This document shows positions 1 to 64,000 of a stretch of 64,000 bases of DNA, in pieces. The notes below the pieces were generated by a model. It was not told where the DNA came from. It made no database searches and saw only the letters and a list, made by a program, of their open reading frames with translations. The stretch spans positions 496,001 to 560,000 of the forward strand of contig CM065885.1 of NCBI GenBank assembly GCA_033439255.1, written 5' to 3'. The translations under genes and the position numbers were made by a program. This DNA is from Hericium rajendrae (Eukaryota; Basidiomycota; Agaricomycetes; Russulales; Hericiaceae). Position 1 is the first letter of the stretch. Each line of letters opens with the position of its first letter.

Positions 1-3000
1 CGGCAGTTTTGTACGGATCGTTCTGCTGGCCTGTCGATGATCCTTGGTACAACATATATGCCTAGAAATGATCAGTAAGAGACGGAATTGGAACAACAAA
101 TCTTAGGACATACTTCATCGATCACCAAGACTTTGCCAACTGTGGTTGCCAATATCGCACTCGTGTTCTTCTCCGATTCGCCCAACACACTCCCGATGAA
201 GTCAGCTGGGTTCTTGACGACAACTGTCCAAAGAAAGGTATCAGAAATACAGCACGGGTTTTGGTGTCAGCAGACTAACCTTCGCCGTTGCTGAGAAGCG
301 CCAAATCGACCAAGATTTGTCCATAGAGCTTTGCGACGCTTGTCTTGCCAGTACCAGGAGAGCCCAAGAATACGCGATTGAGCGAAACGGCTATGGGTTC
401 CTTCTCTTGCAGCTCGCGCCGATAGTTCACATCGATTAGGTCTATGAGGTTCTGTACCGAGTTCTTGACACTTTGAAGCCCGATGAGGTCCTGAAGCTTC
501 CTCCAAGCAGCGCTCTTCACAATCGCAAGAGATGGATCGGGGCCTATCAGGTCTTCCTTCAGGATCTCGAAGTCATTAGGCTCAAGGCCCTCCTTCCGCT
601 CCTGGACCAGTCGCGCTGCCTGGCGTTCAGTGATCTTGTCGAGCATGTTCTGCAAGGCCCTCGCATTTCCAAATCCTTCGCGTCCGCGGCCCCTTCCTAG
701 GCGACGCACGGCAATGCGGCTGTACAGACCACCGAATCCGTCTTCGACCTTCATGCGGCCCGAATACTTCTTCTCAATGCGCTTCTGGAGCATGAACAGT
801 AATTCTGGATCTGTGTAATCTGCGAATTGCAGTCTATATGGGACTCGACTTGTGAGGCCAGGATTATGCTCGAAGAACTTTTCCATTTGCTTATTGTAAC
901 CGGCTAGAATAAAGACGATCTTGCCGACGTTGTTCTCCATCTCGGCCAGCAGGTAGTCTAGAACTTGGCTTCCTTGGAAACTGTGCTCGCCTGTCAACTG
1001 GTAGGCTTCATCCACGAACATCGTTCCGCCACCGGCCTTGAGGATCTGCTCGATTTGTTTCTTGATTCCGGGCACGCCATCGTTCGCTAGACGAGAGCCG
1101 GTGGTCTCAATGAAGTCGTCTCCAGGGAGCACGTCAATGGAGGCAAGAAGTTTGGCATACCGACGTGCGACAGTCGTTTTTCCTGTGGACGAGTTAATTC
1201 ACCAAACGTAACCAGGACTAATCGGAACTTACCTGTCCCCGGGTTTCCGAGCAAGACAATATTGAATCGCTCTTCCTTCAGTGATGTGCCTTGTCGTTTG
1301 GTGACGTCAACCTTGGCTTTAATGCGGAGGATTTGCGCCTTGACATCCTCCAACCCGGTCATGTCCATAACGGCATCTATGTGCTCGTTGATCGCACCTT
1401 CGACGTCCTTTTGCCTTCGCCATTCAGTTTCTGCAGGTGAAACAACCAAGGGTTCCGTGGGCTCCGACGGGAACCGTCTGTCATCTCTTGGGAGAGACGG
1501 TTGCGGTTGCGGATGGGGTTGTAGGTCCACGGTTTGGGGCGTTGGCGCCTCAGTCTCATGCGGCATGTTGTCCGTTGGTGTTGCAACGGCGGCCGCCCTC
1601 TCGTTCCTCGATTGTGCATCCTCCAGGTCCTTCTGTTTCTGCGCTAGGGCAAGCCGGCGTTCCTCGGCCATACGAGCGTCTTGAACTATCTGCCTTTCCG
1701 CAGCGATCTGCTCCTCCAACTGGGCAATTTGACGTAAATGGTCCCGCTGTTCAGCGTCTCGCTTCTGTTGAAGATCGTATTCCTTCTTCTCCTTCTCTTC
1801 AGCAAGTTTATCTTCCAGATCGCATTTCTTGCACGAGACTGGCGCATTGTCGCGACACTTCCAGGAGCGCACGTGGCCCTTCAGACACTTGTCGTACGTG
1901 ATTTTGTCGCATGCCATCTTCGAATGGTCGCTTATCTGGTGGCACTTGAATGGACACGGATGACCGCAAACGAGCATGACGCCACTATAAGGCAAGATGG
2001 TCAGATCTATAGCTATTGAAAGCGACGCCAAGAGCAGTCATACCAAGGTTCCCTGCAGCCTCCATCGGGGCACTCCTCGTCGAAGTCTACTGGTCGGGCC
2101 AGCACTGCTGTGCGGGTCCAATGGCGCATGCACTTAACCGGAAGACCATCGTATATGTGACAGCCTCGCTTGAGCAAATCGAAGAGTTTATTCCAGAGAG
2201 CCCTGCCGTCAGGATTTCGCGCATTCAAAAATGTGTCCGAGTTCCCAATCATGATCAAACCATCGCGTGCGCGGGACAACAGGACATTCAGACGTTCGGG
2301 CGCGTACATGAACCCTATGTCGTGGTTCGAATTGCTCCTTGTAAGGGAGGCAATGACGATGTCGCTTTCTTCTCCTTGATAGTTATCTGTATAATCCAAG
2401 TCAGATATACATCACGAATTCAAGTGTTCGACAAACCTATAGTGGACAGCCGAAGAGGTTTCTTTGCCGCTTTTGCAGTTGCCGCTGGTATCAGCCCAGC
2501 ACGTACTAGATCATGCGAGTCCAAGTCGCTGAGAACAGGATCGGTATCGTCTTTCAGCTCCTCTTGCAGTTTATGCAATTGCGCGAGGTATGGAGTCAAC
2601 ACAACGAGCTTATCTGTGCCATAGCCTTGCTGAGCCAAGTAACGAACGATCTTCAAAACCATCCTGGCTTCATGCGTGTTTTGCTTTGACGACACAGAGC
2701 CGATGTCTCTTCGATCGGCGATAGCAGGGGTATCGTCTTCGGCATGGTCATGAGTGATGAAAACGACGTTGTCCTGAATGCCACGGATATCAGAACGGCC
2801 CTTCGTCCCATCCGCGTCGACAAGCTCCGGATACGTCAGCTCGCGGATGAAGGCTGATATTTCTGGTCTCATCCGATGCTGCTTTGTTAACGTTTCGTGA
2901 GGATAGCCGTTCAGAACCAGGCGCTCGAAGAGGGATCGATTCAGATTGTAGCCGTCGCCCTTCTCCACCGTAAGGAGGTAGTTGTTCACTTTTGGCCGCA

Positions 3001-5439
3001 ACTGCCTATAGGAGATATGGTCAGGACGTTTTTCGTAGGAGACAAAATTTTCTGCTTACTTGTGATCACCGATGAGGATCAACTGCTCTGTATTTGGCCC
3101 CAAAGCCGTCAGGGCATGGGACTCCAGAATCTCTCCTGCTTCTTCTATCAAGAGCACACCAGGCGATGCAGCCCTGATGTGTTCAAAATACTTGGCCGCA
3201 CCAGTCGTCGTGCACGCTATGATCCGAGCGTTGCGCAACACCACTGACACGTTCTCGTCAAACGCCCGGTCGACATTTTCCTGTCTCTTGTTGTAGATGC
3301 GGCCGGAGGCGAAGATGGCATCGACGTGTTCCTTCAGGATCGCTTCTTTCCAGGCAGCATGTAAATTATCACGCGCGTCGCGCGTCATATTCCAGATATC
3401 CGAAGCGTCCTTGACGTGAGCTGCTTGTTTGAACATGCCAGCGTCTTGTCCCTTCAGCCAGCGGTCTAGCAGATAGTTGGCCTTCACGTCACGGTTTTTG
3501 GCGCCGACCCTGCGCATCCCGCCATCATCAGACTGAGGGACCTGGAATGCATCGAAGAAGTCAGGTTCTTCGAATTCAAGGTGCTGTGCGAGATATTTAT
3601 GCCGCGTAGATGCCTCATATTGATCCCAACACCCCCGAAGCATCTTTAGGGCCTCGGTCAGACTGGATCGAAGGTTATCGATAACGCCCCAGTGCATCCT
3701 AGTAAATTTTGGAGCGTTACGCATGCGGTGCTGCAAGAGGAGAGGTTCCGTCCTAGGCGTTGATTTGCCACCCAATCGAACGATGTCATTCTGTGCGATA
3801 CCGATGTCTAAAAGATCTTCGAGAAACTGATCAAGAGCGTGGTTGGTGTAACAGCAGATCATGATGGTCTGACGAGTGGAATCGTGAATCGCCTTGGCTA
3901 GTAATGCGCCTATGAAAGATTTCCCAGTACCTTCATAGACATAATTTAGATGCGACAATGACTACAAGATTGAAGCTTACCTGGAGGACCTTGGATCAGC
4001 GAAACCCTCTGCATTAAGCCGGACAAGACAGACGAAGCCTGCGATGGGTCGAGTATAATGGATCGTGTGGTACCAAGAAGTTGGTGTAAGTCTTGAGCAG
4101 GGTTGTCCTGTAAAGCGTCGACCAAGGTAATAGGGTAGATAGACGGAGGGTATAACAAGCTTCCGTTGTTCCAAAGGAATAATTCCTCGTTAAGCGGCAT
4201 CGTCTGGACATTCTGGAGGGCCTTCAAGACAGGTTCATAAGCGAACATCGGAGTGTTAATGAAAATCAGCCTGATGTGGGGAGCCCCCTTTAGCACGACT
4301 AACGCCTTCTTTGTACTTGCCTCACCATCGAATTGCAAGACTATTATAGGCGGGTTTTTGGCCAGTAGATCCACATCGCGGTAGACGCTCGGGAACGCTA
4401 CAACTTTGCCGTCGACAAAAAGACAGACCATGGAATGGTGCGGCACCATACGATAATTGTCCATGACGTGTTTTCGCCTTTGGTCAGTCTTCACATTCTT
4501 GAATTGCCACATGTCATGTATGCACTGAAGCCGGATACCCCATTTGCAGTGCTTGGTATCGTCCGGTCCGTCGTAGATGCCAAGCACCTTCAGATGTTCC
4601 AAAACCAGTCCGCGATGACGACGCTGCTTTTCTCCGAGGGCAATACTAAGCTCATCGCGCATCTCACATATCATGTCCTCGCGAAGAAGCCGGTATTGGT
4701 TGTCGAGATATGAAACGACGCGCCTGTCAACGCTCTCATTCTCCAGATCGGCACTGGTACGTAAGTACGGCCGTTCCTTCGACTGTATCTCATCTGTGGT
4801 GGGGAAAATGGCGATGTCGTGGAAGTCGACAAAGTCGTTGTCATGTCTGCCTCCTGGATAATAGTCCCCGTCGACCACAGCGCCCGTACCACGTGTTTCC
4901 GTGATGAGCTTGATTTTGTGACCCAAAGCACGCGTGGCAGCTTGTGGAGAATCGAGAAGAAGTGTGATGACAGTGGAATCCTGAGAAAGCTCGCGGTATG
5001 GCTTTGAGTCGTCGTCAGGAAGCGAGATCAACTGCAAAAGAAGCCATGCAAAACAGCCCTGTGCGGAATCCTGGAGCTGCCTAGACCTGAATGCTTGCGT
5101 GTATGCATCCCAGAAAAATGGAGCCTGAGGGTTGGCGATGCAAAGAATGATATCCTGCAGGATCTGACCACCGCCAATGTCTTTCAAATCAGCCTCTCGG
5201 AGATACGAGATAAGTCGAGTGGCGTCGCCGTTGAGGTATGGGAGAGTGAGGTCCTGTCGCATGACCTGCTGCAAAGATGAAAGACCAGCCTTGCTCGCCG
5301 TGATCTTGTGGATGCAGGCGGCCTGGTCGGTCTGCGTACAGATCGCCTCGACGAAGCGTTTCCCGTTGGATCGGGTCAGCTGTGTTTGTCCATATAAGAT
5401 GCCGTCCAAGAATTTGGAAAGCTTGGAACCGCGGTCCAT
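1..5439 (-). CDS. NFX1-type SF1 helicase / zinc finger / CbbX AAA fusion (gene A, partial)
   Basis: Giant P-loop protein, cut by the left window edge after about 1689 residues. Exons by splice signals (minus strand): 3981-5439, 3060-3930, 2437-3005, 2044-2386, 1233-1984, 280-1182, 114-223, 1-61. Order of parts: N-terminal ~470 residues specific to fungal homologues; Upf1-like helicase with GPPGTGKS, VLLIEEAGE, GDHKQLRP, QHRMRPEI, NYQGEES and NVLLSRAR; NFX1-like Cys/His region (CGHPCPFKCHQ, DHSKMAC, CKKC); charged coiled coil; CbbX-type AAA1 (GNPGTGK, FVDEAYQL); AAA2 (GSPGTGK, VIDEAYML), where the window ends. All helicase motifs look catalytic. Human ZNFX1 and NFX1-family helicases act in RNA surveillance and small-RNA pathways; a similar role is inferred. 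It is the upstream member of a tandem pair with the gene at 6629-13583. Start chosen as the first ATG of the long first exon, matching its paralogue. Confidence 0.9.
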
Positions 5440-6628
5440 GAGTCGAAGATCTGTTCAACAAGGTATGATGTTACTCGAAAGAAAGTAATGGTGCAGGAAT
5501 ACGCACGGTTTGTGGACGATGTAAAAGGGGCTGAGACAGAATGCTCGGACGCTAGGCATCGAACAGATATTTATCTGCATTGTCCGCATGTTGTCCTCGA
5601 GTCCAGCTGTATACGTGGGGACGAAGGCCGCGGCGATCGTAGCTACTATTCATAGAATAAGGAGGATGATATCACCTCGCCGTTAATCACATTTGACGGG
5701 CGAGCCATCCGATAAGCTCGTTTTGGTCGTGGTTTTGCCGCCTCACGTACTGACCGCCCTTGACCACCTCGACTGCGGAAAGACATGGTGGAACATGAAC
5801 CCTCGACTGCGGAAATGAGGCATCGTGAAGCATGGAAAGTCAAAAAGAATGGCCCGGAAATGATGCACTGGAAGCGCCTTGTCGTGACGTACCTCCCTAG
5901 CGTGTCGCGGACTACCTCAAAACAGTTACTCCGTAGCCTAAAGGTGGATTTTTCGTTACCCTCACGGGTAGTATCGCGTCGCCTCAATCAGAAGCTTTCC
6001 ATTCGACTTCGCAACCATATTTTCTGTCATTCAGGCCATGCAGATGATCCTGCATGACAGCGACTTTTGACTCAATGTGCCAGCTGCCGCAAGTCAGGGC
6101 TTCGAGGTAGAACAACTATTTTTTGCGTCAGGTCAGCAGAGAATACTTTGTTTAAACCTCGAATCGCACCAGTAGAGACCAATCACAAACCAATTCTATC
6201 GTGTTCGAGCTCTGCCTTACTAGAGAAAAGTGACTTGAAGGAAGTTGAGTGCCAGAAAGGCTCCGCCAGGACGAGTCGGTGCTGGCAAGAAAGATTACTG
6301 TGTCGGCAAATTCCGAACACCGTTTTACCCATCCACTCGTTAGCATTCCGATTGCACGACGCTACAGTGAGTGTATTAGCAATCGTAGGAACAAAATCAT
6401 ACTCCTCTCAATACTCCTTGCTATTACACATCGATTGCTGCACTGTCACATATTATTATTTTTTAGAATACTTAACACAGCCACCTTGTGGTGTCTCCTC
6501 ATTACCGATGACCTACTACTATGCGGGCTCCTGCGCGACTCCTTATTCTGGGTTGCATGAATGCACCAGTCCCTGCCCTTCTACACCATCCTGAATCTCT
6601 TTCAAGGTCTCCTCTTCGTCATCAGGAC
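5440..6628. other. Intergenic, promoter side of gene A
   Basis: About 1.2 kb between the stop of gene B and the start of gene A. It must carry the gene A promoter and gene B 3' region. A 15-bp direct repeat (cctcgactgcggaaa) occurs twice near 5767-5817. Short open frames here show no family signature or codon pattern, so no gene is called. Confidence 0.6.
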
Positions 6629-9600
6629 CTAGATCTCGGAGAGTTTCTGCTCATATTCGTCATCTTCAACGTTATGAGTGTCCTCGGTTTCCTCGACTTC
6701 CGTATCGGAGCTTGAGCTACTGCTCGAGCTTGCACTCGCCTGAGGGGATCCGTCTGAGGGAGTGGTTTCGTCCAAGGGCTTGGTGGGAATGGACTTGACG
6801 TCTTTCGACAAATTGCTGCATCTCTCAACCCGATCCTGCAGCATGTCCCGAGCACAGGAAATGGCATCTTCCAGGGACAATCGCATCTCTGTCCCGGGCT
6901 CGTTTACATTTATCCCCTGGAACGCTTTGCGAAGCATCTGTTTAGACAGCGCTTGCACGTCGCGTGCATTACCCCAGGACGGAAGGGCCGAAAGCATGCT
7001 GATAACGGTCGATAGTTGGCCGGAAGATGAAGTGTCGTTCAACTCGGGAAGTGTGATACCATTCTTCCTCAGGTCCTTGTCCAGCAACTCCAGACATCGC
7101 TCGGGCCTCATGTTCTCGAAGACGATTTCCTCTGGGAATCGGCTTGACAGGCCTGTATTCACCTGCATAAGCTTGTTCATCTCCTGGTCGTATCCCGCAA
7201 GGACGACAACAATCTTTCCCCTGTACGCATCAAGTGTCATTATAGTGACGATTTCATCGATGGCTTCCTTGGCGTAGAGCCCTTCGCCAAGCCTGTACGC
7301 CTCATCAACGAAGAGAACTTGACCCAGAGCCCTTTCAAAGACTTGTCTGGTCTTGGGTCCCGTGTGGCCAGTGTACTTCCCGATGAGGTCCGATGCTGAA
7401 ACCTCCTGCACTGTCGGAGAAGATAGGAAACCCATGTTGTAGTAGACCTGTCCCATTTTCCGTGCAGTGGTTGTTTTCCCGGTCCCTAAGAGTGGATATG
7501 TGTAAGCCGTATGTTCCAGTATTAAATTACGATAAGATCTTACCTGGAGGACCTTTGAAGACAAAGCTCGTCGGGATCAATACAAGTGGATCTTTTCCCT
7601 GCGCCTTGGCAACACGCGCAATGTGTTGATATTCGTTCAGCTTTCTGACGATGTCCTCACAGCCCACGACGTCTTCAAACAGTTTCTTGAGATTGTCCGC
7701 GCCCTGCGTGACGCGGTCAAAGTCCGGGTCGAAGTCCCATGGCTCAAAGAGGACATCGAATGCTCTCTCCTTGACTTGCAAGACAGCTTGGCGGGACTGG
7801 AAACGTGCTTTGGCCTGGCTTAGCAGGTTCTCTACGGCGCCACCATTTCCGAAGTTCTGCTTGTTCCGTGCACGGTTCAGGACCTCCATTGCCACTGTTT
7901 TGGCGGCATCAGTCGCTTGAAGCTGCTGTTGTTTCAGCTTGATCTCAAGGATGTTCTCTAGTTCTGATTCCGTAAAATCTTCGAATTTGAAGGCATCCTC
8001 CAATGCAAAGCGTCGAGACAGGCCCGGGTTAACATTCTAAAGATGTCAAAACAAGGTGAGCGAGGCGATCTACGCTAGGAGGCGTGGCATACCTGAAACA
8101 TGGCTCGCATCTGAGGTTCGTATCCCAGTAAGAGGACACATCGATCTTCTCCAGGAACATTCTGCACCTCAGCGACAATGGTATCGATGACTGCCGTTTT
8201 GAATGAGTCATTTGAGCCTCCAGATTCTGATGGTCTCCAGAGCATGTATGCCTGAGGACATGGGTGGACGCAATGAGTTAGCTGCGCGTCCCGATTCTCC
8301 ACGAACAATGTATGACTTACTTCGTCGATAACGAGCACTTTTCCGACGGTGGTATGTAAGATACGCTTGGTGTTGCTCTCAGATTGACCCAGGTATGGCC
8401 CGATGAAATCCGCGGGATTTCTGATAACAACTGGATAATAATGATCAGCTCGGACGCATACGGTGAAGTGATGATGTACAGACCTTCGCCATTGCTGAGA
8501 AGACCGAGATCGACGAGAATTTGACCATAGAGTTGAGCGACAGTGGTCTTCCCCGTACCAGGCGACCCAAGGAAGACACGATTGAGTGAGACAGCGATAG
8601 GTTCCTGCTCTTGTAACTCTCGTCTGTAATTCACGTCGATGAGATCGATAAGGTTCTGGACAGCCTCCTTGACAGCCCCAAGTCCAATTAGACTCTGAAG
8701 CCTTTTCCAGGCAACGCTATCTGTGGCGGCAAGAGAAGGATCGGGACCGATGAGATCCTCTTTCAGAATGGCGAAGCAGTTGGGCTTGAGTCCGAGTTTT
8801 CGCTGCCTTACGATGCGATCGGCCTGTCGCTCGGTAATCTTGTCCAGCGTGTTCTGTAAAGCCCTCGCGTTTCCGAAACCTGGAGAGCCACGATTGCGAC
8901 CTACGCGGCGCACGACAATACGGCTATAGAGTCCCATGTATCCGTCTTCGACCTTCATACGATTCTCGTACTTCTTTTCAAACCATTGGCGAAGGATCAA
9001 CAAGAGTTCGTTATCCGTGTAGTCGTTGAATTGCAGCTTGTAAGGCACGCGGCTCATGAGACCAGGATTGTGCTCGAAGAACGTCTCCATCTGTCGGTTA
9101 TAGCCAGCGAAGATAAAGACGATCTTCCCGACCTTGTTCTCCAATGCAGTGAGCAAGTAGTTCAAAGTCGAGTTACTGGTCAATTGGTATGCCTCGTCGA
9201 CGAAGAGGACCCCACCGCCATAGGCTTCGATGCGTTCTATATCCTCTTTGAGCCCAGACAGGCCACGATTCGTGAGGTCTGCACCACTGGTCTCCACAAA
9301 TTTGCTCCCTGGGACAACGTCCATGGATGTGAGGAATCGGGCATAATGCCGAGCTATAGTGGATTTTCCTAGATGATACCCAGACCACACCGATCAATAT
9401 ACACTAGCGTGACATGGAAGCCAATGGCTCACCTGTACCAGGGTTCCCCAGCAATACAATGTTGAAGCGCTCGCTTTTTATTGATACACCCTGCTCTTCG
9501 GTAATGTCGATTTTCGCCTTGATACGGAGCACTTGCAACTTCACTTGTTCTAACCCTATCATCTCCATGATGGCATCGATATGGGAATTGTCGGCTTCCT

Positions 9601-12600
9601 CTCTGTCTTTCTGTCTCTGCCATTCGACTTGTGAAGGGGATGCAGACAGCGCGAGAGGAGGTTCTGAAGGGAAATGCCTGCCATCCTCCGGGCAAGGCGG
9701 TTCTGGAGCTGATTGCATCGCATCGCTCGCAGGGGCAGGGGCGTCGTCCTTTGGCTCGGGTTCTTCGGGTTCTCCGGGTTCAGAGATGCCTTCAGTCTCC
9801 AACTGGCTGTCCACTGCCCCCTCGTCGACATCGGCAGACTCGGAAGTCGCCTTCTGATTCTTCGTCTTTTCTGCCTCCAACGCCTTCTCCTTCTCCTGGA
9901 AAGCGCGTCTCCGTTCCTCGGCACTCGAAGCATCTTGACGAACCTGCCTTTCGGCAGCGATCTGTGCTTCGATTTCTGCCATTCTACGCTTGTGCTCATA
10001 TTCCGCATCACGCGTCTGCTGTAGCATAAAGTCACTTCTCTTCTTGGCTTTTTCCTTCTGACCATGATAGTCGCATCGTTTGCATGACACTGGCTTTTCC
10101 TGGTGGCATTGCCATGACTGGATATGTTCTTGCGCGCATTTGCTGGTCATGATGTGGTCACAGGCGACCTTCGAATGATCGCTGATTTGGTGACACCGCA
10201 GCCTGCAGGTGTGTAACCGACAAGGAAGGGGAGAGCCACTGTAATCCATAAGTTACGAACAGCTAGTTATACAGTGTGAAATACGTACCATATCTCCATA
10301 CATCCCCCTTCGGGACAGTCGTCGTCAAAGTCCTCTGGCTTCGAGAGGATACCCTGGCGCTGCGGATGTCGTACACACCTCACAGGGAGTCCACGATACA
10401 CGTGCCCATCGCGAGCCAAAAGACGGAAAAAGCGCGTCCATATGTCGCCGTCGTCGGGAGTAGAAGCCTCAAAAAGTGTGGTCGAATCTCCAACCATGAT
10501 CAGGCCAAGACGTGCTCGAGATAGAAGGTTGATCAACCAGGTGGAGTTCCAGTCGGGTTCAGCAGCATTTCTCGCAAAGGAGGCGACGACGATGTCACTC
10601 TCTTCTCCTCGATAATCATCTACCGCTCACAGTCAGTCATCGTGAGATATGCGCCAAAAGCTGAAAAGACAATACCTATTGCAAAAATGCGAAGAGGCTT
10701 CCTCATGGCCTTCGCGATCCCTGACGTGCATTGGCCGGCACGGACGAGATCGTGTGAATCTAAATCCTTCAAGACAGGATCGTTCCCAGCATTTACGGTC
10801 TCCTGCATTTTCCGCAGCTGAGCCCGGCAGGGCGTCAGCACGACGAGCTGGTCCGTCCCGTAACCATGCTGCGCGAGGTATTTGACTATTTTGAGGACCA
10901 TCTTGACTTCAAGCGCATTCTGCGCGGACCTGCGTGCTTCGGCTGCATCGCCAATGGGAGGCGCCTCATCCTCAGCGACTTCCCGATCAATGAAGACAAT
11001 GTTGTCTTTCAGACCGCGTAGATTGGCGCGCTCCCTAATCTCTTCGGCATCGACCAGGTCTGGATATGCCAGCTCTCGAACCAGCGCTGCGATCTCCGGA
11101 CGCATTCGGTGCTGCTCGACTAGTGACTCCTGTGGATACCCCCGGAGAACAAGTCGTTCGAGGAGAGAGCGATCCAGATTGCTACCGTGAATCTGAGGAC
11201 ACGGGTAGCTGCGAAACGTAAGATCAGTTACGATAGTGAATAAAATCAGGGAGAAAAAATGCATACCTATGATCCCCGATAAGAATCAACTGCTCAGTCT
11301 CACATCCAAGCGCGGACAGAAGATGGCTTTCCGGCACCTCAGTCGCTTCGTTAACAACAACCACGCTCGGCGGCGCAGCCCGGATCCTCTGCCAATGTTC
11401 CGCCACCTGAAGAATGGTGCAGGCAATGACGCGCTTGCCCTGCAGGGCTGCACTACTACCGTTTCCTTCCAGCTCTGCTAGACGCGAGTTGTAGATCCAG
11501 CCAGCGGAGACCAAAGTGGCAACACGCTTCTCAAGTATCGCATCCTTCCACTTTGCTGTCACAGAATCGCGAGTGGATGAAGGCATTCGCCAGATCTTGG
11601 AGGCTGCGCGGACATTGCACTCGTTCTTGAACATTCCAGCATCCTTGCCGCCCATCCATCGATCTAGGAGGTAATCCGCAGTGACGGTCTCCCCGTTCTC
11701 GTCGACGACTTTCATCCGGCTGTTGTGAACGAACTGAGGGACTTGGAAAGCTTTCAGAAACTCTGGCCCTTCAGACTTAAGGTATTCGATCAGCGCGCAA
11801 TTCTGCAAAGGCGAGGTATACTGCGTGAAGGCTTGTTCGAGGGTTTCCAGCGCCTGGTCAGACGCTATCTGGCAAGCGCGATCATCGTCTGACTGCATCT
11901 CAGGGTTGTGCGCGAAGGGTTGAACATGAGAAGCAAGCCTCCCGAGAATTATGGTGGCACCTTCAGAAATGCCGACTCTCCGAAGACCAGCTACGAACTG
12001 GTCTACGGCGCGCTCGGTATTACAGCAGACCAAGATCGTCTCTTCGGTAAGGGTATGTAGAGCCTTAACAAGGAGACCACCGACCAGCGACTTGCCCGTA
12101 CCTGAATAGCGATTGTTAGTGTGATTGCCATCGAGATGAAATGGAAAGACGTACTTGGAGGGCCACGAATTAAAGCGACCGTCTGCGTGAGACCGGAGAT
12201 AAAGGCTGAGACTTGGGAGGCATCCAGCACAACAGAAGACGGAAGATGGAGCAGGCCCTTAAGGTCCTGCGTCGGGTCTTCCAACAAGGATTGAACCACG
12301 GAGTTGGGGAAGAACGGCGGACTGGCCAACGAGCTCATTTCATTCCAATTGAGTAGCTCCGACGTAAGCGGTATACCCTTCGCATTTTGCAAGGCCCTCA
12401 AAACTGGCTCATAGACGGCGGTCGAGGTGTTCATGAGCACTACTTTGACACGGGATGCCACATTCAGAGCACGCAGAGCCTTCTTCGTGCTGGCGATGCC
12501 GTCGAACTGCAGCACAAGGACAGGAGGCTTCTGAGACAACAAATCCGTGTCCCTATAGACCGAGGCAAAAGCGACGGGAGTGCCGTCCACGAAGAGACAC

Positions 12601-13583
12601 GCAAAGGATTGATGCGGGGTTATCTGGGGGTTGTTGAGAACATGCGACTTGCGCTGCGTCTGCTTGACGTCCTTCAGATCGTCCAAGTCTTGTTTGCACT
12701 GTAGCTTGACACCCCATGGGCGTCGGCTGTCCTCCGAGCCATGATACAAGCCGGCTAATTCGAGCTCTTCGATGGCCAGTCCAGAGTGAGAAGCTCCCTG
12801 CCCGTCCGATAAGAGACGCCATTCGTCGCATAGCTTATGGAACATTTCATCTCGTAGACGCCAGAACTGCTCGTGGAGGTGTGCACATTCCCCACTCGGG
12901 TCTTCAGAAACGCCGAGGCTTGCATATGCGTGCAGAAACGCCGGTTTCTTCGACTGCATCTCATCGATTGTGGGGTAGATGGCAATATCCTGGTAGGTGG
13001 TGAAGTGGTTATCGTGTAGAGCGCCGGGAAGGAAGGTGTTGTGGGCGGTGTCTCGAATGCGGTGGCCGAGGGCCCGTACTTCGGGGCTGTCAGTGCCAAC
13101 AAGCACGTCCGTGATCGATAGATCCCCGGCGAGCGGACGGTACTGAGATCCCAGCGCCTCAGGAAGGGAAAGTAGTTCCAGCAGGAGCCAAGCGAAGCAT
13201 GCTTGGGCGGCTGGTGATAGAACATGCGACCGTGAGGCGCGCACGAACTGATTCCAGAAAATTGGGGGCTGTACTATCTGGAGGAAGATGTGACGGAGAA
13301 TTTGACCTGTGCAGGGCTTCTTGAGCACAGGGGATTGGAGATAAGAGAGAAAATGAGTCGCAGTGCCATTGAGGAATCGTGGCGATAGGTCTTGTCGTAA
13401 TGCAGAGCGCAGGGATGAGAGACCATTTTTGCTGGACACGAGACGGTGCAAGCAGGCGGCTTGGTCGACTTGGGCACAGATCGAATTCAAGAAGGCATCC
13501 TTGTTCGAACGACCCAGAGTCTGTTTGCCGTCCAGTATGTCGTCGAAGAGTTGAGAAAGTCTGAGAGAATTAAAATGGCTCAT
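6629..13583 (-). CDS. NFX1-type helicase-like / zinc finger / triple CbbX AAA protein (gene B, complete)
   Basis: Ten exons (12155-13583, 11267-12101, 10676-11208, 10289-10619, 9433-10238, 8484-9368, 8321-8430, 8093-8251, 7544-8036, 6629-7485) give 6438 nt, 2145 aa, with every junction in frame. Parts: N-terminal region to ~470; helicase core ~470-1000; NFX1-like Cys/His region ~1043-1095; coiled coil ~1110-1170; AAA1 ~1250-1530 (GNPGTGKS, LFVDEAYQL); AAA2 ~1550-1850 (GSPGTGKT, VIDEAYML); AAA3 ~1855-2060 (GPPGTGKT, LFVDEAYRL); Ser/Glu-rich acidic tail. The helicase keeps GPPSTGKS and QHRMRPEI. Its Walker B reads VVVVNEATE, GDHKQLRP has become GDHSYPCPQ, and motif V is DYRGEES, so unwinding is probably lost while AAA activity may persist. 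Introns match gene A in position and phase. Probable RNA-surveillance or defence role is inferred. Confidence 0.92.
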
Positions 13584-14435
13584 GACACTACAACTCCAAG
13601 CACGTCAGCAAGAAAAAGAGGCAAAATAGAAACTGTTCTTACGAGGGGGTCGGGAGGATAAGAACGCGTTGCGGTTCCAGTGTGGCCGCGACATAGCAGC
13701 TAGTTATATGAAAGACGGACAATGATGGTCCACGCGCCGGCCACACACTTCACATGAGGAGTGGCCGATCTTTCACTGCGAGTCAAAGCAGGAACTGGAC
13801 CTTGCCATTGTCCGAAGCTTCTTAGGTCATAGGATTATGCACGAACGAACGACACGTACTTTGCAGATAGGATCTGACGTCGTTTATCTAGATGAGGTGT
13901 CCCAGCATTCTTGTAGGAAGCATTGCCGATGGAAAGGGCCTGCTGGGTGTTGAGTTTCCTTCGTTTCTTGACCTCTAGCTCGCCGTGAGACGAGAGAAAC
14001 TCGGAGCTGTCTCCGCCGACTGGTTGACGGCCATTGACCTGCAGTTATATCATAGTTACATTCTGTTACGCTTTGCCGACATAAAAGAAAGACAGGCGGG
14101 ACATCGAGCCGTCACAATCGACAGTGGTGGACAAATTCGTGGTCGCAGCGTTTCTGAGTTCTCAGAGGAGTCAGTCCATGTTAAGCGCCCATAAGTAACG
14201 TCCCAGAGTCCAGGCGCGCGTTGCGGCATTTGCCGATCTGAGATCTGGTTTGTTACGCGTTGTCTTGAAATAGAAGGGAATCGCAACATTTATACTCTCT
14301 TGCCTCCATCTAAACATTAGTTGTGACCTTCGCAAGAGACATCGGGCTGATTTATAGCCTACGTACGTTACCATGGCTTTACCTGAAATTTGGAAGCTAA
14401 GATCAACGATAGACCTGTCCAGCTGAGCGAGTGCA
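13584..14435. promoter_or_regulatory. Divergent intergenic region between gene B and NUP84
   Basis: About 850 bp separating the start codons of the minus-strand gene B and the plus-strand nucleoporin gene, so it holds both promoters. No clear TATA box, repeat or RNA gene was recognised. Short frames around 13985-14374 are not supported by any protein signature. Confidence 0.5.
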
Positions 14436-17373
14436 ATGTCGAATGCATTGTACGCGTCCTGCGCTGAAGTTTTAACCTTGTGCCAGTCACAGAAAGACGA
14501 TCTTGAAGCGCTCTTGGATCCAGAAATTGGCTTCGCACCCCGACTTCGTCAGATATGTCAAGACCAGTAAGAGTTGTTTATCCTCTCGTGCAGCTTTCCT
14601 TGACGCGTTCGATGCAGGCTCGCCGACTTGGAGGACAGTGGAGAGGTGTCACCAGAAGAACTAGACGCACTGAGAATGGAATGTAATACCTGGGGCTTAC
14701 TTCAGGCCCTTATGCCGTATGTTTCATTCACGTTTCGTTCTCGCGCACCCCTGACACGCGCAGGCAGTGCTCGCAAAACAGAACCAGGACCACAGCCGAC
14801 CGCTCACGCACTCTTATCCGAAAACCCCTACACACCAACTGCCACACTCGCGCAGGCCGTTATGAATGCGTCGCGCACACTCACCGAGCTCGTCGTCGTC
14901 CGCGAATGGCTGCACGAGACCGCGCCTCAGCCGCCACATCCAGAGGCAACGACCGGCTATTGGAAGTTCACGAAGCACCGTGTGTTGCAGGCACTTAGGA
15001 CGGGCGGGCATGGCGCGGATGGGCTGGTGCAGGAAATGGATCCCGATGCGCCCACGCGAGAGGGACGGAGTCTTGCGGCGGATGATACAGTGAGTTTCGT
15101 CTTCAAAAGGTTTCACAATGAATCTCTGATGGTCTTTCGCATGAAAGAGCTATGAAAAAGCACTGGCGCAGACGCTATACGCGTATCTGCGAGCTGGGCG
15201 CCTTGACGATGCCGTAGAGCTATCCAGACGTGCCCACCAACCATGGCGCGCTGCAAGTATACGCGGGTCATTACTGTTCTCATGGAGGGCCATTTGTACG
15301 CCTTTTTACTACCGCCTTTTGATTCATGTTAATTGTTTGTTAGCCACAGAACCGCGCGATGAAGAGGCCATGGAGGACGGTGAAGACTACGACGCGTGGC
15401 ATGGAAATAAGCGGCGGAAACTTTGGAAATCGACGTGTACACGTGCCGCTCTGGATGTAGGTCCGCAAATTCCACTGTTTAATATCGGTACTTACTCGTC
15501 TCCGCAGAGCCGCCTGTCAGACGCAGAGCGCGCGCTCTACGCTTCCCTCGCTCCCTCAACACAAACCGCCACAGTTCTCTCCTCTGCATGTCGAACATGG
15601 GAAGACAAACTATGGGCCGAAATTCGAGTGATTTGTGAAGACAAACAGAGTACAACGCTGGAACGCTTGGGAGGCTGTTTCTGGGAAGGCGGGATTGTGG
15701 CTGTGGAGAAAGGGTTGAACGAGCTCTCGCCAGAAGCGGAGGAGGAAGAGGAGGAGAGCTGGCGCACGGAGGTTGAGCAGGTGCTGCAGTCACTGGCGAA
15801 TGTCTCTGTCGAGGATGGGTAAGTTCAAGTCACTCGAAAATGTGAGATAACTTGACGGTGCGCAGTCTCCCTGCAGACAATCCCTTCCATCTATCGCAGC
15901 TACACATCATACTGGATCGTACGGACGCGTTGTTGGACGACTTTGCGTCACGCCTGCGCACCGGATTGTACGATCCGCAATCTCCAGAGTAGGTTAACGT
16001 GCTTTCCGTGCGCGTCGATACTCAACTGTGCTTGCAGATACCCAACCATGACGCGCTTCTTCGCACATCTCTGTCTATACCTCCAAATGATCGACATTGC
16101 TGTTCCCCCACTTGCTACCCAAGTCGTCTTGGAAGCCTACCTACAAGTCCTCGAGGTCTGCAAATCCGTCTGAATCCGCATTGTTCACAGCTGACCCCAC
16201 CGCAGGCTGCCGGCCAACGAGATCTGATCGCAATGTACGCCGGCGCGCTGGGTGACAACGCCGTCGAGCGGTACGCCCTCTTCTTGACCTCGCTCGAACT
16301 CAGCGCGTCGCTCGACGAGCGCCGCGCCGCGCTGCACCGCGCGCGCGAGCACGGGCTCGACATGGAGCGCGTCGCCGTCGTGACGGCCGAGCGCACGATC
16401 GAGCGGGCATTCGACGCGCTGCCACCGCTGCGTGGCCCGCTGCCGTCGATCCTGGAGCTGCCTGCGCCGACGGCGGACGCGGAGATGCTGCTGCTGCGCT
16501 CGATCGAGTGGACGACGTTCCTGCCGAGCACATACGACACCGCGCTGGAGCAGGCGAACGTGATCCTGCGCTACTTTCTCGGTGAGTGCATTGTGCGGAC
16601 CGGTGGAGATGCGCTGATAGAAGGGGCTACAGCGGCGGGGCGCGTGCATGTCGCGAAGAAGCTGCTCGAATTCCTCCCGGCCGAGCTGGCGTCGATCAAC
16701 GAGCCCGAGGAGCGCGCGACGGAGTACCTGAACTACAGGCAGTTCTTCAACATCTGGGCACTCCTCGACCGCGTCGTCGAATGCCAGGCGTTGGAGACGC
16801 CGCATATGACGCGGGACACACGCGCTTCATGGCTTCACGATTATAAGGTTGGTCCTTGCTCTAGGATTTCGTCTGTCTTTGCTCAGATGCTTCGCAGACC
16901 CTGATCGTACAGGCGCGCGAGCAGATCGTAAAGCTGCTCACGACAGATTGGTTGATCGCGGAGTCGGATATAAACGGAGGTGCGTGTTTCAACATGCTTT
17001 TCGTATCCACAGGCTTTACTCACCGACTGCTGAAGGGGACCGCCGCCTGCGCGAGCTGACACGTATCAGACAGCTCTACGTACCAGAGCTCATCATCCGC
17101 CTGCACGCGATGCTTGTCAACTCGCGCTCCAAAATCCCAGAGTGCGTCTTCCTCGTTATAATCACCGTCCTGTGCTGACTCGCTCGGTGTCTTAGAAATG
17201 TCAAGCACGCGCTGGAGCTCGCGAACATTGTCGCGGACTCGCGATATAGGCTCTACGAGGACTTTGCGAACCAGAACGGGCGGAAGCTCGGCGACTATCT
17301 CGGCGCGGTGCGGCAGGCGGTGTTGGCGGGTCTGGAGAACGGCGGCTCGGATCCGTTTAAAGCGATAGCTTAG
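14436..17373 (+). CDS. NUP84: Nuclear pore protein Nup84/Nup107
   Basis: Scaffold nucleoporin of the Y-shaped (Nup84/Nup107-160) complex of the nuclear pore. Twelve exons: 14436-14566, 14618-14716, 14768-15089, 15148-15295, 15344-15456, 15508-15818, 15866-15988, 16038-16155, 16206-16847, 16898-16979, 17036-17141, 17196-17373; they sum to 2373 nt, 790 aa, about the usual length for fungal Nup84. Family hallmarks: all-helical protein with RLRQIC near the N terminus, the LADLEDSG..TWGLLQAL segment, the LRAGRLDDAVELSRRAHQPWRAASIRG helix pair around residue 200 (an ACE1-type element), a basic-acidic linker (GNKRRKLWK) and the C-terminal ANIVADSRYRLYEDF segment. No cofactor sites are expected. It converges on the cyclo-ligase gene with 70 bp between stop codons. 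Confidence 0.93.
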
Positions 17374-17443
17374 AATGCATGTACATTGTATCCATGTGTT
17401 TTGTTGATACAAAGTGCCCGCTGGTGACTCGGTATGATGTTCT

Positions 17444-18377
17444 TCATGGACCGGGCTTGTCATTTGCAAGGACTTCGTCGGGGCTGACGATGAGATCGAC
17501 TTTCCAGTCATGTCCTTCCGTCGGGATCTGCCCCTCTTTTACGATTTGGTCGCGCAGTGCTAGTGCAACTGCAAGCTATTCAGAAGCCGTAACCCATATG
17601 CTGGGCCTTTGACTCACCGAGAAGAGGCCTTGGGAATCCTCGGCCGGACGCAGCTGCGAAATACGCGCTGATGAATCTGTCGTAGTAACCCATCCCATAG
17701 CCTAGACGGGATAAAGAACGATCAAAGGCAACGCCTGGGATGCTATGGTCAAAATGCATCTCGGAATGAGACGAAGTGAATTACCCGGAACGAAGATCAC
17801 TTCTAGAGGAGGGCTGTTTATTTCTAAAGCTGAACGAAAGATTGGGGATCGATTCTCTCAGACATAGAAAGCACAGCCTACATACCATTCGTTCGCGCCG
17901 CATCCTTCCACTGGTACGCCGGCTCCTTGATGCCCCAAGTTCCAGCTGGCAAGGACTGCAAATCCTCCTCATCGTAAATTCTCAAAAGGTCCATATGCCC
18001 CGCCTTCGACGCGTCGATCTTCGGCACGAAGAGTGTCTTGTCTGTCCTTGTCCTCTAGCTCGTGATTCTGCCTTACGCGGGATAAGGAACCTCGTACCAG
18101 TGCGCAGGATCTCAGAGACGAGCGGCGCCGTGTCCGGTTCGCCTGTGGGCATGCTCAGGTAGCAGCTGACGGACCTCGATTTGAAAAAGAAGGGCGAAGC
18201 AAGAATGCGCTCTGTGATGCGGCGGGCTTGTAGATTAGACTTTGTCAATTCGTCGTGGTACGCGTTGGCGAGATGGTACTCACATTGCTCCTGGACGTCT
18301 GCTGATGGTAGGGCGCGGAGGGTCTCCGTGATGGACTTTCTCAAGGCTCGCTTCTGATTTCGTAGGGCTGCAGACAT
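17444..18377 (-). CDS. FAU1: 5-formyltetrahydrofolate cyclo-ligase (methenyl-THF synthetase)
   Basis: ATP-dependent enzyme converting 5-formyl-THF to 5,10-methenyl-THF in one-carbon metabolism. Six exons: 18284-18377, 18098-18226, 17886-18041, 17785-17823, 17618-17734, 17444-17568, totalling 660 nt and 219 aa, normal for the family. Motifs in order: N-terminal RNQKRALRKSI, YLSMPTGEPDT, KTLFVPKID, AGTWGIKEP, VPGVAFDRSLSRLGYGMGYYDR (the glycine-rich nucleotide and substrate loop), and the C-terminal HDWKVDLIVSPDEVL. The 39-nt fifth-from-start exon is very short. The acceptor at 18041/18042 was chosen because it keeps the DKTLFVPK frame. The start is the first ATG, with the family's usual Lys/Arg-rich N terminus. 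Convergent with NUP84; no co-regulation is implied. Confidence 0.93.
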
Positions 18378-18829
18378 TGTTAGCTTGACAACATATGGAT
18401 TTTACTTGAGTGTTGCCGTAGAGTCTTGATGTAAATGTCGGCAGCAAGGCTGCAACAAGCTGTAAGCTATCAAAGCAAGTCGGACACATGCTCGATTACA
18501 TATCTTATCAGATACGAGCGGACTCAACATGAAATCGTGACGTTACCAGACAAACAATAGCTGGCCACTGTGGTCTGAACACGAACAATGAGCAATGGAA
18601 CAACAGTATATAAAACCGTGAGGATTCCAACGTCGTCAAAAGAGGTTGACTTGCTTTCATACTTTCAATCATCGCCAGTGCCCGCGCTCGACCGCGCTTG
18701 ACCTTTCACTTCAGACACTTCAGACTCTGTTCTATCGCCTCGCTCTCGACTGTCACGGACCAGCGCCTCATCCAAGCCTCATCAATACTAGCTACTATAC
18801 TAAGGGTCGTACGCCAAACTTGAAGTAGA
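18378..18829. promoter_or_regulatory. Divergent promoter region with TATA box
   Basis: 452 bp between the cyclo-ligase start (minus) and the first F-box gene start (plus). A good TATA-like box, tatataaaac, lies at 18607-18616, about 215 bp upstream of the F-box ATG, followed by a CT-rich leader. This fits the F-box transcript; nothing equally clear is seen for the cyclo-ligase. Confidence 0.5.
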
Positions 18830-20756
18830 ATGGCCGAGCAGCTGAGCACCCCGGATGTTCTGAAGTCAGTCCCTTTCGGCTTTCATTATTTGTGTAATTA
18901 TATTGATGCCAACTCGGAACCTTGACTTTTCACTGCATAGGGCGCAAGGCTATTGGTTTGATACTGTCAAGTCACGGATTTCTCATGTCCAGGAGTTCTG
19001 TTCCTCCGGGGGAACGAGTGAAATTACTGCCGACCCCGTTGAGATAATGGAGAATGAGCTCGTCGCTATATCCCTCGCCATGAATCTTTTTCGCACTCAG
19101 CGCAATGCGATGCTTCCGGTCTCAACCCTGCCCCCCGACGTACTTTCCGTCGTCTTCTCATTCCTTGCTGGAGAAGAGCCAGCCACCAGATCCTGCTCTG
19201 CGACAAATCTTGGGTGGATCAAAGCAAGTCACGTATGCCGATTCTGGCGTCAGGTGGCTCTTCAACATGCCTGTCTTTGGAGCGACAATGTTACGTCCAC
19301 ACTCGGCGAACAATGGCTAGAGGCAATGATGAAACGATCAGGATCGGCACCACTTTCGCTCATCTATGATCAGTTATCCTCTCGCAACTACAAGCTTCTT
19401 TCCAGCCGCATATCCCGTGTTCGGCACCTCCAGCTTATAGACCCGCAACCAGATCTGTGGACTCTTGCAAGATCATGCATTTTTCCAGCAGATATGCTAG
19501 ATACACTGCAAATTGCGACTTCCCCGACAACGCCTCGTCACGACTTTCGCCATTTCGCCTTACCAGATTATCTATTCGCTAATGCACCGCATCTTCGTCG
19601 TCTCATCCTCGACGGCTACATGGTTCCACGGCTGCCACTGTTTTGTGCCAACCTCACGCATCTGGAGATTTTCGGGAACGGAAGCCTCATTCAAAACTGG
19701 TCTTGGCTTTTAGAATCTCTTCGTGGCATGACAACTTTGAAGGCTCTCGCCCTTGTCGACTGCCTTCCTCCTCCGGCCCCGAATTTGGGAACCGAACCAC
19801 CGAACTCCAGCCATGTACTCCCCATGCCGCACCTCGAAAAGCTTACTCTTTCTGGGACACCCGACCGTTGCGCTGGTATCATGCAATGCCTGCATCTTCC
19901 AATCTTCACGCAGCTCAGTTTGAAACTCTCTAATGCTGACGAAGTGGAGAGAGCTGTCAAATTCACCAATATCTTGTCTTGCATTAGGGACCATGCCCGT
20001 GCGTCACCCTCTCTCAACCCTCTGCGCACACTATGGGTGAGCGACAGCGAGGATAAAGGTGCAATAACCCTTCGAGCATGGGTCGGCTCTTGTTTCCCAG
20101 GCCAAAGGACGTCTTTCGAGTATATCGAGCAGACTGCATCTCCCCATGTCAAGATCGAATTCCGACGTTCGATGCTGGTGGATGGAACCACACTTCTGGA
20201 CGTCATCAGAGCTTTCATAACGCCAGATCTACGTGCCTTCTGTTCCGAAGTGTCAACTTTGTATGCGGAGATATCACCGAAAGCCTGGAAGACCATATTA
20301 AAGGTCTCCCCTCAAGTGCAGAATGTTCGCATCGGCAACACATCCGCGATCAGCTTCTGTGAGGCACTCGCAATTCCAGCGAAAAACGGCACCAAATTAA
20401 TGTTGCCGAACTTGAAATTCCTCGAGCTCCGGAACGTTCACTTTGGCCTGTCTACAGTGATTTCAGACGGGAGCCTCAGCGATCTGCTGCCACAGTGGCT
20501 GGCCGAGTGGCAAAGCCAAATCGCTCTGCCACGGCTTGCGATCTCAGGGTGTCACATTGAAGAAGAGTGCGTGGACATGCTGAAGGAGCTGGTAGACGTG
20601 GTCTGGGATGGGGATTGTGGTGAGTATGATAGTGACTGGTGCTCGGAGTTCAGCATTGAATCGGACGACGATGGTGCGAACGCGTCCTATAGTGAAGAGG
20701 ATCCTGAGATTGTTCAACTCGGTCGTGATGTCGTTGAAGGCCGCCCTGTTGATTAG
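18830..20756 (+). CDS. F-box protein with LRR-like repeats (F-box 1)
   Basis: Two exons, 18830-18864 (35 nt) and 18941-20756, give 616 aa. The F-box lies near residues 75-125 (LPVSTLPPDVLSVVFSFLAG ... WIKASHVCRFWRQVALQHACLWSD), the standard Skp1-binding fold of SCF ubiquitin ligases. The rest resembles the degenerate leucine-rich repeats seen in expanded agaricomycete F-box families and ends in an acidic tail (YDSDWCSEFSIESDDDG). The target is unknown. The short first exon is confirmed by the equivalent 35-nt exon in the paralogues at 27318 and 48377. The N-terminal AQGYWFDTVKSR segment right after the intron is conserved with the paralogue at 46471-48377. Confidence 0.88.
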
Positions 20757-21341
20757 CTACGCAGCTTGTTTACTCGCTTATAACACTAGGGAGTACCATG
20801 ACTACTGTATGCCATTGTTCAAGATATAATGTACATGATTATCTACCGTGCATCTTTCGTGAAATCCCCGTCCTACTACTTAACAGTACTTTTGTAATGT
20901 CCTTGCAACTGGGCTCATGAGTGACTTCTCATTATGGTCCGTCAGCTGCCCGTTTTGGCTTCTGGCGAATTTGAGAAGGATGCCAGAATGACGTCACCGC
21001 TGTGGGCAGATTCTTGAGGAGATGCCCAGCAATATAAAAGGGAACGACAGTCGACAATCACTCCATTCTTTCTTTCCTCCCCACCATCAGGTTCGCGTCG
21101 AAGAACTGGGAGGATGCGGATGTCGAGATCGCTATCAGTAAAGTCTCTCTGCTTCAGGATCATAACTTATTACGTAATTTAGTAGTCTTTCTGGATTCGG
21201 CCCGAGAAGCCCGTTGCCTAGGAGGTGCACTGTAACGCGAAGGTATTTGAAACTCGTCAGAACTCTTCATCTCCCCATAGGGTGCGCAATTACTGACTTT
21301 GACTCGACAGCCTACCTTCACTCTCTTTTCTTTAGACTATC
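20757..21341. promoter_or_regulatory. Intergenic with TATA box upstream of membrane-protein gene
   Basis: 585 bp between the F-box 1 stop and the next plus-strand frame. A TATA-like box, aatataaaag, sits at 21031-21040, followed by a pyrimidine-rich stretch (ctccattctttctttcc), a common fungal start-site context. An ATG near 21115 with a following GTAAAG could be a short leader exon but cannot be proven. Confidence 0.4.
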
Positions 21342-24021
21342 ATGACAGACCTCACCGTCTTGCACGCTCCAAATCCTCTCTACTCGCCCCCGACTGGCGG
21401 CCTGGCCTTCAGGTTCAGCCGGCAGGCCTCATCACGCACTCTGACACCTATGGTCATACTCGAAATGGCCGACGAAGGCTCTTCAAGTACTCCCTCTCCC
21501 GTCAGGTCTCGCGATAACTCCCTCCTTTCTCCCCCGATCAACACTTTCACCTCCCATCCCCCGCGCAGGCGAGGGTCTTCTGTACATCTTCCCCGCCGCC
21601 CTGCCTCTGCGCCTCCTTCCGCGACGCAGTTCTCCTTCCAGGTTGTAGACTCAGGTGGTGTGCTTGCCTCTGAACGGCCGGCATCGCGTCAAAGGACGGT
21701 TTCTTCGTTCGCCAGTGGATCTGGCCTCGAGCTGGTCCGGCCTTTACCTCCGTTGCGTACGTACCTCACTTCCACACGGACGTGCTCAGGAGTACTGACA
21801 CACGCTCGACTCTTAGTACGACCGAGGACATTCTGGCGTAATACTTCCCGGTCTGGTGTAACCGCCTCTTCGTATTCTCCATCCACCCATATCATTCGCC
21901 GGTCGAGCTTCATCGCGGCGGGCCTTGACTTTGACAAACCAATAGCCGATCTCTCGGCCCTTGGTGTAGAATCCCGCATATCCCCCTCATCCTCCCATTT
22001 TTACAGCTATCATTCCAGCAATGACGCGCCCCGGGGGCTTGGGCTTCCCCCACCAGTTACTACACCGTGATCTACCCAACGATCACCAGCCTATCCATCA
22101 CCCAGACATAAATTATCGACGTCACGGAGACGGGTCCCCTCCACTCTACGTCGCTGTACCTAACGGTGCATTACCTGCAGGTCGGAAACGCATCCACATA
22201 GATAAGCGTGAAACGCCCATCAGCCATTGGAACATAAATTACGGGTCGCGCCCGCGGCACGAATCTCCACTGTTCTTTGCACCCGTGCCGACGACCAGTT
22301 TCAACTGGTGGCCCTACCCCGCCTGGAGCGCGACAGCATCGTTAGCAGCGCCGTCTCCGTTGCAGACTCTTCCCATCATTACCGTGACAGCGACCAACAC
22401 AGCCGCGCCTGGCACCACAAACACCGATTTGAGCTCGACCACAACCACCGATTCGAGCTCGACCACGAGCCCGACGTCCTCCTCATCGAGCGCCACGGAC
22501 AGCTCGACGACGAGCGTCGTCAGTATCTCCGCCTTGCCCGCCGCCACCTCCAACCCCTCCCGCTCATCCACGCGCGACTTCAACATCGTGTACCTAACGC
22601 CCGTGTTCGCCGTCGTCGGTCTCGCCCTCGGCGCGCTCGCTGCAATCCTGGGCCGCAGGCTCTACCGCCGGCGCCGCGCCGCGCGCGCGCCCCGCACGCT
22701 GAGCGAAAGCTCCCTTGAGCCCGGCCCGCCGTACATGCCCGCGGCGACGTTCGACGAGAACGGGATGCAGGACGTCGACTTGCACGCCGCGAGTGCCGGC
22801 CCGCGCCCCGGCGGCTACTCGCGCCAGAGCTCTGCGTACTCCGCTGCCCAACTCTCCCCTGGTACGCGGAATGGCCTCGCGCGGAACGGCTCCGCGACCA
22901 CGTTCAACGGCCTGCTGGCCGCGCCCGTCTGGGTGCGCGCCGCGTCTCCGCACGCACGCAGCCCGAGCCGCGCGAGCGCGCAGGTGACGTCGCCCGACCA
23001 GCCATCCATCTACAGCTTCAGCGAGCATGATGACGTGCCGTATGATGCGCCCGGGCAGTCCGACATCCGGCGCGGGATCCTCGAGCGGCTGCTCGTGCGC
23101 TCGCCCAGCCCCGTCCGCGGGGGCAGCGCGGACACGTATGCCGCGGTGCGCGTGGCGTCGCCCCGGAGCTCGGTCGCGAGCGGCGGGTTCCGCATCGTCG
23201 AGGAGGACCCGGACGCGCCGAGCCGGGCGGGGACGTGGCGCAGCCCGGACGATCTGCAGGACGCCATTGACCGCGAGGCGAGTGCGTCGTGGCTGGCGTG
23301 GACGAAGGCGTGGTCGCCTGCGTCGACGCAACATATGTCTCCGCGTTCCATGGCTGGCGAGGACAAGTACACGGCAGTGCCGGCACGGAAGGCCGCGGCA
23401 GACAGGAAGACACCGCGCATGGGGTCGCCTGGCCCGGGGCCGGCGCGCTTTGGTGCTAATATGGAGCGCGGCCATTCCGCAGTGCTCTCGCGGAGCCCGC
23501 CGCAAGTCAGGTCTCCCCCGCTTGACTCGCAGCTTCTTTATAGCCCGACGATATCGACGACCGCGCCGCTGAAGACCGGCAGGACCAGAGCTGGTTCCTC
23601 TGCGGTCGCTTCTCGACAGGCGGGATCGCCCCGCCATAAGGAGCGGAAGAAGATGCGCACGCCGAATACGCCTCCGCCTCCATTGCCTTTCCCCGCGTCA
23701 GAACGGGACTCGCCCTACCGCCACCGCCTCAGCAAGCCGCGGCCCGTTGTGGAGACATCGAGCCCCACCGCTGCGGACGACTCGGGCGCCAGCAGCATCG
23801 TCTCGCCGGTGCGCGCGACCTCGCCTGCAGAGCGCCATGCCGCGCGGAAGACGGCGCTGAACAAGGTCGAGCAGATTGTGGCGCAGAGCTGGAGCGAGCG
23901 CGACGTGAATGGCGTCCCGGCGCCGCGGAGCCCGACTCTGTTTGGTGCGATCCAGCATCCCAGCGATAACGCGATGGGTATCCAGCAGAGACTTGCGACG
24001 GTGGAGAAGAAGGATCGCTAA
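21342..24021 (+). CDS. Ser/Thr-rich single-pass membrane protein (Mid2/Wsc-like layout)
   Basis: Unrecognised family with clear topology. The main frame 22021-24021 (666 aa) has an aromatic segment (FNWWPYPAWSATASL, ~103-117), a Ser/Thr-rich stretch (~120-185), one membrane helix (~188-210, VYLTPVFAVVGLALGALAAI) and an Arg-rich stop-transfer segment (GRRLYRRRRAAR), followed by a ~450-residue basic, Pro/Ser-rich, GC-rich cytosolic tail. This is the layout of fungal wall-stress sensors such as Mid2, but no diagnostic domain is visible. A frame at 21342-22070 (with a possible intron 21757-21816) probably forms the N-terminal part. The splice joining it to the main frame is not resolved. A third frame near 22050-22190 also reads like Ser/Thr/Tyr-rich protein, so a sequence error or decay around 22030-22200 is possible. 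Confidence 0.6.
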
Positions 24022-24848
24022 CATTGGCGTCTTTCTGTAACGCAGCTGCATACTTATTTATCTTATATCTTATATGATGTTATTGCTCTCTCTTCTGCGT
24101 GTTCCTGTCAAGGTTCCTGTTACGAAGGCTATAGCATTTTTTGACACATGTGACATCGTGTTGCCGCTGTCAAGAAAGTAAGTCTGACAGGTAAAGCCGC
24201 AGACTCAATGGATGACTTTCCGGGGCCTCAAGGCCTCAAATCTATGGTATGATATTCCAGAGGCCATTTCAAATGCCTCGCTAGCGTCCAAAATGACCTC
24301 CTCGTTCAATGAGGTCACGCAAATAAGCGGACTCTGAATCTACTGTAAATGAGCTCCAAAACATATCATAGAATAAAAATAAGGCCGCGGAAAGTCATCC
24401 AATATGATATCAACAGTTCAGCGCTGCCGCAAGAACGTTCTGCGCCCATCGCAAGCGTACGTGTCGCGGCGAGGTCGCAGTGGAGATAAGCGACGACAAG
24501 TACGCGGGGCTAAGCGCCGGACGTGATGCGCTGCCCGCACCGCACCACCTGTCGTCATCCACTTCGTTCATGTCGCCTTCTCCAAGCCTTGAAATTCTCA
24601 TCCCATTGAAAGCTGCGGCCCCCCCGGCGCTCTGGCGTTATCATTGCGGTGACGTTCTGATGGCCGTAAAATAAACTGGGGCCCACTTGGTGCCAATGAG
24701 ATGGGATACTTAAGAGCAAGCTGGGACAATCTTGCACGAGCGTTACGATTCCGCCAATTCCCTACTGTTCCTTGAGCGCCGTTTCGTGCCATCTTTCGTT
24801 CTTCTCCCGAGACGAACCGGACCGGTGAAGACGCGATAAGATTAGAAC
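24022..24848. other. Intergenic upstream of amino-acid permease
   Basis: 827 bp between two plus-strand genes. It contains the MITE-like inverted-repeat element at 24209-24401. The remaining ~450 bp up to the permease ATG should be its promoter; no clear TATA box was found. Confidence 0.5.
24209..24401. mobile_element. MITE-like element, 193 bp
   Basis: The left end tggatgactttccggggcct and the right end, read on the other strand (tggatgactttccgcggcct), form inverted repeats, identical at 19 of 20 positions. A weaker continuation (tctatggtatgat / tctatgatatgtt) lies further in, so the arms reach about 50-60 bp. No coding sequence; no certain target duplication. It lies about 450 bp upstream of the permease start. 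Confidence 0.6.
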
Positions 24849-26833
24849 ATGGGCAGTGATCTGGAGTCGTATAAGGATGCAGGGTCGAACCAGGCGATCC
24901 CGAAGTCGGAGCAGGACGACGTACGGAGTTCGGCGAGCTCTGAGCCTTCTTGGGACGAGGAGGCCATCAGGAGACAGATCTCGCAGGAGAATGACCATGC
25001 TATCAAGTTTAGGACATGTTCATGGCAGAAGGTACGCAGCGATCCGCGCTGTTCTGTTCGAATTGATTGCTTGACGCGTCCTGCTTCAAGACTGCTGCAC
25101 TATTATTTTCCGAGTACATCTGTCTCGCAATCCTGTCATTTCCATGGTACGTCAAACCGGTGCAGTGATCCTTTATGTGCCTCTAATAAGTGGACCAGGT
25201 CATTCTCTGTCTTGGGATTGGTGCCCGGTGTCATCGTGACACTCGCCGTCGCCGCTAGCTGTCTCTACACCTCCCTCATCCTTTGGAGATTCTGCCTCAA
25301 GCACCCAGAAGTCCGCGACGTGTGTGATATCGGCCAGATTCTCTTTGGCGGCTCGAAGACTGCCTACAATGTCACTGCAGCCTTCTTCATCTTGAACAAC
25401 ACATTCATACAGGGTGCGTATGTCAGTGGCCATCTCCGTTTCAAAGAAGAGCAACTGATACGCTTCCTGTAGCGCTGCATTGCTTGGTAGGCGCAGAGCT
25501 CCTCAATACGCTCTCCAATTCTGCAGTGTGCACGATTGGGTTCAGCGCTATCAGCGCAGTGATCTGCTTCTTCGTGAGCCTGCCACGGACACTCAACGAG
25601 TTGAGCAGTCTCGGGGTGATCAGCGCTGTTACAATGGGGATCGCCGTGCTTCTGGCTATCATCTTCTCCGGAGTGCAAGACCATCCTTTTGGGTATATTG
25701 CCGGGCAGGAGCCGCTCGTGACGGCTATCCCGGTCAAGGGCACTACGTTCGTCGTTGGTATGTGATTCACGCCGTTTTTTTCGGTCGAGGCATTACCGAT
25801 CTGGTTCTGTGTCCAGGAATGTCGGCCTTCCTGAACATCACGTATACCCTCGTCGGACAAATCACGTTGCCATCTGTTCGTATCTTCATCCGGAGGCAAT
25901 GTTGTGTGCTAAACCTTTCGTCGCCAGTTCATCGCCGAGATGCGGGAGCCTAAGGACTTCCCTAAAGGTGCATCTCATGTTGGTATGGTCGACTGCACTT
26001 CCTAACATCGAAACAGCACTTTGGGCAGTCACGATCTGTGAAATCATTGTCTTCACGCTTTGCGGTGCTCTCATGTATCATTTTATCGGTGAGCTCTATC
26101 AACACGTCTACTTATTCGCCTTTCTAAACGTGCTGTCATCAGGCAACCAGTACATGGTCTCGCCCGGGTTCGGGTCCTTGCAGCCTGTCTTCAAGAAGAT
26201 CGCCTTTTCATTCGCGATACCTACAATTATCTTCCTGGGCGCTCTGTACTCTGTAAGTCTCCTTCGGTGTCTTCATACTTTTTTCGGCCCTGACATGTTA
26301 CACGAGTCCGTCACGTCGCGATTCATATTCTTTCGCGTCTTTGCGGAGTCGCATCATCGCCATTCGAACACTTTCCTTGGATGGACGGTGTGGGCGCTCA
26401 TTGTCGGGGCGACATGGGTGTTCGCATTCATCATTGCGGAGGTCATCCCCTTCTTCTCCGACATGCTGAGCTTGATGAGCTCGTTATTTGGTACGTCCTT
26501 CGTACGCCCGTTCGCATTCCCCTTTGATGGAGTCCTGTTGTCGTTGCTTAGACTGCTGGTTCGGGTAAGCATCCGTCGCGATGTTGGCTTTTCCGCCTTT
26601 CTCACCTATCATTCATCGCAGGTTCATCTTCTGGGGAATGGCCTATTTGACGATGCACCCCGGGCCGGAGAAATGGAACGGCCGGAGACGATCGGCAGAG
26701 ACGATCCTAAATTACGGACTCATCCTCCTTGGCGCCTACATCCTGGTTGCAGGGACATATGTAAGTCGCATCTATCCTTCGCTGCATGTACATTTACTTG
26801 TGCCAGCAATGCGATATGACCCAGGAGGCTTAG
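24849..26833 (+). CDS. Amino-acid permease (AAAP/MTR-type transmembrane transporter)
   Basis: Secondary amino-acid transporter of the AAAP (Aa_trans) family, comparable to Neurospora MTR. Twelve exons: 24849-25031, 25091-25146, 25199-25413, 25473-25757, 25817-25875, 25928-25967, 26017-26088, 26143-26252, 26307-26490, 26552-26564, 26622-26760, 26807-26833; total 1383 nt, 460 aa, all junctions in frame. A hydrophilic N terminus (~60 aa) is followed by TAALLFSEYICLAILSFPW, GLVPGVIVTLAVAASCLY, DIGQILFGGS, and at least ten membrane helices through LNYGLILLGAYILVAGTY. Two features stand out: a 13-nt microexon (26552-26564) within a helix, and a tiny last exon ending QCDMTQEA. The substrate cannot be told from sequence; neutral or aromatic amino acids are typical. 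Confidence 0.88.
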
Positions 26834-27317
26834 TGATGCGAAAAGTATACTTGTGGACTAGATGCGATTGACAGTGGATTGGTGTATAATATTGTTCTAT
26901 AGTTCTGGAGTGTGATATATTGGACAAAGGATTCAAAGTAGGTGGTATACATAGCCGCGACGACGCAAGGAGATGTCACTTGTCGGCGTCTCGTTATGTC
27001 GACAGCCCAACAATTGTACATAGGTACCGGGCCGGGAAGCCGGGGAGGAAGGCCGCACGTCCACCTTGAGGCTTGCGCCGACCGCCATGCGCAAGACTCA
27101 TGGTTACTGTCAGGCAGCTGGTGGTGCAGGTGTCAGAGCAGGTTGACTTCGAACATCCTTCACCTCATCCAACTGTGCTTGGTACTGGTTCAAACCAACG
27201 AGCTTCAGAGATTCAGTGAGTCTATTCAGTTCTTCATTTTTTTCTTTCACTGCGAGCGTCCTTACTGAGAAAGTGTTGAATAATAGTCACGAGTATCCAT
27301 TGTTTGAAAAGGATAAG
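26834..27317. other. Intergenic, no gene seen
   Basis: 484 bp between the permease stop and the F-box 2 start. It should carry the F-box 2 promoter. No repeat, RNA gene or convincing core promoter was recognised. Confidence 0.5.
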
Positions 27318-29232
27318 ATGGCCACGGAGTTAAGCTACTTGGATTTTCTCAAGTCAGTCGCTTTATTATCGTCAAGTAAATGCTGATACTGACGCAGTCG
27401 TGAATAGAGCACAGGACCATTAGTCGTGCGCTGTTGAATCACGGGTCGCTCAAATCCAGGACTTCTGTTCGTTCCGAAATGCAAGTGGAACTGATACCGA
27501 CCCTGTTCTGATGGTGGAGAGTGAGCTGGCCGCTATGTCCTTCGCCATCACTCTACTTCGCACACGGCGCAACGCGTTGCTCCCAGTTTCATCTCTACCC
27601 TCCGATGTCCTTTGTCTCATCTTCTCACGTCTTGCTGGAGAAGAGCCGCCCACCAAATCGCGCTCTACGACAAATCTCGGGTGGATCAAGGCAACTCACG
27701 TATGTCGGCATTGGCGTGAAGTGGCGCTGAAGTATGCTCGTCTCTGGAGCGATAACGTTGTCTCCGAACTCGGTGCGCGATGGTTAGAGGAAATGATGGC
27801 ACGCTCGGAATCTGCGCCGATTTCCCTCACCTATCACAGGTTGTCCGCCGAGAACTGCGGCCTTCTTTGCGACAACATATCTCAAGTTCTTCATCTTCAG
27901 CTCACCGAGCCGGACCAAGATCTGAAATCGTTTGATCCTGAACTTATCGGGGTCTCGGCAGATGCGCTAGAGACTTTGCATATTTCGACTCCCTTGCCCA
28001 GTCATGATTACGATTTGGATGATTTTCCTATGCCAGACCATCTGTTTTTAAGTGCACCGCACCTTCGACGTCTCGTCCTCAATGGCTTCATGATACCGGC
28101 TTCCCCTGTCTTTCGTGACAATCTCACTCATTTGGAAGTGTACAGGAGCGCATCTGGTGACTGCGATACTGTGACAAGAGCTTATTCGCAGGAGACCCTT
28201 CTAGGCACCCTTCAGGGTTTGATGGCCTTGCAAACTCTCGTCCTCGTTGATGTTCTCCCGCCTCCAGCCCCAATAGCGGAAACCGATCTGCATACACTCC
28301 ATATGCCGCATCTCACAAATCTCACACTGTCTGGTCGACCTGAACGGTGTTCTACGATCATGCTATGTCTAGACATTCCGGCAACCACTCAGCTCAGTCT
28401 GGAGCTTCTTGCACTGAGGGAGGACGTCCCTAATTTCTCAGGAATCCTGTCTTGCGTGCGTACCCATGCACGAGCCTCATCCTTATTTAACCCTCTGCGC
28501 TCGCTTTGGGTGAATGTTCTCGGCAGGAGCCCATTGCTGCGTATATGGAGCGATCAACTACCATATCAAAGGAATTTATTCGAGCATGTGGAGAAGACTG
28601 CCTCTCCCCAAATCACCATTCAATTACCGGTGTTGGGCTTTGGCATAGATGGGACTGTACTCCGGGACTTTATCGGGGCTCTTGCAACGCCAGATCTGTG
28701 CGCCTTGAGCATCGAAATCAACCTGTGGTACGGCACAATATCGGCAACAGCTTGGAAGGACATATTGAAGGGTTCCACTCGGCTGCAATATGCACGTATC
28801 TGCGGCCTATCAGCCCTCAGCTTTTGCGAGTCATTTACGGACCCAATGAATGATGACCTCGAGTTCATGTTTCCCAAGTTGAAAGTCCTCGAGCTACAGA
28901 ATGTGCATTTTGGCCTTCCTGCATTGGATGCCGACGAGAGCCTCGGCGACTTGCTGCCGCGGTGGTTGACTCGGCGGCAAAGTCAGATCACTCTACCACG
29001 ACTTGCGATCATGGGATGTCACGTCGAAGAAGAATGGATAGACTCATTAAAGGAGTTGGTCGAAGTGGACTGGGATGGGAATTGTGGTGAGTACGATAGT
29101 GACCGGGGCGATTTGGGCAACGAGAGTTCGAGTGAGTCGGATACCGATGGACCCTGGAGCGACATGGATCCTGATGAATTAGCGCAATTGGTCCGTGATC
29201 TCCTTGAAGGCCGGCGTGTCCCAATAGATTAG
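27318..29232 (+). CDS. F-box protein (F-box 2), leader interrupted by in-frame TAG
   Basis: Paralogue of the genes at 18830 and 46471. A 35-nt first exon (27318-27352, ATGGCCACGGAG...) and an acceptor at 27407/27408 match them exactly, and the combined length is in frame. However, the conserved AQDHW segment reads AQDH-stop here: codon 27421-27423 is TAG where the paralogues have TGG or a near equivalent. Translation from the ATG at 27511 would give a 573-aa protein. It would keep the whole F-box (LPVSSLPSDVLCLIFSRLAG ... WIKATHVCRHWREVALKYARLWSD), the LRR-like region and the acidic tail. So the gene is either recently damaged, uses the internal start, or carries a sequencing error. Role inferred: substrate receptor of an SCF ubiquitin ligase. 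Confidence 0.75.
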
Positions 29233-29686
29233 CTACATTTGTGACAACACCTGTAGCAAGGTGTGCAGGTCGTCGGCATTCCATTACCTGACAATTGTAT
29301 AGCCTAGATTTTCTATCTCCGTGCTAGGCTGTCTATCGCGTCGGTATGTATGCATAACTTTTATGAACCCCTTTGTCATGTTTCGTATCAAATTCGATGT
29401 CATGGATTGGGCATCTACGAGACGCATACGGTCGAGATCGTGAAGAAGTGCAAGCCATCAAAATTAGTTTTCATAGCGGACAAATAAAGGGAGTACTTTC
29501 GATCGCGACTAATCTTCTGAATGCTACGAGTTCCTAGAACACGAAGACAATGCAGCCGCCGATGTGCCGCACAGCAATGCAAGTTGGATTATTGGCTAGA
29601 CTATGATTACACAAAGTTAGGCAGGTTTTAAAACATGATTGCAATAATCACCTTACATTCTCGCCAACCAGATGTTCAACGCCGAG
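29233..29686. other. Convergent intergenic region
   Basis: 454 bp between the stops of F-box 2 (plus) and F-box 3 (minus). The part near 29545-29590 resembles the 3' flank of the F-box 4 pseudogene at 37445-37458 and 40107-40135. That match gives the empty-site comparison for the element at 37459-40106. No gene seen. Confidence 0.5.
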
Positions 29687-31600
29687 TCAACGCCATCGAG
29701 ACGACTGTGGGTCCCATATCTCGCGATCAGTATACACAAATCCTTTGGCCCGCCCCGCTGGAGCTTTAGGTATTTGTTGGATGGAACCTGGATCGTATTC
29801 GACGTATACAACGTCTCTGAGCGCCTTGAGTCTCGCCGCGTCGATGATGCATCTCTTTCCTAGCCTAACCGTCGAAACGGCTCTTCCCCTCTCCCGGCGC
29901 CCGGCTAATGCGCTCACAAGCGCTTTGCACGTCTCGATCTTGGTGCCTTTGCGCGTCTTGCAAGGTCTGAGGTCCATAGCGTCCAGCTCGAGCACCTTGA
30001 GATTCGGAAGAAAAGGCTCGCTTTGCATTGAGTCTGTCTGCTGTCCTCCTTCCTGGGTAGCCTCGTCCTCGAGTATTGCTCCGCAGAGATCGCGGACGTC
30101 CGAGTCACGATCCAGGATGATGGTGTTGATTTTTCGGCAGTTACGGGAAAAGCGCTGCCATCCCATGCAGCTAGACACGAGCAGGTTGCATTCTTTAACG
30201 ACGACGCGGACGACGCGGACGTCGCTGAGCGGGAGCGCATCGCACATGACCTCCGTGGGCTCTGGCTTAGGGTCCTCGTCCTCCTCGTCGTCGTCTTCAT
30301 CTCCCCATATTATGAAGACACTCATGAACAGATCAGGATCTTGTGCAGGGTGGAAGACCTCCGACCCAGAGACACTGCTCGCCCGCCATAGCTTGAGACC
30401 GATGGTGTGCTCGTCAGTGTAGACAATAGACAAGGTGTGAAATGAGTCCGCTCTGGCAGGAAATCGGTCACATAGAGGGAGAAGGGAGGCCTCTAGATGC
30501 GGGTTATTATGATCTACACATTCCAGGTGAACTCGGCAGGAAGGAGGGATATCGAGCTGCTTGAGGACGCGAAGACATCGAGGACCTTCGTCGATCAGGG
30601 TCAGAGTCTGGAGACAGGGTAGTCCGACGGTACGATCACCGGCACTTGTTTCGCTAAGATTCGTAGGTAAAACACTCGCAAGATACAGGGTTTCTAGGGC
30701 AGGCATGGCTTCCAGGGCATGGAAGAAGTCGTCCTCATGAGTGGTTTGAGGACTAGCATGATATTTTTCTTGTTCAATGTGGAGATATGTGAGGCCACGG
30801 AGGAAAGGTGCGGCCCATGACACGCAGACACTGTCGAGATGCAACCGGCGAAGCATGGGTGACTCGCCCTGGAAGGCTCCCTTGGACAAAGTGATACGAT
30901 GACGGTAGGTGTCCGTAGCAACCAATTCCACGGTATGAAGCGTCGGCGCTGGAGACTTTAACAGAGGTGAAAGATCGAAAAAAGCATTTGGGGTGTCGGA
31001 AACCAACAAGGAGCGTATTCGGAACAGCAGATGAGGGAGAACATGCGCGAGGAATTTTCCGCTGTCCTCATCACAGCTGACCTGGTTGTACGACAATGGC
31101 ATGGATTTGGCGCGTTCCACCATAAGTTCTAGCCAGCGTGGACCAAGGTTCGTCGTGAGGTCATTCCACATCGCGGGATCATGAAGAGCTATCTCGCGCC
31201 AGAACTTGCAGACATGCGTTACTCGGATCCAGCCCATTTTGTCGGGCTGATCCTTCCACCTCGGCGGCGGTTGCCAGTCGACCATATTAAATCGGAAGAT
31301 GCGAGTGAGAATCTCAGGGGGCAGGCTAGAAATCGGAGCAAGGGTGTTGCGATGCATGAGCAGAGAAGACATGGCCAGACGCATGGCGGCCAATTCGTCA
31401 TCTATCTTCTGACATGCTTGCAAGAGGTCGTCAGGCTGACCGCGATAAAATTGGCTCTGAGTATGAGCGATACAATATTGAACGAACTTCGACCAAAGGT
31501 CTGCAGCACTGAGCATGCAATCGGCGACGCCGTCAGCGGTACTAGAGGAACGGATCGTATGGGATCCGTACCTGGATACACCTTCTATTTGACTATTCAT
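29687..31600 (-). CDS. F-box protein (F-box 3)
   Basis: Single-exon 637-aa protein. Residues ~60-160 hold a helical lead-in (DDLLQACQKIDDELAAMRLAM) and the F-box (ISSLPPEILTRIFRFN ... WIRVTHVCKFWREIALHDPAMWNDL). The rest is leucine-rich with degenerate LRR spacing and an acidic insert (DEDDDEEDEDPKPEP). This second F-box subfamily is distinct from F-box 1, 2 and 5: no 35-nt leader exon and a different tail. Its closest relative in the window is the F-box 4 pseudogene (40240-45822). Presumed SCF substrate adaptor; target unknown. The coding frame is intact. Confidence 0.88.
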   Translation of the reverse strand: MNSQIEGVSRYGSHTIRSSSTADGVADCMLSAADLWSKFVQYCIAHTQSQFYRGQPDDLLQACQKIDDELAAMRLAMSSLLMHRNTLAPISSLPPEILTRIFRFNMVDWQPPPRWKDQPDKMGWIRVTHVCKFWREIALHDPAMWNDLTTNLGPRWLELMVERAKSMPLSYNQVSCDEDSGKFLAHVLPHLLFRIRSLLVSDTPNAFFDLSPLLKSPAPTLHTVELVATDTYRHRITLSKGAFQGESPMLRRLHLDSVCVSWAAPFLRGLTYLHIEQEKYHASPQTTHEDDFFHALEAMPALETLYLASVLPTNLSETSAGDRTVGLPCLQTLTLIDEGPRCLRVLKQLDIPPSCRVHLECVDHNNPHLEASLLPLCDRFPARADSFHTLSIVYTDEHTIGLKLWRASSVSGSEVFHPAQDPDLFMSVFIIWGDEDDDEEDEDPKPEPTEVMCDALPLSDVRVVRVVVKECNLLVSSCMGWQRFSRNCRKINTIILDRDSDVRDLCGAILEDEATQEGGQQTDSMQSEPFLPNLKVLELDAMDLRPCKTRKGTKIETCKALVSALAGRRERGRAVSTVRLGKRCIIDAARLKALRDVVYVEYDPGSIQQIPKAPAGRAKGFVYTDREIWDPQSSRWR

Positions 31601-32660
31601 TATAAGGAAGTTTACGTTGAGAGTTCTCTGCAGACATCAAGATTAGTTCATAGTACTTAAAAGGTACGAAATGAACTTACAAGATGTCAGGAGACTTCTC
31701 GTTTGCCAACGTTCTGTCGAATGAAGTGAGATGAAGTATTTCAAGAAAGCTTGTGATAATCTTCAGATTGGTTTGGCACGACTCTGTTTGAAGCCCAGAC
31801 GTATCAGCCTTGTTGTTATCACTAACACTGTGAGTGTCGAACAATACCTCCGAGCAATAGCACTGGTGGTAGGTAGCCAACACGAAGGCTGATGATATTT
31901 AGATATTGACCGAGACGCGACGCGCGTTGCGCGCTTACTTTGACAGCTCCATGCGATCCCAAACCAAGCTGAGATCTTGCGCTCACCGGCACCCTTAACG
32001 ATAATTCAACTTTAATCAACTGTGACCGGGAAGTGAGATCTTGGTCTGGCTGTAGTCGGGGCCATTGACCACGTCGGCTGTCGAAATGTCTGAAAGTCAT
32101 GACTTGGCCGAGCAAAGGTCTAAGTTAGAATCTGACTCGGACCGGGCCAGATCCAACGTGCTTTTTGAAGGTCCGCATCTCCCTGTGATCATGAGCCGCC
32201 AAAATGCGAATGTACAAAGCTCCCCGGGGTGTAGTCTGACGCAGCTTGAGCTCCTTCAGGACATGCAGCAGCACCGTCGGAAGCCCGTCCGACACCCGTT
32301 CAGCCCTCCTCCTTGAAAAATGATATCCCTTTGTTGACTCGAAGGGCCGCCGGGTGGCGACCATGCTTGCTCGGAGTCATGGCATGTGACACGTGTCGGA
32401 TGTGTGAGGTGGTAATTCTTAGCAAGTGTAGTATTGAAGAATAACACTAAGCATCGTTTATTACGCGGTCGACTAGTTGTACAGAAGATCGGTAGAAGAC
32501 GTAGAAATACAAAGTTAGTCCTTTTTTTGTAATAGGAGAATTTTCCCTCTTTTTTTTGTACGTGTTTCTTTTCGGAAAGAATGTTGAGGACGGCTGGCGA
32601 TGTTTGTTAGAATTTGAGAAGGATTAGTGAGAAAAGTACCGCTACCAGAATAAGCGTGAT
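31601..32660. other. Intergenic, Helitron-side boundary region
   Basis: About 1.06 kb between the F-box 3 start and the first minus-strand frame of the Helitron neighbourhood. Only short unconvincing frames occur. T-rich runs lie at 32520-32562. The 5' end of the Helitron probably lies here, but no TC terminus could be fixed. Confidence 0.4.
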
Positions 32661-33706
32661 TTAAGTGACCCGTTTTTTCTTTGCGAGAAGATGAGTTGGA
32701 GCTTCATAGCTCCGTTTTGCAGTAGGCGGAGGGGGTTCTTTGAGAATGGTTATGTATGCAATTTCTGCGTAGAAGTTGTCCTTCTTGTTGCCAAAGGTGT
32801 CGTGTGAAAGTGTGAATGCGATCTCCACGGTAGCGCCGACGAGTCGCTGATCATACGGAGGGGGTACGACATTTCCCTCTCGGTCGAAGACGGGGATGGG
32901 CTTGCCAACATAGAATTCAGAACGAGTGTCAACATCCGTTTTGTTGGCTGTCATCAATTCAGTTAATAGCGACTGGCAAGCATCATTCTTGCATTTCCAG
33001 TTCTCCATGCGCATTCGTTCGTCGATGTCATCTGTGAACGGGAATGAGAATTGCAGCAGAGTGGATGAGATTCGAGCCGACCGAGTTTGCGCTGTTCTGC
33101 GTCGAATTCAGCGTAAGTTTTAAATACCTGTAACGTAGCGAGTTAGTTTAGCTTTCAGGCAAGGGAGAAAGAGTATAAGCATTAGTACCTGGAATGCGGA
33201 GTGTCGAACTCGAAGGGAGTTTTGTCGCAGATCAACTGGTTTGTTGCCTATGCCGGTCGTTGCTGGAAATGTTCCGATAGCTTTGTTTATGGTTGTCATG
33301 GTTTTCTTCCACATGTCCTTTGTCTTGTCGGAGTGATCGCAGTCGATAATGTCCGCTCGAGCACGGCTGTTGTGGAACTCAGATGCGAAGGTGCTGCGCG
33401 TGGAATATGCGCCTTCTGGAGAGACGTAGCATCCATTCGGTGAGACTTTTCCCACACCACGGAGGACGGCCTCGATAGCAGGCTCATCTTTAGAGCCACG
33501 AGTATGAATGAGTTTATGGCGAAGTCCATCCTCATACCACTCGACATGCGATAGGAGGTTGGGATTGCCGGCGAACATTGTAGCGTTCGCGACGTTGTCG
33601 ATTATGTCATCGATGGTAAGCGGGACGTATTTCTGTGTGTAGAATATTAGTACACTTGAGTTGAATTTGTGGAAGAGCTCACAACCTCAGATTCATTGTC
33701 AGACAT
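32661..33706 (-). CDS. Helitron-side ORF, candidate ssDNA-binding-type protein
   Basis: Divergent from the Helitron replicase/helicase frame. First exon 33686-33706 (MSDNESE), then about 33190-33634 (KYVPLTIDDII ... LLSHVEWYEDG ... SDKTKDMWKKTMTTINKAIG), then a C-terminal part up to 33014 and down to 32661 (MRMENWKCKNDAC ... LLAKKKRVT). The join between the last two parts does not fit one frame with any acceptor I tested, so the gene may be decayed or mis-spliced here. No catalytic motif. The C-terminal segment ATVEIAFTLSHDTFGNKK followed by a basic tail resembles the beta-rich layout of phage gp2.5-like OB-fold ssDNA-binding proteins (GxxVxxxF...FG.K). This is inference only. Co-location with a rolling-circle element would suit such a role. 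Confidence 0.55.
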
Positions 33707-33867
33707 GGTGGAATGAGCGCGAAAGCGATGGGGGGCGGGAGTCGCTGCATTGAGTTGTGACGTTGAAGTGGAGTTTGAAGATAGGAGGCATGTTCAGTTC
33801 CGTGTCACTAGTGGCTGTCACTGTTGCTCGTCTTGCCTCTGCATGCAGTGCTTTCCTCTTTGTCGTC
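33707..33867. promoter_or_regulatory. Short divergent promoter of the Helitron gene pair
   Basis: About 160 bp separate the minus-strand start at 33706 and the likely plus-strand start at 33868 (ATGGCCAGTACG). Using the more upstream ATG at 33757 would leave only 50 bp, so 33868 is preferred for the plus-strand frame. Confidence 0.35.
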
Positions 33868-36865
33868 ATGGCCAGTACGCTTCATATACAATCTGCTTTG
33901 AACAAGTTAACAGCTGCAGAGATTTTGCAACTCGGAAAAGACCATATGTCATTTTCTCAATTAGCGCATTGTAGGAAAGCAGTTCTAATCGAGGAAGTCT
34001 TAGCGCAAGCAGCTCACGTTGAAGAGGTGTTCATTGCAGCAGCCGTAGTAAAGGAGGAGGAGCGAGAGACTCGCCATCAGGAATGGAGGCAGCGAAAGAG
34101 GGAGAGGCAGGCACAATATCGTCGTTCTGTGCGTCGCCGACTGGATGACTATGATCCCGATCAGTATTTGCAGTTGCCTTCAGAAGCAGAGCTATTGAAG
34201 TGTTACCAGGCTTTTTGGGATGCAACGTCTAACGCGGCTCTGCGGCATTTTGTGTGTGCTGTATGCGGCCGTGAACAGAGAATGCAGGATGTCCAATGTC
34301 ATACCATGAATATCTCAGCAATTCCTCACCGCTCTCGTCTTGTTCCAGACCCTGCTTATCAACATCCTGCACAATCTTTGATAGATGGGCTTCATCTTGT
34401 TGCTGCTGGTTGTCATGGAGAACAAGCAGACCTATGTGTATCGTGTTTCAGTTCTTTGAGCAGCGACAACACTGAAGAACATCCACCAAAATATGCGATA
34501 GCGAACAATTTGTGGATGGGGGATCCTCCTTTCGAGTTACGCCGGCTGACTATTCCGGAATCAATCTTGATCGCAACGTACTATGTTCGAGCATCAATTG
34601 TGAAGCTATATCCGAAGGATCGCCGAGGAAATCGTGATGAAGAAGGTTTGCAACGAGGTTTGCGCGGTAATGTCACCACGTTCGATATGAATATGGGGGA
34701 CATTGCAAACATGGTGGACGGGACAATTCTACCACAGCGTCCAGAAATTCTGCCGTCTTTGCTGTCAGTGGCTTTCGTGGGACATGGAGAGGTGAAGAAA
34801 AATTGGCTGATGAAGACATTTCGCGTACGGAGAGCAATCGTTCGCGATGCCTTGTTATGGTTGAAGGAACACAATCCGAAATACTATGGCCACATCTCAG
34901 TGGACGACGGACGATTGTCGTCACTTCCTGAAGATGACGTTCCGACAGAGATATTGGCTACCATGCATCATGAAGAAGACGAGAGTGTTCTTGACAATGA
35001 AAATGATAGCTATGTTCCTGAAGATCATGCAGATCAATCGGACACTGCTCGTAAGTTTTTCCAGTCTGTATAGCATGAAATGTGCTTATTCTATTATAGC
35101 AGATTTGGATGCAAGTCAGAAAGATAGTCCACCTGATGTGATACCGCTTCAATTTCTCGGGGTGCATGATTCAGACTTGACAAATGTCGGTATGGATGAT
35201 CTCATGACGTGGGGACTTCAAAATCTTGCAGAAGGTGGACGTTCTCCTGAAGGAGCCTATGCTGTGCGACACAGTCATCGAGCTGTTCGAGATTTCGATG
35301 GAGGTCGTCAAAGTGTCAATCATAATATCAACCTATGGGAGAAGGCGTACCCGGTACTTTTCCCATATGGAATGGGTGGATTGGAAGCAAAGCGTCCGAA
35401 TTCTTCGTACAACGGGGCTTGAAGCATATTCTGTTAAAGGGCGCTTACACAGGCATCGCTGCTTCGCTCATAGATGGAAAAACGACGCATGTGCTGGCCA
35501 GCATTCCTCGAAAAAGTGGCGCAGTCTCCGAATCAGCCAAAGACAAGCTTCGCAAGATGTGGAAAAATGTTGAATACCTGATACTGGACGAATGCTCCAT
35601 GTTCTCAAGAGCATTCTTTGCTCTTCTTTCCAGGAATATTTCAATTGCAAAGGCGGACGATTTAAGCGACAAGCCATTTGGAGGTGTGAACGTGATTCTA
35701 TGTGGAGACTTTCATCAGTTTCCTCCCGTTGTTGGCGGCAGCAAAGTAGCTTTATACCATCCAGCCCAACCGGGTAGAGAATCTGCCGAGGAATCTTTGG
35801 GACGGTCCATCTATGAGCAATTTCAAACAGTAGTCATCTTGCGAGAACAAGTTAGTAAATTTCTATTTTCAAAAGCGAAAATTTACCTGTTCATTTTAGG
35901 TACGAGTCCGAGACGCTAGGTGGTTGGAATTCCTACGTCGGCTTCGCCGCGGAGAGGTTTTGAACGATGACTTGCAAATGCTAAACAATCTCGTCATTTC
36001 AACGACAGATGACACACGATTGACATTTAACGAACCTCCGTGGAACTCGGCATACCTCGTTACTCCACGCCACGCTGTACGCGTTGCATGGAATGAAGAA
36101 GCAATGTACAACCACTGCCACGTGACACACACACAGCTATTTCTCTGTCCGGCACAAGACAGATCAGCAAATGCTGAATTGTCTCTGGTCGAGAAGTATG
36201 CAATTGCTACGAAGAAACCGTCGAAGGATTCGAAGAAGGGCGAGAACGCTAGTTTGCCGGACGTTATAGGCTTGGCTAAAGGGATGAAAGTAATGGTCAC
36301 CTTGAACGTCAACACCAATCTGGACGTGGCCAATGGGGCAAGAGGCGAGATTGTGGACATCATACTTGACGAGAATGAATTAGTCGCGGACGACGCAAGA
36401 GAACATACAACGTCAAATTTACCGGCATATATTCTCGTCAAACTCGATCGAACGCGTGCAAGTCTTCCAAATTTGCCAGAATCTGTTATTCCAGTAGTCC
36501 CGATCAAGAGATCATTCAAAATATCTGTACAAAAGGCAAATGGTCAACTCAGCCAGCGTACAATACAACGCAGACAATACCCACTTACGGCTGCATACGC
36601 GTTTACCGACTATTGCTCGCAAGGACAAACACTGGAATACGTTGTTGTGGATATTGGTCCACCTCCGTCAGGACCGAAATTGGATATGTTCAACATTTAC
36701 GTTGCGTTATCCAGAAGTTCGGGAAGAGACACAATACGCTTACTGCGACCATTCGACGAGCGTCTGCTGACAGGTCCGATCGACGCTCATCTACAAGATT
36801 GCGATGATTGGCTAGAGACACGAGACCAAGCCACGAAAGCATGGTGGCAAGCAATGTCAGAATAA
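33868..36865 (+). pseudogene. Helitron Rep-helicase with internal deletion
   Basis: N-terminal part (to ~35052) is the DUF6570/Helitron N-terminal type: Cys-rich (CAVCGREQRMQ, CVSCFSSLSS), GNLWMG-like segment (NNLWMGDPP), and AFVGHGEVKKNWL. An intron near 35050-35100 leads to QSVNHNINLWEKAYPVLFPYGMGG at 35385. There the protein jumps directly to EFFVQRGLKHILLKGAYTGIAAS, i.e. PIF1-type helicase just after motif I. The HUH replication nuclease and the helicase P-loop expected between these blocks are absent: a single deletion (usually over 1.5 kb in intact relatives) at ~35,395. The rest of the helicase persists: ILDECSMFSR, LCGDFHQFPP, TDYCSQGQTL, NIYVALSRSSGRD, ending at 36865, with an intron near 35851-35899. 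It cannot act autonomously. Confidence 0.85.
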
Positions 36866-37248
36866 TAGTCCTCGACTTGAAGTAGTACGAGCAAATCGAG
36901 CGAGAAAAATATTCAAGACGAGTTGGCGTAGCATACGAGGTCAGAGTGCACATCGCATGAAACTCTTTCCTTGCAGACCATGCGAGAGAGTTAGAGACAA
37001 AAGAGAAACTACGAGGGAGCCCAGGTCAGACCAAGCTGCAGAGGACGAGGGAAAGAGGTCAGAGCTAAGAGACAAATCAACACGGAGAAATTTTCGTGCG
37101 AGAGATCACGAGAGAGATTGTTGATCGAATGACGTGAATCGCATGACGAGATAGTATACGGGAAATAGAAATTTTTACTATAAAAGTCCTTTGTTTGTAC
37201 GGACGCTGTGCCTGCAGCCGTTCCTGACACTATTGTGGGTTGCGTGTG

Positions 37249-37290
37249 CTTGCTCTCCGAGCAAGGATGCATTGCATGCAATGTCACTAA
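37249..37290 (+). repeat. Candidate Helitron 3' terminal hairpin and CTRR
   Basis: cttgctc-tcc-gagcaag is a perfect 7-bp stem with a 3-nt loop. It is followed by the palindrome cattgcatgcaatg and then CTAA. Structure fits a rolling-circle terminator, but more than one hairpin is present and the base after CTAA is G, not the expected T. Confidence 0.35.
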
Positions 37291-37711
37291 GTACCTGGCG
37301 CACAGGCGGCCATTCTGACTGCTGAGGACCCGCGACACGTCAAACATAGGTTCCACGGTGAATATATTAACGAAAGGAGGATCATCTTGTGAACCAATCT
37401 CACTGGATGCTATGGCCTTTCGCAGGCGGCAGACTACGACGAAAAAGCAGCCGCTAATCTACATCTGAAAAATCTGATTTTTATATAGCAAAGGGTCAAA
37501 CTATGGGTTCTATAGGTGAGCTATAGAGTCTATGGCTTTGACTTGTCAAGCTATATAGAGCTATGCCAGCTACCATAGCCTCCATAGCAGGCAGTGTAAA
37601 ATATATAGTCTCCATAGCTAGTAGTATTAAATACATAGAGCTATACTACTTAGTAAAGGGAGCTATGGCTCCTATGATTACTATACTGGCTATATTCAAT
37701 GAGATAGACAC

Positions 37712-37712
<1 letters not shown>

Positions 37713-37752
<40 letters not shown>
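37713..37752 (+). repeat. Poly(A) tract of 40
   Basis: Forty uninterrupted A residues inside TIR element 1, between the AT-rich left arm and the GC-rich block. Could be a microsatellite or the tail of a reverse-transcribed insert; no target duplication around it was established. Confidence 0.9.
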
Positions 37753-37756
<4 letters not shown>

Positions 37757-38716
37757 AAATTTAAGGAAAGAGACATTACAAGCAGTCTACTATATTATTA
37801 AAGTAACTAAGTTCCTGCTTGAAGACCTCGCGTGCATCGCACAAGAGCACGTGCAGACAACGTGGCGTCCATCGTCGGGACTGCCGTCGCCAGCATGCGC
37901 GTCGTTGCCGGCGTGCGTGGTCGCGGGCGCGCAAACAGTGCCATACATGGCACCGGCACCGTCATTGCGTGCGTGCGTGCATGCGTACGTTGCAGTTATG
38001 CACGCACTGTGGTCGGCATGCGTGGCTGCACGCGCGCAGATGGGGTCACGCGGCCTGCGCTCGCAGACGGGGCCGTGCATGGCTGCACACGCCATGCATA
38101 GGCACGTACACGCACTGGCGCGGCCGTGCGCACTCAGTCGCCGGCCTGCATGGCTCTGCGTTGGCAGATGCGGCCGTGCGTGTCAGCCCGCGTGTGCGTA
38201 CTCACGGTGGCACGGTCGTCTGCATCCGTGCGCAGGCAGGGCGGACCCGGCGTGACAGCCCGCGCGATGGCAGGGCCGTGCACTGGCAGGATCGTCCGCG
38301 ACAGCCCGCGCGTGTGCGTGCACTGGTGCAGTCATCCGCCGGCATGCGTGGTTGCGTTGGCGCGGCCATGGACGGCCGTGGGCAGGCGAAATGGGGTTGA
38401 AAGAAGGCGAGGCGTGGTGGGGCGGCAAGCAGGCGGGGCAGCGCTGTGAGTAGGCAGGACGGGGCTGCGAGCAGGCGGGCAGGGTGATTGTCCGCACAGT
38501 GCTGCGGGCATGCGCACGCAGTCGCCGGCGTATGTGAACCCGCTGGCGCAAGCGGGACCGTGCGCACGCAATCGCCAGTGTACGTGGCCATGCGTGCGTG
38601 GCCGGGGTCGCACGGTTGCGGGCGTGGGCACAGCTTGGGGCATTGAAGCAGGGGTGTTGAAGCGGGGGCGTTGCGTGGGCGCGATAGAAGGTGAGTGCAC
38701 GTCGTACGACGCTTGG

Positions 38717-38748
38717 TCGAGCCTCGTTGCCGTGGCAACGAGGCTCGA
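38717..38748. repeat. Hairpin, 15-bp perfect arms
   Basis: tcgagcctcgttgcc, a 2-nt spacer gt, then ggcaacgaggctcga: perfect 15-bp arms, able to form a cruciform or RNA stem. It sits near the right edge of the GC-rich block. Confidence 0.9.
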
Positions 38749-38844
38749 CGACGCCGTCGTCGACGGCACTGGCGAGGGAGTGGGGTGGGGTGATGTCGGG
38801 CGTGGCCGCGGGGTATCGAAAGCGTGGTCGCGAGAAAAGATACA

Positions 38845-38872
38845 AGTATCGTTCGTACAAACGAACGATACT
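38845..38872. repeat. Hairpin, 12-bp perfect arms
   Basis: agtatcgttcgt, loop acaa, acgaacgatact: perfect 12-bp arms with a 4-nt loop, at the switch from GC-rich to AT-rich sequence. Confidence 0.9.
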
Positions 38873-40864
38873 CGTTTGATTAGCATGAAGAACAAAAAAA
38901 GAGTTGATAATTACTTACCTATAGCCCCTCGGCCATCCTGCTGACCTCCCAACCATCCATCGACGCCGTGTGTTGCTTGCATAAAGGAAGAGGGGTGGGC
39001 AGACGAGGTGAGATGAAGTGGGAGATGGAGAAGAGACGCACCAAGTCGCACGTCGAGTGCAGCCACACCACTCGACTCGCGCGGCTGGCGGTTTTGAGTC
39101 CAACAAACCAAATAAAATCTTTTAAAATATGAAAAAAACGTAGCTAGCATAAATGTATTAGTTCTACATGATGAATGAGCTATATATCTATCTGCAGTAC
39201 TGTATGTTGCTGGGCATGCGGGTCAACTTAGTGAAATCTAAATCACCAGCCTCTCGCGCGGCACCCGGCAACACCCGGCAGCTGCATTTCGGGCTCCGCT
39301 CTGCGCTGGCAATATAAGATGCGTGCGACGCGCGACCTCTCTTTCCTCTCAACTACTACCATCTCTCTTCGACATTCTCTCGTCTTTCTCTTCCCTCTCT
39401 GTTATACTACCTCAATATGTGTATGTTGTTAGTAAGTCTATTGTCTTCTTTATTGTTGATAGTACTAATTCCTTAATTTTGTAGACTTTATTTTCGCTTT
39501 TATGATTTTTAGGTAAGTCTCTAGTTCTTTCTTATGTTTGTTGTTACTTTATACTAATGATGTGTCATTATAGTAGATTATTTTCACTTTTCTCAGTGTT
39601 TGGTAATGTTGCATAGCTTTTTTCTTATAGTTTGTATATTAGTATAGGATCTTTATAGTCTTACTTTTGTAATGTTTGTATTAGTATGATGAAAATAAAT
39701 ATAATGCTTTCAAATTTTGATATTTCATTTGTTTGAGATATAATCAAGACTATTAAGCCTATAAAAGAGCTTAGATGTTTTATATATAATTATAGTACTT
39801 CTAGGTAACATATTAGTCAGAGATGATATAGAATAGATAGCAATCCTATTAAGCTAGATATGATATCATAATAAACATACATGGCATAACTAACATAGTC
39901 ATTATAGCTATCATAGCTATGCTTTATGCTCTAGTAGCTATCATAGCTATCATAGCAAGGCATAGCAATTCTATCTGACTACATAGCTTATCATAGACTG
40001 CTCTTCAGCTATGAAGCCCTATGTATAAAAGAGGATTGCTATGGAGCTATGACTTCTATATAAGTTATATAGGGCAATATAGCATTGGTACATTTTTCAG
40101 ATGTAGATCCCAGCAACGCAAGCTGCATTGCCAGTGGATCTAAAACCAAACAAGGTCAGCTGCAAGTACGAATCGGGCCATTTCAGTATTCAGTTTTTCT
40201 AAGTCTGGAACGAATAGCTATGATACTGTAGATACGTACCAGTCATCGGCGAACACATATCCCAGGTTGTTCCAACCCGGTGGACCTTCCGGTATTCCTT
40301 GGATGATGCCCGGATTACACTCAACACCTACGACTTTCTTGAGCGCATCCAGTCACGCAGCGTCGATGGTGCAACCCTTCCCCAATCTGACCTTTGACAC
40401 CACTTTTCCCGTCGTACGGCGCATATCTAATGCCCTTACAATTGGTTTGCTTATTTCACTGACCTCGCCACTCCAGCCTTTGCAGGGTCTAAGCTCCATA
40501 TTTTCCAGCTCGAGCAGCTCTAGATTTGGCAGAAAAGCTTCGCCGCGCGTTGAACCTGTAAGTTGTCCTTCCTCTCGGGCAGTCTCGTCATCAAGCATTG
40601 CCTCGCAAAGATCCATGGCGTCTACATCACAGTCCAGGAAGATGCTGCCAACGTTTTGGCAGTGATGAAAGTAACGCTTCCAATGAATGGAGTCATTTAC
40701 CAGGAGTCGGCATCCCCGAATGATGATGACATGGAGATCCTCGAGCGGAAGTGCATTGCACATTGCTTCGAAGGGCCCCGAGAATTCTTCCCGCGACGTT
40801 GACGAGTGTAGAAATACGCTGACGAACAGATCGGGATGTTGCGGAGGACGGAATACACACCAGT

Positions 40865-40980
40865 CCCAGCTATGAAATTATATTATGTACCAGCAACTTG
40901 CCTAAAGTGTATTACAAAAACCCCGGCAGTTGCTGCCCGGGGCCTTGCCACACACAATATAATTCACTCATATTATAATG
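40865..40980 (+). repeat. Left terminal inverted repeat of element 2
   Basis: Begins cccagctatgaaat and runs to attataatg. Its core is identical to the reverse complement of 44461-44583. An inner near-palindrome (ccccggcag / ctgcccgggg) could form a hairpin by itself. Confidence 0.85.
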
Positions 40981-41180
40981 TCAGTCGGGGCCGCTTACCG
41001 GGCCGTACACTACGTACTGCCGCGCCTAGCGCGCCTACTCGCTCGGCACCGTCCACCGCCCTGCGCGCTTCCCGCGTTGGCTACGTGCTCACCGCCTCCC
41101 GCCCCGCCCGACCTCGGCTACGCGAGCGCTTGGCTACGCGCTCGCTCGCACGTCCCACCCTCGGCTACGCGCCTGGGCCC

Positions 41181-41291
41181 ACTCCCCGCCGCCGCCGCCG
41201 CTCCCCCGCCGCCGCCGCCCGCCTCCCCGCCGCCGCCGCCCGCTCCCCGCCGCCGCCGCTCGCTCCCCGCCGCCGCCGCTCGCTCTCCGCC
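41181..41291 (+). repeat. CCG-rich tandem repeat, ~20-bp unit
   Basis: Five or so copies of a cgctccccgccgccgccgc-type unit inside the first GC block of element 2. Explains the Pro- and Ala-rich reading frames here. Confidence 0.8.
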
Positions 41292-42102
41292 GCGCATGCC
41301 CCGCCTCGGCTACGCACCCGTGCGCCTCCCGCCCTCAGCCCCTCGGCTACGCGAGTGCGCGGGCCTCCCGCCGCCGCCGTTCGTCCCACAGCACCTCCGG
41401 CGTCGTTGCCGCGGCGCACGCCATCAGCGCCGCTGGCGCTGCTGCCGTCGTCGTTGCTACGTCGCTAGTGTGCGACGCGGGCGCTAGCACCGCGCACCGT
41501 TGCTCGGGCCCGTGCGTGGTTGCTGCGCGTGGCGCGTGGCTGCTGTGCGTGGCGGGTTGTTGCTAGGCGTCGGGCGTGGGTGGCGGTAGCGTGCGCTGCT
41601 GCTAGGGTGCAGCGTGCCGTTGTTGAAGTGCCGCGCGTCGCGCACATGGCTTCGGCGCGGGTTGAGCGACGCTCTGGGGTGCGGGGGGGCTGCGGGGCGG
41701 GGGAATGCGAGGGGCATGGGATCGGAGGAGGCGTACGGCGGGCACGCTGGGTGATCTGGGCGCGCGTGCAGGTGTCGTGGTCATGGGTGCCGGGCGGGGA
41801 ACGCGCGCGTGCGCAGGTGTTGGGCACGCGCGTCAGCACGTGGCGGGCGCGCGTCTTTGGGTCTTGTGCGGGTGCTGGCGCATTCGAAGCGTGTCGCCCG
41901 CGCTTGCGTATGCGTCCGACGCTCGTGGAAGGGGCGGAGGGCTGCTGGAAGCCGTAGGGGTGTGGTCGAGAGCCGGGGAGGGTGCTGGATGTGCGGGAGG
42001 GCTGGGGAAAGAAGAGCGAGCGGAGGAGGTACGCGTGAGCGCGAAGAGGGAGGAGGACGCGCAGGACAGGGAGGTGTCACTGCAGCTGCAGAAGGAGAGG
42101 AC

Positions 42103-42178
42103 GAGCCGCGTACCAGCTGTGACGCGGCTCGGCAATCGCCGAACGTCGGTGGCTGAAGGCCGAGATGACCGACGTTCG
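42103..42178. repeat. Two adjacent hairpins closing the first GC block
   Basis: gagccgcgt (42103-42111) pairs with acgcggctc (42122-42130); cgaacgtcggt (42140-42150) pairs with accgacgttcg (42168-42178). Both have perfect arms and lie where GC-rich sequence gives way to AT-rich sequence. Confidence 0.85.
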
Positions 42179-43810
42179 AGGAGAGGGTGCGTGCGCACGA
42201 GTTCGGGGCCATTCTGGCCAGACCTTGAGGTACAGATGCGTAGTTACTGCAGTATTTAATGTACATACGAAAGATCTCACAGATTTGAAGACTTTTCGAG
42301 CCAGAATTACAGAATTATACTAACCCTACAGTAACCCTAAATCGTATGTCGTGGGGTGTAGGCTTTACCACGGAGAACGGTATTTATCTTGCTGAGCGAA
42401 ACGTTTATTCGTCTAGTAAACAATGCATATACGAAGTTTCAATTTTTTTGGACTCGAATTCAAAGCTTGAGATCCGAAATACATCTAAAAGCATAGTCCA
42501 TGGAGCGAAAAAATCATGTATTTGAACAGATCCTAGAGATACAGCCACCCAAAAATTACAATAAAGTCGTAGTACGTTCCTCACATATTTAAAAATGTAT
42601 TGAGAGAACCCGATACAATGTGCGAAGGAGTCATGCTGCATAATTGCAGCTCGAATTCGGTGCCCGGCGTGCCCGAGAGCTCGATTCGAGCTTGACGCGT
42701 TGAGGATTATCGACAGGCGCCGTCCATTTTAGACATGCTTAACAGTGCCTCGCACACAGAACGCGTACAGTCCATTCGATTCATATAAAAACTGGCGTTT
42801 ACATTCTAGTATTGTATCTACATCTACTGTATTATTTGTACCATTTAATGGAATTTACTGTCCTTGAAAATCGTGTTCGAAGTGCGGCCAGCCTCGTTCG
42901 GTGCCCTGTTCGGCAATTGCCGATCGGTGCCACAAGGTCTGGTTGAGCCTTTCCCATCAACGTTTCAACCGGGAGTGACGATGTAGGGCTCAATAGCCCA
43001 TAAAATTGTAAGTCTTTTATCTATACATTCGTATGTCGTGCTATACTGACTATTTCTTCTGTTTTTCCAGCTCCCGAGTGTGCTGACGTGGCAAGCAGGC
43101 CGCACGACGAGACCCGTCCCCCACCACAGTACCTCCCTCCCTCCGCGCTTGCAAACGCGCGTCCGGCATCGCTTACGTGCTCGCGCACCTGCGCAATGCG
43201 ACACGCGGCCCACCTGACAACGCCGCGCGCGCCCTAGCAACCGCGCGTTCGCGCCAGGGCTCCCATCTCGACCCACCATCTCCCTCGCACTTGCAAATGC
43301 GCGCCCGACGTCTCCAGCTGTGTGAAAAGCAACTCACCAGCACGCAAAATCCCGCGCTCGCAACTGCGCGCCATCAAAGTTTCCCGGAGGCGCGAGTATG
43401 CCGCGCCAGGCCAGCCATCCTATCCCCATCCCGTCCCCGACCCCACCGCGCCATGTTCACACCGACGCCTTCGCGCGTTCGCGTGTGCGTTGGCCCAATA
43501 CCTCGCGCGCACGCCCTAGTCGACACGCACGGACCCTTAGCAACGACACGCGGGCCGAACGCCGCGTACCTCTTCAAGACACCATGCGCGCGCGCGCCAC
43601 CCTCCCCCGCATGCACGTGCATGCCTGGAGCATCAGCACCAGCGCCCGACACCAGCCCCGCACCCACGCCCGCCCCCGCGCGCTCCAGCGCCCCTGCCCC
43701 CGTTCCCGTGCCTGTGCCCCCTCCAGCACCGTGCTCGCGCGCCCCAGTACCATGTCCGCGCGCCCCAGCGCCGTGCCCGCGAGTCCTCGCGCCCGTGCCC
43801 GTGCCCGTGC

Positions 43811-43910
43811 GCCCCGCAGCGAGCCCGCGCGCCCCAGCAACGAGCCCGCGAGCCCCAGCAACGAGCCCACGAGCCCCAGCAACGAGCCCGCGTGCCCCAG
43901 CACCGCGCCC
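43811..43910 (+). repeat. 21-bp tandem repeat
   Basis: Four to five head-to-tail copies of gccccagcaacgagcccgcga with few mismatches, inside the second GC block of element 2. Confidence 0.85.
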
Positions 43911-44212
43911 GTGCCGTCTTCTCCGTGCCCAACGGCAGTGGAGCACCCCGCAATCCCCGCGCATAGCAGCGCGCTGTGCCCGTGTGCGGCCAGCCAGCGG
44001 GGCGCGCGGCCAGTGCAGTGGACGGCGCGTGCGGAGCCGAGCGGGCACCTGCGCTGACCGAATCACGGCGCATACGCTCTGCAGCGGGCGCACGGCGAGT
44101 AGCGCGCGGCGCCTGCATGCAGTGCGTAGCTACAGTGTAGGGGTGCAGCGGCACGAGCCGGCGCGGGGCGGCATCGGCAGGGCAGGGCGGGAGGCGCGTG
44201 GTGGAACGGTAG

Positions 44213-44320
44213 GCGCCGGCGAGCGCGCGATGAAGCGCCGGCGAGCACGAGGGAAGCGCCGGCGAGCACGAGGGAAGCGCCGGCGAGCGCAAGGGAAGCG
44301 CCGGCGAGCGGGAGCGCCGG
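44213..44320 (+). repeat. 21-22-bp tandem repeat
   Basis: Five copies of a gcgccggcgagcacgagggaa unit, the last ones diverged, just inside the right arm of element 2. Confidence 0.85.
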
Positions 44321-44366
44321 CAACCCATAGCCGAGCGGTGAGCGTGTCCCGAACAGTAGTGTCAGC

Positions 44367-44391
44367 AGCCGAGATCCTTACGATCTCGGCT
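44367..44391. repeat. Hairpin, 10-bp perfect arms
   Basis: agccgagatc, spacer cttac, gatctcggct. It marks the right edge of the second GC block of element 2, immediately before the right terminal arm region. Confidence 0.9.
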
Positions 44392-44460
44392 GGTATGTTT
44401 TTTATGCAATGCTATATGTTTTTTCGTGGCCCCTGGGCTATCCCAGGTGCCACTGTGCCG

Positions 44461-44583
44461 CATTATAATGCGGCTTAAGTGGTGTGAATTATAATGTGTG
44501 CGACAAGGCCCCGGGCAGCAACTGCCGGGGTTTTTGTAATACACTTTAGGCAAGTTGCTGTATATAATATATTTTAGTGACTG
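44461..44583 (-). repeat. Right terminal inverted repeat of element 2
   Basis: Reverse complement of the left arm, slightly longer because of a short insertion (caccacttaagccg). The outermost ~25 bp (cccagtcactaaaat on the minus strand) are less conserved than the core. Confidence 0.85.
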
Positions 44584-45822
44584 GGACACCTCGAATACAC
44601 CCGATTTGGCGATACTGCTCACCCGCCATAGCTTGAGACCGATGGTAATGTCGTCGTGGCTGTCATAGACGAGGGATAAGGTGTGAAATGGGTCCACTGT
44701 AGCAGGAAACTGGCGACACAAACGGGGGACGAAATCGTTTAGATCCCGATCGTCGGGGTCCACACATTGAAGATGAACCCGGCAGGAACAGGGGATATCA
44801 AGCTGCTTGAAGACGTGAAGACACTGGGGAGCTTTGGAGATGAGGGTGAGACGTCGGAGATGGGGTAGTCGAACAGCGCAATTATCTGTGCTACGTCCAC
44901 CGGGGCTAGGAGGTAAGACACCGGAAAGATGCAAGGTTTCTAGGGCTGGCATCCTTTCGAGGGCACGGAAGAAGTCGCTATCTCGAATTCGGAATTCTCC
45001 GGAGTAATAACTGTCTTCCTCAAAGTGAAGGTATGTGAGGCCATGAAGGAACGGTGCAGACCACGACACGAAGACATCCTTGAGATACAGCCGGCGGAGC
45101 ATTGGTGAGTCGCCCCCGAAGATCTATTTCGGTAAAACAGTACGTTCAACGTGACTATGCTCTGCGGTTAACTCCAAGGTATGTAGAATCGGCGCTGGGG
45201 ATTTCAATAACGATGCAAGGCTGTCAATGGCATTGGAAGCATCGGAAACCATCAAGGAGCCGATGCGGAACAGCAGGTGGGGGAAGACGTGCCCGATGAA
45301 GGTTCTGCTGTCATTGCCACAGTCGAGCTGACAATACGAGAGCGGCATGGATTTGGCACGATCTACCATCAGCTTCAGCCAGCACGAACCGAGATCTGTC
45401 GTGATGCTGTTACACAATGTGGGATGGTGAAGAGCTGTGTTGCGCCAGAACATGCAAACATGCGTGACTTGGATCCAGCCGAGGTCTCCCTTTGATGGTG
45501 GTTGATTTGTCGCATGAAACTGCAGGATCCGCGCGAGGATCTCAAAGGGCAGACAAGAAATTGGGGAGAGGGTGTTGCAATGCGTGCGCAGAGAACAGAG
45601 CCAGGTGCATGGCGGTGAGTTCGTCGTCTAATGTCTGACGAGCGTGCACGAGTTCATTAGGCCGATTGCGAAAGGATGGCCTTTGGGTGCGAGCAATATG
45701 AGCCTGAACAGAATTTGACCAGAACTCCACAGCGCTGAGCATATAATAGATGAGAGTCTATGCAAATTGCAAAGGAGCACCTGAGATCCATACCCCGATG
45801 TGCTTTTCAACGGATTATTCAT

Positions 45823-46470
45823 AATTTAGTGGCTGGCTGACTCCTGCAAGTCAGTTACTAGTAAACTCATCATGAATGGACGGCACTCACAGGCTCAGCT
45901 AAGTGACGACTATAGCCGGCGTCTCGCTGAGATATCTGAACTATGATAGAGATGCGGCGGAAATAGCTTGTGAAGTCCTTCAAAGTTTTGGTCAACCAAT
46001 TAAAAAGACAAAGATATGTTTATGAACTTACTTTACTTATGAAAAAATCTCCAAATCAACAGAACTGGTAATGAACTGGTAAGTACGACTCGTTGCAGAC
46101 TCATGAGTCGTTGCTCTCGTTGCGGTAGTATCTGTCGAGCGCTAATGGAGGGCCGGTCTCGGTCCCGACAGGCGCTTAACTATGCAACCGCGCCCAGCTG
46201 TACTTTCGACTGAAGGATAGGCTGATGATCAAATCTAATAGTGAGCATGCCGTGGGGCGAGAGTTGGTCGTACGTCGATGTTAGCCAGTTGTAACAACTA
46301 CTAGGGGGCTCGAAACAAATGTGCCGACAAAATTCTCCCCCAATTCTCTGCCTCAGCCCTAAACATAAACGTATGGTTCAAAGCTTCAAATGTTCAGAAC
46401 TGACAGTCTGTAGCATTGGACGTGATGCTACTCTCATGTTACTACGGTCCCTAGACAAAGATGAATACAG
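45823..46470. other. Intergenic, no gene seen
   Basis: 648 bp between the F-box 4 pseudogene start and the F-box 5 stop. No repeat, RNA gene or coding frame was supported. Confidence 0.5.
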
Positions 46471-48377
46471 TCAGTCATCTGGGACAGGACGGCCTTCGAG
46501 GACATCATGCACGAGTTGAGCCAGATCCGGATCCTCCTCAGTCCAGTCAGTCTCCGACCCGTTTTCGTCGCTGACCTCCGAAAGCCAATCACTGTCATAT
46601 TCGCCGTAGCACCCATCCCAATCCAACTCCACCAGGTCCTTCAGCAGGTCTATGCATTCCTCTTCGATGTGACATTGAGTGATCACAAGCCGCGACAGAG
46701 GGTTCTGGCTCTGCCGTTGAATTATCCACTGCGGCAGCAGGTCGCCGAGGTTGTCCTCGGAATCCAACATTCCAAAACCGAAGTGGACATTCCGCAGTTC
46801 GAGGACTTGCAGTTTCGGCAGGAAAACGTCGAGGTTGCTGTTCATTGGAGTTGCGATTGCCTCGCAAAAGCCCGTGGCGGATGGGCCGCAAATGCAGACA
46901 CTGCGTAGCTGAGTTGCGTCTTCCAACATATCCTTCCAAATCGGTGATGAAGTCGTCGCGTACCACGTGTCGACGTGCAAAGCATCCAGCTCTGATACTG
47001 CAAGAGTCTTTGTAAAGTCCGGAAGAACGGTTGCCTCTATGATATGACTTGAGAACACCTCGAGTCGAACGCTGACCCGCGGAGAGAGGGTCCTTTCGAT
47101 ATAATTGAAATCCCTCTGGTCACGTAGGTCATGGCTCCAAATGCGAAGCAATGTAAAGCAACCCTCTACACTGCTCAACCAGAGCGTGCGCAGAGGAATA
47201 GAGCAGGACATGGCTCGTGCATGGGCGCGCACGCAAGGCAGCACATCTGCTCGGCTCGTTTTATTGACGTCATGTGAGAAGTCAAGATCAAGCTGGGCGG
47301 AGGCTGGGATGTCGAGATGACGCATGATACCGGCGCACTGCTGGGGAGTTCCAGCGAGAGCAAGCTTAGCAAGGTACGGCATGACAAGTACGCGGCCGGA
47401 GCCAGATGCTTGGAATATCACCGATTGTGGAGGAGGAAGGCAGCCATCAAGAACGAGAGTCTTCAAAGCTGTCATGCCCTCGAGCGATTCTAGCAGCGAT
47501 CCACGTGAATGAGCTGTCTCGCTCTGACCTATGATCCCGTGCCCATACACTTCCAAGTGTGTAAGATTTGTGCAAAAGGGAGCCGACCTTGGAATTGTGT
47601 AGCCATGGAGAACAAGGTGGCGAAGAAGCGGTGCACCTGCAAATAAACCATCTGGTATGGGAAAAGGATGCAATTCCGAAGGACGATTGGCTGGGAAAGT
47701 TGACACCTCCAGGGAGTACAGTGAGGCTGCAGGAAAGACAACAGGCGGTGTAACGCCCCATCCTGCGGTCGGGTTTGCGATCTTGAGATGACGGACACCA
47801 TGCATGCGGCTACGGAGAAACTCGCAGTCCTTAGGGGCTAATCCATCAAAAGTGAGGGAAATGGGTGCAGATCCCGAGCGTGCCACCATCTCTTCTAGCC
47901 ATCGTGTGCCAAGGGTAGAAACAACATTGTCGCTCCAAAGACGAGCATCCTGGAGAGCTGCATTACGCCAAGACTGGCAAACGTGGGTCACTTTGATCCA
48001 TCCGAGACCGGTGGCATCCTTGGTATCTGTAAAAGAGGATTCGGTGATCGGCTCTGCAGCAGCAAGGAACGAGAAGATGAGGAAAAGGATGTCGTGAGGC
48101 AGGGTTGAAACTGGGAGCATCGCGTTGCGCCGGGCTCGGAAAAAGAAGATGGCGGAGGACATGGCAGCGAGTTCGATATCCACCATCTGAACGAGTTCGG
48201 CGGAAATATTCATCGCGCTTCGGGGTGAACAGGACTCCTGGACATGCGCGATGCGCGATTTCACAGCATACAGCCAGTGGTCCTGTGCTCTGCGATGGTC
48301 AGCATCAAGAATCCGGCATGAGGATCATAGAACGCGACTCACTTCGTGGAGAACTCCGACCTCGATTGCATGGCCAT
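46471..48377 (-). CDS. F-box protein (F-box 5)
   Basis: Two exons, 48343-48377 (35 nt) and 46471-48289, give 617 aa. The first exon has the same length and phase as in F-box 1 and 2, and the second begins AQDHWLYAVKSRIAHVQ. F-box at about 75-130: LPVSTLPHDILFLIFSFLA ... LGWIKVTHVCQSWRNAALQDARLWSDNV, with a short insert (SSFTDTKDATG). An LRR-like leucine-rich region and the same acidic tail (EYDSDWLSEVSDENGSETDW) follow. Intact. Probable SCF ubiquitin-ligase substrate adaptor; target unknown. It is the rightmost confidently called host gene in the window. Confidence 0.88.
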
Positions 48378-48715
48378 CATATCTGATTTGACTTTGGAAG
48401 AGCAATGGCTGCTTTTGGCTAGTAAATCCTTCAGTCTGAGTCAGGACCTGGGCCTATAACGGAGGACCGGGAGGATCGTGTATATTCACTGACCAGGCCG
48501 TAATGACAATCTGAAGACTTCGTTAATATTGGATGGACAATAGACAGGCAACCACAGACCAGGTGCGAAAGCGCAAAGAACGTGATCCAACTTTGACCAG
48601 CTTTCACTTCTGTGCCAGGTGTTTTGGACTTGCGACGATTCGAGCCTCGAGACAAACGTGCGGTACTTCGCTAGCGAGGGCTTTCTGCAGCTTGGTTTCT
48701 GTGAGCGAACAGACT
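48378..48715. other. Intergenic upstream of F-box 5
   Basis: 338 bp between the F-box 5 start and the TA duplication of the Tc1-like element. It should hold the F-box 5 promoter; nothing specific was recognised. Confidence 0.45.
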
Positions 48716-48717
48716 TA

Positions 48718-49555
48718 CAGTGCTTTGCATATGAAACTGCAGTCGACGCGTCGAGAAATCTGTTTGTAGTCGCCAAATAGTCACGCTATGTCACACGCCA
48801 ACTGGCGACTGCTCAGACCTTCGCCGACTGTAGGCCTTGCCGCTTGCCGTCTTCAACGACCCGCATTAACATTCTGTAAATCTCTCCCTAAATCAGTGAA
48901 AGCAGCTAAAAAATCTAAGGACCTCGCTCGACCATAGATCTCTCTACAAGCTGTGCACAACCCCGGCCCTCGAAGCTTGCACCGAAGCATACATCTCAGC
49001 CGGCACCCCAGCGTAGCAGCCATAGCCCTCGTGCTCGTGCTTCCAATGGTAAGATCAAGTAGCCAAGAGATCGCACTGATTGCGGCGCATGAAAACTGTG
49101 AACACATCTACGTGTTCTCCAAAGTCTACAAGTCCGCGCGCCTCAGGCACGGCAACTGTTCTTGAGCCAAGTACAATCTCCGCAAGCCACATCCACGCCC
49201 AGATGCGCTCATCGTGACTATGGCGATGTGGAGGATATTGAGTGCGTGTCCGACGTACGTCTTTGGGTGCAACAAGGGGATAGTGTCTTGGTGGATGGCA
49301 CAGGGCCCTGGACAGCAGACGCGGCGTGCGGGTTCTGATTGGGCCGCAATCGTCTGGACTTGAATCTCTGTACATAACCTTCTCTGTAGGATGTTTATCC
49401 GCTTGTCTAAACAGAAATTTGAGTGCTACAAGGCATATGTACGAAGGCATTTGGTGTGGACTTGCAAATAGGATCAGAGCGCCAAAATGTCACTCTTTGG
49501 TACGAACAAACAAAGATCTCGGCGCGTCGACTGCAGTTTCATATGCAAAGCACTG
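48718..49555. mobile_element. Tc1/mariner-like non-autonomous element (MITE), 838 bp
   Basis: Left end CAGTGCTTTGCATATGAAAC (from 48718) and right end, read in reverse, are the same sequence. A core of over 35 bp (cagtgctttg to gacgcg) is nearly identical, and weaker similarity reaches about 65-70 bp. TA flanks both ends (48716-48717 and 49556-49557), the Tc1/mariner target rule, and the CAGTG start fits that superfamily. Short frames in both arms read ASTAVSYAKHC, which is simply the repeat translated. No transposase inside. Confidence 0.75.
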
Positions 49556-50473
49556 TATCGACGTGTTGAATATACCGCAAGCGCTAAAGGCGGCCCGGCC
49601 CCGGGCCAGGCAGGCGCCTACCGACGTTGCAACTGTCACTTCATCGGACCTGTTGGCAGTGGCACGTCCTCGATTTTTAACATATCGGCTCCCAAGCATC
49701 GATATATACCAAGTATTCGCTCATGTCGCTCATTACCTTTTAACGCTGGAAGATGCGCTGAATTTCATTGTCTTTCAGCCATTGCATGCACTCCGGTAAA
49801 TGATGTACTGTACTATCATGTAGTGCTGTCGTTTCGTGCTCGAGCATTTGGACATAGCATACAGATTTTGTAAGTCTTCTTGCATCACTCTTGCATCCAC
49901 TTCTGAGCTAGCGCAGAGAACTCTCATATATGCAGGCAACTGTCTCTGTATCGTAGATTGTGGTTAATGGCTCTTTTGTACGCCAAACGCTCGTCTTACG
50001 GATTCCCAAACACCTTCGCCTCCCCAATCTGCTTCAACCTGGCCAATATACGTGGTTCCCTTGACGACAATCCAAGTGGGTACCGCCGCTTGTACTCCGG
50101 CGCGTACTTCCTCGGAATGCCCGCGCACTGCGTCCTGGTACCCGCGACTATGATCGGCTCGACCGCCACCAGGCCGCGGCCCACATCCTGCATGCTCCCA
50201 TACTATTTCTTCTCCCATCATGCTTGCCAATCCGTCACCGAATAACTTGGGACTCGCGTCGCCGACAGCTCCTGCCACTTCCCTTATCAACACACTCGAG
50301 CTAATTCAGGCGGCCGGTGGCCCTTATCTCCGTACTCCGGTCGAACTTCGACGTGCACTCATTAGCTCATTCCGCACGCATTCCGTCAGTACAGGCCGGC
50401 GCTTGGCCCTTCGAATTGGCGTAGAGAAACACAGTTAGCTTAATATATGGTACAGGCTATTTAACCTTATCTC
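49556..50473. other. Region without a recognised gene
   Basis: 918 bp between the Tc1-like element and the Copia LTR. Frames of 60-110 codons exist (for example 49964-50293 minus) but show no recognisable family. Possibly decayed coding sequence; nothing can be named. Confidence 0.4.
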
Positions 50474-50879
50474 TGTTGCGCGTGATAGGTCTTCGAGATG
50501 GCTATAAGTAGACAATAAAAGGTGTATTGCTCAGCTCTCGAAGAAAGGAACTGTAGCTACGAAAAGGCAAACCTATAAGTAGACAATAAAAGGTGTATTG
50601 CTATTATAGTAGTTAGCTTTTGAGTCGAAAGGAAAATGGGAACAATATAACGAACCTCAGCTCTCGAAGAAAGGAACTGAGGGAAAAAGCTGTCGGTATC
50701 GTAGCGTGTATGGTACGAGTCCGATCAGCCACAGAGACTAGAAACTGTACAGTATATTGTCCGTGGACCAACATTTGCCTCCGTCGTAGAGACCAGCGCC
50801 GACGCTCCTGGCGTCGGCCACACGTGACCACGTCGCGCTCAATGGGCGCGCGTCGCGGAGTGTCCCTCGACTTCCAACA
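50474..50879 (-). repeat. 3' LTR of the Copia fragment
   Basis: On the minus strand it runs from TGTTGG to CAACA, the usual TG...CA LTR termini, starting just after the pol stop. Inside are two copies each of a 29-bp word (50503-50531, 50573-50602) and a 22-bp word (50532-50553, 50658-50679). Confidence 0.6.
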
Positions 50880-52593
50880 CGCCCACTCACTCCGTGTGAG
50901 CTAAGCCCATGCCTGCGACAAAGCGGTCGTGCTTCTCGCGCGATAGGCCCTTCGTGAGCACGTCGGCAACTTGATCCGCCGTCGGAATGTATTCCGCGGC
51001 AATTGTGCCGTCCTCGACCTTGTCCCGTAGGAAATGATGGCGCACGTCGATGTGCTTCGTGCGCGCGTGGTAAGCGGGGTTCTTGGCGAGGGCGATTGCA
51101 CCTTGGTTGTCGATGAGGAGGAGCGTCGGCCGTTCGATCGGCTGACACAGATCTGAGAGTAGCATACGCAACCACACGGCTTCCTTAGCGGCGTGGGCTG
51201 CGGCCATATACTCGGCTTCCGTGCTCGACTGAGCGACGGATTGCTGCTTCTTCGAGGACCAGGAGATCGCAGTGCCGGCAAGGGTAAAAACGTAGCCGCT
51301 GATGGATCGGCGATCGTTCGGATCGTTGGCCCAGTCAGAGTCGACATACCCTGTAAGCTCGTCATTCTTCCGCTTCCCGTTATAGACTAACTGGTAGTCC
51401 GCGGTCCGTCGGAGATACTTGAACGTGCGTGCGGCGACGTTCCAGTGTTCCGCGCCAGGGGCGGAACTGTGTTGGCTGAGGAGGCCAACCGCGTAGGCGA
51501 TATCAGGGCACGTGCCGAGCATCGCGTACATGAGCGATCCGACGGCGCTTTGGTACTTGCGGGCGTCAATCTCGGCGGCTGGGAGCTTCTCGAGCTTCTG
51601 ATTGACCGAGACGGGAGTGCTGATGGGGCGCGCGTCGGCAAAACCATGGCATTCCAGAACGTCGGCAATGTACCTCTTCTGTGAGAGGGTGACAATCTTC
51701 AGCGCGCGGTCGCGCGTGACTTCCATGCCGAGAATCCAGCGCATCTCGCCGAGGTCGGTAATCTCGAAGATTTTCGAGAGCCGCGCCTTTGCCTGTAAAA
51801 TCACCTCCATGCTGTTCGAGGCAGCTCCGATGTCGTCAACATAAATAATGATGATTAGGAGCGTACCATCGGAGTCGCGATGGAAAACGAAAACACCATA
51901 ATCGGCGTAGGATCTCGAGTAACCGAGATCGCGGAACTCCCGTTCGATGCGCATGTACCATACGCGTCCCGCTTGCTTGAGCCCGTAAATCGACTTGATT
52001 AGTCGCCAAACGATGTTGCCGTCGCCTCGGAAACCTGGAGGGGGCTCCATGTAGATCTCTTCTTCCAGATCTCCGTTGAGGTAAGCGGTCTTGACATCCA
52101 TTTGATGGAGTTCGAGGTCGTGCTTGGCGGTGAGGGCTAGCAGTGCACGAAGAGAGTTGAATTTCATCACCGGGGCGAACGTTTCGTCGAAGTCGACGCC
52201 TTCTACCTGTGTGAACCCTTTTGCCACGACGCGTGCCTTGTAGCGTTCGATCGCGCCAGTCGGGCCTCGCTTGATGCGAAAAACCCAGCGGCTGTCGATA
52301 ACTTTGCGGTCTCGCGGTCGAGGCACCTCAGCATAGACATTCTTGTCCAGCAAGGATTTGAGTTCCTCGGCACATGCTTCGGATCACTCGGCGGAATCGG
52401 AGCGGCGCATGGCTTCGTTGTAGGTTTGCGGATCGCCAGATTCAGCGTGCGCCCGATGAGCGTGCTCGTCGCCCACTGGCTCGGGGCCGTCGTCATCGGG
52501 GACGGTCTCGACTGTTGGCTTCTTCCGGTTATACGATGAGACCTTGAGTTTTGGGTCGTCGCGTTGTCGTGACGATGATGGGTTCCGAAGTAA
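50474..52593 (-). mobile_element. Ty1/Copia LTR retrotransposon fragment
   Basis: Fossil in minus orientation. Parts present: the C-terminal half of pol with Copia-type reverse transcriptase (WVFRIKRG, LLIIIIYVDDIG-type active site) and RNase H (WSSKKQQSVAQSSTEAEYMA), about 50900-52500, followed by one LTR at 50474-50879. Gag, protease, integrase and the 5' LTR are not seen; the fragment ends near 52594, where another element's terminal sequence seems to begin. It is broken: one large truncation and about one further break. The long surviving frame suggests a fairly young insertion. Confidence 0.88.
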
Positions 52594-54093
52594 TGTTGGT
52601 ATACCTCAGTAACACACTATCCTAGATACGATCAGGTTTTCCTACTTTCCCAGATGTACCTAGTTGTTCGGGAGAGGTAAAAATGTAGGATACTATACCC
52701 TTTTCTTGCTGACGGTGGACTGTTTGACTGAGTTTAGGAGGTGGTTATGTTTATTCTAAGCTGTGCAAGACTTGAGCAAACAAACACAAACAAACAGAAA
52801 TATACTCCGAATTTTAGGGGAATGCCTATAGTGGCTTCAACCTTGGCTGACTTGATGATCTGGATGTTGGGTAACTGTTGTCGAGACTCGAGGCTGGCTA
52901 GAACTGAGAATTGATATGATCTAAGAATTTTGACTAAACTTTTAGTAGGCTTCTAGCTGTCTGGCAAGACTAGACTAGATGCAACAATGGATGAACAAAG
53001 ATAAACTTATCCCTTGTGGGATTTTACCTGTTACTGACTAACGAGATAGGCTGATGAGGATGATTGGGGCTGTGAGATGAAACACTGAGTTACTGCAGTC
53101 TGAGCCGTTGCTCCAAGAACTGGCTTAGGTAATCAAACAAGGATATTCCCACGCTAGGGGACTGAAAGCGAAAATATTCCCACGGTAGGGAATGGACTGG
53201 AATAATAGAAGCTGAGAACTGGGGTGGATTGGGGTGGTTAATGTGGCCTCTTGTTCCGATCGATTTCAGGGCCTTTATATACCCTTGAGACCGTGGGAAA
53301 GAGATTCCAAATATGTACATGGTCTATGCTACTGTGGGAACTAACTACTGAATTTGTAGCTACTTAATTTCCGGACTACATTTTTCTACGATTAATAAGC
53401 TGCTTCGTAAGGCAGAACATGCTCTGTAATCTGTTTCCTTCCTTAGTAATACTACCTTTCTGCCTTAATAAGCCAAATTCTGCTTGGTAATGGGTGTCTG
53501 AGTAAGCCGAGCATGTGATTGGTAATGATTGGTAAGCTCCATGAGGCTGTGCGCTTATATTTGGCTGGACTGAGTAATTGGGATGACAAAGAGCAGGTGC
53601 TGAGTCATTGCAGGCTTATTAATGCCTTGGTAAATGCCTTACTAAGTGGATAGAAGTTTCCGGATCATTTTCTGAATTTCCGGAGTCTTTCAGAGCTGGG
53701 CTGAATATTTTTCAGGAATGAGTGCATTTTCCCAATCATCAAATAGTCTATCCTAAGCTCTGCGGGAATCGTAATGTATGCGCATCTTTTGTAGCCTTCC
53801 AAGTAGTAAATGACCCAAAGCTCGTAGCTGTACAAGCCACGCGAGATGCAATAATCTACCGTAACGAGGTGAACAATGATGAAGTTTACGGTGATATGCG
53901 GGGAAAATGGTGGCAAATAATGCAGAAGCGACAGGTGGGGTGCGTGCGAAGATAAATGAGATGGAATAGTTGACAGATAATCATTGAGCAATAGCAAAGA
54001 TTGATGGCATAAAGAAACAGCAAGGGCATAGCACGAGAGTATGAATGAATGTGGGCTTAACAAGACGAAAGAGTCCGCGTCCAACGACTAAGA
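52594..54093. other. Probable LTR/terminal region of a second retroelement
   Basis: Starts TGTTGGTATACC exactly where the Copia frame ends, and carries on the minus strand a clear TATA box (53272-53281, tatataaagg). No gene. Most simply it is the 3' LTR and flank of the neighbouring minus-strand Gypsy element, inserted into or beside the Copia copy. The partner LTR was not found in the window, so limits are uncertain. Confidence 0.4.
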
Positions 54094-54909
54094 TCACAGG
54101 ACATACCTGCTACGTCCTGTCAAAATTGCCACTTTGCACGTCCTCCGCTTGTATGCCTCAACCACCCTCTCCTCATCATCCTCCAGGTGGACAGGAACGA
54201 TGAACGAGTGAGCAGCAACCTGCCTGTCACTGGCTGGGTCGAAGGGCTCGTGTGTGTCAACCCGAGGTCGACGGCGGAAGAAGTCGCGAATGGGGAGAGT
54301 GCGAGGGAGTTGGCTCCATATACGAGGTACGATCAGCTTGAGCTCTGTGACCTCACTGCCTACTGCATCTTCGCGCTCAGCGCAGAAGTGGGTCCATGTT
54401 GCGCCAATGTAGAGGATGGAGGCGATGCGGGCACGAGTAATGATAGTGGTCTCGCCATGTATGAGCGCAAGCTCGACAAGCTGGCCTTGACGAATGAAGG
54501 GCGTGGGGCGCTTAGTGACGAACCATGGATGCAGGAGGGAGGATTGGTGTGCTCGTACTGAGAGATGACGGTATAGGGAAGGATACTGGATGTCGTCGTC
54601 ATCGTCGTCATTTACAATCTCGATGGGGGATGTGGGGCGTAGAGATAGGGAATCATAATCTGGAGGGGCTGTGCTGCCTGACCTGCAACACACTGCAGAG
54701 ATCGATGCATTGCTAGCAATAGACGTGCATGGAAAATACTGAGGCAGCTGATCGCCTGAGCTGCCCCGATTCGGTGAGCGCGTGAATTCGCGGGTGACTC
54801 GGACTTCTGCTGGTGACTGGTCGAAGGTCTGATTGAGCACCAGGGAAAATAGGTATGAGTCCGAGGATGTGCGGCGAGGATTGAGGCAGTTGAACATCGT
54901 TGCCAGCAA
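54094..54909 (-). CDS. Unrecognised 271-aa ORF between Gypsy pol and its putative LTR
   Basis: Open frame with a Ser/Thr-rich N-terminal half, an Asp run (NDDDDDDIQYPSL), then an ordered-looking C-terminal half (FIRQGQLVELALIHGETTII, ARIASILYIGATWTHFCAER, LKLIVPRIWSQLPRTL). No family recognised, no signal peptide or membrane helix. Same strand as the Gypsy pol upstream; it may be an extra gene carried by that element or a captured host exon. Existence as a real protein is moderately supported by length and composition only. Confidence 0.4.
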   Translation of the reverse strand: MLATMFNCLNPRRTSSDSYLFSLVLNQTFDQSPAEVRVTREFTRSPNRGSSGDQLPQYFPCTSIASNASISAVCCRSGSTAPPDYDSLSLRPTSPIEIVNDDDDDDIQYPSLYRHLSVRAHQSSLLHPWFVTKRPTPFIRQGQLVELALIHGETTIITRARIASILYIGATWTHFCAEREDAVGSEVTELKLIVPRIWSQLPRTLPIRDFFRRRPRVDTHEPFDPASDRQVAAHSFIVPVHLEDDEERVVEAYKRRTCKVAILTGRSRYVL

Positions 54910-55209
54910 ACAAAGTCTCGTGTTCGCATACTACTCTAATATGGCTTTCGCTTAATGATCGAGCGTTGCCAGATCTTGAGCGTCTAGCTACGTGCTTAAC
55001 GGTAATCAATTCGAAGCCCTGAGTCTAGGCTCTCATCAATTTCTTGGTACTTGTTGATCGATCTTTCGATCTTTGCCAATCTCTGGGGCTGTTGAGTTTG
55101 CTAAATCAATCATGTCAATGCTCAAAACAGGTTTTGGGCGCGACATCCGCGGGGAACTTGAAAATCAACCGTCCTCGGTTGCCATACAATAAGGGTGCAA
55201 CTGATTGGC
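54910..55209. other. Gap with no recognised gene
   Basis: 300 bp between the unrecognised ORF and the end of the Gypsy pol. Nothing identified. Confidence 0.4.
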
Positions 55210-58200
55210 TTATTCTTCGGCGTCTAATATATCTGCATCATCCATTTTCTCAGAATCATTCTCAGAATCTTCTGCATCATAGTTTGTAGACATCAACTTC
55301 TTGAGTCTCTTCTGATCGCGTGCAATATAAGGGACTAGTCTGAAAGCAGCGACGGCATCTCTCATGACTACACCACTTAACTCTTTAAGGACATATGATC
55401 CTCCTTGGGTGCGACGATCAATTTCATAAGGTCCAAGGTATCGTGGCTTGGCTTTGCGATTCATGCTCTTCTCAACCTGAGTATTCCTAAGCAGGACTAA
55501 GTCTCCAGGCTTGAAATCTTTGGTGACTAGCTTGGCGAAGAACTTTTTCTCAAATTCTTCCTTTGACTTCATGCAATATTGACTGAGCTTGAAAGCAGCA
55601 TGTTTCAAATCTTGTGATCTCTTGCCTAATTGCCTCATACGTAAGACGAGCAGATCTTCGGGAGACATTCCTGACTTAAATCCTTCAACCATGAAAGTGG
55701 CTTCTGTTAAATCAAATGGGAGGACAGGTTCTATTCCATGCAGGAGGTAATAGGGGAAAATCCTGTGACCTGACTTGTGGTAACTTTGTCAGCAAAGAAT
55801 GCTTCTGCTACCTTCTCTGGCCACTTGCTCATCTTGTGATTGCATGACTTGACTATGGCTTCTCGGATAACATAATGACCTCGTTCGACTACTCCATTTG
55901 CTTTGGAATTATATGGGGATATTGGGATATGTGGAAGTCCTAACCTGTCCATTAGCTCACTAAAGGCTGCTCTGACTTCAGGTCCATTGTCAGTTGTAAC
56001 TTGACCTATGGCTCCATATCTGCAGTAGAGTTGTTCCCAAAAGAAATTAGAAAGAGCTTTTGAGGTAACCCTTGTCAAAGCCCGTCCTTCTGAGGCTCGT
56101 GATAGGTCATCTCGTGCTGCGACTATGTGAGTAAATCCTGCTGCTTTTGGCATATGCATGACATCAATATAGACTCTAGTCCAAATTGTGGAAGGGGTGG
56201 AGATTATGAGAGGAAGTTCAATTCTTTTGGTGCTTCTGATTTGACATTCATGGCATGATGCAATATGGTGTTTGATATCAGCACGCATGTATGGCCAGAA
56301 GAATCTTGTCCTTATGGTCTCAAATACTGCTATTTCTCCACGGTGACCAAGATTCTCATGTGCATCAATCATAATTGAATTCCGTTGAGATGCTTTGAAT
56401 ATAACTTTAAGAGGGGGTCGAGTTGAATTCCGTTTGAATAAGATTCCTCCTTTGACAAAGAACTGGGATACTTTCTTTAGGAATCTCTTCTGTTGCTGAA
56501 TTGACATAGAAGTGGAAGGATACTCAAGTGTCCTAAGAAACTTGAAAACATGAAGCAGGGTTTCATCCTGCTGGGTAATGGTGGAGGTCAAAACTGAGGG
56601 TAGATTTGAAAGTGAATATGAACTGGACATATTGTTGTCTGGAGATAAATCTTCTGGTTTTGATCCTAGATAAAGGGCAATGTTGTCGAGCCATTCATCA
56701 TTATCAAAATCAGCTTCTTCATCATCTGCAAGGCGTCGACGTGACAAGGCATCTGGGCCTTTGTGCTTATCTGCAGGGACATGAACGAGTGTGAAATCAA
56801 ACATGAGAATGCCTTGAATCCATCTATTGACAGCTGCATTTGGCTGGATGTCTGGAGAGTTCAACATTCCTTTAATGTATTTAGCATCAACTTCAACAAA
56901 GAAATTGGTGAGTCCAACGATGTATAAACTGTAGTGACGGAGGGCTCGGTAAAGTCCAAATAACTCTAACTTGGGCTGAGAATATCTTGACTCGACTTCT
57001 GACATGGGTAGAGATCCGTAACGAGCAGGGCGTCGACGTCCTTCATTGTCAAGCTGGGATAAAATAAATCCTACTGCAATATAACTTGAGTCGACTGAAA
57101 GTATGACCGGCTGGCCTGAGTGATAATCAATTGGACGTAGGGCAGGAGCTGAGGTGACTAGTTTTTTCAGGGTGTCAAAGGCTTCTTGTCTTCTCTGATC
57201 CCATAGAAAGGCTTCTTCACGACGAATTAGTTCTGTGAGAGGTCTGGCTATCTTGGAGTAATTTGGGATCCAAATGCGCACAGTTCCACACAGTCCTAAG
57301 AATCCTCTAACTTCTGTGGAGGTTTTTAAAGGTGGCCAGGCAAGAATCTTTTCAACTTTCTTGTCCTCAGGCACTCTCCCTAGAGGTGTACATTTTTGAC
57401 TGACAATGAGAACATCTGGTCTACTAATTTGGGCTTTATTGAGAGCAAAGGTTCCACTTGCATGCTTGATACGATGCATAATGCGGTGAACATCCTGAGC
57501 ATGTTCCCAAATAAATCTCCTGATTCCTGGATTTTCCTTGAGTACTTTAGGATTTCCTTTGGAATCAGGATATGTGGTCGGAGGGCCACGAATTCCTAAA
57601 TCATCAATAAAGATGTTGGCTTTTTCAGGAATTTCAGGCTGAAGGATAAAGGTCATGCAATTCTGAAATTCTTCTGGAGAATTTGTAAATCCCATGGGCA
57701 TGGATGTGATTCTTAGCAATCCTAAAGGTGTTCTAAAAGCTGTAAGGTCTCGACTTTCTGGATGTACTTTTCTGGCATCGAATCCCCAAAATAAATCAAA
57801 GACCGTACTGCACGAGCGTCCAGCGAAGGGTTCAATGAAATCATCAACAATTGGTGGAAGTCCAGCATCACGGATTGTAACTTTATTAAGGGGCTGGAGG
57901 TCATGAACAATTCGAAGTTTTCCATTTTTCTTCAACATGCAGAACCAGCTTGAGCAGTATGCAGACTGACTTGGCTCATATACACCTGCAGCGATTTTAT
58001 CTTTAAGGAGTTCAATAACTTTGTCTTTTATACCTGGAGGGATGGGTATATTCCTACACACCCAAGGGGCATGTGGAACTGTTGGGATAATATATGGGGT
58101 GAAGTAGGATTCCTTGAGGGTTCCACGTTCAATTTCAGCAAAGGCTAAACTTTCACGATTTAGGACCATGATATGCTGAAATAGTTTTTCTTCTTCAGGC

Positions 58201-58481
58201 CATAGGAATCCATCTTTATTTATTTCAAGCTGCTTTATGTAGTCCAGGGTCATTTTCTCAGAAGGAATAAATTCAGGGGGAAATGGGGTCAAAGTGGGTA
58301 AAGAAGCCAACGGGTCTTCTGGAAATCTTCGTGCAACTCGCGCATCTTCTGGAAATGTGCCTGCGACGGGTTTGACTTTCTTGTCCACTCTCTTATATGT
58401 GGTGAAGATTTTCATGTATTTCTTGATTTTCTTAGATAGAGGAAAGATCACAGAATTGATATTATAAGACTTGAGATCCAT
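55210..58481 (-). mobile_element. Ty3/Gypsy retrotransposon, pol region (broken)
   Basis: Fossil in minus orientation. Order of parts from 58481 downward: a short lead-in, Gypsy-type reverse transcriptase (FDLFWGFDARKV, ANIFIDDLG), RNase H (PVILSVDSSYIAVGFILSQL), integrase zinc-binding HHCC region (HENLGHRGEIAVF ... CHECQIRS), integrase core (DDLSRASEGRA ... VTTDNGPEVRAAF) and integrase C-terminal part at 55210-55692. No chromodomain seen. It is broken, with about one break visible in the pol frame; most of it is well preserved, so the copy is probably recent. Confidence 0.9.
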
Positions 58482-60486
58482 AGAGTCAAAAGTCAGAACT
58501 CTAGAATTGACTTAAGTCGAGAGCCTTTTAAAATGAGAGCCGAGGCGCTTAGCGTCGGGCGTCTGATTTGTGTGAGGTCCGTGGTTCGATTTTCGGTGAT
58601 GCCAGAAATCTTTAAGGCCTTGAGGAGGCAAGCTCTGAGAGCAAAATGTAAGGGCTTAGTGAATATGTCAACGCAACTGATAGTGTGATTTATTGAAGGT
58701 ATTTGCAAGGCACGATATCTTCAAAAAGGGCAAAATTCTCGGAAAGGCTGTCCTGGGGATTCAACTTAGAAGGAGTCCGTCGTCGGACGGGAACACATTT
58801 CGGTCACAAACAAAATGCATTAAGACTAAGGAACAGTCATAGATACAACTCGAATGTAGAATGAGCACCGAAAAAAAACATCCCAAGCCTGCGCGGGGAA
58901 TTTGAGCGCACGCGTTGTCGAGGCCAAAGATTCGATGACGCCGGGAAAAGGAGTGGGGAACTGGATGAACAATTTGCCTGATTCGTGCAAGGCGATGGTG
59001 TCGTGGAAGGGACGCAAGCAGCAGATAAGCAAACACCAGTGTATGCACGACAAACGAGAGACGTACAAGTCGAACAATGCCAGCCTCGGGGCTTGTACGC
59101 GGGATCATGAGGCGCGGTCCGTCGACGAGCCTCGTTGCTTGCGATGCAGCGACTGCGACAGTACGAGGGAGGGGAACGTCTATGGAGTGCGCCGGGTGCG
59201 CAGGTTTTTAGGAATTTCATTCTTTTTCTAGCAAGGGGTGAGTCGCATAGTCCGTCCTGATCACGGAACGAGGCATGCTCACTTGAGTTAAATTGCATCT
59301 TGTAAGGATCATCGCAAGCACTCATATTTAGGATAATTGCTCAAGAACGAATTGACGTCGGAATAGGACTGAGAGGGGAGGCATAGATGGAGAAAGAAAA
59401 GATGAGGCACGAAACGGACCACCTATGGGTCGAAAGAACGGGAGGTCATCGCTTCGAAGAGTGGTGAGTACTGAGCCTATCGAGGGAGACTCGATGACTC
59501 ACCCCTAATCGTACAATGCTGCCGATACTGGTCTTGAAAGAGTTGAACGATGGGGACGAGAATTTATATAGACGGTCGTCGTGATTGGACACGCGACTGC
59601 CTTGAGGTGCCTTCGATCAGACAGCTCGACAGCTTCTAATCGAGCGCTCGGACTTGAGGCTGGGTCCGAGCAATGAATCGATGTGTGGCTGATGGAGGAA
59701 GCGAGATGTCGAGAGGGTACCTGCCCTGGGGTAATTGATTTCCGAGTTGGGGTTGAAGTCGTCTTCGTCGGGTGCGAGACCAGACTGGAACTTGTCATCG
59801 CGCCCGAATGAATGATGGCCAGCAAGAAAAGAAGGGGGTGGGGAATGATGGCGGATGTGAAGAGCTGACGTACATTGGACAGACAGAGGAAAGAGAACAC
59901 CTAAACAAAACAAGAGAGGGAAAAACCGGGACTTGAAGCTTGAGGAGGAAGGCGTGGCATAGAAGAGGACCTGTAAAAAAAACTAGACCATCGAACCAGA
60001 AAGCGCTCAGCGTAATCAAAGAATGGGTCGTGAAGACGACGCTAGAGTTGATTTGGGAATTTTACAATTTTTTATGGGTTTTTGGTGGGCATGTATCTTC
60101 CGGACTCCTGTGAGCATGAAATAAAATCTGTTAAACTGCACAAGAAAAAAAGTATTGATGCGCGTCGCGCGAAACGATAGAGGCGGAGACGTGGCGTATG
60201 AAAGTTGTTACTGAATTTAATTTGGGAGTTTTACGATTTTTCTGGATTTTCTAGTTTGAGATCCGCGTGTTGTTGGAGTCGCGGGGCGAGGCTGGATTGC
60301 GGGCGCGGGGAACTTCATAAGAAAATGCCCGGAACTTCCAAACACGAATGGAGGCTCACCCTAGTGATAGGCCTCTCCACGCGCCAGACCCATTTGCTGA
60401 TTGAATCGGGCAACAAGACGTTGCTCGGCATTGCGAAGGCGCTCGAAGTATGATCTGTACGGGTACTTGGGGAGAAGGATTCCTGA
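58482..60486. other. 2 kb non-coding spacer between Gypsy pol and gag-protease frames
   Basis: Holds the tRNA-like block at 58539-58604 and two similar ~35-bp AT-rich words (near 60050-60085 and 60215-60250, ttgatttgggaattttac type). Frames such as 58837-59325 minus lack any signature. It may be an internal spacer of one element or the junction of two copies. Confidence 0.4.
58539..58604 (+). pseudogene. Degenerate tRNA-like sequence (Thr-UGU-like)
   Basis: Contains a D-arm/A-box-like stretch (gaggcgcttagcgtcggg), gcgtctgatttgt resembling the 5' side and anticodon of tRNA-Thr(UGU), and a B-box-like ggttcgatttt, ending in gcca. The 3' side of the anticodon stem and the T stem are damaged, so it is not a working tRNA gene. 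It lies ~58 bp upstream of the Gypsy pol frame, in the opposite sense. It could be an old tRNA copy carried by the element or a tRNA-derived SINE piece. Confidence 0.35.
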
Positions 60487-63400
60487 CTAACGAAGCTGCG
60501 AGATGACGAAGTCATCGCCGTACTGGAGGTGGAGGATACCGTCGATACCTTCAGCAAAGGCGGCACGACCCCAGAGGTTATACAGTGCGGCAAGTGCTTG
60601 GAGGAATCGGACTTCCTCGACATGGAAGAATGATGGTCGCGGAGGTTTTTGGCGTGCACATTCAAGGTGCTGGCGAAGTTGTTCCATTGCCGGGTCACGA
60701 ATGCGCTTGAGAAGGTCCAGAGTGAGTTGGGGTTCCTTCATAATCTCGTCCAGGTTGTCGAGTAGATTCTCGACGAAGGTATGATAACGCTGGTACCAGA
60801 AGGAGTACATACAAAACATGGAGTCGAATAGTGCGGGCTGCTGGACAATTGCGTTGCCATCGATCATTTGAACGTGCATCCTCTCCTTGAAGGCCTGCGT
60901 GTCCTGGGGCTTTGTAGGTGGATTAAAGGATTCAGTTCGTGGAATCGGAAGGATAGGTTCGCCGGCGTGGTTGACGCATAAGTCAGGGAATAAGATATGA
61001 AGGGAGTCCGGTGAGTTCCGCCGAAGCTCGTCAAAAATGTTGCTGAGGAATGGGAGGATCTTCGCGCCGTACGGAGGAGGTTCTTCATCTGTCGAGACCA
61101 CTGCCTCGGTCTTGTTATTGATGATCCAGGGGCCTTCGCGTCGGTATGCGGGCTGGTCAGGATGAAGGGGCTTGTCGTCAATGATAATGCCTGGGCCATG
61201 AGGACCACGGGGCTCGTGCACAATAATCGGGACTTCGCACGAAGGTACTGAATCATGAAGATAATCGTCGAGGGGTTCTGGGGACTCGCTCATAGCGACG
61301 AGAGACGGCATGCTAGCTGGTGTCGATCGTCCAGAGACGTGAACAAGAGTGGTTCCGATGCTTGAAGCACCACTACTCGTCTCCGAAGCATCAGAGTCGG
61401 AATCGTCGATGCACGTTTTATAACGAGTGGGGTCGACAATGGTGTGAGCATAGAATGTTTCCCGGGCATCACCTTCATGGAGGGAGAATGTTGATTCGTG
61501 CGGCGAGTCCGTCGATAGCTTAACATCAGCGGCGAATAGCACTGATGCGGATTGAACGTCTTCGGGCTCAGCATGCATGGGCTCAGAGTCAGACGATGTC
61601 GAAGGTGATTCCCGCGAGGACGTGGATGGTGCGTTTGGGAAACGACCTCTGAAGGCAGGGTGCGACTTCAAGAAACGAAGGACAGGGCGTGTACCTTTGT
61701 CGAGCCAGACGAGATTTTGTCGATAAGTGGAAATGAAGTGGTTGGTGAGGCCTGGGGACATACCCGTCAGGTCTACCTCCACTACGTCGGCCTCCTGTTC
61801 CCTCAGACGCTCCATCAGACCCTCCTCTGCAATCTCATCCAATACATCTCCAGCGGGCTCCTGGGCTTGCGATTCTCCGGGATTCATCAGCTGGGAGGAT
61901 CCTTCCTCCATCTCCTGGTCTTCATCGGCCTCAGGCTCTTTGGTCTCCTCAAATTCCAGTGGATCACGGCGATGCAAGAACTCTTGGACGAGCTCAGGTT
62001 CTAGGTCCTCATCAGGGCACATTCGCTTGAAATTCTCGATGGCAACGTTATCCGCGACGTCCCTGAGCTTACGCTTGGTGATCATATGGTCGACGTGCTG
62101 GCGCAGGACGGCGGGTGGGAGCTCGGACATGTGGAAGCGTCGATTGTCTTCCTGGATGCCGCTGACAAGCGGCGCCAAAGGTCCAATGGTTTCGCGAAGT
62201 TCGTTGGACGTGATCGTGGCTCCATAGTGAGCCATGACGTCGATAAAAGAAGGCTGGCGGGGAAGAGTGGGTCTTGAGAGGGTCTGGGAGGATCCTGCCT
62301 CGGGCTCGGGGGTGTTGGGCTGTGTGGGCACGAGTTTGTTGGTGTGCTGTTGTACGATCGCGTCTGCAGGAGGATAGATCCTGCCATGCATGCGACGCGC
62401 CATATCAGAAAGGTCTTCAGCAGACGGATGATGTTCAAAAACTGGAATTAAGGCTCGATGAAGCGGCTCAGGTGACATGTGAGGTGGTACGTACACTCCG
62501 GCGTCCCGCGGGTGGAAACTAATCTGCGCGGTACCACACTCGATGTGAACGTCTTGATTTGGCTGAGCGAGGACTAAGGTCGCTTCAAGCATAATTAAAT
62601 CAGCATAGGGCTTACCAGTCGGTCCGTCTACACGATCCTCGTGAAGAAGAATGGCCTCGCTCGAGTTGAGCAGAGCCTGAGAGACTTGAGATGTGTCGCG
62701 CAAGTAGCCTCGATCGGCCCAAGCACGCGAGATGAGTTCGAATGGAGAGCCTCCGCGATACGCGCCGGTCCACTGAACGGGATGGAGCTGAGCGCGACGC
62801 TCGCGAACGGGAATGAAGTTGAAGGCGAATTTATCAATGGAAATGGGCGATGGCTGAGGGACGTACTCGGGAGGTGGGAGCGGGAGTGGCCAAGCCGACT
62901 CAGCAGGGCCGTCTTGGCTCGTATTTATATCTAAAAATTCGGTTATGTCATCCAAAGTGAGCCTAGTACTCACCGGATAACCCTTCAGGCGTAATAAGTC
63001 AAGTGCGCCTTGAAAATCGGTGAGGGAATACGTGGCGGGAGGAGGATAGGACAAGACAGAGGAATCTAGTAGAATGAGATCGGCGCCGGCCTCGGGGATA
63101 CCTCCGGTGGGGTCGATCAGAGATTGGATCTGATCCGAGGATCTGGGTGCCTTGCCCCGATCTGCCTCCGGGATCTTATCTAACTCGTCTTGATCAGACG
63201 CGTCGGTGCCTGTAATCTGCAAAGTATTCAATAACACAGGTACGTCGCTATCCTCGATCGTCGCGGAATATACTTGAGATGTGGGTCGTGCTTGCAGGTA
63301 TTGAGCTTCTGTGCTCGAGGGTACGTGGTAATCCACCATGACCTCGAAACGCGACTTAGAGACATCCCAGGGGTCTTTGAATACGAGGTAAGTTCCTTCC

Positions 63401-64000
63401 GACTGCTCGTCTATCGTAACAAAGTTCTGCCTTTGCCAGGGTCGTCCGAGGAGCATGGGGAATGGAACATGGTCCCCGCAGAAGAGGTCGGCTTCTGTGT
63501 TGAGGCTCCCAATTGACAAAGGTACGTTCTGGACTAGTCCGCGTAACTCCTTACTCTGACCGTTCGCGTCTTTCATCTGCACAGTCTTTGTCATGTCGCA
63601 CGGGATGTCTATGGATTCCCGCCATACCTGCCGGTTCACTACATTTAATTGTGAGCCGGTGTCTACAATAGCTGTAATAGGTTTGTCTCCGCATCGCACG
63701 CGGATTCGTATTAAGTCGCCCTGCAAGTCGTGCCTACCAGGTGAGCTATGTCTTGCTTGTTTAAACGTTACGCGTGTCGGCGCGCTTGACCGGGACTCCC
63801 TTTGCAGTGGTCTTCCGACCTTCGGAAAGTTCTCGAGCCACGGGCTCTCATGCCCGTCTCCTTCTCCTCCGCCGACCATGGCTACCGCGGTCGTGGCTGC
63901 AATGGGATTAGACTCAGGAGATTTGAACTTCAGGCTATCGGTAAGTATCTGAGATATTTCCTTTGAAATCCCGATGACCTCACCGACTTTCAGCTGGATA
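60487..64000 (-). mobile_element. Ty3/Gypsy gag-protease ORF (open across right edge)
   Basis: Long minus-strand frame, at least 1130 codons from the ATG at 63879 and still open to the window edge. Near its start is a retropepsin-like aspartic protease (ITAIVDTGSQLNVVN, with LLGRPWQ downstream). The long C-terminal part is acidic and Pro-rich, with SFFHVEEVRFLQALAALYNL near its end, like the DUF4100-type gag proteins of agaricomycete Gypsy elements (recalled similarity, not searched). It reads whole as far as visible. Same strand and expected order relative to the pol at 55210-58481, so the two may be one element with a spacer or two related copies. Confidence 0.8.

Follow-up and report, generated by a model that had tools for sequence, protein, structure and literature searches.

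A tandem pair of ZNFX1-like helicase–AAA genes in Hericium rajendrae with unequal helicase halves

Two neighbouring genes with one exon–intron plan

The window analysed here is a stretch of 64,000 nucleotides of the Hericium rajendrae genome (GCA_033439255.1, contig CM065885.1, positions 496,001 to 560,000), whose left end is occupied by two neighbouring paralogues, genes A and B, both on the minus strand (Table 1). Models of both genes were built from the DNA and give ten exons and no internal stop codon for each. Gene A extends beyond the left edge of the window by about 2.0 kb, ending at C8:493999 in contig coordinates (window position −2001), and the remainder of its exon 8, its exons 9 and 10, its third AAA module and its C-terminal coiled-coil-like tail all lie outside the window.

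Table 1. Features of genes A and B, in positions of the window
Feature	Position	Strand	Remarks
Gene B	6629..13583	-	10 exons, 2,145 aa; frame open end to end (gene model)
Gene B exons 1-5	13583-12155, 12101-11267, 11208-10676, 10619-10289, 10238-9433	-	gene model
Gene B exons 6-10	9368-8484, 8430-8321, 8251-8093, 8036-7544, 7485-6629	-	gene model
Gene B N-terminal region	12234..13583	-	450 aa; 44% identity to gene A counterpart
Gene B SF1 helicase core (AAA_11/AAA_12)	10399..12233	-	introns included; motif positions degenerate
Gene B Cys/His region	10073..10317	-	sequence comparison
Gene B exon 5	9433..10238	-	806 nt, unbroken: most of Cys/His region, linker, AAA1 Walker A
Gene B AAA module 1 (CbbX-type)	8755..9583	-	Walker A and B present
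Gene B AAA module 2	7737..8754	-	sequence comparison
Gene B AAA module 3	6833..7736	-	carries CbbX-like stretch KYTGHTGPKT
Gene A, in-window portion	1..5439	-	2,319 aa for complete gene; model uses adjoining stretch L009
Gene A exons 1-7	5439-3981, 3930-3060, 3005-2437, 2386-2044, 1984-1233, 1182-280, 223-114	-	gene model
Gene A exon 8	from 61 leftward, crossing window edge	-	gene model
Gene A N-terminal region	4060..5439	-	460 aa
Gene A SF1 helicase core (AAA_11/AAA_12)	2166..4059	-	motifs kept; ZNFX1 is closest solved relative
Gene A Cys/His region	1822..2072	-	sequence comparison
Gene A exon 5	1233..1984	-	752 nt, unbroken, equivalent span; residues 1081-1331
Gene A AAA module 1	551..1383	-	sequence comparison
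Gene A AAA module 2, first part	1..550	-	rest left of window

All 18 introns of the two genes are of the GT...AG type and 50–69 nt long, and the nine of A agree with the nine of B in both position and phase (1, 2, 1, 2, 1, 1, 0, 0 and 1), and a crude uniform model puts the probability of such full agreement by chance at about 2e-29, which is negligible. A stand-alone ZNFX1-type gene on another contig of the same genome (hereafter the C7 gene) served as a control. Of its 12 introns within the alignable portion, none coincides with any of the four A/B positions that fall in that portion; two lie on either side of A/B intron 1, three and four columns off (C7 junctions set by eye). The intron-bearing tandem duplication proposed in a first-pass annotation of this DNA is thus upheld by the agreement of all nine introns. 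The seven matching introns that it counted are those inside the window, two more lying to the left, and its six exon length differences (18, 54, 12, 36, 36 and 30 nt) are exactly the first six that we measured: for exons 1–9 the values (A minus B) are 30, 36, 36, 12, −54, 18, 0, 0 and 0 nt, and the last exons differ by 444 nt. The divisibility of these values by three, which had been offered as further evidence of duplication, is not independent evidence because equal intron phases force it.

In both A and B we confirmed that an SF1 helicase of ZNFX1 type is followed by a short Cys/His region, then by a linker resembling a coiled coil, and finally by three AAA modules of the CbbX/EccA type. 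Pfam matches in each copy comprise AAA_11, AAA_12, three AAA stretches and two AAA_lid_6 stretches; together with the open exon 5 they bear out the single-chain order first read from the letters, and a domain search, named beforehand as a possible refutation of the CbbX-type modules, did find such modules. That the helicase and AAA halves are two separate genes misread as one is very improbable, as exon 5 in both copies is open and in frame from the Cys region to the Walker A motif of AAA1, and SF1 helicase fusions have been reported for the CbbX/SpoVK/EccA clade of AAA proteins (PMC10659427). The C-terminal tail of A matches no Pfam family. After AAA3 there are 67 residues in B versus 214 in A, so that B is without most of the A tail and may be a gene in partial decay. 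This shorter C-terminus and the degeneration of the B helicase motifs described below were both overlooked in the first-pass annotation.

Relatives of the helicase half and the AAA array

Among solved structures, the best phmmer match of the helicase half is ZNFX1 (PDB 9q9z) for both gene A (E 2.9e-80, 274 bits) and gene B (E 1.2e-40, 142 bits), the yardstick being the C7 gene, which scores 286 bits against the same chain. PF25396, the domain that stands ahead of the helicase in ZNFX1, is carried by the C7 gene (33.7 bits, cut-off 27); it is absent from the N-terminal 457 aa of gene A, where no Pfam family matches at E≤1, and is not among the matches listed for gene B (25 of 26 families, E≤0.001). 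Residues 202–284 of gene A do align weakly with ZNFX1 (18 bits). In the Cys/His region (residues 1056–1150 of gene A) all 11 Cys and all four His have a match in gene B. The earlier description of this region as NFX1-like stands insofar as the ZNFX1 alignment reaches into it, but it has no NFX1 match in Pfam: PF01422 is unmatched at E≤1 in the Cys region of either gene and, in the genome-wide search, at the pair. The model does match a gene at C9:1513k; however, it is non-discriminating here because the ZNFX1-type C7 gene is also without a match, and we dropped its absence as a difference from ZNFX1. At E≤1 the RZ finger (PF20173) goes unmatched at the pair, and the C7 gene has two adjoining half-matches of 25.6 and 24.0 bits, each under the cut-off of 27.

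The AAA half of gene A matches CbbX (3zuh/3syk) at about 1e-37 and EccA1 at 4.7e-31 in the PDB; this clade assignment by solved relatives used the array of A as query, the modules of B being 68, 78 and 73% identical to it in AAA1, AAA2 and AAA3. Walker A, Walker B and the sensor-1 GY are present in all three modules of both chains. The sensor-2 Arg is present in AAA1 and AAA3 and missing in AAA2 of both copies (NGG for NAR), so some motor sites may be inactive. The Asn ahead of the Arg finger is found in all six modules, with Arg at Asn+6 in each and at Asn+4 in none, whereas CbbX and EccA1 carry Arg at Asn+4. The absence of this Arg was rejected as an oddity of the pair: it is likewise missing in five of five aligned bacterial modules, and a motif check of four loci gave three matches, in L043 and L045, all without the Arg (the other two loci gave no motif match). 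The Tyr of the YxGxT/S stretch, missing in AAA2 of A, is also missing in some bacterial modules.

No other match to the AAA array was found at E≤1e-5 in the 46.8 Mb genome searched, and a search of viral contigs returned nothing. Among bacterial and archaeal genomes, AAA3 as query found four relatives among 131 pattern matches, and of these four loci the helicase query matched L044 alone, where its match is on the strand opposite to the AAA match and about 5 kb away.

An old duplication with asymmetric wear of the helicase

Overall, A and B are identical at 1202 of 2115 aligned residues (56.8%), with 49% identity in the helicase. Nonsynonymous differences (pN 0.15–0.37) are well below synonymous ones (pS 0.70–0.91), and synonymous sites are saturated in five of the seven regions compared and nearly so in the other two; region-wise dN/dS was dropped for this reason, leaving only the contrast in dN usable. 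Because synonymous change is saturated, the duplication is old, and an assembly duplicate or allele was rejected given this saturation and the overall identity.

Relative rates for the helicase and N-terminal region were assessed with the C7 gene as outgroup, which is distant and has exon joints set by eye. In the helicase, 63 residues are shared with C7 by A only versus 23 by B only (p=1.9e-5), and in the N-terminal region 35 versus 29 (p=0.53). The loss in B is strongest in the seven motif windows (21 A-only versus 2 B-only, compared to 42 versus 21 in the rest of the helicase; Fisher p=0.027), and its non-motif helicase positions are faster as well (42 versus 21, p=0.011). Counts of motif positions shared with C7 by A and B, respectively, are 8 and 7 for motif I, 8 and 3 for Ia, 8 and 6 for II, 8 and 5 for III, 7 and 6 for IV, 11 and 7 for V, and 7 and 4 for VI. 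In B motif II has Asn where its first acidic residue should be, motif III reads SYPC in place of KQLR and is followed by a gap of ten residues, and the Gln of motif V is replaced by Arg. The helicase motifs of B are thus worn away while the Walker motifs of all three of its AAA modules are intact, and a reading of the pair as two equivalent machines is not supported, because the B helicase is degenerate.

B does retain the P-loop GKS, QHRMRPEI of motif IV and SRAR of motif VI, and its Pfam scores for AAA_11 and AAA_12 (73 and 72 bits) are above the cut-off of 27. Retention of GKS and QHRMRPEI means that ATP or RNA binding may survive. These features would also suit a helicase that still works in spite of its motif changes, in a pair that is simply redundant; however, the substitutions in motifs II, III and V, the ten-residue gap and the concentration of loss at motif positions make this the least probable of the accounts of B considered here. 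Slightly less doubtful, but still improbable, is that B is a decaying duplicate heading towards a pseudogene. Its lost motif residues, small helicase deletions and missing tail are all consistent with decay, and downstream of B there is no credible remnant of the tail (one 19-residue match, E=0.39). Against this, B has kept an open frame of 2,145 codons and all nine introns despite saturated synonymous change, the Cys and His residues of the Cys/His region are all kept, and AAA1 and AAA3 of B are not significantly faster than those of A (six tests, p 0.087 to 1.0). In AAA1, one of three tests leaned towards a faster B (19 A-only versus 9 B-only, p=0.087). For AAA2, three tests leaned in reverse (3, 2 and 1 A-only versus 12, 9 and 12 B-only; p 0.035, 0.065 and 0.003), and a further comparison with bacterial modules gave no clear lean (2 versus 4); we therefore dropped the idea of reciprocal decay, with A losing AAA2 and B losing the helicase.

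Proposed function and comparison with known systems

In the account that we favour, to which we give an even chance, an old tandem duplication left A with its helicase motifs, and B became a pseudohelicase that partners or regulates A through an AAA array of shared type. One ancestral helicase–Cys/His–AAA gene duplicated in tandem; A kept its helicase motifs, and B lost motif residues, most of them in Ia, III, V and VI together with the first acidic residue of II, and with these probably RNA unwinding, while retaining the Walker motifs of its AAA modules. The helicase half may find an RNA or RNA–protein particle, at which the AAA array may, in the manner of CbbX or EccA, pull on one dedicated protein client to remodel it, and B as pseudohelicase may partner or regulate A in a putative complex formed through the AAA array. 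A would then be an RNA-guided protein remodeller and B its pseudohelicase partner. In a stronger version, which we consider improbable, A and B would form an obligate two-chain machine in which the dead helicase of B holds RNA or a partner unmoving, and the three AAA modules of each chain join in a single six-module ring to remodel a protein on a marked RNA particle; if true, a helicase and a pseudohelicase would have a composite AAA motor in common. The pair offers a natural separation of functions, with one helicase worn out and motor motifs in both AAA arrays, and bears on whether fungi coupled the ZNFX1 helicase type to a protein-remodelling motor.

Animal immunity and small-RNA inheritance are the settings in which the ZNFX1 helicase type has been studied. 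It is rather unlikely, in our view, that the pair is part of the machinery of RNA silencing or antiviral defence in the manner of animal ZNFX1 or fungal SAD-3/Hrr1/RnhA. In favour, ZNFX1 is nearest to the helicase half among solved chains, the genome encodes a set of RNAi components (10 Piwi, 29 RdRP and 7 RNase III matched fragments), and the SAD-3/Hrr1/RnhA helicases are described as functioning in fungal RNA silencing (PMC5384783). However, the C7 gene and another SF1 helicase that adjoins an RdRP (C14) are candidates at least as good, and the pair has neither an RZ finger match nor a matched RNAi gene close by. The RNAi link suggested by the first-pass annotation lacks positional support, as the sole matched RNAi gene on the contig is a Piwi gene about 358 kb away, and the identified neighbours are a Nup84/Nup107 gene and an acetamidase/formamidase gene.

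In the comparison with ZNFX1 itself, both A and B align over the SF1 core and on through the first Cys-rich unit; A adds the weak N-terminal stretch. ZNFX1 is described as having an ARM-type domain, six NFX1 fingers and a C-terminal RZ finger (PMC11959080), whereas in A and B a single Cys/His region precedes three AAA modules and the RZ finger goes unmatched, and the helicase motifs are kept in A but degenerate in B. SAD-3, Hrr1 and RnhA are fungal RNA helicases of silencing, given as 999 to 1,231 aa, and RnhA has an NF-X1-type finger; the likeness to the pair is by description rather than sequence, and the description consulted mentions no AAA array (PMC5384783). RNF213, described as a giant AAA protein of innate immunity with an RZ finger in common with ZNFX1 (PMC12075652), resembles the pair in scale and theme only, the pair being without an RZ match. 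Bacterial tandem-AAA proteins such as Streptomyces WP_329167054.1 likewise place tandem modules of the same type behind a different N-terminal part; however, two P-loops were found in the latter versus three in the pair, and it is annotated as a right-handed beta-helix protein, with no helicase annotation.

The best solved relatives of the A array belong to the CbbX/SpoVK/EccA clade (PDB 3zuh, 3syk, 9lur), with which the pair shares the sensor-1 GY, the Asn ahead of the Arg finger and, in AAA3, the CbbX-like stretch QYVGQTGPKT/KYTGHTGPKT; unlike CbbX and EccA, it has three modules per chain and an AAA2 without the sensor-2 Arg. Characterised members of the clade have narrow, dedicated chaperone roles, and section 7 of a 2023 preprint (PMC10659427) describes eukaryotic members that carry SF-1 RNA helicase domains, for which a role in RNA processing is only predicted. 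A search of open-licence literature turned up no account of a fungal pair of this kind. The fusion type is therefore already in print, and what is new here, relative to that section, is the worn-down partner and the inequality of the two copies.

Gene structure and domain content of the tandem pair

The genome search covered 46,767,965 bases in 19 contigs, and the exons of A and B, neighbouring genes each encoding a ZNFX1-like SF1 helicase, a Cys/His region, a linker and three AAA modules (AAA1 to AAA3), were placed by eye on the minus strand and then checked by script. Gene content and the shortness of the introns are consistent with a filamentous fungus, and the basidiomycete origin assumed in the first-pass annotation is plausible. 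The tandem pair with matching intron plan reported by the first-pass annotation is real and was accurately described, with all nine introns of the gene models common in position and phase, and exon length differences (A minus B) of 30, 36, 36, 12, -54, 18, 0, 0, 0 and 444 nt. In the stand-alone ZNFX1-type gene on contig C7, our outgroup and control, the aligned part carries 12 introns, none of which coincides with the four A/B positions lying there; A/B intron 1 is flanked in the alignment by two C7 introns, 3 and 4 columns away. Introns of A show no more similarity to those of B than shuffled sequences do (z -0.99 to 1.42, nine introns), and synonymous sites have reached or nearly reached saturation (pS 0.70–0.91, seven regions); the duplication is, as judged from sequence, old, with both reading frames retained.

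Gene models of the tandem pair (C8 is contig CM065885.1; the window is C8:496001-560000)
Gene	Position	Strand	Coding length	Protein	Exons	Basis
B	window 13583-6629	-	6,438 nt	2,145 aa	10	gene model
A	window 5439 leftwards to C8:493999	-	6,960 nt	2,319 aa	10	gene model

Both proteins have Pfam matches to AAA_11 and AAA_12, to AAA in three stretches and to AAA_lid_6 in two. The nearest solved chain to the N-terminal and helicase half is ZNFX1 (E 2.9e-80 for A, 1.2e-40 for B), followed by Upf1, while the nearest solved relative of A's AAA half is CbbX, with EccA1 second; the CbbX-type modules proposed earlier are supported. No zinc-finger match was found in Pfam for the Cys/His region of the pair; the ZNFX1 alignment extends into it in both proteins, and each of the 11 Cys and 4 His of the A stretch has a counterpart in B. 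Linker and tail are dominated by E, K, R, Q, A and L (fraction 0.69–0.80), a composition in keeping with a putative coiled coil. Exon 5, unbroken in both genes, encodes the larger part of the Cys region and runs on through the linker as far as the Walker A of AAA1, a motif itself split by intron 5, and is therefore direct sequence evidence, short of cDNA, that helicase and AAA halves form one chain. Beyond AAA3 lie 214 residues in A versus 67 in B, those of A finishing in a tail that contains two Cys and one His. The C-terminal stretch C..GF.W......GYRCAGG.H of A (6002-6136 of L009, the locus holding this end of the gene) is missing in B, has no Pfam match and occurs once in the genome at E<=0.01.

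The unequal helicases

The two proteins are 44% identical over the N-terminal region, 49% over the helicase, 51% over the Cys region, and 68, 78 and 73% over AAA1 to AAA3. Across 544 helicase columns, 63 residues are common to C7 and A alone versus 23 to C7 and B alone (p=1.9e-5); the corresponding counts are 35 and 29 in the N-terminal region (357 columns, p=0.53) and three each in the Cys region (34 columns). The imbalance is strongest in seven motif windows (80 positions; 21 A-only versus 2 B-only, p=6.6e-5), compared to 42 versus 21 in the remaining helicase (p=0.011; Fisher p=0.027 for the contrast), and agrees with scores of 274 bits for A and 142 for B against the ZNFX1 chain 9q9z. Positions in common with C7 (A/B) number 8/7 in motif I, 8/3 in Ia, 8/6 in II, 8/5 in III, 7/6 in IV, 11/7 in V and 7/4 in VI. 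In B, motif II has Asn at its first acidic position, motif III has SYPC in place of KQLR and lacks ten residues behind it, and motif V has Arg in place of Gln; the motif I GKS and QHRMRPEI are retained. Positions of this kind in motifs II, III and V of SF1 helicases bind Mg-ATP or couple ATP to RNA. B is likely to be a pseudohelicase.

Helicase–AAA fusions of this type are not a discovery here: PMC10659427 already notes SF-1 RNA helicase domains in eukaryotic proteins of the CbbX/SpoVK/EccA clade. Our literature search, which covered open-licence papers, found no account of tandem genes in which one helicase has degenerated. The interest of the pair, a variant of a known fusion type, lies in the unequal loss of helicase motifs between the two copies.

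The AAA arrays

Walker A, Walker B and the sensor-1 GY are present in all six modules, as are the Asn preceding the Arg finger and an Arg at Asn+6; Arg at Asn+4 occurs in none, and is also missing from the five aligned bacterial modules. The sensor-2 Arg is found in four of six, AAA2 lacking it in both proteins. A CbbX-like YxGxT stretch, the pore loop, is present in AAA3 of both proteins and in AAA1 of neither; AAA2 has Tyr there in B and Val in A. Nine relative-rate tests against three bacterial modules gave A-only/B-only counts of 13/10, 15/12 and 19/9 for AAA1, 3/12, 2/9 and 1/12 for AAA2, and 9/12, 8/12 and 11/12 for AAA3, while a majority rule over five bacterial modules gave 11/8, 2/4 and 5/7, respectively. 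The tilt against A in AAA2 is unclear by majority rule and is given no weight. The conclusion stands that B's AAA array bears no apparent decay like that of its helicase.

On the Streptomyces plasmid NZ_CP109179.1 (locus L047), a protein annotated as beta-helix carries two AAA modules of this type. Its gene adjoins one for an S8 serine peptidase, an arrangement that resembles EccA and type VII secretion. In a Halioglobus MAG (locus L044), a CbbX-like AAA match has an SF1 helicase match ~5 kb away on the other strand (13969-14868), a weak one with 24% identity over 358 positions.

Silencing genes, relatives and a possible mechanism

The pair is bordered on the right by a Nup84/Nup107 gene on the opposite strand and on the left by an acetamidase/formamidase gene. 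A possible link to RNA silencing had been raised from the first reading; among matched fragments genome-wide (10 Piwi, 29 RdRP, 7 RNase III) no tie to the pair was found; C8 has a single matched silencing gene, for Piwi, at about C8:867161 and ~358 kb away from gene B. A silencing role is neither supported nor contradicted here. SAD-3/Hrr1/RnhA helicases act in fungal RNA silencing (PMC5384783). Elsewhere, at C14:319001-328900 (L037), an RdRP has an SF1 helicase (AAA_12) ~3 kb away on the same strand, and the two form a candidate silencing gene pair. At C2:733001-742900 (L039, with L040) a Piwi gene has, ~2 kb away on the opposite strand, a weak match to RNase III (27.3 bits against a cut-off of 27), and an AAA_12 helicase lies ~11 kb beyond. 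Further SF1 helicase fragments at C9:524k, 528k, 572k and 576k (L041, L042), in two groups with ~4 kb spacing, may represent additional tandem duplications of helicase genes.

A genome search with the AAA array of A gave 12 matches (E<=1e-5), every one of them on the pair; for the N-terminal and helicase half the figure is 9 of 14, the rest being on C7, C2, C12 (two) and C14. The C7 gene scores 286 bits against 9q9z, has PF25396 over cut-off and AAA_12, displays a long Cys-rich stretch by eye, and is the best candidate, on these matches, for the ZNFX1 of this genome. Its RZ finger is represented by two adjoining half-matches (25.6 and 24.0 bits, each under the cut-off of 27), which match the model separately; by eye, the reading frame seems to shift inside the finger (about C7:793430-793626; about 7930-8126 of locus L036), for which an error in the sequence, a missed intron and genuine damage are the candidate causes. 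NFX1 fingers (PF01422) are over cut-off only at C9:1513k; the model matches neither C7 nor the pair and so offers no contrast between them.

Three modules per chain would be compatible with a two-chain ring or with stacked rings. B would most likely supply AAA motor subunits, perhaps with a static grip on RNA or a partner. By analogy with CbbX and EccA, AAA motors serving one dedicated client, and with ZNFX1, an RNA-linked helicase, A would most likely be an RNA-directed remodeller of a protein client. The ZNFX1 domain plan is described in PMC11959080 and the RZ finger in PMC12075652. ZNFX1 has C-terminal fingers, whereas the pair has AAA motors and no RZ finger match; with C7 as the ZNFX1 candidate, the pair therefore looks like a side branch in which AAA motors stand in place of those fingers.
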